Shown piece after piece: positions 1 to 30,584 of a DNA stretch of 30,584 bases; the first letter of the stretch is position 1, and the number at the start of each line of letters is the position of its first letter. Position numbers and translations under genes: made by a program. The notes beneath the pieces were generated by a model. The model was given only the letters and a program-made list of their open reading frames with translations, was not told the origin of the DNA and made no database searches. The stretch is from a virus: IMG/VR virus record IMGVR_UViG_3300027659_000141, positions 1 through 30,584 of that record; one strand, 5' to 3'.

Positions 1-1
1 T

Positions 2-295
2 GATATTCAGAAAAAGGCTGCCGAGCTGGAATTGAAGCGCGAGCAGATGGTCAGAGATGACGATTATCGAAGAGATCAATTGGCGCAGGACTTAATGCTC
101 AAAAAATATGAACTTGAGTTAAAGTACGGCGCACAGATTAGCACTGCTGAGATTGACGCCCAGCAGTCTATGGACAGAGAGGCAATGCAACAGCAGACGG
201 CTCTTGTGCAGCAGGCGGTTCAAGCCGCCAGCCAAGTACAGGCGCCGCCAGTTGAGCAATTGCCACCCATCAACCTTAGTGGAATGGTTCAATGA
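2..295 (+). CDS. Portal protein, C-terminal fragment
   Basis: The reading frame is open from the first bases of the window, so this is the tail end of a longer gene. A TTG at 32 is in frame but is only an internal codon. The visible 97 residues are highly charged and then Gln/Ala-rich, predicted alpha-helical or coiled coil, ending in a short Pro-rich tail. Such C-terminal extensions are typical of podovirus portals of the P22 kind, which form the dodecameric DNA channel at the capsid vertex. The call rests mainly on position: it is followed by a small head protein, the scaffold and the major capsid protein, the usual portal-scaffold-capsid order. The stop overlaps the next start (ATGA). The portal fold itself lies outside the window. 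Confidence 0.6.
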   Translation, partial: DIQKKAAELELKREQMVRDDDYRRDQLAQDLMLKKYELELKYGAQISTAEIDAQQSMDREAMQQQTALVQQAVQAASQVQAPPVEQLPPINLSGMVQ

Positions 296-552
296 ACGAA
301 GAACAGGTAAGAAAAGGTCTGAAGTCCTCGCAGTTTATGCAGGACGAGGTATTTGCAACGGCCTTAGAAAAGATGCGCGGTGATTTACTTTGGGAGTTTG
401 AGAACAGCAAACCCGAAGAGGCTCCAAAACGTGAAATTGTGTGGGCGCAGTTGCGTGCCATAGAGAATTTCAAAAATGAGCTGTCAAAAATGATCGACAA
501 CGGCAAGGTGGCGCAACGCGCCATTGAGCGTGCATCTAAGAATATTGCTTAA
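292..552 (+). CDS. Small head-module protein, unknown function
   Basis: An 86-residue protein, predicted helical, rich in Glu, Lys and Asn, with no signal peptide or membrane segment. The ATG overlaps the stop of the portal frame by four bases, so translation is probably coupled. A small helical protein between portal and scaffold is common in podovirus-like head modules, and its role is not known. The late phase of head assembly is the reasonable context. The reading frame is real because the spacing to both neighbours is tight and no better frame competes. I do not recognise a named family. Confidence 0.75.
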   Translation: MNEEQVRKGLKSSQFMQDEVFATALEKMRGDLLWEFENSKPEEAPKREIVWAQLRAIENFKNELSKMIDNGKVAQRAIERASKNIA

Positions 553-567
553 ATAGGGAAATAGACC

Positions 568-1560
568 ATGCAGACAGTAGCACCAACGCCAGCAGGCAGT
601 GCAGTTCAAGGTCCAATGAATATGGCTGAAGCAGCCAATGCACTTGAGGGATTGCTGCCCGATGAGGGACAACAGGAAGACCGCGAGGCGCAGTTGCCCG
701 ATGAGGGCGCGGCGGTAGACGAGGAATTATTGGCAGATGCAAACGCGGCTGATGATGAAACAGATACCGAACAATCCGAGTTAGGTGAAGACACCGAGGA
801 GCAAGAACAGCCACAAGTCTTCTCCGTCAAAGTTGACGGCAAAGAAGTCGAAGTGACGCTGGACGAACTTCAAAAGGGATATTCACGAACACAGGATTAC
901 ACGCGCAAAACGCAGCAAATCGCCGAGGTGCGAAAGCACGCAGAGGCAGAGTTGCAGGCAGTGCGTGCCGAGCGTGAGCAATACGCTCAGTTACTGAGTG
1001 CGTTGGAAGCACAAGTTCAGCAAGTGGCGCAGCCAAACATTGATTGGGATCGTCTTTATAACGAAGACCCCATCGAATGGGTACGGCAGCGCGAGGTGAT
1101 GCGAGACAACCAAGACAAGGCGGCGGCTATTCAAAGTGAACAGCAGCGCCTTAATCAGTTGTCTCAGCAAGAGCAAGCACAGTTCATGCAACAGAAATTG
1201 CAGCATGAGCAAGAGGCTTTATTGGCGGCCATTCCTGATTGGAAAGACGCTAAGAAAGCTCAAGCTGAAAAGGCTTTGCTTGTTGAGTTCGGTCAAAAGA
1301 TCGGATTCACACCAGACGAGCTGAAGAGTGTGGTGGATCACAGGGCGGTCTTGATGCTGCGTAAGGCGGCACTCTACGATCAAATGATGTCGAAAAGAGG
1401 CAACATTAAGCCAGTGACCAACAACGGCCCTCGACCTGCCAAGCCTGGTGCAGCAGGGCGAGTCTCAAATTCAACTGAGTCAGTTCGCGCACAACAGCGC
1501 GTAGCGAAAACTGGCCGTGTCGATGACGCGGCTAATGCAATCTTTCAACTTTTGAAATAA
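568..1560 (+). CDS. Capsid scaffolding protein
   Basis: A 330-residue protein with the usual composition of a phage scaffold. Residues 30-80 are strongly acidic and probably disordered. Around 85-115 comes a short compact segment (FSVKVDGKEVEVTLDELQKG, then YSRTQDYTRKTQ) seen in many podovirus scaffolds. A long Gln/Ala/Glu coiled coil spans about 118-230, and a basic C-terminus is suited to contact the capsid shell. It lies directly upstream of the major capsid gene, where scaffolds usually sit. Scaffolds form the inner core of the procapsid and leave before DNA packaging. No protease domain is visible, so this is not a protease-scaffold fusion. Confidence 0.85.
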   Translation: MQTVAPTPAGSAVQGPMNMAEAANALEGLLPDEGQQEDREAQLPDEGAAVDEELLADANAADDETDTEQSELGEDTEEQEQPQVFSVKVDGKEVEVTLDELQKGYSRTQDYTRKTQQIAEVRKHAEAELQAVRAEREQYAQLLSALEAQVQQVAQPNIDWDRLYNEDPIEWVRQREVMRDNQDKAAAIQSEQQRLNQLSQQEQAQFMQQKLQHEQEALLAAIPDWKDAKKAQAEKALLVEFGQKIGFTPDELKSVVDHRAVLMLRKAALYDQMMSKRGNIKPVTNNGPRPAKPGAAGRVSNSTESVRAQQRVAKTGRVDDAANAIFQLLK

Positions 1561-1570
1561 GGAATAAATC

Positions 1571-2533
1571 ATGACTATCGTAAGTAACACGTTCACCACA
1601 TACTCTGCAAAGGGTATCCGTGAAGACTTGAGCAATGTGATCACAAACATTGCACCAGAAGAAACCCCTTACCAATCCAACATTGGCCGCGAAACTATTT
1701 CAAACACCTTGTTTGAATGGCAGACCGACACATTGGCAGATGCAGCTGCTAACGCACAGCTTGAGGGTGATGACGTTGGCACTTTTGACGCCGTTGTCGC
1801 AACTGTTCGTTTGACCAACTACGCTCAGATTTCACGCAAGACTATTGTCTTGTCGAACACTGAAGAAGTTGTCAACAAAGCAGGACGCCGTTCTGAGTTG
1901 GCCTATCAGATCGCCAAGCGCGGTTCTGAGCTAAAGCGCGACCAAGAATTCATCATGTTGAATGGCGGTATTGCTGTTGCTGGTAACACCACCACAGCTC
2001 GCGTGACTGCATCTTTGGGCGCGTTTGTCAAGACAAACACCGACAAGCAGACCAACGGCACTGACCCCAGCTACACCACACTGCCTAACTCAGCTCGCAC
2101 TGACGGCAACGTGCGTACTTTCACTGAAACCATTCTCAAGAATGTGATTCAAAAAGTATGGTCTGCTGGCGGCAATCCAAAGATTCTGATGTGCGGTCCT
2201 GTCAACAAGCAGCGCGTGTCCGGTTTCTCTGGCATTGCATCTTCACGTTTCAACATCAACGGCGGTGACAAGCCTGCTGTGTTGATCGGTGCAGTTGACA
2301 TCTACGTCAGCGACTTTGGTAACGTGGCCGTTATCGCAAACCGCTTCCAGCGCGAGCGTGACGCTTGGGTGATCGATCCTGAGTACGCAAAGATGACTGT
2401 GCTGCGTCCTTACCAACAAGTTGAGTTGGCAAAGACTGGTGATGCTGAGAAGCGTATGCTCTTGATCGAATTCGGACATAAGGTGTCAGCAGAAAACGCT
2501 CATGGTCTGGCAGCAGACTTGATCACTTCTTAA
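1571..2533 (+). CDS. Major capsid protein, SU10/DUF5309 family
   Basis: A 320-residue protein with an N-terminus resembling the phage SU10-type major capsid family (Pfam DUF5309), as recalled: a short TFTTYSAKGIREDLSNVI lead, then a P-x-E-T-P-like segment (APEETPY at 28-34) and an F-x-W-Q-T-D strand near 48-53. The size fits an HK97-fold capsid subunit without an extra domain. Many copies build the icosahedral shell. A purine-rich stretch (aaggaataaatc) precedes the ATG, and the gene sits ten bases after the scaffold. Its codon use is the cleanest in the head region, as expected for the most expressed late gene. A perfect GNRA hairpin follows the stop. Confidence 0.88.
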   Translation: MTIVSNTFTTYSAKGIREDLSNVITNIAPEETPYQSNIGRETISNTLFEWQTDTLADAAANAQLEGDDVGTFDAVVATVRLTNYAQISRKTIVLSNTEEVVNKAGRRSELAYQIAKRGSELKRDQEFIMLNGGIAVAGNTTTARVTASLGAFVKTNTDKQTNGTDPSYTTLPNSARTDGNVRTFTETILKNVIQKVWSAGGNPKILMCGPVNKQRVSGFSGIASSRFNINGGDKPAVLIGAVDIYVSDFGNVAVIANRFQRERDAWVIDPEYAKMTVLRPYQQVELAKTGDAEKRMLLIEFGHKVSAENAHGLAADLITS

Positions 2534-2550
2534 TCAACTAAGAGGAAAAA

Positions 2551-2570
2551 GGGGAGGAGAAATCCTCCCC
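2551..2570 (+). terminator. Perfect GNRA-loop hairpin after the capsid gene
   Basis: GGGGAGGA, loop GAAA, TCCTCCCC gives eight uninterrupted base pairs closed by a GNRA tetraloop, 17 bases after the capsid stop. The downstream tract (TTACTTATAT) is only weakly T-rich, so termination would be partial. A 3' stabiliser for capsid mRNA or an attenuator is equally likely. The AGGAG that might serve the next gene (ATG at 2579) lies inside the hairpin. Confidence 0.6.
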
Positions 2571-2578
2571 TTACTTAT

Positions 2579-2893
2579 ATGGAAAAACGATTTTTTGATG
2601 CAAGCCCCGACAAAGGGATCACTCGCACTTGGCACTATAACGAAGACACTGATGAGGCAACGATTCAGACAACGCAGGACATGACTGCCGTCATTGAGGC
2701 CAACAAGCGCGACTTTGCTATGACTGACAACAAGGCGAACTGGAAAGGCGAATGGCATCACGTTGCCAGTATTCCTGAGTCGGTTTACTTTCAGTTGAAA
2801 GCAGAGGGCAAGTTGGATGACGAGGCTTACATGAAAAAATGGTTGAATGATCCAGACAATAGGTTCTTTAGAGTGAGGCCAGGCGGCGTATGA
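2579..2893 (+). CDS. Small protein downstream of capsid, unknown
   Basis: A 104-residue soluble protein with many Asp, Lys and Trp residues (Trp near 18, 55, 59 and 88) and a C-terminal segment KKWLNDPDNRFFRVRPGGV. The end overlaps the next gene's start by four bases. I recall similar small proteins just after the capsid gene in other podovirus-like genomes but know no function. The Shine-Dalgarno is odd: the only AGGAG lies 19 bases upstream and within the GNRA hairpin, so initiation may depend on opening or reading through that structure. A structural or cement role is possible but not shown. Confidence 0.75.
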   Translation: MEKRFFDASPDKGITRTWHYNEDTDEATIQTTQDMTAVIEANKRDFAMTDNKANWKGEWHHVASIPESVYFQLKAEGKLDDEAYMKKWLNDPDNRFFRVRPGGV

Positions 2894-3543
2894 ACTACGT
2901 TGCCGTATGCACACCAGCGCGGGACATGGTCCACACCAACTACACCTATTGCATGGTCAATATGGTGGCGTACCACACACTTAACACCACTGACGCCGTC
3001 AGCCTCAAGATACTGCAAGGCACACTAATTCAGAATCAGCGTGCTGACCTATGCCTTGACGCGATGCGTGAGGGATGCAGCCACATTCTGTTTATTGACT
3101 CTGACATGACGTTTCCACAGGACATGATCCAACGACTGCTGGCGCATGATGTGGACATTGTGGCGGCCAACTGCGCTCGCAGGCGTATGCCAACAGGACC
3201 CACCGCGCAGAATTATGACGAGAATGGCAAGCGCAAGCCTGTCTATACGATGCCCGAATCGTCAGGCTTAGAAGAGATCGGCTCGGTTGGCACTGGCATC
3301 ATGCTGATCAAGCGTAATGTCTTTGAGGGTATGACAGAGCCATGGTTTGATATGCCTTGGCAGACAGGCACTCGCGGCTACATGGGAGAAGATGTCTTCT
3401 TTTGTAAAAAGGCGCAGGAGCTGGGCTTTAAAGTGTATATTGACCATGATGTCTCGAAAGAGATTGGACACATTGGCACGTTTGAATTTAGACACGATCA
3501 CACTTGGATCGTCAAAGAAGAGATGGAAAAAGAGGCAGTCTGA
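2890..3543 (+). CDS. GT-A fold glycosyltransferase (family 2-like)
   Basis: A 217-residue protein with glycosyltransferase features: an N-terminal strand beginning NYVAVCTPARDMVH, a nucleotide-sugar/metal DxD motif as FIDSDM (Asp70-Ser71-Asp72), a conserved acidic pair MGEDVFF (167-168) expected at the acceptor site, and a late histidine (GHIG, His194) that may complete metal binding. These enzymes transfer a sugar from a nucleotide donor. Substrates for phage versions are rarely known and could be host surface polysaccharide, a virion protein or modified DNA. Its place between capsid and head-tail adaptor suggests late expression. No membrane segment is seen, so it is probably cytosolic. Confidence 0.8.
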   Translation: MNYVAVCTPARDMVHTNYTYCMVNMVAYHTLNTTDAVSLKILQGTLIQNQRADLCLDAMREGCSHILFIDSDMTFPQDMIQRLLAHDVDIVAANCARRRMPTGPTAQNYDENGKRKPVYTMPESSGLEEIGSVGTGIMLIKRNVFEGMTEPWFDMPWQTGTRGYMGEDVFFCKKAQELGFKVYIDHDVSKEIGHIGTFEFRHDHTWIVKEEMEKEAV

Positions 3544-4172
3544 TGGCACTTACAACATATGCAGAGCTGAAGACCTCGGTTGGAGATTGGCTCAACCGCA
3601 CTGATTTGGCGACTGCCATTTCAGACTTTGTCAGCTTGGCCGAGGCTCAGATTGAGCGACAGTTACGTACACGCCAAATGATTGTGCGTGCCAATGCTTC
3701 ATTTGCGGCGGCGGCTGAGTACGGCACAGTGCCTGACGATTTCTTAGAAACCAAGTCTATTAAATTAGACACCAACCCAATTACATATTTGTCATTCCAG
3801 ACAATTGATGCCATGGATCAGTTGTCCAATACGACTTATTTGTCATCAGGCAAGCCACTGTATTTCAGCGTGGTGGGAAGTCAATTCAGACTGTTACCAA
3901 TACCTGATGGTGCATACACTGCCGAGCTGGTCTACTACGCAAAGTTGGCTAAGTTATCAAATACAAACACCACCAACTGGCTGCTGACTCAAGCGCCTGA
4001 TGTCTACTTGTATGGCTCACTTTTACAGGCTGCGCCATACCTCCAAGACGATGCGAGAATCTCTGTATGGTCATCGCTGTATCAGGCAGGACTAGAACAA
4101 TTGCAGATTGCAGATGATCGGGGTTCTACATCAGGCGGCGCGATCTTGGCCAGAGCAAGGACATTTGGATGA
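3543..4172 (+). CDS. Head-tail adaptor, SU10 adaptor-like
   Basis: I place the start at the ATG whose first base is the last base of the previous stop (TGATG), giving 209 residues; a longer in-frame start at 3504 would run inside the glycosyltransferase gene. The sequence opens with TTYAELKTSVGDWLNRTD, followed by helices (FVSLAEAQIERQLRTRQM) and a strand region, the pattern of short-tailed phage adaptors that dock under the portal (SU10-type adaptor, P22 gp4/T7 gp11-like role). A dodecameric ring joining portal and nozzle is expected. The pairing with an SU10-type capsid protein supports the call. Confidence 0.8.
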   Translation: MALTTYAELKTSVGDWLNRTDLATAISDFVSLAEAQIERQLRTRQMIVRANASFAAAAEYGTVPDDFLETKSIKLDTNPITYLSFQTIDAMDQLSNTTYLSSGKPLYFSVVGSQFRLLPIPDGAYTAELVYYAKLAKLSNTNTTNWLLTQAPDVYLYGSLLQAAPYLQDDARISVWSSLYQAGLEQLQIADDRGSTSGGAILARARTFG

Positions 4173-4357
4173 TAGTTAACACCACCAAGGGCGAGATGGA
4201 TGACTCATTGCTGGAGAAGCGTGAGGGTTCAATTGATACCGATACCGAGACAACGAGCTGGGTAGAGTATTGGCTTGCTGGTGAGATGGTGCATCGATCT
4301 GTCAACATGGCGCTCAAGCGCGGTGTCTTTGCTGATGGCATCAGTCAAACAATTTAA
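4169..4357 (+). CDS. Small virion-module protein, unknown
   Basis: A 62-residue acidic protein with no membrane segment. The start overlaps the adaptor stop by four bases (ATGA), which argues for a real, coupled gene. It has a central W-x-x-Y-W patch (WVEYWLAGEMVHRSVNMALK) and is otherwise polar. Small proteins of this size follow the adaptor in related phages as I recall, without assigned roles. Possible jobs are assembly chaperone or minor connector component; nothing in the sequence decides. Confidence 0.7.
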   Translation: MIVNTTKGEMDDSLLEKREGSIDTDTETTSWVEYWLAGEMVHRSVNMALKRGVFADGISQTI

Positions 4358-4367
4358 AGGATAAATC

Positions 4368-4823
4368 ATGGCCAATACGCAAGCAATGTGTACAAGTTTC
4401 AAGGGTGAGCTGCTTGTCGGCCACCATAACTTTGGCACTGGCGTTGTCCGAGGCGCCACCACAGCAGACACTTTCAAGGCTGCCTTGTACTTGGCAACTG
4501 CCACTGTCAATGCGGCCACCACAGCCTACAGCGCCACAAACGAGGTGTCAGGCTCTGGCTACACCGCAGGCGGCGCCACAGTGACATTTGGCACACCTCC
4601 AAGCACCAGTGGCACTACGGCGTTTGTGACGCCCAGCGCCAGCATTACTTACTCTAGTGTGACTTTGGCAACTGCCTTTGACGCGGTCCTGATCTATAAC
4701 TCAACTCAGTCAAACAAGTCGGTTAGCGTGCATACGTTCGGTTCACAGACAGTGACTGCCGGCACGTTCACGCTGACTATGCCTGTCAATGATGCAAGCA
4801 CTGGATTGATTCGATTGGCATAG
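4368..4823 (+). CDS. Virion structural protein, beta-rich, unknown role
   Basis: A 151-residue Thr/Ser/Ala-rich protein, predicted mostly beta. Its N-terminus (MANTQAMCTSFKGELL, then GHHNFGTG, then TTADTFKAALYLATA) matches a family I recall from many proteobacterial phages and prophages, where it is annotated only as structural or hypothetical. Features such as YTAGGATV and a late F-T-L-T-MP segment suggest a compact jelly-roll or Ig-like sandwich. It could decorate the capsid or contribute to the tail. An AAAGGA ribosome-binding site precedes the ATG. Confidence 0.8.
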   Translation: MANTQAMCTSFKGELLVGHHNFGTGVVRGATTADTFKAALYLATATVNAATTAYSATNEVSGSGYTAGGATVTFGTPPSTSGTTAFVTPSASITYSSVTLATAFDAVLIYNSTQSNKSVSVHTFGSQTVTAGTFTLTMPVNDASTGLIRLA

Positions 4824-4825
4824 CC

Positions 4826-5005
4826 ATGAAGATTGACTTTTCTTTTTCATCTGTATACGGCACATTTTCAGATGCTTTGCATTTGGAAGACGATCATGCG
4901 TTCACAGATGCTGAGATTGAAGCCATGAAACAGCAGAGGTTTGATAACTGGATTGCTGTAATTACTGCGCCTCCTGTTGAAGAAACTCCTATTGAGGAGG
5001 TCTAA
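4826..5005 (+). CDS. 59-aa protein between two virion genes
   Basis: A short gene filling the gap between the beta-rich virion protein and the giant adhesin. It encodes 59 residues, starting MKIDFSFSSVYGTFSDAL, with an acidic middle, a helical MKQQRFDNWIAVI segment and an acidic Pro-rich end. The start lies two bases after the previous stop. The stop TAA shares its last base with the next ATG, and its final codons (attgaggaggtc) supply a strong GGAGG ribosome-binding site for the adhesin. Small proteins with an E-x-x-R-x-x-N-W helix often sit beside fibres and may assist folding; that role is inference. Confidence 0.65.
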   Translation: MKIDFSFSSVYGTFSDALHLEDDHAFTDAEIEAMKQQRFDNWIAVITAPPVEETPIEEV

Positions 5006-7617
5006 TGGCTGATCGCTATTGGATTCTCGGCACAGGGACTTGGGATAGCACCAATACAGTTAATTGGTCTGCCTCATCAGGTGGTTCTGGCGGTGCATCT
5101 GTGCCTACTGCGGCAGACAATGTATTTTTTGACGCAAACTCAAATGTATTAGCTACTGCATTTACAGTCACGATGGCAAATTCGCCAAGGGTCTGTAATG
5201 ACTTTACAGCGTCAGGTCTTGATGGAACGATGACCCTTGCTGGTTCTAGTATTGGATTGACAGTATCGGGCAGTCTTACATTTCAAGCCACAAACTTTAC
5301 TCGCACCTATTCAGGCACAACCACATTTAACGCTACAACAACTGGTAAAACTGTAACAACTAATGGCGTTGGATTTGGTGCGGCAGTTACTTTTGATGGC
5401 ATTGGTGGTGGTTGGACACTTGGTAGTGCTGTAACTGTTAGTGGAACGCTTGGAGTTACTAATGGAACTTTTGATACTTCATCATCAGGAAATTATGCTG
5501 TAACTGCTATTGCTTTATCTTCCAGCAATTCAAACGTAAGAACAATAAATTTAAATGCGTCAACTACTACATTTAGTTCAAATAATTTTGCATGGTTTAT
5601 GATAACCAGCACTAATGCAACATTAAATGCTGGAACATCAACAATTAATCTTTCTAGCGCAAGTGTTATATTTTCTGGTGGTGGGTTAACGTATTACAAC
5701 GTAGCATTTACATCTGTCTCACTAGCTTCACCATCAATCACAGGCGCAAATACATTTAATAATTTAACAATTACTGGTAGAACAACTGTTGGTATTGGCG
5801 TGTTAAGTCTTAGCGCAAACCAAACAATTAACGGAACACTTACAGTAAGTGCGAGTACTGCTTCTGCATTTCGCATATTTATTGCATCTAACACTCTTGG
5901 CACTACACGCACATTAACTTGTGCGGCAGTATCTTTAACTGATACCGATTTTAGAGATATAACTATTGCAGGTGCGGCTTCCCCTGCGTCAGGGACAAGA
6001 CTTGGGGATTGCAAAGGCAACAGCGGCATTACTTTTAATGCGGCTAAAACTGTGTTTTATCGGCAAACAGGTTCTGCTGATTGGGGTGCTACAGGCTCAG
6101 GCTCTTGGTCTGCTACATCAGGTGGTGCATTAGACGCAACTCAGTTTCCATTAGCACAAGATACTGCTGTCTTTCCTGCGGCAACCTACCCTGCATCAGG
6201 TTCAACAACAACTATTAATGCCGCTTATCAAATTGGCACAATAGATATGTCGTTGAGAACGTCAAACACTATGACGTTGGCAACACAAGCAAATCAATTA
6301 GGAATTTATGGCAATTGGATAAATGGCACGGGAATAACAATTTCAGGTACAGGAACTATTTTTTTTGTAGGGCGCACTACACAACAAATTACAAGTTCTG
6401 CAAAAACATTTACTCAACCTATTACAATTATCAGTCCAAGTGGTTCGGTTACTTTGCAAGATGCTTTGACAACAGGCACAGGTGTAGCAACAACATTAAC
6501 TAGTGGCACATTAGATTTAAATGGCTTTACATATACTGTTGGAACTTCTTTTACAACCGCCACAGGCACAAAAAATTTAACTTTTAATGGTGGAACATTA
6601 GTCTGCCCAACAGCCTCAACAACTGCATTTAATAACGCCGCACCAACAGGATTTACTACAACAGCAGGAACAGGCACAGGCACAATCTCCATGACTGCCG
6701 CTACTGCCAAGACATTTGTAGGTGGTGGTTCTACGTTTAACTGCACACTAAACCAAGGTGGCGCTGGTGCATTGACCATCACAGGCTCAAACACATTTAG
6801 CAACATTACCAATACTTATAAAACCACTGGTGCAACGTCTATCCTGTTTACGGCGGCAACAACTAGCACATTTGCCGATTGGAATGCCAGTGGAGAATCC
6901 ACAAGACTTTTAACCATTGGCTCAGTAACGGCGGCAAGCCATACGTTATCCAAGGCAAGCGGTACTGTGGATTCAGACTTTTTGTCTATCAGTAGGTCTA
7001 CAGCCACAGGTGGGGCGGCATGGTACGCAGGCGCAAATTCTACTGATGGTGGGAACAATACAGGATGGTCATTTGCGGCAGCACCGGCTGCATCATCAGG
7101 CTACCCTTATGGTTCGGGTCATTATGGAATTGGACCCTATAACATTGGAAATTTAGTCATTTCTGGCAATGTCAGCACTGGCGCTGTTGGTACACTGCTG
7201 GCTGACAGATCAATTCAAGAAGATGGGACGATTGCCACTGGTAATGTCGGCACTGTCGGATTAACTGTATCTGTTGACATTACAGGCAATGCAGCCACTG
7301 GCGCTGTCAACTCAGTCCTAGTCTCACCAATCATCACCGGCAACGCCGCAACTGGTGCTGTTGGCACTATGGGCGCAGAGGTTATAACATTTCAAGCCAT
7401 TACTGGAGTAAATGGCACAGGAGCTGTAGACAGCGTATCAAATGTCATATCCATAGGGATAATTGGCGTTGAATCTATTGGCGCTGTTGGCACAATGATC
7501 GGGTATGGTTGGGGATCTATACCAAACACATCCGAGAGCTGGACATCAATTTCAGACACATCAGAAAGTTGGACTGATTTGTCGGACAATTCAATCACTT
7601 GGCAAGAGGCCGCGTAA
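5005..7617 (+). CDS. Giant repetitive adhesin / tail fibre-like protein
   Basis: An 870-residue Thr/Ser/Gly/Asn-rich protein that is almost all short beta strands, as in beta-helix or beta-solenoid fibres. A module at about residues 4-45 (YW-x-x-GTGTWDSTNTVNWS, then AADNVFFDAN) recurs at about 350-395 (ADWGATGSGSWSATSGG, then AQDTAVFPA), so the long solenoid was built by duplication. The last 155 residues hold GNAATGAVGT-like repeats and three SESW/SITW-type tryptophan repeats. Such proteins are usually exposed on the virion and bind the host surface. The gene is noticeably more A/T-rich than its neighbours, which fits rapid exchange of host-range genes. Confidence 0.75.
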   Translation: MADRYWILGTGTWDSTNTVNWSASSGGSGGASVPTAADNVFFDANSNVLATAFTVTMANSPRVCNDFTASGLDGTMTLAGSSIGLTVSGSLTFQATNFTRTYSGTTTFNATTTGKTVTTNGVGFGAAVTFDGIGGGWTLGSAVTVSGTLGVTNGTFDTSSSGNYAVTAIALSSSNSNVRTINLNASTTTFSSNNFAWFMITSTNATLNAGTSTINLSSASVIFSGGGLTYYNVAFTSVSLASPSITGANTFNNLTITGRTTVGIGVLSLSANQTINGTLTVSASTASAFRIFIASNTLGTTRTLTCAAVSLTDTDFRDITIAGAASPASGTRLGDCKGNSGITFNAAKTVFYRQTGSADWGATGSGSWSATSGGALDATQFPLAQDTAVFPAATYPASGSTTTINAAYQIGTIDMSLRTSNTMTLATQANQLGIYGNWINGTGITISGTGTIFFVGRTTQQITSSAKTFTQPITIISPSGSVTLQDALTTGTGVATTLTSGTLDLNGFTYTVGTSFTTATGTKNLTFNGGTLVCPTASTTAFNNAAPTGFTTTAGTGTGTISMTAATAKTFVGGGSTFNCTLNQGGAGALTITGSNTFSNITNTYKTTGATSILFTAATTSTFADWNASGESTRLLTIGSVTAASHTLSKASGTVDSDFLSISRSTATGGAAWYAGANSTDGGNNTGWSFAAAPAASSGYPYGSGHYGIGPYNIGNLVISGNVSTGAVGTLLADRSIQEDGTIATGNVGTVGLTVSVDITGNAATGAVNSVLVSPIITGNAATGAVGTMGAEVITFQAITGVNGTGAVDSVSNVISIGIIGVESIGAVGTMIGYGWGSIPNTSESWTSISDTSESWTDLSDNSITWQEAA
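7150..7617 (+). repeat. C-terminal coding repeats of the adhesin
   Basis: Six imperfect copies of a roughly 20-25 residue unit with a G-x-x-x-x-GAV/NV-G-T-x core (for example STGAVGT, ATGNVGT, NAATGAVNS, NAATGAVGT, GTGAVDS, SIGAVGT) are followed by three copies of a shorter unit ending in Trp (NTSESW, DTSESW, DNSITW). The DNA copies are diverged, so this is an old repeat and not a recent tandem expansion. Confidence 0.7.
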
Positions 7618-7630
7618 AGGGGATTAAAGA

Positions 7631-8527
7631 ATGGCAGATACCACCACCACCAACCTATTGTTGACGAAGCCAGAGGTAGGTGCGTCAACCGATACCTGGG
7701 GAACTAAAGTTAATACTGACCTAGATTTGGTGGACGCATTGTTTGCGGCTGCCGGTACAGGCACATCAGTTGGCTTGAACATTGGATCGGGTAAGACATT
7801 GACTGTTGCTGGTACTGCTGTAATTAGCGGAACATTAACAGCGGCGGCAGGCTCTGCGGCTGCGCCAACAATCACAGCAACAGGCGACACAAACACAGGT
7901 ATCTTCTTCCCTGCCGCTGACACCATTGCTTTTACTGAAGGCGGTGCGGAGGCTATGCGGATTGACTCTAGTGCCAATCTGCAATTTAACTCAGGCTATG
8001 GTTCTGTTGCTATTGCTTATGGCTGTCGTGCTTGGGTGAACTTTAATGGTGCTGGAGCATTAACTGGAACTTACAGTCAGTCAGCATTTGCCATTACTGT
8101 TAGTGTTACTAGTCATGGACTTATTCAAGGACAAACTGTTAACATAACATTTCAAACTGGAACCGCATCCCAAGAAGCATTTACAGTAACTTCTGTTACT
8201 AATGCCAATCAGTTTGTGGTTACTTCTGTTACATCAAGAACAACAAGCGGCAACTGCACTTTAGCAACAATTATTCGTGCAAGTGGCAATGTGTCAAGTG
8301 TTACTGATAATGGCACAGGGGATTACACAGTTAACTTTACTACTTCAATGCCCGATGCAAACTATTCAACAGTTGGCTTGACAGTTGGTCAAGCAAGTCA
8401 AGTTGCTAGACAAGCGTGTATTGCACCCTCTGGCTCACTTACAGGTTCTGTGCAAATACTTACAGGAAGCACTGCTGATGGATCCTTAATTGAGTTAAAT
8501 ACAGTCTGTGTTTCAGTTTTTAGATAG
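7631..8527 (+). CDS. Tail fibre / receptor-binding protein
   Basis: A 298-residue protein. The N-terminal segment ([18 protein letters not shown], then [12 protein letters not shown]) is common at the base of phage fibres and was probably used for attachment. Next comes a Gly/Thr strand region with [17 protein letters not shown] and EAMRIDSS, a motif pair widespread in phage fibres. From about 130 to 298 there is a beta-rich tip with a [17 protein letters not shown] signature found in several fibre tips. Likely trimeric and receptor-contacting. A purine-rich aaagggg precedes the start by nine bases. It is followed by two small genes typical of fibre cassettes. Confidence 0.8.
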
Positions 8528-8536
8528 AGGACAACC

Positions 8537-8725
8537 ATGAACTCAAGAATCATTTACCCAACAGACGATGGCGTAGCAGTCATCATTCCAGCCGTTGAGT
8601 GCGGTTTAACCATTGAGGAAATTGCCGCCAAGGATGTTCCTGCTGGTAAGCCATTCAAGATTGTGGATGTAGCTGACATTCCATCAGACAGAACATTTCG
8701 TAACGCATGGGAATATTCAGAATGA
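8537..8725 (+). CDS. Small fibre-associated protein, unknown
   Basis: A 62-residue soluble protein (RIIYPTDDGVAVIIPA, then FKIVDVADIPSDRTFRNAWE). The DDGVAVIIPA strand and the late R-x-F-R-x-A-W-E signature recur in small proteins placed after phage fibre genes, as I recall. Their function is unproven, but an assembly or chaperone role for the fibre is the usual guess. The stop overlaps the next start (ATGA), so the two small proteins are made together. Confidence 0.75.
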   Translation: MNSRIIYPTDDGVAVIIPAVECGLTIEEIAAKDVPAGKPFKIVDVADIPSDRTFRNAWEYSE

Positions 8726-8943
8726 TTACCATCAACATAACTAAAGCAAAGAACATAGCCCATGATGCTAGACGCACAGCACGATCTGCTGAGTTTGCGC
8801 CTTTGGATATTAAGGCAACGATTCCATCTGAAGCAATAGCGGCAGAAGCTGCTCGTCAAGTTGTGCGTGACAAATACGCCGCCATGCAAACGGCCATTGA
8901 TGCGGCAACTACCACTGACCAAATCAAGGTCACAATGCCATGA
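8722..8943 (+). CDS. Small helical fibre-cassette protein
   Basis: I start at the ATG that overlaps the previous stop, giving 73 residues (MITINITKAKNIAHDARR, then ARSAEFAPLD and AAEAARQVVRDKYAAMQTAI). An earlier ATG at 8707 would overlap more and lacks a ribosome-binding site. Proteins with this I-T-x-x-KA-x-x-IAHD-x-R-R opening and a terminal helical A-x-x-A-x-x-Q-x-x-R-D-x-Y segment are widespread next to fibre genes and resemble phage tail fibre assembly partners. No enzyme motif is present. It ends with an ATGA overlap into the next gene. Confidence 0.78.
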   Translation: MITINITKAKNIAHDARRTARSAEFAPLDIKATIPSEAIAAEAARQVVRDKYAAMQTAIDAATTTDQIKVTMP

Positions 8944-9137
8944 GTGACTCCATTGAAAAGGAGTTCGCCGTCCACCAAGCGATCTGCGATGAGAGATATA
9001 AATCTATCGAAGAAAAGTTGGAGAGTGGCAAGGGCAGGATGCAGAAGATTGAGATTCAGCTCTATATCGTCATTGCCGCCATCTTGTTTGGACCAGGCGT
9101 GGCCGCCGACATCGTGAAGAAACTATTGGGGATGTAA
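8940..9137 (+). CDS. Small membrane protein, holin or lysis-associated candidate
   Basis: A 65-residue protein with a charged helical N-terminal part (residues 1-38), one hydrophobic segment at about 41-60 (QLYIVIAAILFGPGVAADIV) and a short basic tail. The layout, a cytosolic coiled segment plus one transmembrane helix near the C-terminus, is seen in small phage membrane proteins near lysis genes. A single helix alone is thin evidence for a holin, and the later two-helix protein at 10174 is the better candidate. It opens the membrane cassette and overlaps the preceding gene by four bases. Confidence 0.6.
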   Translation: MSDSIEKEFAVHQAICDERYKSIEEKLESGKGRMQKIEIQLYIVIAAILFGPGVAADIVKKLLGM

Positions 9138-9141
9138 CGAT

Positions 9142-9828
9142 GTGGACCCCATCAGCCTCCTATTCGCTGCAAACGCCTGCGTGGCTGGTATTACAGAGCT
9201 TTGCTCAATGTACCGCGATGCCAAGACAAATTTTCTTGAAGTCAAAAGCACAGTTGAAGAAGTTATTGGGGACGCCAAGGCTGCTAAATCTTGGTGGCAA
9301 AAGCTGTTTGGTTCAGCGCCAGCCGCAAGCACAAAGCCTGTGGCAAAGAAGAGAGAAAAGTTTGTTGCCTACAACGAGACACAAGCGCTGGCCGACATCA
9401 TTAAGCAACTCAGTAAATTCTGGAGCCTGCAAGACCAGTTAACTGAATATCTGCGAGTTGAGGAAGAGAAGGCCAAGGTCTACGATCCCAGCGTCAGCAA
9501 CGCACAGATGATGGAAAGCGCGATGAATCGCGTGATGTGTAGGCAGCAGATGGAGGAACTCTCAACAACCATTAGGGAGATCATGGTGTACCAAACTCCT
9601 GGCCTTGCTGATCTGTATTCAAAGACCTATGAAATGCGAGAAGTCATCACGGAGGAACAGGAAAAAGCTAGACTAAAAGAGGAAGCAAAAAATAGGCAGG
9701 AGTTATGGCAACGCAGGGAAGAGGAAAGAAACTTCCAGCTAAAAGTAGCGTACCTAGTAGCGACTACTATATTCCTCCTGTACCTGTGGCTGTGGCTCCT
9801 GTTCGTGAATCGGTATGGGAAGACATAG
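9142..9828 (+). CDS. Tail-anchored coiled-coil protein, conserved unknown
   Basis: A 228-residue protein starting at GTG. An ATG two bases earlier is in another frame and gives only a shadow. Residues 1-25 (DPISLLFAANACVAGITELC) are amphipathic. A Lys/Ala linker follows, then a long charged coiled coil to about 195. A hydrophobic segment near the end (VAYLVATTIFLLYLWLWLLF) suggests a C-terminal membrane anchor. I recall proteins with the same opening and an IREIMVYQTPGL-type centre in T7-like and pelagic phages, always followed by the same small membrane proteins. No function is known. Its last 124 bases also encode the start of the next gene. Confidence 0.75.
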   Translation: MDPISLLFAANACVAGITELCSMYRDAKTNFLEVKSTVEEVIGDAKAAKSWWQKLFGSAPAASTKPVAKKREKFVAYNETQALADIIKQLSKFWSLQDQLTEYLRVEEEKAKVYDPSVSNAQMMESAMNRVMCRQQMEELSTTIREIMVYQTPGLADLYSKTYEMREVITEEQEKARLKEEAKNRQELWQRREEERNFQLKVAYLVATTIFLLYLWLWLLFVNRYGKT

Positions 9829-9995
9829 TGGGCTGGATCGCGGCTGTAATTCTCGTAGGGCTGATGATCCCGATGGCAGCCATTTTGTATATGGATATCT
9901 TGCAAGTAAAGAATGATGTCAAGCAACAGCTTGAAAAAGTCGAAAAGTTAAGGCGGCAGATTGAGGCTCAACAGCGAAAGGATAAGGACAAATGA
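9705..9995 (+). CDS. Membrane/coiled-coil protein overlapping upstream gene
   Basis: A 96-residue protein in a different frame from the upstream gene. An AGGAG sits just two bases before the ATG, closer than ideal. It has a basic/Pro-rich N-terminal part, one transmembrane segment at about 43-65 (WIAAVILVGLMIPMAAILYM), and a coiled coil (VKNDVKQQLEKVEKLRRQIE). The C-terminal half, outside the overlap, shows clear protein-like periodicity, so the gene is real. The start within the overlap is less sure, but no other plausible start precedes the membrane segment. It overlaps the next gene by four bases. Confidence 0.7.
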   Translation: MATQGRGKKLPAKSSVPSSDYYIPPVPVAVAPVRESVWEDIVGWIAAVILVGLMIPMAAILYMDILQVKNDVKQQLEKVEKLRRQIEAQQRKDKDK

Positions 9996-10174
9996 ACGTG
10001 TATGAGATTTGGATTCTGTCGGTCTTGCTGGTGGTGCTGACTGGCTGCGATGATCGCTACCGCTACCCATGCCAAGATCCATTGAATTGGCAAAATGCCG
10101 AATGCAAGCCACCAATTTGTACAGCGTCAGGCACTTGTCCTGAGATGCTAGTTAAAACCGAGGAGAAGAAGTAA
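9992..10174 (+). CDS. Small lipoprotein with inner-membrane retention signal
   Basis: A 60-residue protein with a short hydrophobic signal and a lipobox: IWILSVLLVVLTGC, with Cys19 as the lipidated residue. The next residue is Asp (Asp20-Asp21), the classic +2 Asp signal that keeps lipoproteins in the inner membrane of enterobacteria. The mature part contains four more Cys (PCQDP, AECKPP, ICTASG, TCPEM), suggesting two disulfides in the periplasm. I recall the same DRYRYPCQDP core in other phages in this same cassette. Function is unknown; it might act with the holin or exclude superinfecting phage. Confidence 0.78.
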   Translation: MNVYEIWILSVLLVVLTGCDDRYRYPCQDPLNWQNAECKPPICTASGTCPEMLVKTEEKK

Positions 10175-10494
10175 TGGCAACCATTGGATATAAACCTAGT
10201 AACCGGCTGAGTGCTGACGAGATTGAAGTCAGAGTATGGGCATTCGTTATCGTGGTCTTGGTGAGCATTCTGCTGGCCTCCATGGGTATGTTTCTCTACT
10301 CAGTATCATTCGTTCAACAACCAATGAACGGCCAAATGGCGGCCATAGACCGCGTATATACCCAACAGATATCGACCATTATGGTCTTCATCACTGGGGT
10401 ACTTGGTGGTGTAGCTGGACGCTCTGGTGTCAAAGCAATTGCCAACGCAAGCGCCAAGGCAGAGGCCAACGACAATGAGCCACCAGCACCATGA
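10174..10494 (+). CDS. Holin-like protein with two membrane segments
   Basis: A 106-residue protein with two hydrophobic segments at about residues 21-45 and 65-82, a short loop with QQPMNGQMAAIDR, and a polar Ala/Lys/Asn C-terminal tail. The VWAFVIVVLVSILL and FLYSVSFVQQPM parts match a small membrane family repeatedly located beside the lipoprotein and lysis genes in podovirus-like phages. Two-helix topology, small size and charged tail fit a class II holin that would release or activate the endolysin. The start shares a base with the preceding stop (TAATG). Holin activity is inferred from topology and location, not shown. Confidence 0.65.
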   Translation: MATIGYKPSNRLSADEIEVRVWAFVIVVLVSILLASMGMFLYSVSFVQQPMNGQMAAIDRVYTQQISTIMVFITGVLGGVAGRSGVKAIANASAKAEANDNEPPAP

Positions 10495-10964
10495 GTCTGT
10501 TTAACCCTTGGGTGATCCTCGGCATACTGATGGCGGTACTGTCATCATTTGGCGGTGGATACTTCAAGGGTGAGCATGACGAGTACACGCGACAGCAAGT
10601 CGAGATTGCTGCGCTGAACGCCAAGGCGAGGGAGACTGAGCAGGCAATGGCGCAAGTGGTACAGAGTTATGGTCAGACATTACGAAAGGCGAACAATGTT
10701 GCAAAGGCTAAAGAAGACAAGCTACGCGCTGATATTGCTACTGGCGAGCGCAGGCTGTTCATTCCTGTCAAAGCCCCCGAGTGCGCCGTATCAGCCACCA
10801 GTGATACCGCCACTGCCAGCGGAGATAACAGCGGAACAGCATCAGCCGAACTTGACCGAAAGACTGCTGACGATCTTGTCGCCATCGCAGCCGAGGGAGA
10901 CACCGCCATCCGCAAGCTCAACGCCTGCATCCAAACCTACGAAACCATGAGGACTACAAAATGA
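10491..10964 (+). CDS. Rz-like inner-membrane spanin
   Basis: A 157-residue protein with an N-terminal anchor (residues 6-24, PWVILGILMAVLSSFGGGYF), a charged coiled coil (about 26-85), two periplasmic Cys (Cys98 in APECAVS and Cys148 in NACIQTYE) and a C-terminal C-I-x-x-Y-E segment typical of Rz. The i-spanin spans the periplasm and joins the outer-membrane Rz1 to fuse the two membranes in the last step of lysis. A second frame inside this gene encodes a lipoprotein that fits Rz1, which strongly supports the call. It overlaps both neighbouring genes by four bases. Confidence 0.9.
   Translation: MSLFNPWVILGILMAVLSSFGGGYFKGEHDEYTRQQVEIAALNAKARETEQAMAQVVQSYGQTLRKANNVAKAKEDKLRADIATGERRLFIPVKAPECAVSATSDTATASGDNSGTASAELDRKTADDLVAIAAEGDTAIRKLNACIQTYETMRTTK
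10696..10950 (+). CDS. Rz1-like outer-membrane spanin lipoprotein, nested in Rz
   Basis: An 84-residue frame wholly contained in the Rz gene, shifted by one base. I start at the ATG at 10696 because it puts a short basic N-terminus (MLQRLKKTSY) directly before a signal core; a longer in-frame start at 10669 gives an unlikely 30-residue signal. The lipobox is LLASAGC (Cys21) followed by Ser, compatible with outer-membrane sorting. The mature part is Pro-rich (SKPPSAPYQPPVIPPLP), the hallmark of Rz1. It pairs with Rz to disrupt the outer membrane. Confidence 0.85.
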   Translation: MLQRLKKTSYALILLLASAGCSFLSKPPSAPYQPPVIPPLPAEITAEQHQPNLTERLLTILSPSQPRETPPSASSTPASKPTKP

Positions 10965-11389
10965 ACTTATCACCAAGTTTTACTTTAGAAGAGTTGACGC
11001 ATACCGATCACCGCGAGTTTGACAATACGCCAAATGAAGATGAATTAGCCAACCTGTATCGTTTGGCTGAATTTTTAGAGGGCGTAAAGAAAGTGCTTGG
11101 CGGTAAACCGATCATTGTCAATAGTGCATTTAGGTGTGCCGAGGTAAACAAGGCAGTGGGTTCAAGCGACAAATCACAGCATCGCCGTGGTTGCGCTGCC
11201 GATATACGAGTGCCAGGCATGACGCCAGATGAAGTAGTCAGAGCAATCATTGGCTCTGATTTGGAATACGACCAAGTCATCCGCGAATTTGATCGCTGGA
11301 CTCATGTCAGTATTCCAAATACTGAGGATGCCGATCCTCGCGCCATGGCGCTGATAATTGACAAAACAGGCACAAGAGCGTTTGCATAA
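10961..11389 (+). CDS. Endolysin, zinc D-Ala/L-Ala-D-Glu peptidase (M15 type)
   Basis: A 142-residue protein with the M15_3 peptidase arrangement: an early FTLEELTHTD segment, a hydrophobic strand with NSAFRC, then zinc ligands in SQHRRGCAAD (His74, Asp81) and a third in WTHVS (His115), with Glu109 or Asp111 a candidate acid. It should cleave peptide stems of peptidoglycan. No signal peptide or cell-wall-binding domain is visible, as for the single-domain endolysins of phages of Gram-negative hosts, so access needs the holin. It follows Rz/Rz1 with a four-base overlap and precedes a tail gene with a one-base overlap. Confidence 0.9.
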   Translation: MNLSPSFTLEELTHTDHREFDNTPNEDELANLYRLAEFLEGVKKVLGGKPIIVNSAFRCAEVNKAVGSSDKSQHRRGCAADIRVPGMTPDEVVRAIIGSDLEYDQVIREFDRWTHVSIPNTEDADPRAMALIIDKTGTRAFA

Positions 11390-12054
11390 TGGCACTAAAC
11401 CTTGGTCAGCAGATAACGACACCAGCGCAGCCAAACCTTGGCTCGCCTGCGCCTGCCTATGACCAAGGATTTTTCGGTACTTCATTTGGCGGCTTGAATG
11501 TCTACTTCTCCAAGCTGACGGCTATCTTTGCAACGATCCTCGGACCGCGTGGTGGTAAGTACATCAACAACCCATATGGCGCGTTTCAAGACGGCACAGA
11601 TCAAGTGGCTGCCAATACGACAACGGCTTATGCCATCACCTTTGACACTACCGACTTCAGCAATGGTGTCACCTTGTCGAATTCGTCAAGACTCAATGTG
11701 TCTCAGGCTGGCATCTACAACATCCAATTCAGCATCCAGTTGACCAATTCCACCAATGCATCTCAAGATGTGGATGTGTGGTTTCGTAAAAACGGCACAA
11801 ACATTGACAAGTCAAACAGCAGATTTGGCTTTGCGCCAAGGAAAGGTGTCGGCGACCCATATCACATTGTTGCCGCGCTTAACTTCTTTGTCAGTTTGGC
11901 GGCCAATGATTATGTGGAGATTATGTGGCGGCCAACAGATGTTGGTGTCAGTATTGAACACTATGCAGCCAGCAGCTCACCGACTAGGCCAGTAGTGCCA
12001 TCAGTCATTGCCACACTTTCTTTTGTGTCCAATTTGTCTACAGAAACCGCATAA
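11389..12054 (+). CDS. C1q/TNF-like tail or fibre protein
   Basis: A 221-residue protein. The Pro/Ala/Gly-rich N-terminal part, with DQGFFGTSFGGLN near 27-40, could attach to the virion. From about 75 to 215 there is a jelly-roll of the C1q/TNF type: QAGIYNIQFSIQLTN, then DVDVWFRKNGTNID, then DYVEIMWRP and a final VIATLSFVS strand. This fold usually trimerises and binds ligands and is common in virion proteins of marine and freshwater phages. Its exact place (tail tip or collar) is not clear. It sits between the endolysin and the nozzle gene. Confidence 0.75.
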   Translation: MALNLGQQITTPAQPNLGSPAPAYDQGFFGTSFGGLNVYFSKLTAIFATILGPRGGKYINNPYGAFQDGTDQVAANTTTAYAITFDTTDFSNGVTLSNSSRLNVSQAGIYNIQFSIQLTNSTNASQDVDVWFRKNGTNIDKSNSRFGFAPRKGVGDPYHIVAALNFFVSLAANDYVEIMWRPTDVGVSIEHYAASSSPTRPVVPSVIATLSFVSNLSTETA

Positions 12055-12061
12055 TTGACCT

Positions 12062-13543
12062 ATGGCACTCATTCCTCTAAAGATTCCACCAGGTGTGTAC
12101 CGGAACGGCACTGAATACCAGTCTGCTGGCCGATGGTTTGACGCCAACTTGGTACGTTGGTTTGAGAACACACTCAGACCCATTGGCGGCTGGCGCAAGC
12201 GCTCCAGCAGTCAGATGACAGGATCGTGTCGAGCTTTAATTACTTGGCGGGATAACAGCGGAGATCGATGGATCGCTGCTGGCACACACTCCAAGCTCTA
12301 CGCCATGAATGAGGCAGGCACGCTCAAGGACATCACGCCAACAAGTTTCACAGCAGGCACAGCTAGTGCCGCCATCAATACTGGCTATGGGGCAAACTTC
12401 TATGGATATTATGCGTATGGCGTAGCGCGTCCTGATACTGGAACAACGACACCAGCAACGACTTGGAGCTTGGACACTTGGGGCGAATACTTGATTGGAT
12501 GCTCTAATGCTGATGGCAAACTCTACGAGTGGCAGTTGGGATTTACAACGCCAACGCTGGCTGCGGCCATCACCAACGCGCCAACAGGATGTCAGGCTTT
12601 AATGTCCACCGCCGAGCGATTTATCTTTGCCTTGGGTGCGTCTAGCAACCCTAGATTGGTGAAGTGGTGTGACCAAGAAAACGATACTGTATGGACGGCA
12701 GCCGCCACAAATCAGGCGGGTGACTTTGAGTTGCAGACAGTTGGCTCATTGAAAGCAGGCAAAAGGGTGCGCGGCATCAATTTGCTGTTTACAGATGTTG
12801 ATGTGCATACCGCCAGCTATGTCGGACTGCCATACGTCTATGCTTTTGAAAAGGCTGGATCAGGTTGCGGATTGATTTCATCTCAGGCTGTAGCGGCCAT
12901 CGACACTGCCGCGATGTGGATGTCTACATCAGGCTTTTGGTTATTTGACGGCTATGTCAAGCCTTTGCCTTGCGATGTCTCTGATTATGTGTTTCAGAAC
13001 ATGAACTACAACCAAGTCAGCAAGGTGTACGCCGTACACAATAGCAAGTATGGCGAGATATGGTGGTTTTACCCATCCAGCGCCAGCAACGAAGTTGACT
13101 CCTATGTCATCTACAACTACCGCGAATCGCACTGGAATATAGGCTTACTATCTCGCACAGCAGGCACTGACCGAGGTGTGTACTTGAATCCTCTGATGGT
13201 GTCATCTGACGGCTACATTTATGAGCATGAGGTTGGCTTTGACTATGACTCAGGCTCTGTCTATGCCGAGTCAGGACCATACGAGATTGGCGTTGGCGAA
13301 AACATCATGTCGGTGCGTCAGGTGATCCCCGATGAGCAAACGCTTGGCGAGGTACAGATCAGCTTCAAGTCGCGGATGTACCCGACATCAACAGAAACAA
13401 GTCATGGTCCATATCCAGCGGCGCAGCCAACCGATGTGCGGTTTGCTGGTCGTCAGGTAAAAGTCAAGTACACAGGCGCAGTTTTGGAAGATTGGCGCGT
13501 TGGCGTGAATCGATTTGATGTCGTGGCGATGGGTAAGCGTTGA
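12062..13543 (+). CDS. Tail nozzle / P22 gp10-like packaged-DNA stabilisation protein
   Basis: A 493-residue, mainly beta protein starting with PLKIPPGVYRNGTEYQSAGR and WFDANLVRWFENTLRPIGGW, a signature I associate with P22 gp10-type tail hub and DNA-stabilisation proteins. Several Trp/Gly-rich blade-like repeats follow (TWGEYLIGCSNADGKLYEWQ, FIFALGASSNPRLVKWCDQ, WMSTSGFWLFDGYVK), consistent with a beta-propeller nozzle below the adaptor. In a short-tailed virion it closes the channel after packaging and provides the site for fibres. The size is close to P22 gp10 (about 470 residues). Weak ribosome-binding site. Confidence 0.75.
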   Translation: MALIPLKIPPGVYRNGTEYQSAGRWFDANLVRWFENTLRPIGGWRKRSSSQMTGSCRALITWRDNSGDRWIAAGTHSKLYAMNEAGTLKDITPTSFTAGTASAAINTGYGANFYGYYAYGVARPDTGTTTPATTWSLDTWGEYLIGCSNADGKLYEWQLGFTTPTLAAAITNAPTGCQALMSTAERFIFALGASSNPRLVKWCDQENDTVWTAAATNQAGDFELQTVGSLKAGKRVRGINLLFTDVDVHTASYVGLPYVYAFEKAGSGCGLISSQAVAAIDTAAMWMSTSGFWLFDGYVKPLPCDVSDYVFQNMNYNQVSKVYAVHNSKYGEIWWFYPSSASNEVDSYVIYNYRESHWNIGLLSRTAGTDRGVYLNPLMVSSDGYIYEHEVGFDYDSGSVYAESGPYEIGVGENIMSVRQVIPDEQTLGEVQISFKSRMYPTSTETSHGPYPAAQPTDVRFAGRQVKVKYTGAVLEDWRVGVNRFDVVAMGKR

Positions 13544-13908
13544 CAGACGAAGAGGATTTGCAGAGACTGCGCCATCACGTTGAGGCGGCACTAGAATACT
13601 CTGGTGGAACTCATGGAATTGAGGACATTGCAGAGGGACTCAAAAAAGGCAGATTTCAACTGTGGCCTGCTGATAACTCTGTGATAGTGACTGAGATCAT
13701 TGTCTACCCGCGACTCAAGAATTTGCATTTCTTTCTTGCTGGCGGCGACCTAGATGAACTCCGATTGATGCAACCTTTGGTGGAATCATGGGGTGAGAGT
13801 ATGGGTTGCACGCGAGTGTCTTTGGCTGGCCGTAAGGGTTGGGAAAAGACATTCTTAAAGGACAGGGGTTACAAGCCAAAGTGGTTTGTACTTAGCAAGG
13901 ACTTGTAA
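13540..13908 (+). CDS. GNAT-like small protein, TTG start
   Basis: A 122-residue protein starting at TTG, which overlaps the stop of the nozzle gene by four bases; no ATG fits the beginning of the conserved part. After a helical opening (LQRLRHHVEAALEYSG), a mixed alpha/beta core with GRFQLWPADNSVIVTEI, then LVESWGESMGCTRVSLAGR, KGWEKTFLKDRGYKP resembles the core of GNAT acetyltransferases, including the G-R-x-G-W and late R-G-Y signature. The canonical acetyl-CoA R/Q-x-x-G-x-G/A loop is not obvious, so it may be a structural relative. In similar phages it sits between nozzle and ejection genes. Confidence 0.6.
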   Translation: MTDEEDLQRLRHHVEAALEYSGGTHGIEDIAEGLKKGRFQLWPADNSVIVTEIIVYPRLKNLHFFLAGGDLDELRLMQPLVESWGESMGCTRVSLAGRKGWEKTFLKDRGYKPKWFVLSKDL

Positions 13909-14946
13909 ATGGCATATGAAGATTTGATTGCGGGTAAGGGATGGACAAATCTGCCGCCACCTCAATTTGGTGGTGGTCTTCTTGACGCGTCACCAGTAAA
14001 CCGCTATCAGCAGATCATGTCTCAGATGCAACAGACTGAGCAAGTGCCGTCAGGATTGCTTGACGCTACTGGTGGATATAAACCTGAGATTTACAACATC
14101 ACGCCAGCTCAGAATCAGGCAGTTAATAAATTTAACGCTGAATTAACTAAATTTGGTGGTGGTGGTAACGCTGGCGTTGCTGCACAGCAATCGGCAGCAC
14201 AAGCGGCATTTGCTCAGATGACGCCAGGCGAAAAAGCCGCCATTGATGCCATGACAGTGCCAAATCTTGTCAACTTGATGATGCCATTGCCCATAAAAGT
14301 TTTAATGAATGTGCTTGGCATTGATGGGCCTGGCACTACCTCAAGCGGCGGTGTCAGCTCCACCAGCGGAAGTCCAATGTCAGGAATTGCAAGCAAGGGT
14401 ACTGTTGGTCAAGTTGCCAATGCCACTACTACGGCACAGAATGCGGCAAACGCTGCTGCGGCGGCTGGCGTTGGAGGTACTAGCTCGTCACCTGGCTCTG
14501 TAGGCGGTGGATTGGCTGGCATGGGAAGTGGCGCGGCAGGAGTTGCCGCTACAGCAACCGCAACCACAGCAGGATCCGCAACTGGCGGCGCTGGCGGCGG
14601 TGGAGGCGGCGGTGGTTGCTGTTTCATCATGCTTGAGGCTCGCTATGGTGACGGCACTATGGACAGGGTTGTGCGCCGTTATCGTGATGAAAAAGTCACC
14701 GAAAGAAACAAGCGCGGCTATTACAAACTGGCTGAAGTCTTTATCCCACTGATGCGTAAATCAAAGTTATTTAGTTTCTTTGTGGTTAAGACATTCGCTG
14801 ATCCAGCGGTGTGCTACGCCAAGTGGTATTACGGCGAAAATAAATGGGGTTGGATATTCAAGCCACTTGAAAAGTTTTGGATGTCATTGTTTGACACATT
14901 GGGAACAGATACAAAATTCATTCGTGAAAATGGCGAAACAGTTTAA
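13909..14946 (+). CDS. Virion protein with Gly-rich linker and CFI-box-like C-terminal domain
   Basis: A 345-residue protein in three parts: an N-terminal region (1-140) with Pro/Gly and LLDA repeats, a low-complexity Ala/Gly/Ser/Thr linker (about 140-236) ending in eight Gly, and a compact C-terminal domain from Cys237-Cys238 to about 340. That domain has CCFIMLEARYGDGTMDRVV, RRYRDEKVTERNKRGYYKL, which resembles the CFIATAAYG box of bacterial proteins that also end in R-R-F-R-D-E and Y-Y segments. I recall near-identical C-terminal domains in other podovirus-like genomes. Its function is not known; a virion or ejected role is likely from position. Confidence 0.7.
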   Translation: MAYEDLIAGKGWTNLPPPQFGGGLLDASPVNRYQQIMSQMQQTEQVPSGLLDATGGYKPEIYNITPAQNQAVNKFNAELTKFGGGGNAGVAAQQSAAQAAFAQMTPGEKAAIDAMTVPNLVNLMMPLPIKVLMNVLGIDGPGTTSSGGVSSTSGSPMSGIASKGTVGQVANATTTAQNAANAAAAAGVGGTSSSPGSVGGGLAGMGSGAAGVAATATATTAGSATGGAGGGGGGGGCCFIMLEARYGDGTMDRVVRRYRDEKVTERNKRGYYKLAEVFIPLMRKSKLFSFFVVKTFADPAVCYAKWYYGENKWGWIFKPLEKFWMSLFDTLGTDTKFIRENGETV

Positions 14947-14956
14947 GGGGTAAGAA

Positions 14957-15703
14957 ATGAGCAAAGACAGCGGCGGCAGCCAAACAGCAACAACAAGCAT
15001 TGATCCACAGATCAAAGAGCAGTACCTCAGAAATCTTGAGCAGGCAAAGAGCGTTGCTAGCGGCCTTGGAGTTCAGCAGTTTGCTGAATTTAATCCTCTG
15101 TATCAGCAGGGTGAAGAGCAACTTGTCAATCTTGGACTCAAGCCATTCACTGGTGCTGACATTCAAGAATTCATGAATCCCTATGAGCAGCAAGTCATCC
15201 AAGGCACATTGGGCGACATTGAGCAGTCACGCCAAATGGCTGCACTTCAAAATGCACAGCAGGCAGCAGCGGCAAAAGCGTTTGGTGGCTCACGCTACGG
15301 CGTACAGCAGTCGCTGACAGATCAGGCGGCATTGCAGCAGGCCGCCAAGACAGCGGCGCAGATGCGTCAAGCTGGCTATGCAACGGCCACACAAACTGCA
15401 ATGAATGCTCGCAACTTAGGATTGCAAGGGGCGCAGACAGTCATGGGTGCTGGCAGTGCTAGACAGCAGCTTGAGCAGGCAAGACTTGATGCAGCTCGCA
15501 ATATTGGCTTGCAAAAACTTGGCGTTGTTCAAAGCGCATTGAGTGGTCAGCCTGCCAATGTTGGCGGTACGACAAGTCAGCCAACATATCGAAACACAGG
15601 AGCTGGCGCTTTGGGTGGTGCGGCTGCCACTTACGCTCTTGGCTTTACAAATCCATACGCATTAGCTGGTGGCGCTTTGCTTGGTAGCGGAATACTCGGA
15701 TGA
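14957..15703 (+). CDS. Internal virion / DNA ejection protein (first)
   Basis: A 248-residue Ala/Gln-rich helical protein. The AKAFGGSRYGVQQSLTDQAAL motif at about 106-130 recurs in many podovirus ejection proteins (P22 gp7 or T7 gp14-like in role). A Gly/Ala-rich C-terminus (GALGGAAATYALGFTNPYALAGGALLG) is hydrophobic and could insert in the host membrane during DNA entry. The gene precedes two larger helical proteins, the usual trio of small, medium and large ejection proteins. The stop overlaps the next start (ATGA). Confidence 0.75.
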   Translation: MSKDSGGSQTATTSIDPQIKEQYLRNLEQAKSVASGLGVQQFAEFNPLYQQGEEQLVNLGLKPFTGADIQEFMNPYEQQVIQGTLGDIEQSRQMAALQNAQQAAAAKAFGGSRYGVQQSLTDQAALQQAAKTAAQMRQAGYATATQTAMNARNLGLQGAQTVMGAGSARQQLEQARLDAARNIGLQKLGVVQSALSGQPANVGGTTSQPTYRNTGAGALGGAAATYALGFTNPYALAGGALLGSGILG

Positions 15704-16023
15704 ACTACATAGACTACTTACTCAAACGCAATCAGGCAGGGCAGCCTAGCTTGCGTATGCCATCGCCTGATTATGGTGATGGACAAGGTATGCGTATGCC
15801 GTCCCCAGTTAATGTTGATGGTATTGGCATCAAGCCACCAGCGTCATTTGGTAATGTCTCAAGCGCATCAACGCCACAAATGAATCCAATGATGGCTATG
15901 TCTTTACTTCAGCAGGCACAGCCAAAGTCGCAAGAGATGCCAACAATGAACATTCCTGCTGGAAGTAATCTAAGCTATGAACAATTGTTGAAGATGTATG
16001 GTATTCAAGGATTACTTGGTTGA
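15700..16023 (+). CDS. Small Met/Pro-rich protein in ejection module
   Basis: A 107-residue low-complexity protein with two copies of an MRMPSP-like unit (LRMPSPDYGDG and MRMPSPVNVDG) and many Met, Pro, Gln and Ser. The terminal helix (SYEQLLKMYGIQGLLG) is the only part that looks ordered. The start overlaps the preceding stop, so it is probably co-translated. It may be an assembly factor or minor virion component of the ejection complex. I do not recognise a family. Confidence 0.65.
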   Translation: MNYIDYLLKRNQAGQPSLRMPSPDYGDGQGMRMPSPVNVDGIGIKPPASFGNVSSASTPQMNPMMAMSLLQQAQPKSQEMPTMNIPAGSNLSYEQLLKMYGIQGLLG

Positions 16024-16031
16024 GGTAAACA

Positions 16032-17822
16032 ATGACAACATTCGCAGAGTTATATAACGCAATACCTGGTGCTACTGGTTTTCAGCCATTAGCACCATCA
16101 CCAGCGGCGTCCCCAATGAACTTTGGCGGCTTGCTCTTTGGCGGCATGGATGGTGGCCTCAATGAGTATCTAACAGACGCACAGCGCCAAGCGATGCAAC
16201 GACAGGCGATGATGTCTGCGGCGGCTGCACTGTTGAAATCAAGCGGTAGAAGCACCACACCAATTTCCATTGGTCAAGCCCTCGGACAAGGCTTAGAGGC
16301 TGGCGCAGCAGGCTACCAGCAGGCGCAGCAGGGTGCTATTGCTCAGTTGATGACCAAGCAGAAGCTGGATGAGGCGAAACGCGAACAGGCATTGCAAAAA
16401 TACATCATGAGCCGTATACCTGGTGCGGCTACAGGCGCAGCTCCTACAGCATCTTTGCTTTCACCTGATCAGCCTATAACTGGAATGCAGGCAGCGGCAT
16501 TGCCTGTTTCACAATTTGGTCTTGGTCCAACGACACAACGTGATGCGTTAATTGGTAAGACAATGCCACAAGATATGGCGGTGCAAGAGTTGCCAGGCGT
16601 TACCACTACAGCCAAGGCAAGACCCGATATATTTTCAACATTGACGCCAGATCAATTGCTTTTGGCTGCACAGAGTCCAAAGACATTTCTTCCAAAGATA
16701 TTTGAAGAGAGTCTAAAAACAGAAAGTTTTGCAACATTGTCACCAAGTGAGGCTGAAGCACTTGGGCTTGATCCTGCTGGAAAGTATCAGCAAAATGTGC
16801 GTACTGGTCAGGTTTCTACACTTCAAGCGGCAAAAGAAGAATTCAAGGTGGTGACAGGACTTGAGGCTGAAGCATTTGGTTTGCCTGGCTCCAGTAAATG
16901 GCAAGTCAATACAACAAGTAAGCAGGCCACATTAGTACCAGCAGCGCCAGGCGCATTTGGCGGTGGCGTACAAGGCAATGCTTACGATATTATTTTAGAT
17001 GGCGTCAATAGTGGAAAGACAAATACAGTTCAGTATGCACTTGCGTTTCGCGCTTTGAGTATGCCTGTTCCAACTGAACAGGTTCAACCTGACGGATCAC
17101 TTAAGACTGTATACACACAACCTATGCCATTGCCAGAATCAATTCCTAGACCTACATTTAAAGGAAATATTCCAGCGGTAACTAATCCAGTGACAATAGT
17201 ACCTAGCACTGGTCAAGCTGCTCCAGCACCAGTTACTGCAAGAGCGCCAGCACCATCAGCAGCGCCTGTTGTTTCACCAACTGAGGGTGCTACGGCTGCT
17301 CCTCTGCCTGCTGGCGTTAAATCAACGCCCATGGCTCCAAGACCCGAAGAAATATCCAAATCACGAGAGTCTATTAATGCTGGCGTTGACTTTGTTGCCG
17401 CATTAAACAAAATGGAAAATATGGTTAGAGAGCAAGGAATGCAGATCGGCGGTATGGGTGAAAAGGGCGCTTCTCAATCTGCTATTTATGAAGACTTGCT
17501 CACAAAAGCAAGGCTTGCTGCTCAACTTGGCGTATTGAATAAAGAAGATTTGCCAAGACTGCAAGCTCAGTTGAGCGATCCAACTGCTTTGTCAACATAT
17601 ATCAGAGGACTTGGTGGTCCAGCTGCTTTCTATGCACAAATTGGTGAATTGAGAAGTAGGATTGTTGACGAAACCACAAGAAAGAATTTGCAGTTTGGTC
17701 AACCAATCATGCAACTGCCAAGCACATTCTCGGTTGCTGCTCCAATTCCAAGAACTACAACTGTTGCACCACCTCCAGTAATTAACGATATTTTGCTTAA
17801 ATATCCAGCAAGGAAACCATAA
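16032..17822 (+). CDS. Internal virion / ejection protein (second)
   Basis: A 596-residue protein. Residues 45-125 are a helical segment (LTDAQRQAMQRQAMMSAAAA, then a Gly/Ala turn and QALGQGLEAGAAGYQQAQQ) that I associate with ejection proteins of many podovirus-like phages. The middle is polar and Pro/Ala-rich, with two copies of a short E-A-x-x-L/F-G-L-x-x-x-x-K-(Y/W)-Q motif near 240 and 280, and an APAPSAAP linker around 395-420. The C-terminal 150 residues are again helical. It should be packed in the capsid and expelled to form the DNA conduit. The last base of its TAA is the first base of the next ATG. Confidence 0.72.
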   Translation: MTTFAELYNAIPGATGFQPLAPSPAASPMNFGGLLFGGMDGGLNEYLTDAQRQAMQRQAMMSAAAALLKSSGRSTTPISIGQALGQGLEAGAAGYQQAQQGAIAQLMTKQKLDEAKREQALQKYIMSRIPGAATGAAPTASLLSPDQPITGMQAAALPVSQFGLGPTTQRDALIGKTMPQDMAVQELPGVTTTAKARPDIFSTLTPDQLLLAAQSPKTFLPKIFEESLKTESFATLSPSEAEALGLDPAGKYQQNVRTGQVSTLQAAKEEFKVVTGLEAEAFGLPGSSKWQVNTTSKQATLVPAAPGAFGGGVQGNAYDIILDGVNSGKTNTVQYALAFRALSMPVPTEQVQPDGSLKTVYTQPMPLPESIPRPTFKGNIPAVTNPVTIVPSTGQAAPAPVTARAPAPSAAPVVSPTEGATAAPLPAGVKSTPMAPRPEEISKSRESINAGVDFVAALNKMENMVREQGMQIGGMGEKGASQSAIYEDLLTKARLAAQLGVLNKEDLPRLQAQLSDPTALSTYIRGLGGPAAFYAQIGELRSRIVDETTRKNLQFGQPIMQLPSTFSVAAPIPRTTTVAPPPVINDILLKYPARKP

Positions 17823-19924
17823 TGGCAGACCCAACAATTGATGATCTGTACAAGTCTTTGCAGGCCGCTGACGCTGCTGGTGACACCAAGGCGGCGCAAG
17901 CCTTGTCCGACTACATCAGATCTTTACAGATTCCAGCGCCAAGCGAAAAGCAGATAGAGATGACTACTGGCGCACCACTTGGTGTGCGAGCTGCTGTTGG
18001 CTCTGCCACCACCATGCAAGACAAACTTGCAACGCTCAAGCAGTATTTCCCTGACGCGCAACCATACGACAAAGAAAACTTCATCTATACCGATCCAAAG
18101 ACTGGCCGGACAACATTGATGAATGAAAAGAATCCTGTATTCTTTGGCGTACCTTTGCCGACCATGGGCGATATAGCTGGCGCTATGCCTGAGATTGCAG
18201 AGTTTGTTGGCGCTGGTACTGGCGCTGCATTGACGGCTCCATTTGGTCCACCAGCAATGGTTGGAGGTGCTGGACTCGGTGGCGCCGCATTCAAAAAGCT
18301 GTACGAGATGGGTATGCAGTATGGCGGCCCATCTGTAGAGACTAGGGGCGGTGCAGAGCAGGCCACAGGCGTTACAAAAGATATGCTTTTGAATGCCATT
18401 GGTCAGCGCGGTGGTCAGTTAGTTGAAAAAGGTTTGCCATATCTGTTATCCCCAATTCAACAGCAATTGATGGGACTGCGCCAAGGTATACCGCAAGCAG
18501 CGGCCAGACTTGGCATTAAGTTGCCTGCCGGCGTTGCCACTCAAAGTCCTGCTGTTCAGCGTCTTGAGGCTGGCTTGGCACAAACGCCTGGCGGCGCTCA
18601 AGTCATTGCACCAAAGTACGAATTAATGCAAGAGCAGATGGGTACTGCCGCACGCAACATTGCTGAAGATATTTCACAAGTAGGCAAGACTCCAAGCGTT
18701 ATACCTACGCCACCATTCACAGAAAAAGGTGGTCTTGGCGGTTTTATTAAACAAGGCGCTGAAGCTGCTGCAAAGAGATTTGCAGATAGACGCAATCAGA
18801 TTGATGATGTTGTTGCCTATGCCGTTGGTCCAAGCAATAGATTTGCAGCAGGAAATACAGCTCAATTGGTCAACCAATTGAATGCGGAAATTGCTACAAG
18901 TCCAAGCACATTAAGCCCAATACTTAGCCCAGTCATTCAACGATCTTTGCGTATTGTTGATGATGCAAATGCAGGATTTGGTGGTGTGACATTTGATGCA
19001 CTGCGCCGCATGAGAAGTGAAATTGGCAAAGAGATTGACAGGCCAGACATTAGCGGATTTTCAAACACCAAAGAATTAAAAAGACTTTATGCTGCATTGA
19101 GTGCTGATATTTCGCAGGCGGCTAAAGAATCAGGACCTATTGCACAACGTGCTTTGAAGTTGCATGATCGATATGTTAGGTTTAATCGTGAAGTCAATTT
19201 GCCTGCACTGCAAAAGATTGCAGATCAAAATCTTGATGTGAATGCGGCCAACTATGCGATGGCAGGCACTAAAGATGGCATGGGTAGACTCCAACTATTG
19301 GTGCGTAATTTCAAACCAGAAGAGCGAGACACGCTGGCGGCATCAGTGTGGCAGCAATTGGGTAATGCTAAAGCTGGAGTCAAAGAGGGCGCAGACGTTG
19401 GCGCTGAAAGTTTTGAATTTAGCGCAAGTACATTTTTAACAAACTGGAATGGCTTGAGTGACAGCGCCAAGCAAGTCCTGTTTGGCGGTGAGAGATACCG
19501 CAACATAATTCCCGCCATCAATGACTTAGTCAAGATCAGCACTGGTGCGCGTGAAGCTGGAAAGGCTGTCAATGTCTCAAATACTGGCGGCGCTCAGATG
19601 GTTACATCAGCCTTATTGGGTACTGGTGGATTGATCGGTGGTGGACTTGGCGGCGACATGACACAAGCATTGCTTGGTGGAGCTGGCGCTTTAGGTGGTC
19701 TTGTCTTATCAAGCAATTTGGCAGCAAGACTTCTAGAGAGTCCACGCTTTATCAGGTGGGTGTCAGACACCAGTCGAGCTGTTGTCAATAATCCAAATTC
19801 TCTGACAAGTCAGATCGCCAAGTTATCAGCCATTGCTACTGCTGATCCAGCAGCCAGCGATGCTATTGAGGCGTACTACAAACAGATTCAACCCATCGCA
19901 CTTCAGATGCGTAGAGCGAGGTAA
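17822..19924 (+). CDS. Large internal virion / ejection protein (third)
   Basis: A 700-residue, mostly helical protein, the largest of the ejection set. It opens with a short helical pair (DDLYKSLQAADAAGDTKAAQ, residues 6-25) that recurs as an N-terminal unit in large phage virion proteins. A hydrophobic Gly/Ala-rich stretch near 112-160 (MPEIAEFVGAGTGAALTAPF, then GGAGLGGAAFK) could enter a membrane. A second Gly/Leu-rich stretch lies near 595-635 (LGGGLGGDMTQALLGGAGAL). No transglycosylase motif is evident. In P22 and T7 the equivalent proteins form a channel across the envelope; that role is inferred from order, size and composition. Confidence 0.7.
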   Translation: MADPTIDDLYKSLQAADAAGDTKAAQALSDYIRSLQIPAPSEKQIEMTTGAPLGVRAAVGSATTMQDKLATLKQYFPDAQPYDKENFIYTDPKTGRTTLMNEKNPVFFGVPLPTMGDIAGAMPEIAEFVGAGTGAALTAPFGPPAMVGGAGLGGAAFKKLYEMGMQYGGPSVETRGGAEQATGVTKDMLLNAIGQRGGQLVEKGLPYLLSPIQQQLMGLRQGIPQAAARLGIKLPAGVATQSPAVQRLEAGLAQTPGGAQVIAPKYELMQEQMGTAARNIAEDISQVGKTPSVIPTPPFTEKGGLGGFIKQGAEAAAKRFADRRNQIDDVVAYAVGPSNRFAAGNTAQLVNQLNAEIATSPSTLSPILSPVIQRSLRIVDDANAGFGGVTFDALRRMRSEIGKEIDRPDISGFSNTKELKRLYAALSADISQAAKESGPIAQRALKLHDRYVRFNREVNLPALQKIADQNLDVNAANYAMAGTKDGMGRLQLLVRNFKPEERDTLAASVWQQLGNAKAGVKEGADVGAESFEFSASTFLTNWNGLSDSAKQVLFGGERYRNIIPAINDLVKISTGAREAGKAVNVSNTGGAQMVTSALLGTGGLIGGGLGGDMTQALLGGAGALGGLVLSSNLAARLLESPRFIRWVSDTSRAVVNNPNSLTSQIAKLSAIATADPAASDAIEAYYKQIQPIALQMRRAR

Positions 19925-19927
19925 GAA

Positions 19928-21214
19928 ATGGCAACTCAATTCACAGGCTTACTTGGCGACTTTCTTGGGTATATGCAAGACCCAAACAGGACGCAGGCTA
20001 TGCAAGGCATTGGCGGTTTGCTTCAGTCTGGTCTGACATCAATAGATGAGTCACAAGAGAAGTTTCGTGAGCTGCAAAAACGCGCATTTGGCGATAGAAA
20101 AAATCCAATGAAAGTGACAGATCAGGCAGCGTTTGATCAGCTCACAGAGATGACTATGGCGGGTCCAATGGGCTTTGCGTCTGCTGGTGTAGTGAAATTG
20201 CCAGGCAAAAAAGTTTTGGGATATGACCCTCAAAAATTAGCAGAGAGATATCCAAAAGTTGCAGCTGGTGTTCCTGCTGTTGATCCTAAAACAGGTAAAG
20301 AATACATTGCAAAACAACTATCTGCTGAAGCTGAAGCAGTTCAGAAAGCACGCAATGCTGCACAAAAGGACATAGAAAAAGGAAATTACGAACCATTTTT
20401 TGACGTTTCACAACGTGCCTATGTTGATCCTACAAACTACCCATTACAAGGTAGAACATTGACTGATGTCGTTCCTGCTAAACAGCAGACAATAGACAAA
20501 TACCAAGCAATTTACGATACACCACAAGCAAGAGCGAATTTATCTGGTGCATATGAAAAAGCAGTAAATGATCCGCTTGCACATAATTGGTACGCAATGA
20601 AGCAGTACGAGGATGAATTCGTTAAGCAATTTGGTCCAGAAAAAGGCCGTCAGTTATTTAAGGAACGATTTGCAGATGCAATGGCAGCTACTACTGGTGG
20701 AGCTGATCCCAAAGCAAATTTCTTGATGGGGCAATATGGAAATTTCTTGCGTCAAAAAGGTATTGCTCAACCATCTTCAGCAGTAGATTTTCCTCATCCA
20801 ATAGGTGGAAGATTTGCAAGTGGGAATATGTCTTTGTACGATAAGCTGATAAATCAAGGTCAAGGCTTAACTGTACAAAATCCCAAAAGACATAATTTTT
20901 CTGCCAACTTTTTAGGATACAGAGACAGACCAACTATTGATGAGCAAATGAGCCAGCTATATCAAGGTGGACTACTTGCGCCATATCCAAATACTTATGG
21001 TTTGGCTGAAGGCGTACTAAATGATGTTGCAGCATCCAAAGGAATAATGCCTGTTAATTTACAAGATATTGCATGGATTGGAGCAAAGGGTGCTACTGGC
21101 AAACCAATGATTCAAAACATAAATGAAGCAGTTGAAAGAACCAGCAGAATCACTGGGCTAATGCCAGATGAAGTTATGAAGAAGATGCTTGCTGGAGAGA
21201 TTCCAACTTATTGA
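19928..21214 (+). CDS. Virion protein with DUF7178-like domain, possibly HhH-GPD-related
   Basis: A 428-residue protein, last in the virion operon. The N-terminal 60 residues (MATQFTGLLGDFLGYMQDPN) are helical. The central part (about 215-335) has AHNWYAMKQYEDEFVKQFG, an AATTGGADPKANFLMGQYG segment, HPIGGRFASG and PKRHNFSANFLGYRDRPTID. This resembles, from memory, a domain in large polyvalent phage proteins (DUF7178), where the matching segment reads near V-D-T-H, similar to the helix-hairpin-helix glycosylase active-site region. Here it is IDEQ, so catalysis is uncertain. The end is NEAVERTSRITGLMPDEV. It may be an ejected effector. Confidence 0.6.
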   Translation: MATQFTGLLGDFLGYMQDPNRTQAMQGIGGLLQSGLTSIDESQEKFRELQKRAFGDRKNPMKVTDQAAFDQLTEMTMAGPMGFASAGVVKLPGKKVLGYDPQKLAERYPKVAAGVPAVDPKTGKEYIAKQLSAEAEAVQKARNAAQKDIEKGNYEPFFDVSQRAYVDPTNYPLQGRTLTDVVPAKQQTIDKYQAIYDTPQARANLSGAYEKAVNDPLAHNWYAMKQYEDEFVKQFGPEKGRQLFKERFADAMAATTGGADPKANFLMGQYGNFLRQKGIAQPSSAVDFPHPIGGRFASGNMSLYDKLINQGQGLTVQNPKRHNFSANFLGYRDRPTIDEQMSQLYQGGLLAPYPNTYGLAEGVLNDVAASKGIMPVNLQDIAWIGAKGATGKPMIQNINEAVERTSRITGLMPDEVMKKMLAGEIPTY

Positions 21215-21332
21215 TGACATCAACAAGTCCGATGATGAGTTGGCACAATTCGAATGACTCATCATTTGATGGGTTTAATTCTATGATTTGCGCTTTTTCC
21301 AAAGCCATGTCTACATAATCTTTATCCATCAT
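21174..21332 (-). CDS. 52-aa last gene of leftward operon (L7)
   Basis: A short leftward gene encoding 52 residues (MMDKDYVDMALEKAQIIELN, then a helical ESFELCQLIIGLVDVINKLE segment and a Ser-rich end). The first ATG overlaps the stop of L6 by four bases and has a GGAGA five bases upstream in the end of L6, so it should be translated by coupling. It runs 41 bases into the 3' end of the rightward virion operon, so the two transcripts are convergent and overlapping. No family recognised. The acidic two-helix look would suit a small partner or inhibitor protein. Confidence 0.6.
   Translation of the reverse strand: MMDKDYVDMALEKAQIIELNPSNDESFELCQLIIGLVDVINKLESLQQASSS
21232..21265. terminator. 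Hairpin between convergent operons
   Basis: ATGATGAGT (21232-21240) and ACTCATCAT (21257-21265) form nine base pairs around a 16-base loop, 17 bases after the rightward virion stop at 21214. The rightward side is followed by TTTGATGGGTTTAATT, only partly T-rich, and the leftward side lacks a T-run. It is a possible weak terminator for the virion operon inside the coding part of L7. Confidence 0.4.
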
Positions 21333-21697
21333 CTATCTCCAAACAGCGCAGCCACCAGCGGATCGCGCTTGATCTTCCACTTCTTTGCTCTTTCCTTTGC
21401 CATGCGAAAAGCATGATCGTCAAGGGACTCTTTGGCTCGCCAGCGTTTGAGCCTCTCTTGCGCCGTCAGAGGTTTAGGCTTGACGGCATCAGTGCCTATC
21501 CCATGCCGGTACACGGCCACCATCACATTGCCTGATCTGCGCCACTCTTGGATGTGGACAATGCCCTGCTTACGCAATTTGTTGATCAGTATCTGAGCTG
21601 ATCTTTCGGTGCAGTACACCTTGGCGGCAACCTCTGGCGCCGTACAGCCGACACGCTGGAGCAGATCGATGATGCGTGGCAGCCTGACAGACTTCAT
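21329..21697 (-). CDS. Winged-helix DNA-binding protein (L6)
   Basis: A 122-residue basic protein. Residues 5-60 form a likely winged helix: LPRIIDLLQRVGCTAPEVAA as first helices, VYCTERSAQILINKLRKQG as recognition helix, and IVHIQEWRRSGNVMVAVYRHG as the wing. The C-terminal half is very basic (RLKRWRAKESLDDHAFRMA, KERAKKWKIKRDP) and ends LVAALFG, an ending I recall in phage wHTH proteins. It may repress the switch region or act on DNA elsewhere. It is coupled to L5 and L7 by four-base overlaps and is the only recognisable regulator-sized protein in the leftward operon. Confidence 0.75.
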   Translation of the reverse strand: MKSVRLPRIIDLLQRVGCTAPEVAAKVYCTERSAQILINKLRKQGIVHIQEWRRSGNVMVAVYRHGIGTDAVKPKPLTAQERLKRWRAKESLDDHAFRMAKERAKKWKIKRDPLVAALFGDR

Positions 21698-21843
21698 TTA
21701 TTCTTTTCTTTCTGAATACCTGCACTCAATTGCAACAGCATACGCATCCACTTCACACCGCCCAAGCGAACATATTCTGCATATTCGGATTGGGTCAGGC
21801 GCAGCGTGATGGCGCGTCCCAGCTCTGTCTTCTCTTTAACCAT
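21694..21843 (-). CDS. 49-aa ribbon-helix-helix-like protein (L5)
   Basis: A leftward 49-residue gene (MVKEKTELGRAITLRLTQSE, YAEYVRLGGVKWMRMLLQLS, then a Lys/Glu tail). The GRAITLRLTQSEYAEYVRLGG pattern, a short strand followed by two helices, is the layout of Arc/MetJ-type ribbon-helix-helix DNA-binding peptides; I recall similar small phage proteins. Its ATG shares one base with the stop of L4 (TGATG) and its stop overlaps L6 by four bases, so it is a real coupled gene. It could form dimers that bind an operator. The DNA target is unknown. Confidence 0.65.
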   Translation of the reverse strand: MVKEKTELGRAITLRLTQSEYAEYVRLGGVKWMRMLLQLSAGIQKEKNK

Positions 21844-21950
21844 CAGTCAACCTCAAAATTTAAAAGTACCCAAACAAGGCAAAACAGCGTGACGATCACC
21901 GCGGCCATGCCGAACAGTGCGATTAAGAAAAAGATTATTGCGGTTTGCAT
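21843..21950 (-). CDS. 35-aa single-pass membrane microprotein (L4)
   Basis: A leftward gene for only 35 residues. Almost all of it is one hydrophobic helix: MQTAIIFFLIALFGMAAVIV followed by TLFCLVWVLLNFEVD. The start lies within the 3' end of L3 (16-base overlap, different frame) and the stop overlaps the L5 start by one base. The close fit at both ends is better than chance for such a short frame. It probably inserts in the inner membrane. Comparable phage microproteins block superinfection or tune host membrane proteins, but no specific target can be read from the sequence. Confidence 0.6.
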   Translation of the reverse strand: MQTAIIFFLIALFGMAAVIVTLFCLVWVLLNFEVD

Positions 21951-22093
21951 AACTTGGCCTCACTTGGTGGTGTCCAACCAAAGCGGCGCCAAGTAGACTG
22001 CACATTGGTTGGTTTTTCGTACTTTAATTGCTTGGCGTAGGCACTTGGGAGCGTCACTTTTGTGCCTGCTGGTGGACGCCAGTCGTGCCTCAT
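21935..22093 (-). CDS. 52-aa basic protein (L3)
   Basis: A leftward gene for 52 residues (MRHDWRPPAGTKVTLPSAYA, KQLKYEKPTNVQSTWRRFGW, ending in a Cys-containing tail). I start at the ATG that overlaps the L2 stop by four bases; an upstream in-frame start at 22147 would lie inside L2 and is not needed. The protein is basic with three Trp and looks like a small nucleic-acid or protein-binding peptide. No family recognised. It is coupled upstream to L2 and overlaps L4 by 16 bases. Confidence 0.65.
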   Translation of the reverse strand: MRHDWRPPAGTKVTLPSAYAKQLKYEKPTNVQSTWRRFGWTPPSEAKLCKPQ

Positions 22094-22359
22094 TTGCCTG
22101 CCGCCAGTAGTTCCATCTCCGCGTCTTTGAGGCGCTCTTGGATGCACTTCATTTCGTAGTCAAGCTGATCGATCTTTGCCTGCATACGCTCGCGGGTGAA
22201 TCTCTCAGCGTGCGCCCATCCGATTACGGCGCCACAGTGGACTGATTTGCTGATGAGCTGCACCATCTCGGCGCGAGTCATCACGCCAATGGCAGTCTCT
22301 TTTGGGGGTGAGAGGCGCAGTACCTCGGCGTCTATTTCGTCTTGCATCTTTTTGCTCAT
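22090..22359 (-). CDS. 89-aa helical protein (L2)
   Basis: A leftward 89-residue gene. I use the ATG at 22359, which overlaps the L1 stop by four bases, giving MSKKMQDEIDAEVLRLS; an in-frame ATG at 22371 lies within L1. After a short Pro-containing segment, a helical core (MTRAEMVQLISKSVHCGAVI, then WAHAERFTRERMQAKIDQL) leads to a coiled coil (DYEMKCIQERLKDAEMELLA). Two Cys are present (in SVHCGAV and MKCIQ). The soluble helical shape would suit a dimer. The function is unknown. Confidence 0.7.
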   Translation of the reverse strand: MSKKMQDEIDAEVLRLSPPKETAIGVMTRAEMVQLISKSVHCGAVIGWAHAERFTRERMQAKIDQLDYEMKCIQERLKDAEMELLAAGK

Positions 22360-22496
22360 GATGACCACCATGCTGAAAGTAAAAGGGCAAAGCCAACGCC
22401 GATGGCGATGGCGGCGAGGAAGTCAAGGGCAGAGTCGGCGCGGCGGTTTAAGTGCCGTCTTTCCTGCTCCATGTAAGGGTGCTGGGTGTGGTTCAT
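22356..22496 (-). CDS. 46-aa membrane peptide, first gene of leftward operon (L1)
   Basis: A leftward 46-residue gene with a textbook ribosome-binding site: AAAGGAG eight bases before the ATG. It has a polar basic N-terminus (MNHTQHPYMEQERRHLNRRA) followed by one hydrophobic helix (LDFLAAIAIGVGFALLLSAW) and ends in WSS. The N-terminal part is probably cytosolic. The stop overlaps L2 by four bases. As the first gene behind a strong promoter it should be made early and in quantity. The function is unknown; a membrane-acting early phage peptide is the best description. Confidence 0.7.
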   Translation of the reverse strand: MNHTQHPYMEQERRHLNRRADSALDFLAAIAIGVGFALLLSAWWSS

Positions 22497-22527
22497 TTCA
22501 AAGTCTCCTTTAATTAATGACAGAAGA

Positions 22528-22555
22528 ATCATATCATCTATGACTAAGTCGTCAA
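22528..22555 (-). promoter_or_regulatory. Leftward sigma70-type promoter
   Basis: On the minus strand TTGACG (22550-22555) and TATGAT (22528-22533) are separated by 16 bases; each box matches five of six consensus positions. Transcription would begin near 22521, giving a leader of about 25 bases to L1 with its AAAGGAG. The -35 box lies within the dyad at 22553-22577. Confidence 0.7.
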
Positions 22556-22577
22556 CAATTATTTAAAAATATTGTTG
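22553..22577. promoter_or_regulatory. Dyad operator candidate over the leftward -35 box
   Basis: CAACAAT (22553-22559) and ATTGTTG (22571-22577) form a perfect seven-base inverted repeat around an 11-base A/T spacer, overlapping the leftward -35 box by three bases. The half-site spacing (18 bases centre to centre) is not far from what helix-turn-helix dimers use. The XRE-like protein at 22694, L5 or L6 are possible binders. Confidence 0.55.
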
Positions 22578-22616
22578 TAAACTCAGCATTGGCGGTTTTA
22601 CTGCCAGTTGCCTTTG

Positions 22617-22647
22617 GGGGGTTAGCGCGAGTTAACCCCCTTTTTTT
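22617..22647 (+). terminator. Rightward intrinsic terminator in the switch region
   Basis: GGGGGTTA (22617-22624) pairs with TAACCCCC (22633-22640) and is followed by seven T (22641-22647), a standard rho-independent terminator on the plus strand. It stands before the rightward promoter, so it ends some short rightward transcript from 22500-22616 or stops read-through. A second imperfect hairpin (TGGCGG/CTGCCA, about 22590-22606) precedes it. Confidence 0.8.
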
Positions 22648-22656
22648 GCTTTAAAC

Positions 22657-22686
22657 TTGACGCTTTCCACAAAACATGGTTAACAT
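22657..22686 (+). promoter_or_regulatory. Rightward promoter giving a leaderless mRNA
   Basis: TTGACG (22657-22662) and TAACAT (22681-22686, four of six) are spaced by 18 bases. Expected initiation about seven bases downstream coincides with the ATG of the XRE-like regulator at 22694, where no Shine-Dalgarno exists. The same -35 hexamer is used by the leftward promoter. Confidence 0.5.
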
Positions 22687-22693
22687 CTTACTC

Positions 22694-22933
22694 ATGAAAA
22701 CGATATCTCAAGAAGCACTATCCGCAATACGCCACAAGGTTGAATGCGCCGGCTACAGGATGAGCGATGTCTGCCGCGTTGCAGAGATCGATCAGGCGCA
22801 GGTATCTCGCTGGATGTCGGGGACCACAGAGCCATTGTATGGATCAGTAATGCGCTTGGATCAGGCCGCCGATGCGTTGGTATCAGCTCGCCTGATAGTG
22901 CTTAACAAAGCCATGGAGGACGCCGTCAAATGA
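22694..22933 (+). CDS. XRE-like small transcriptional regulator (Cro/CI-like)
   Basis: A 79-residue protein with a central helix-turn-helix at about 22-42 (RMSDVCRVAEIDQAQVSRWM), the S-R-W-M-S-G turn typical of XRE proteins, and a helical C-terminus. I prefer the ATG at 22694 to the in-frame ATG at 22676 because the predicted -10 overlaps the latter and neither has a ribosome-binding site. A leaderless mRNA would resemble that of lambda cI from PRM, although position at the head of the replication operon is more like cro. It overlaps the resolvase gene by four bases. It is the obvious ligand for the neighbouring dyad. Confidence 0.78.
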   Translation: MKTISQEALSAIRHKVECAGYRMSDVCRVAEIDQAQVSRWMSGTTEPLYGSVMRLDQAADALVSARLIVLNKAMEDAVK

Positions 22934-23415
22934 GTACATTTAAGCCGCGAAGAATCCTCGGTATTGATGTTGGATTGTCGGGCGCCATAGCAATGATGCA
23001 GGGCGAGACTCTCACAGGCATTGTGGATATGCCCACAGTCACGCTGACACGCAATGGCGCAGCCAAGCGTCAGATCAGCATCCCCGAGCTGATCGCCATC
23101 ATTGACGAGTTCAAGCCGGACGAGGCTTTTGTCGAAAAAGTGTTTGCAATGAGTGGCCAGGGGGTGACAAGCGTCTTCAGCTTTGGGCGCAGCCTTGGTG
23201 CGATTGAGGGAGTGATCGCCGCGAGATCCATCAAAGCCACTCTGATTACGCCACAGACATGGCAAAAGGCGATGGGCGTGACTGGTGGCAAGGACGGCGC
23301 CAGAGCGCGTGCCATGGAGCTGTTCCCATGGAATGTGGATTACTTCAAGCGTAAGAAAGATGATGGCCGAGCTGACGCTGCGCTCATTGCTTGCTGGGGG
23401 TTACGTCATGGATGA
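22930..23415 (+). CDS. RuvC-like Holliday junction resolvase
   Basis: A 161-residue RNase H-fold nuclease. Motifs: ILGIDVGLSGAIA with Asp13, EAFVEKV with Glu69, and KDDGRADAALIA with Asp145 and Asp149, matching the four acidic metal-binding residues of RuvC-type enzymes. Phage versions cut branched DNA, clearing recombination and replication intermediates before packaging. The expected SVFSFGRSLGAIEG and TPQTWQKAMGV segments are present between motifs. It is coupled by ATGA overlap to the regulator and by eight bases to the next gene. It stands within an early replication/recombination operon. Confidence 0.88.
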   Translation: MSTFKPRRILGIDVGLSGAIAMMQGETLTGIVDMPTVTLTRNGAAKRQISIPELIAIIDEFKPDEAFVEKVFAMSGQGVTSVFSFGRSLGAIEGVIAARSIKATLITPQTWQKAMGVTGGKDGARARAMELFPWNVDYFKRKKDDGRADAALIACWGLRHG

Positions 23416-23638
23416 CAAAGAAAGAAAAGTGCTGCGCGAGCATATCTTGTGGCTAAACGAGCGTCTGAACAGTTCACACAAAGCTGATCGCGACAAAACT
23501 GTATTCCTAAAACGACTGCTCGACCCCGAAGACCTCGGTCATGCAGTCACCGATGAGGTGCGAAGAATCGCATACCAACTGGTCCTAAACGATTTCCACT
23601 TAGAGAGAGATGAATGGCAACATCAAGACAACCCCTAA
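23408..23638 (+). CDS. 76-aa helical protein in replication operon, unknown
   Basis: I start at the ATG at 23408, which overlaps the end of the resolvase by eight bases; an in-frame ATG at 23285 would lie deep inside that gene. The 76 residues are charged and helical (MDDKERKVLREHILWLNERL, SSHKADRDKTVFLKRLLD, then VTDEVRRIAYQLVLNDFHLE). It overlaps the nuclease gene by 25 bases. No domain is recognised. It could be an accessory subunit for one of the neighbouring nucleases, on position alone. Confidence 0.65.
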   Translation: MDDKERKVLREHILWLNERLNSSHKADRDKTVFLKRLLDPEDLGHAVTDEVRRIAYQLVLNDFHLERDEWQHQDNP

Positions 23639-24726
23639 AACTCAGGCCGTCATCCGCATCGCGCTGGATCGCCTGTCCTGCCAGCGCCAGACTGTCAACG
23701 CTTGTGCCTTATCAGGAATCAGGTGAGGCCGCCAAGATCGGTACAGCCATTCACGCGCTGGCCGAGACTTGCTTTCAGCTCGACACCGACCCCATGAAGT
23801 TTGTCGGCCAAGTGGTGGAGGGCATCACCATGACTGAAGAGAATTGCTCATTTGCCTTGGAACACTTGCAGGCGATATGGGCGATTCAAGATGAGCTTGG
23901 TCACGTTAAGGTGGAGCAGCTCTTCAAGCTCTACCAAGAGCCAGCATTCAGCTTGCAAGGTACTGCCGATGTCGTTGGCATATCTAAAGACAAGTTGATC
24001 ATTGCTGACCTTAAAACAGGCCGTGGTTATGTGGATGCTGACTCCGAGCAGATGAAGATATACGCGCTGGGTGCGCTAATGCACCACAGCCAAAAGCCCA
24101 AAGAAGTCGAGTTCCAAATAATCCAACCGCACCATGGTGAGAAACGCATACACCGCATGAGCGTGGACGAGCTGGGCGTTTGGGAGACAGAAGTGCTGCT
24201 GCCTGCCATCAATGACGCTGTGAGCGATGCACCGCGTTATGCGCCATCAGAGTCAGCCTGCCAGTGGTGTCCAGCCAAGCACATATGCTCTGCACAGAAA
24301 GAACAATTCGACATTGTGGCGGCGCAACCCGACATCACCATCATGTCCAAAGAGGACATCAAAGAGGTGATGCTGTCTCTCACACCGGCACAAATTACCG
24401 CCATCCTAGACAAAGCGCCACTGGTGGAGAAGTTCATTGAGGCCGTAAAGGATCACGCCACCAAGCAGATGGAAGCAGGCGCCGTACTACCAGGCTGGCA
24501 GCTCCAACCCAAACGCGCATCACGCAAATGGATTGACTCAACAACAGCGCGTCAGGCTCTTACTGACGCAGGACTTACAGATTCTCAGATATTTGAGACT
24601 GAACTAATTTCTCCTACGCAAGCAGAGAAACTGCTGCCAAAGGAAAACAGAGTTATCTTGGACGCATTGACGGCCAAGGTATCAACCGGACTCACGCTCG
24701 CAAAAGACCGCAGCTTGAGTCAATAA
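23614..24726 (+). CDS. Cas4/RecB-like nuclease (DUF2800 family)
   Basis: A 370-residue PD-(D/E)XK nuclease. Motifs in order: SRWIACPASARL (Cys21), the IGTAIHALAE helix with His47, GTADVV with Asp119, the catalytic ADLKTGRG with Asp132 and Lys134, a Q-M-x-I-Y-A helix near 146-152, and CQWCPAKHIC with Cys216, 219 and 225. The four Cys fit an iron-sulfur cluster as in Cas4 and AddB. The family is commonly called DUF2800 in phage replication operons. It probably resects DNA ends for recombination together with the downstream single-strand binding protein. The C-terminal 140 residues are less conserved and may regulate or dock. Confidence 0.85.
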   Translation: MATSRQPLKLRPSSASRWIACPASARLSTLVPYQESGEAAKIGTAIHALAETCFQLDTDPMKFVGQVVEGITMTEENCSFALEHLQAIWAIQDELGHVKVEQLFKLYQEPAFSLQGTADVVGISKDKLIIADLKTGRGYVDADSEQMKIYALGALMHHSQKPKEVEFQIIQPHHGEKRIHRMSVDELGVWETEVLLPAINDAVSDAPRYAPSESACQWCPAKHICSAQKEQFDIVAAQPDITIMSKEDIKEVMLSLTPAQITAILDKAPLVEKFIEAVKDHATKQMEAGAVLPGWQLQPKRASRKWIDSTTARQALTDAGLTDSQIFETELISPTQAEKLLPKENRVILDALTAKVSTGLTLAKDRSLSQ

Positions 24727-24758
24727 TGCAAACCCAAACTTAGAAAGCAAAACGCAAA

Positions 24759-25361
24759 ATGTTAAATTTATCCTCTGGTGGTGGTAATGGTAATTACATC
24801 AGGTTCAGCCCACAAGCAAACGCTTGGACTAACAGCCTCGGCGCTGAGATCCAGCTCAAGAAAATCGTGTTTGACATCGATGCGGTGCAGACAGGCTGGC
24901 TCCAACTTGGAGTCGGCATACGCGACTGGCAACCCGACTCAGAGTTGGGTAAGAAAGGCGCACAGCCTACACCTGACCACAAGCGCGGATTCATCGTGAC
25001 CTTTTACAACAAAGAGATCGGGACTTGTGAGTGGTCATCAAGTGGCGTAGGTCCCAACATGGGACTGGAAAAGATGTACACCGAGTGCGCCGCACAACGT
25101 GCCGCCAATGCAGGCAAGTTGCCTGTGCTTGAGTACACCGGATCTAAGTTGGAGAAGATCGGCAAAGGCACAACCCGCATTCCCAACTTCACCATTGTGT
25201 CGTGGATTGATAAGCCTGCCGGTATGGGTCAGAGCGATGAGGAGTACACCGCGCAAGTGGCTGCGCCTCCAGCGCCAGCACCTAAACCTGTTGCTGCACC
25301 AGCTCCCGCGCCTGCGAAGTCAGCGATGGCGCAGGCCGTAGAAGATGATGAAATGTTTTAA
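24759..25361 (+). CDS. Single-stranded DNA-binding protein
   Basis: A 200-residue protein with a beta-rich core (about 1-155: GNGNYIRFSPQANAWTNSLG, KKIVFDIDAVQTGWLQLGVG, RGFIVTFYNKEIG) resembling phage single-strand DNA-binding proteins placed beside DUF2800 nucleases. A disordered Ala/Pro linker (about 168-188) leads to an acidic tip, VEDDEMF, which matches the acidic-plus-Phe ending used by SSB and T7 gp2.5 to recruit partners. It lacks a clear Shine-Dalgarno before the ATG, unlike its neighbours. An intrinsic terminator follows. Confidence 0.8.
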   Translation: MLNLSSGGGNGNYIRFSPQANAWTNSLGAEIQLKKIVFDIDAVQTGWLQLGVGIRDWQPDSELGKKGAQPTPDHKRGFIVTFYNKEIGTCEWSSSGVGPNMGLEKMYTECAAQRAANAGKLPVLEYTGSKLEKIGKGTTRIPNFTIVSWIDKPAGMGQSDEEYTAQVAAPPAPAPKPVAAPAPAPAKSAMAQAVEDDEMF

Positions 25362-25377
25362 CTGGTAGTGTGTACGC

Positions 25378-25407
25378 GCCGAGGTGTAACAGCCTCGGCT
25401 TTTTTTT
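25378..25407 (+). terminator. Intrinsic terminator after the SSB gene
   Basis: GCCGAGG (25378-25384), an eight-base loop, CCTCGGC (25393-25399) and eight T (25400-25407). It sits between SSB and the methyltransferase without a visible promoter before the next ATG 17 bases later, so it should reduce downstream expression unless antitermination or read-through occurs. Confidence 0.85.
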
Positions 25408-25424
25408 CCTCTAAAAAATACAAC

Positions 25425-26894
25425 ATGAAATATCTCTCACTATGCAGTGGTATTGAGGCGGCAACAGTAGCATGGCATCCCCTTGGTTGGGAAGCAGTAG
25501 CGTATTCGGAGATCGAAAGATTCCCATCAGAAGTGCTGGCACATCATTACCCATCAACGCCAAACCTTGGCGACATGACCAAATTTAAGGAGTGGAATCT
25601 TGGATCAAATGTCGATGTTCTCGTTGGAGGAACACCATGCCAGTCATTCTCAGTCGCAGGACTTAGAAAAGGATTGGATGACCCTCGTGGCAACCTCATG
25701 CTCACCTATCTTGCCATTGCTGACAAATATCGGCCCCGATGGTTGGTTTGGGAGAACGTCCCTGGCGTCCTGTCATCTAACTCAGGAAAAGATTTTGGAG
25801 TCTTCCTCGGGGCGTTGGGGGAACTCGGGTATGGGTTCGCATACCGCGTTCTTGACGCTCAGTATTTCGGAGTGGCCCAAAGACGCAAGCGTGTGTTCGT
25901 TGTCGGATACCTTGGAGACTGGCGAGCTGCCGCAGCGGTTCTTTTTGAGCGCCACAGCCTGCAAGGGCATCCTGCGCCGAGCAGAGAAAAGAGGGAAGGT
26001 GCTTCCGCAACAATTACAGCGCGCACTGGAATCAGTCGTAACAACCACGGAGAACTTGTAGGTTGGCCTGCTGATATTAGCAGCACATTGAATGCTTCAT
26101 TTGGCTCAAAACTAGGACTAGAAAATCAACATATTAATGCTGATTGTCCAATGTTTGTACCAACAAAAGCATTTTATGAAAGCAGTCTTGCTCAGTACAA
26201 AGAGGCTGATGTTGGCGGGACTCTCAAAGCATCTGGTGGTGTTTTATCAGGCGGTAGTGAAACATTTTTGGCGCAACCCGCATACGGCATACCAGGCAAT
26301 TGGATTGGCCGTAAACCTGAGAATGGTGGCAACGCCACAGAGCCAATGTATGACATTGCACCATGCCTAACCAAAGCAGATCAGCATGGTGTGGCGCAAC
26401 CCATTGCATTCAGCGGTCAAATGTCAAACCCGCAAACAGATGTGGACATGACGCCAACCCTGCAAGCAAAGAACCCTATGGCGGTGGCAGTTGGAGTTGA
26501 CACTTATAACGGCACAGAAACTGGTCAGGTGTCATGCACAATAACTGCTGATGTTGGCGGCCCAACGCATAGCGGGCCAAAGGTAATGCAATCGGTTGTT
26601 GCACCAACCCTTACTGCCGCCAACGATCCAAGCAGATCGCCTCAGTCATCCGAGGTGACGCAACAGGTGTATTCGGTATATCAATCATCCATGGCCGTCA
26701 GAAGACTCACGCCAAAGGAATGCGAGAGACTCCAGGGCTTTCCCGACAGCTACACCGACATCAAAAGCAAAAACAAACCTACACCTGATGGTCCTCGCTA
26801 CAAAGCATTGGGCAACAGCATGGCCGTGCCTGTCATGGCGTGGATAGGGCAACGCATAGAACAAGTAGAGGCAATATGCAAGCAGAACAAATAG
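25425..26894 (+). CDS. DNA C5-cytosine methyltransferase
   Basis: A 489-residue enzyme. I start at the ATG at 25425 (MKYLSLCSGIEAATVAW, motif I); an in-frame start at 25368 would cross the terminator. Catalytic Cys72 is in GGTPCQSFSVAG (motif IV), the ENV of WENVPG is at 110-112 (motif VI), QRRKRVFVV at 152-160 (motif VIII), RRLTPKECERLQGFP (motif IX) and YKALGNSMAVPV (motif X). A long target-recognition region (about 180-430) has several A-P-x-L-T-A or S-x-T-L-x-A-like repeats, as in other phage enzymes. It transfers methyl from S-adenosylmethionine to cytosine and probably protects phage DNA from host restriction. No cognate nuclease is next to it. Confidence 0.92.
   Translation: MKYLSLCSGIEAATVAWHPLGWEAVAYSEIERFPSEVLAHHYPSTPNLGDMTKFKEWNLGSNVDVLVGGTPCQSFSVAGLRKGLDDPRGNLMLTYLAIADKYRPRWLVWENVPGVLSSNSGKDFGVFLGALGELGYGFAYRVLDAQYFGVAQRRKRVFVVGYLGDWRAAAAVLFERHSLQGHPAPSREKREGASATITARTGISRNNHGELVGWPADISSTLNASFGSKLGLENQHINADCPMFVPTKAFYESSLAQYKEADVGGTLKASGGVLSGGSETFLAQPAYGIPGNWIGRKPENGGNATEPMYDIAPCLTKADQHGVAQPIAFSGQMSNPQTDVDMTPTLQAKNPMAVAVGVDTYNGTETGQVSCTITADVGGPTHSGPKVMQSVVAPTLTAANDPSRSPQSSEVTQQVYSVYQSSMAVRRLTPKECERLQGFPDSYTDIKSKNKPTPDGPRYKALGNSMAVPVMAWIGQRIEQVEAICKQNK
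25600..26061 (+). CDS. Embedded overlapping gene inside the methyltransferase
   Basis: A 153-residue frame lies wholly inside the methyltransferase gene, shifted to another frame. It starts at TTG, with AAGGAG seven bases upstream (25587-25592), an ideal ribosome-binding site; ATG codons follow at residues 4 and 6. The protein (for example EEHHASHSQSQDLEKDWM, WFGRTSLASCHLTQEKILES, SVCSLSDTLETGELPQRFFL, SATACKGILRRAEKRGKVLP) resembles proteins annotated as hypothetical in other phages, as I recall, including the FLS-x-x-A-C-x-G-ILRRAEKRGK end. Conservation may be a by-product of the methyltransferase frame, so translation is not certain. The function is unknown. Confidence 0.5.
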   Translation: MDQMSMFSLEEHHASHSQSQDLEKDWMTLVATSCSPILPLLTNIGPDGWFGRTSLASCHLTQEKILESSSGRWGNSGMGSHTAFLTLSISEWPKDASVCSLSDTLETGELPQRFFLSATACKGILRRAEKRGKVLPQQLQRALESVVTTTENL

Positions 26895-28921
26895 CCAAGA
26901 GCTTGGGCAACGCGAAAAGAGCCAACGGCCAATGGGTAGCAAGTTGCCCAGTGCCGAGTCACGGCAAAGGCAACGGCGACAAGAATCCAAGTCTCAGCGT
27001 ACACATCGATGACAGTGGCAAGCCACTCTTCCACTGCCACAGCGGATGCACTCAGGAGTCAGTATTCCAAACCATCAGGGATATGCAGCTCTTACCCGAA
27101 CTGGAAGAGCGCCCCGATCCACTCGCCAACATCAAGCCATTACCCAAAGTCGAATTCCAGCAGGAATGGCAGTATCAAGACGAGGACCGCGTCACAGTCT
27201 TTGTCAAGCACCGGCTGCGCGTAGGGGAGTCTGGAAAGACTTATAGGCTCTACAAGATAGACAGTGACGGCAAGCGACACCCGACATTGGGTGACGCAAG
27301 AATAGTCCCATACAAGTTACCCGAGCTGCTGGACGCGAAGACGGCGGGAAGAATAATTTATTTGGCCGAGGGCGAAAAGGCGGTGGACGCGCTGATGTCA
27401 CTCGGCGTGGTGGCGACCACCGCGCACAGTGGCGCCGGCCATTGGCCAGAGGCCATCACCGAATACTTTGCTGGCGCCAACGTGGTGATCCTGCCCGACA
27501 ACGATTTGAGTGGATGGTCATACGCACGCAAGGCAGCAGAGGCCATACTGCCCATCGCCAAGGCGGTCAAGGTGGTAGACCTCGGACTGCAAGAGCAAAA
27601 GGCAGACGCCTATGAATTCATTGAGGCAGGCGGCGGACGCGCAGAGCTGGCGGCGTTGGTCAAGGCAGCGCCAAGGATCACCAGTGTGGATGATGTAACG
27701 ATACCCGAAAGACTACAGGCGATTCAACCGAATGCGCCAATTGATGTGCCGCAACCACAGGTAGAGGACATCGCCAAAGAGTTCGCGCCAGACCCGCCAA
27801 AGCAGGCAGACAAACCCAAACCCGCCAAGACCATCAAGATTGAATCTTGGGACAACATACAGGATGAGCCAGTCGAGTGGCTGATTGAGGGTGTCATCCC
27901 CAAAGGATCATTCACGGCGTTGTATGGACCGCCTGGTAGCTTCAAGTCATTCATAGCCTTAGACATTGCCGAGGCCATAGCCACAGGCAGATCATGGATG
28001 GGTAGACCAGTCAAGCAGACAGGCGCGGTGCTGTACTTGGCCGGTGAGGGCTTTGGCGGTATCGGCGCAAGGATCAAAGCCTGCAAGATGCACCACCAGA
28101 CTGAGGATGGAGCGCCGATATATATCGTCAGACACCAGCTCAACCTTAGATCCAGTGCCGAGGACTTCAACGCGCTGATGATGGCTGTGGTCACGCTAGT
28201 GGAGCAGACAGGCATGGAGTTCAGCCTCGCCATTGTGGACACGCTCGCCAGAGCATTTGGCGGCGGTAACGAGAACAGCTCAGAAGACATGGGCGCATTC
28301 ATCACGGCCATGGGTAAGGTGCAGGAATTCCTTAACTGCGCCTTGATGGTGCTGCATCACAGCGGCAAAGACGCCGCCAAAGGACTGCGCGGTCATTCCT
28401 CATTGCTTGGCGCGGTAGATACAGAGCTGGAGCTGCTGCGCTTTGATGAGCAGCTCAAAGGCGTGATCACCATCAGCAAGCAAAAGGATGGCGCCGACAA
28501 CGAGCGATTTGGCTTTGAGATGGTGGAGGTAGAGATCAGGCCAGCAGGCTTGGCCTTAAGCGATCCAGTGGTCAGCTTGGCGGTGCAGTCATCCGATGAC
28601 ACGCATATTGAGCCATCCAAGGCCAGCAAAGGGAACTCTGGAAAAGGAAAAAATCAGCGACTTGAGATGCTTTGCTTAGAGAAGATGGTCAAAGAGCATG
28701 GAGTGCCAAAGTACATCGATGGTTTACAACGCCATGCGATCAGATTGGAGCAGTGGAGGCAGGAATTGTGGTCAAAGATGGGGTGTACCGACGAGGATAA
28801 AGGCACGTTCAAGACGGCATGGCATCGCGCAAAGCAGCGACTGATTGAGTCAGGTGAGGGTGCGATCAGGGATGATTTTGTATGGTTACAGTTTAAAAGC
28901 AGCGACTTTGAGGCTGGATAA
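26876..28921 (+). CDS. Primase-helicase (T7 gp4-like fusion)
   Basis: A 681-residue fusion; the start at 26876 lies just inside the end of the methyltransferase and puts the zinc finger at the expected distance. Zinc ligands are Cys24, His29, Cys54 and Cys58 (SCPVPSH, FHCHSGC). A TOPRIM fold follows with YLAEGEKAVDAL (Glu165) and ILPDND (Asp208, Asp210). A Pro-rich linker spans about 285-320. The helicase is RecA-type with Walker A GPPGSFKS (351-358), Walker B LAIVDT (451-456) and HHSGKDAAKGLRGHSSLLGA as motif 3/sensor. The C-terminus carries a Gly/Ser/Lys linker and a basic helical domain. It unwinds and primes the phage replication fork, with a host or missing polymerase. Confidence 0.9.
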   Translation: MQAEQIAKSLGNAKRANGQWVASCPVPSHGKGNGDKNPSLSVHIDDSGKPLFHCHSGCTQESVFQTIRDMQLLPELEERPDPLANIKPLPKVEFQQEWQYQDEDRVTVFVKHRLRVGESGKTYRLYKIDSDGKRHPTLGDARIVPYKLPELLDAKTAGRIIYLAEGEKAVDALMSLGVVATTAHSGAGHWPEAITEYFAGANVVILPDNDLSGWSYARKAAEAILPIAKAVKVVDLGLQEQKADAYEFIEAGGGRAELAALVKAAPRITSVDDVTIPERLQAIQPNAPIDVPQPQVEDIAKEFAPDPPKQADKPKPAKTIKIESWDNIQDEPVEWLIEGVIPKGSFTALYGPPGSFKSFIALDIAEAIATGRSWMGRPVKQTGAVLYLAGEGFGGIGARIKACKMHHQTEDGAPIYIVRHQLNLRSSAEDFNALMMAVVTLVEQTGMEFSLAIVDTLARAFGGGNENSSEDMGAFITAMGKVQEFLNCALMVLHHSGKDAAKGLRGHSSLLGAVDTELELLRFDEQLKGVITISKQKDGADNERFGFEMVEVEIRPAGLALSDPVVSLAVQSSDDTHIEPSKASKGNSGKGKNQRLEMLCLEKMVKEHGVPKYIDGLQRHAIRLEQWRQELWSKMGCTDEDKGTFKTAWHRAKQRLIESGEGAIRDDFVWLQFKSSDFEAG

Positions 28922-28929
28922 ACATACAG

Positions 28930-29024
28930 GTTACAAGTTACAAACGATATACAAATGTTACCAATTGACGCTTGCATGGTTACAGTTACAAATCGAGAGT
29001 CTAGAAGACTCGATGATATGTAAC
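28930..29024. repeat. GTTACA repeat cluster and hairpin
   Basis: The 133-base gap after the primase-helicase contains GTTACA at 28930, 28937, 28979 and 28985, a variant GTTACC at 28957 and an inverted TGTAAC at 29019. The first two and second two copies form matched pairs, each ending ACAAAC/TCGA. A hairpin (28993-29013, eight pairs with a two-base bulge) follows the second pair. Iterons for replication or a regulator binding array are both possible. Confidence 0.6.
28965..28992 (+). promoter_or_regulatory. Candidate rightward promoter for packaging genes
   Basis: TTGACG (28965-28970) and TACAAA (28987-28992, four of six) with a 16-base spacer. The boxes straddle the GTTACA pair at 28979-28990, so a protein bound there would block RNA polymerase. 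The transcript would start near 28999 inside the hairpin and lead to the gene at 29055. Confidence 0.4.
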
Positions 29025-29054
29025 CCATGCACCATTTGAAACCGAGGAAACGAG

Positions 29055-29723
29055 ATGGCAACAAAGAGAGCATCAAACAAGCATCCAGTAGTGGAGCATC
29101 CAAGTCCAAAGGCAGATCCTTGGACGATTCACGTTCAATCAAAACTGGTGGAGTTGGAGTCGGTCAAAGCCGCCAGCGATAGGAAATGGGGAGAAAATCG
29201 ACTGACTACTTTAGTAAGCAGTGAGCTGAGAGAGAAATTTTGGCTACAGAGCAGCAGACTGCACCAAGCGATGGCGGCCAAAGATCAGTCGAAGTTCGAT
29301 TCAAGCGTGGCGGGAATGATCCGAGCGTATGCCGCGTTGGATCAGTGGGCAATTGAAGAGGGATTGGAGCCAGCGTCAACCATACCGAGGATTGAGTGGG
29401 AAATGCAGAATGGTCAGACTATGGTCATTGTGCGAACAGTCAACGAGGCAGTAGCGATACAGACTCAGCGTCAGGACTTGGCGAATCATCACATTTGGTC
29501 AATGCAGGAGATGGAGGTCTTTATGTCGGACGAGGGTGTGCAGCATCTGATCAAGGCCAAGGCGCTTGTGCCTACAGCTCAAGTCACCAAATACAAGCAC
29601 AAGCTCGGTGGCGCAACAGGCTTTGATGACTTTGTTGATGACCTCACTTTCAGCGACAATGACACTATGGACTACAAGTTCAACAGCAAACAAGCAGAGA
29701 GGTTCAGAGATGGCCAAATTTAA
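29055..29723 (+). CDS. Conserved phage protein before the terminase, unknown
   Basis: A 222-residue protein. The N-terminus is basic and disordered. A helical core (about 45-115) has LREKFWLQSSRLHQAMAAKD and SVAGMIRAYAALDQWAIEEG, followed by a strand pair with GQTMVIVRTVNEAVAIQ and an IWSMQEMEVFM helix. I recall proteins with the same K-F-W-x-Q-x-x-x-L-x-x-A-M and R-A-x-A-A-L-D segments near the terminase of proteobacterial phages, with no function assigned. A role in packaging or as an early regulator is inference. The last 14 bases overlap a possible 29-residue gene. Confidence 0.75.
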   Translation: MATKRASNKHPVVEHPSPKADPWTIHVQSKLVELESVKAASDRKWGENRLTTLVSSELREKFWLQSSRLHQAMAAKDQSKFDSSVAGMIRAYAALDQWAIEEGLEPASTIPRIEWEMQNGQTMVIVRTVNEAVAIQTQRQDLANHHIWSMQEMEVFMSDEGVQHLIKAKALVPTAQVTKYKHKLGGATGFDDFVDDLTFSDNDTMDYKFNSKQAERFRDGQI

Positions 29724-29799
29724 GCTCATAGCGGCACTTATTCGCGAAAAGGTACTGGACATCGTCCAGCGCATCAAAACAGCTTTAAAGAGGGGTTGA
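29710..29799 (+). CDS. Possible 29-aa cationic peptide
   Basis: A very short frame (MAKFKLIAALIREKVLDIVQ then a basic end) filling the gap between the preceding protein and the small terminase. It is predicted to be one amphipathic helix with eight Lys/Arg. A GAGAGG stretch ten bases upstream and the near-perfect fit to the gap (stop four bases before the TerS ATG) favour translation. Its tiny size means it could be chance. It might be an anti-host or membrane-active peptide; this is only suggested by composition. Confidence 0.4.
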   Translation: MAKFKLIAALIREKVLDIVQRIKTALKRG

Positions 29800-29802
29800 G
29801 CG

Positions 29803-30234
29803 ATGCCAGGCACGCCAAAGCGCAGGAAAGATGTTGCTTTTCTCAATGAGATGCCAGAAGAGATGATCTTCAGCATGGTAGAGAGTGGCCGAAGCATTGC
29901 AGATATATGCATCGATCTGGGCATCAGTAAACGTGCGCTAGACGATTGGATTGATGAAAACGATCATGGTGCTATGATTACACGCGCGCGCACGCGTGCC
30001 GCCGATCTGATGGCTTGCGACACGATAAAGATCGCTGACGGCATGGAGGTTGACCATCCGCAGCGCGATGTCCAGCGCATCCGCACTCGCCAGTGGCTGG
30101 CCGAGAGGTGGGATCAGAAGACTTATGGCTTACAAAAGGCGCAGCAGATCAACATCAACGTGCAAGACCTACGCATGGCCGCGTTGCGCCATGTCGAGGT
30201 CATTGATGACTTATCCACAGAAAATGGCGCATGA
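29803..30234 (+). CDS. terS: Terminase small subunit
   Basis: A 143-residue protein with a helix-turn-helix at about residues 28-53 (ESGRSIADICIDLGISKRAL), a helical oligomerisation region (AMITRARTRAADLMACDTIK, then DVQRIRTRQWLAERWDQKTY) and a beta segment near the end (QININVQDL). This order and the R-x-R-x-R-A-A-D-L motif match many proteobacterial phage small terminases. It recognises the packaging site on phage DNA and guides the large subunit. The gene's last bases contain a perfect DnaA box, and an origin-like region follows it. Expected TerL should start soon after, and a possible N-terminus is seen at the window edge. Confidence 0.82.
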   Translation: MPGTPKRRKDVAFLNEMPEEMIFSMVESGRSIADICIDLGISKRALDDWIDENDHGAMITRARTRAADLMACDTIKIADGMEVDHPQRDVQRIRTRQWLAERWDQKTYGLQKAQQININVQDLRMAALRHVEVIDDLSTENGA

Positions 30235-30404
30235 TGTACACATTGCCCTGTGGACAACCCCAATCTGCCTGTTTATTAAGCGAAACAGGCCGAGTTATCC
30301 ACAATATAGTTAACATAATAGTCATTGTATTAAACCGATTATGTAAGGCTCATGTAAGAAAGCATATAGATCAATGACTTACAGACGTATCGACCTGTGG
30401 ATAA
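30211..30404. other. Origin-like DnaA-box cluster with AT-rich stretch
   Basis: TTATCCACA occurs perfectly at 30211-30219 (plus), 30295-30303 (plus) and 30396-30404 (minus), with a near match, TTGTCCACA, at 30249-30257 (minus). Between the boxes, 30301-30360 is only about 27% G+C by count and carries an ATGTAAG direct repeat (30341, 30352). This is the arrangement of a DnaA-dependent replication origin with an unwinding element. Packaging-site function is the alternative. Confidence 0.65.
30267..30290. repeat. Perfect inverted repeat after terS
   Basis: GCCTGTTT (30267-30274) and AAACAGGC (30283-30290) are perfect inverted repeats around eight bases. No T-run follows on either strand, so it is not a standard terminator. 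It lies between DnaA boxes and may be part of the origin or a binding site of the terminase. Confidence 0.5.
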
Positions 30405-30417
30405 CTTTTCGGCTGTT

Positions 30418-30519
30418 TACTGGCCGCCGGCGGCTGGCCGTGGCTGCCGTGGCCGCGCCGAGCCCCCCCTTGCTCGCGGCGGCGGGGGCGGCTGATGCAG
30501 CACCTAAACACATATCGCC
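30418..30519. other. Extremely GC-rich, C-tract noncoding stretch
   Basis: From about 30418 the composition jumps: 30421-30480 contains only nine A or T bases in sixty (85% G+C), in GGCCG/GGCTGGCCG-like repeats and a run of seven C. No convincing gene was found here. It could be a packaging (cos/pac) site, an origin element or a chimeric/host-derived end. Confidence 0.5.
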
Positions 30520-30584
30520 ATGAGCAACCCCACCCCCCTACCCCCCACCGCGCAAAAGCGCCCCCCGAAAAAAAATTCGAATGA
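30520..30584 (+). CDS. Partial ORF, possible TerL N-terminus
   Basis: An ATG at 30520 opens a frame that runs to the window edge (21 complete codons: MSNPTPLPPTAQKRPP, then Lys/Asn/Ser). The frame is closed upstream by a TAA at 30505. There is no clear Shine-Dalgarno. A basic, Pro-rich beginning is compatible with a large terminase N-terminus, and gene order (after TerS, before portal) predicts TerL here. Nothing of the ATPase is visible, so the call is positional. Coding by chance in this C-rich DNA is also possible. Confidence 0.35.
   Translation, partial: MSNPTPLPPTAQKRPPKKNSN

Follow-up and report, generated by a model that had tools for sequence, protein, structure and literature searches.

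The cer site of ColE1 and the psi site of pSC101 each consist of a XerC arm, a centre of 6–8 bp and a XerD arm; they lie on small circular replicons that have no recombinase of their own, and they are flanked by sites for host proteins (PMC11724359, PMC5357621). Next to the XerC arm, cer and psi have accessory sequences to which PepA binds along with ArgR or ArcA, and their carriers are plasmids. Origins of the pSC101, P1 and RK2 type depend on host DnaA, some also on IHF, and combine several DnaA boxes with an AT-rich stretch and an IHF-like site; DnaA boxes and IHF act in such plasmid origins, and the position and orientation of the boxes matter (PMC4980987). The datA locus of E. coli has DnaA boxes and an IHF site with important spacing (PMC4585315), has no Xer site, and acts on host DnaA, not as an origin. 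Filamentous phages, gokushoviruses and tailless vibriophages carry a 28-bp dif-like site, have no integrase, and integrate at the host dif (PMC2731167, PMC7062461, PMC9966536).

A conserved region of about 200 bases between the packaging genes of a tailed phage seems to borrow both the DnaA and the XerC/XerD systems of its host. By sequence, this module comprises four DnaA boxes in fixed geometry, together with an AT-rich stretch, an IHF-like site, and a dif-like Xer site of 28 bp whose XerC and XerD arms are of Comamonadaceae type and whose 6-bp centre varies. It shares with cer and psi the order of arms and centre, the absence of a recombinase from its replicon, and the flanking sites for host proteins, but its flanking sites are DnaA boxes, most of which lie beside the XerD arm, and it is carried by a tailed phage. 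It resembles the plasmid origins in its boxes, AT-rich stretch and IHF-like site, but no plasmid Rep initiator gene was recognised with it, nor any clear array of Rep iterons besides two ATGTAAG repeats. It has in common with the integrating phages the 28-bp dif-like site and the lack of an integrase, but differs from them in that the XerD arm is intact, the centre is rarely host-like and a DnaA-box array is present. Sinorhizobium phage phiM5 and the LUZ24-like podoviruses have related TerL (55% for phiM5) and major capsid (50%) proteins. Unlike the phage described here, phiM5 has genes for an integrase and a DNA polymerase A, as well as direct terminal repeats beside terL, and it lacks a DnaA-box cluster.

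Origins of the DnaA type and Xer sites are each well known. A partial survey of the open-access literature found no description of a DnaA origin and a Xer site fused with fixed geometry in tailed phages. A composite DnaA–Xer site, if real, would add a new type to the known control elements.

The terS–terL region

The window, the whole stretch of 30,584 nucleotides that was analysed, is a linear IMG/VR fragment of a tailed phage, an uncultured bacterial virus. Its left part holds scaffold and major capsid genes, and its right part holds a primase-helicase gene and terS and breaks off just inside terL. In a near relative, L002, the sequence starts ahead of terS, covers all of terL and reaches the portal gene; the piece missing from the window genome is therefore the one from terL to portal. 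The tailed phages that carry the module are about 34–38 kb. A first-pass annotation had placed at 30211–30404 a set of four DnaA boxes (three perfect, one a near match), a stretch of 27% G+C and ATGTAAG repeats, beside the terminase genes and with one box in the coding end of terS. All of these were found there; box 1 lies within terS (29803–30234), and alignment with the complete terL of L002 identified the downstream ORF as the start of terL. The features of this part of the window are:

26840–28921, plus strand: primase-helicase (TOPRIM-like and AAA_25 ATPase), a nearby replication gene
29055–29723, plus strand: conserved 222-aa protein, without a function by annotation, between primase-helicase and terS
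29803–30234, plus strand: terS, terminase small subunit (PHROG 1482, E=9e-15; Pfam Sf6_terminase, E=1e-13), with DnaA box 1 in its 3' end
30211–30219, plus strand: DnaA box 1, TTATCCACA, perfect, inside terS; mean conservation 0.90, high partly because the box is coding
30249–30257, minus strand: DnaA box 2, TTGTCCACA, one mismatch; mean conservation 0.87
30295–30303, plus strand: DnaA box 3, TTATCCACA, perfect
30301–30360, no strand: AT-rich stretch, 26.7% G+C, candidate unwinding region, overlapping the Xer site
30308–30335, minus strand: dif-like Xer site of 28 bp, with XerC arm GTTTAATACAA, centre TGACTA and XerD arm TTATGTTAACT
30341–30358, plus strand: two ATGTAAG direct repeats, 11 bases apart (starts 30341 and 30352), moderately conserved
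30369–30381, plus strand: IHF-like site GATCAATGACTTA, one mismatch to WATCARNNNNTTR
30396–30404, minus strand: DnaA box 4, TTATCCACA, perfect, the least conserved of the four boxes
30463–30488, plus strand: G+C-rich hairpin CCCCCCC-N-GGCGGGGG, located after the module and ahead of terL
30520–30584, plus strand: start of terL, with its ATG at 30520, truncated where the contig ends

Boxes 1, 3 and 4 are the only perfect DnaA boxes in the window, where dinucleotide shuffles predict 0.24, and none of 300 such shuffles had two perfect boxes within 200 bases; the cluster exceeds chance. The AT-rich stretch at 30301–30360 is the 60-mer of lowest G+C and falls within the lowest 0.2% of the window's 60-mers. 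The 222-aa protein is kept down to about 30% identity and is encoded near the primase-helicase and terS in the relatives examined; fold comparison gave no informative match for it. A gene for a C-5 cytosine DNA methyltransferase (25368–26894) lies immediately before the primase-helicase gene.

Relatives of terS were collected from IMG/VR, first 80 and then 117 more through divergent queries, in sets that partly overlap; the conservation figures given here therefore rest on related sequences and are not counts of independent events. In most relatives the boxes have the same places, the same orientations (+ - + -) and the same spacing (38, 46 and 101 bases), as expected if the cluster noted in the first-pass annotation is conserved. 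Measured relative to the Xer site, the spacing from box 1 to box 2 is 38 in 62 of 66 relatives; some relatives have a gap longer by 11 bases, one helical turn. Where they were detected, box 3 starts 13 bases from the start of the Xer site (52 of 52) and box 4 lies 88 bases from it (47 of 47). The position of box 2 holds a perfect TTATCCACA in many relatives, and the IHF-like site is exact to WATCARNNNNTTR in most relatives of the window's own lineage. The array is altered in one lineage (L047, L070 and L080), in which box 3 is lost or boxes have moved, and clade B has a different box pair. Six relatives are circular, and 19 of their 20 perfect boxes lie inside the terS–terL region, which makes up 0.77% of their sequence. 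A contig end that was a chimera with host DNA, one of the refutations that had been foreseen, can be rejected, as dozens of independent contigs run through the region into terL.

A relative with a 68% TerL, MW202879 (L095/L096, turned), has DnaA boxes between the primase-helicase gene and terS (33256–33406 of the turned record). It has no XerD 9-mer, and the Xer site is absent.

The dif-like Xer site

The best-conserved part of the gap is 30310–30333 (0.93, against 0.63 for the unmarked rest). It belongs to the dif-like Xer site, which the earlier reading had missed. The XerD 9-mer TTATGTTAA is exact in the window and occurs once per genome in all six circular genomes, always at this site. Among relatives carrying the Xer site the XerD core is invariant, while the XerC arm and the centre vary; the centres TGACTA, TGTTCA, TCACTA and TGTCCA are found even among close relatives. 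In clade B the entire site is inverted.

The dif of Rhodoferax ferrireducens is ACTTGATACGA TGTATA TTATGTTAAGT (dif table, PMC2731167). Its arms match those of clade B at 21 of 22 positions, the common forms of the window's own lineage at 19–20, and the window at 17; the next-best 28-mer of the window scores 14. For the XerC arm the match is weak in the window (7 of 11) and reaches 10 of 11 in relatives, and the arm stands at the right distance from the XerD arm, with a centre in the 6–8 bp range. Judged by its Xer arms, the phage has a putative host of Comamonadaceae type, and the module may serve as a sequence signature for such hosts. This assignment rests on the relatives, because the window's own arms are marginally nearer to the dif of Sulfurimonas denitrificans (18 of 22). 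A matrix of Xer sites also ranked this site first in the window, again with a weak XerC arm, and with a score well below those of true dif sites. The arms are near-palindromic, and both orientations score as Xer-like.

Arms of the clade B type were also found outside the tailed phages. An inovirus contig, L477 (Zot, Rep_trans), ends at a Comamonadaceae-type dif (6394–6420) with the centre TGTATA, and all 22 arm bases are identical to those of clade B. This contig shows that arms of this type are, as far as sequence goes, those of a real dif in nature. The conserved 24-mer had also been considered as a mere unwinding element. That candidate was rejected: one arm is invariant while the other arm and the centre vary, and in clade B the element is inverted and its arms are those of a dif.

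Occurrence in other phages

A search of metagenomic sequences with Comamonadaceae-type arms and a free centre found at least 120 stretches, from several TerL lineages. DnaA boxes were no part of the search pattern, and nearly all of the stretches have them at fixed offsets; the arms are conserved by construction. The estimated chance expectation for the arm pattern is below one (19.5 specified bases, with an assumed collection size). In one TerL lineage, boxes lie at +38, +79 and +94 in 25 of the 26 non-redundant modules among the matches listed. A second lineage, with a TerL only about 32% identical, has boxes at +79 in 26 and at +38 in 25 of 32 (matches listed). The window's boxes at +78 and +116 are close to the +79 and +117/118 of other lineages. 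Among the matches listed, the Xer site usually precedes the matched terL by some hundreds of bases, up to about 1.2 kb.

Similarity between modules does not follow TerL. The two lineages with the +38/+79/+94 layout have modules with a similarity of 0.47 to each other and of 0.27–0.29 to those of the window's lineage, and yet one of the two has a TerL nearer to the window's lineage. This disagreement suggests that the module may be a cassette exchanged between phage lineages.

The module was not found in plasmid or phage records, and no isolate carrying it was found; plasmid collections contained no TerL above 60% identity. The proposal of the first-pass annotation that the element came from a plasmid or chromosome thus finds no backing, at least for a recent import, in any similar DNA in plasmid or phage records. 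A 38-bp similarity in Acinetobacter records covers part of the query, lies upstream of ttcA, and was judged unrelated.

Perfect DnaA-box clusters had also been described as uncommon in tailed phages that carry their own primase-helicase. A scan of IMG/VR for paired perfect boxes does not bear this out, as most of the matches listed had dense clusters, and the idea that such clusters are rare in phages is corrected. Clusters of this kind are common among viral contigs, mostly with no Xer site. Dense arrays of 4–12 perfect boxes occur in unrelated viral contigs (loci L107–L186, for example L145, L177, L111 and L135), often phased by 11 bases. A different phage, L123, has a DnaA-box cluster and a partial Xer-like site, ACTCAAAACAA CCTTAG TTATGTTAAGT.

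Possible functions of the region

The reading favoured here, with a confidence barely above even, is that the terS–terL gap holds a plasmid-like cis module, in which a DnaA-dependent origin is joined to a cer/psi-like site where host XerCD would resolve phage multimers. Host DnaA would bind the box array, with IHF bending the DNA in the window's lineage. DnaA would then open the AT-rich stretch, the phage primase-helicase would be loaded there, and host DNA polymerase III would copy the circularised genome. When dimer circles form, host XerC and XerD would recombine the two 28-bp copies into monomers, as at ColE1 cer and pSC101 psi. A widespread group of uncultured phages would thus depend for replication and maintenance on two host cell-cycle systems, with neither a polymerase nor an integrase of its own.

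The reliance on host DnaA and the plasmid-like replication that the first-pass annotation had proposed fit the fixed spacing of the boxes, the AT-rich stretch and the IHF-like site. They also fit the gene content, as profile searches of the records found no DNA polymerase of family A, B or III (PolA, PolB, PolIII alpha). A stable plasmid state is at most a possibility: in addition to the missing Rep, profile searches of 14 module-bearing records, some possibly incomplete, found no ParA or ParB. Cumulative GC skew, proposed earlier as a check on the origin, rises steadily with no origin-type turn; since almost every gene is on the same strand, such a turn would be hidden and the skew says nothing about an origin. 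A phage that packages concatemers would gain no obvious benefit from multimer resolution.

The fixed distance from boxes to Xer site suggests that DnaA and XerCD sit in one complex, though a compact origin could look alike. If they do, the constant distance would reflect a single nucleoprotein complex serving both functions. A more elaborate version of this idea is tentative and on balance doubtful: host DnaA would be an architectural accessory factor for XerCD here, or XerCD would gate the DnaA origin, so that copying is coupled to dimer resolution through one complex, in a cassette exchanged between several tailed-phage lineages. The module makes cooperation between DnaA and XerCD testable.

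Integration at a host dif needs homology of the centre next to one arm. It is unlikely, if still worth weighing, that the 28-bp site serves this purpose, with an integrase-less phage inserting itself at the host dif through XerCD and the boxes forming a separate origin. The arms do match a host-type dif, and profile searches found no tyrosine recombinase in any of 32 module-bearing records (18 and 14, possibly incomplete; the count leaves out a nineteenth searched record, MW202879, which is without the Xer site). TGTCCA, a common centre in the window's lineage, and TGTTCA both share the XerC-side TGT with the host centre TGTATA. Insertion by Xer has precedents in filamentous phages, gokushoviruses and tailless vibriophages (PMC2731167, PMC7062461, PMC9966536). 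Most centres, however, resemble TGTATA on neither side, and none of the matches listed (at least 120) has TGTATA; a scan of the viral collection for this host centre found one contig, the inovirus L477. Two scans of 84,980 genomes of bacteria and archaea (GTDB), made with a few short patterns, likewise confirmed no relative of the TerL or major capsid protein. Because the centres rarely match, integration at the host dif is less likely than multimer resolution. A centre that varies freely suits recombination in which both partners are copies of one phage genome, and it counts against insertion at a host dif, although the TGT-type centres of the window's lineage leave a small probability for the latter.

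An action on the host is improbable. In the manner of datA in E. coli, the boxes and the IHF site would stop host initiation, either by titrating DnaA or by stimulating hydrolysis of DnaA-ATP, and the Xer site would be separate. The window array does have both elements in fixed spacing, and spacing is critical in datA (PMC4585315). The match to the IHF site is confined to the window's lineage, however, and is missing from most other module-bearing lineages; four boxes would titrate little DnaA unless copy number were high; and the AT-rich stretch and the Xer site at a fixed distance would be left unexplained.

Least probable of all is an operator, in which the 28-bp element and the boxes control terL transcription, bound by a dimeric phage regulator and DnaA, and resemble dif through their near-palindromic arms: the position just upstream of terL in the window's lineage and the near-palindromic arms would suit this, but no sigma-70 promoter or terminator was found in the terS–terL gap, promoter-like sites in the stretch around it are at chance level, clade B has the site in inverted orientation, another lineage has it some 1 kb away from the matched terL, conservation is asymmetric (a fixed XerD arm, a variable XerC arm and centre), and the clade B arms equal those of an unrelated inovirus dif.

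An Rfam search of the region found no RNA family. The C-run/G-run hairpin at 30463–30488 is present in 70 of 96 relatives and could be a packaging signal or an mRNA structure. Further upstream, at 21329–22940, minus-strand early genes face a plus-strand operon headed by the gene of a small HTH protein whose matches to CII-like proteins are weak, and these facing gene sets are a possible regulatory switch.
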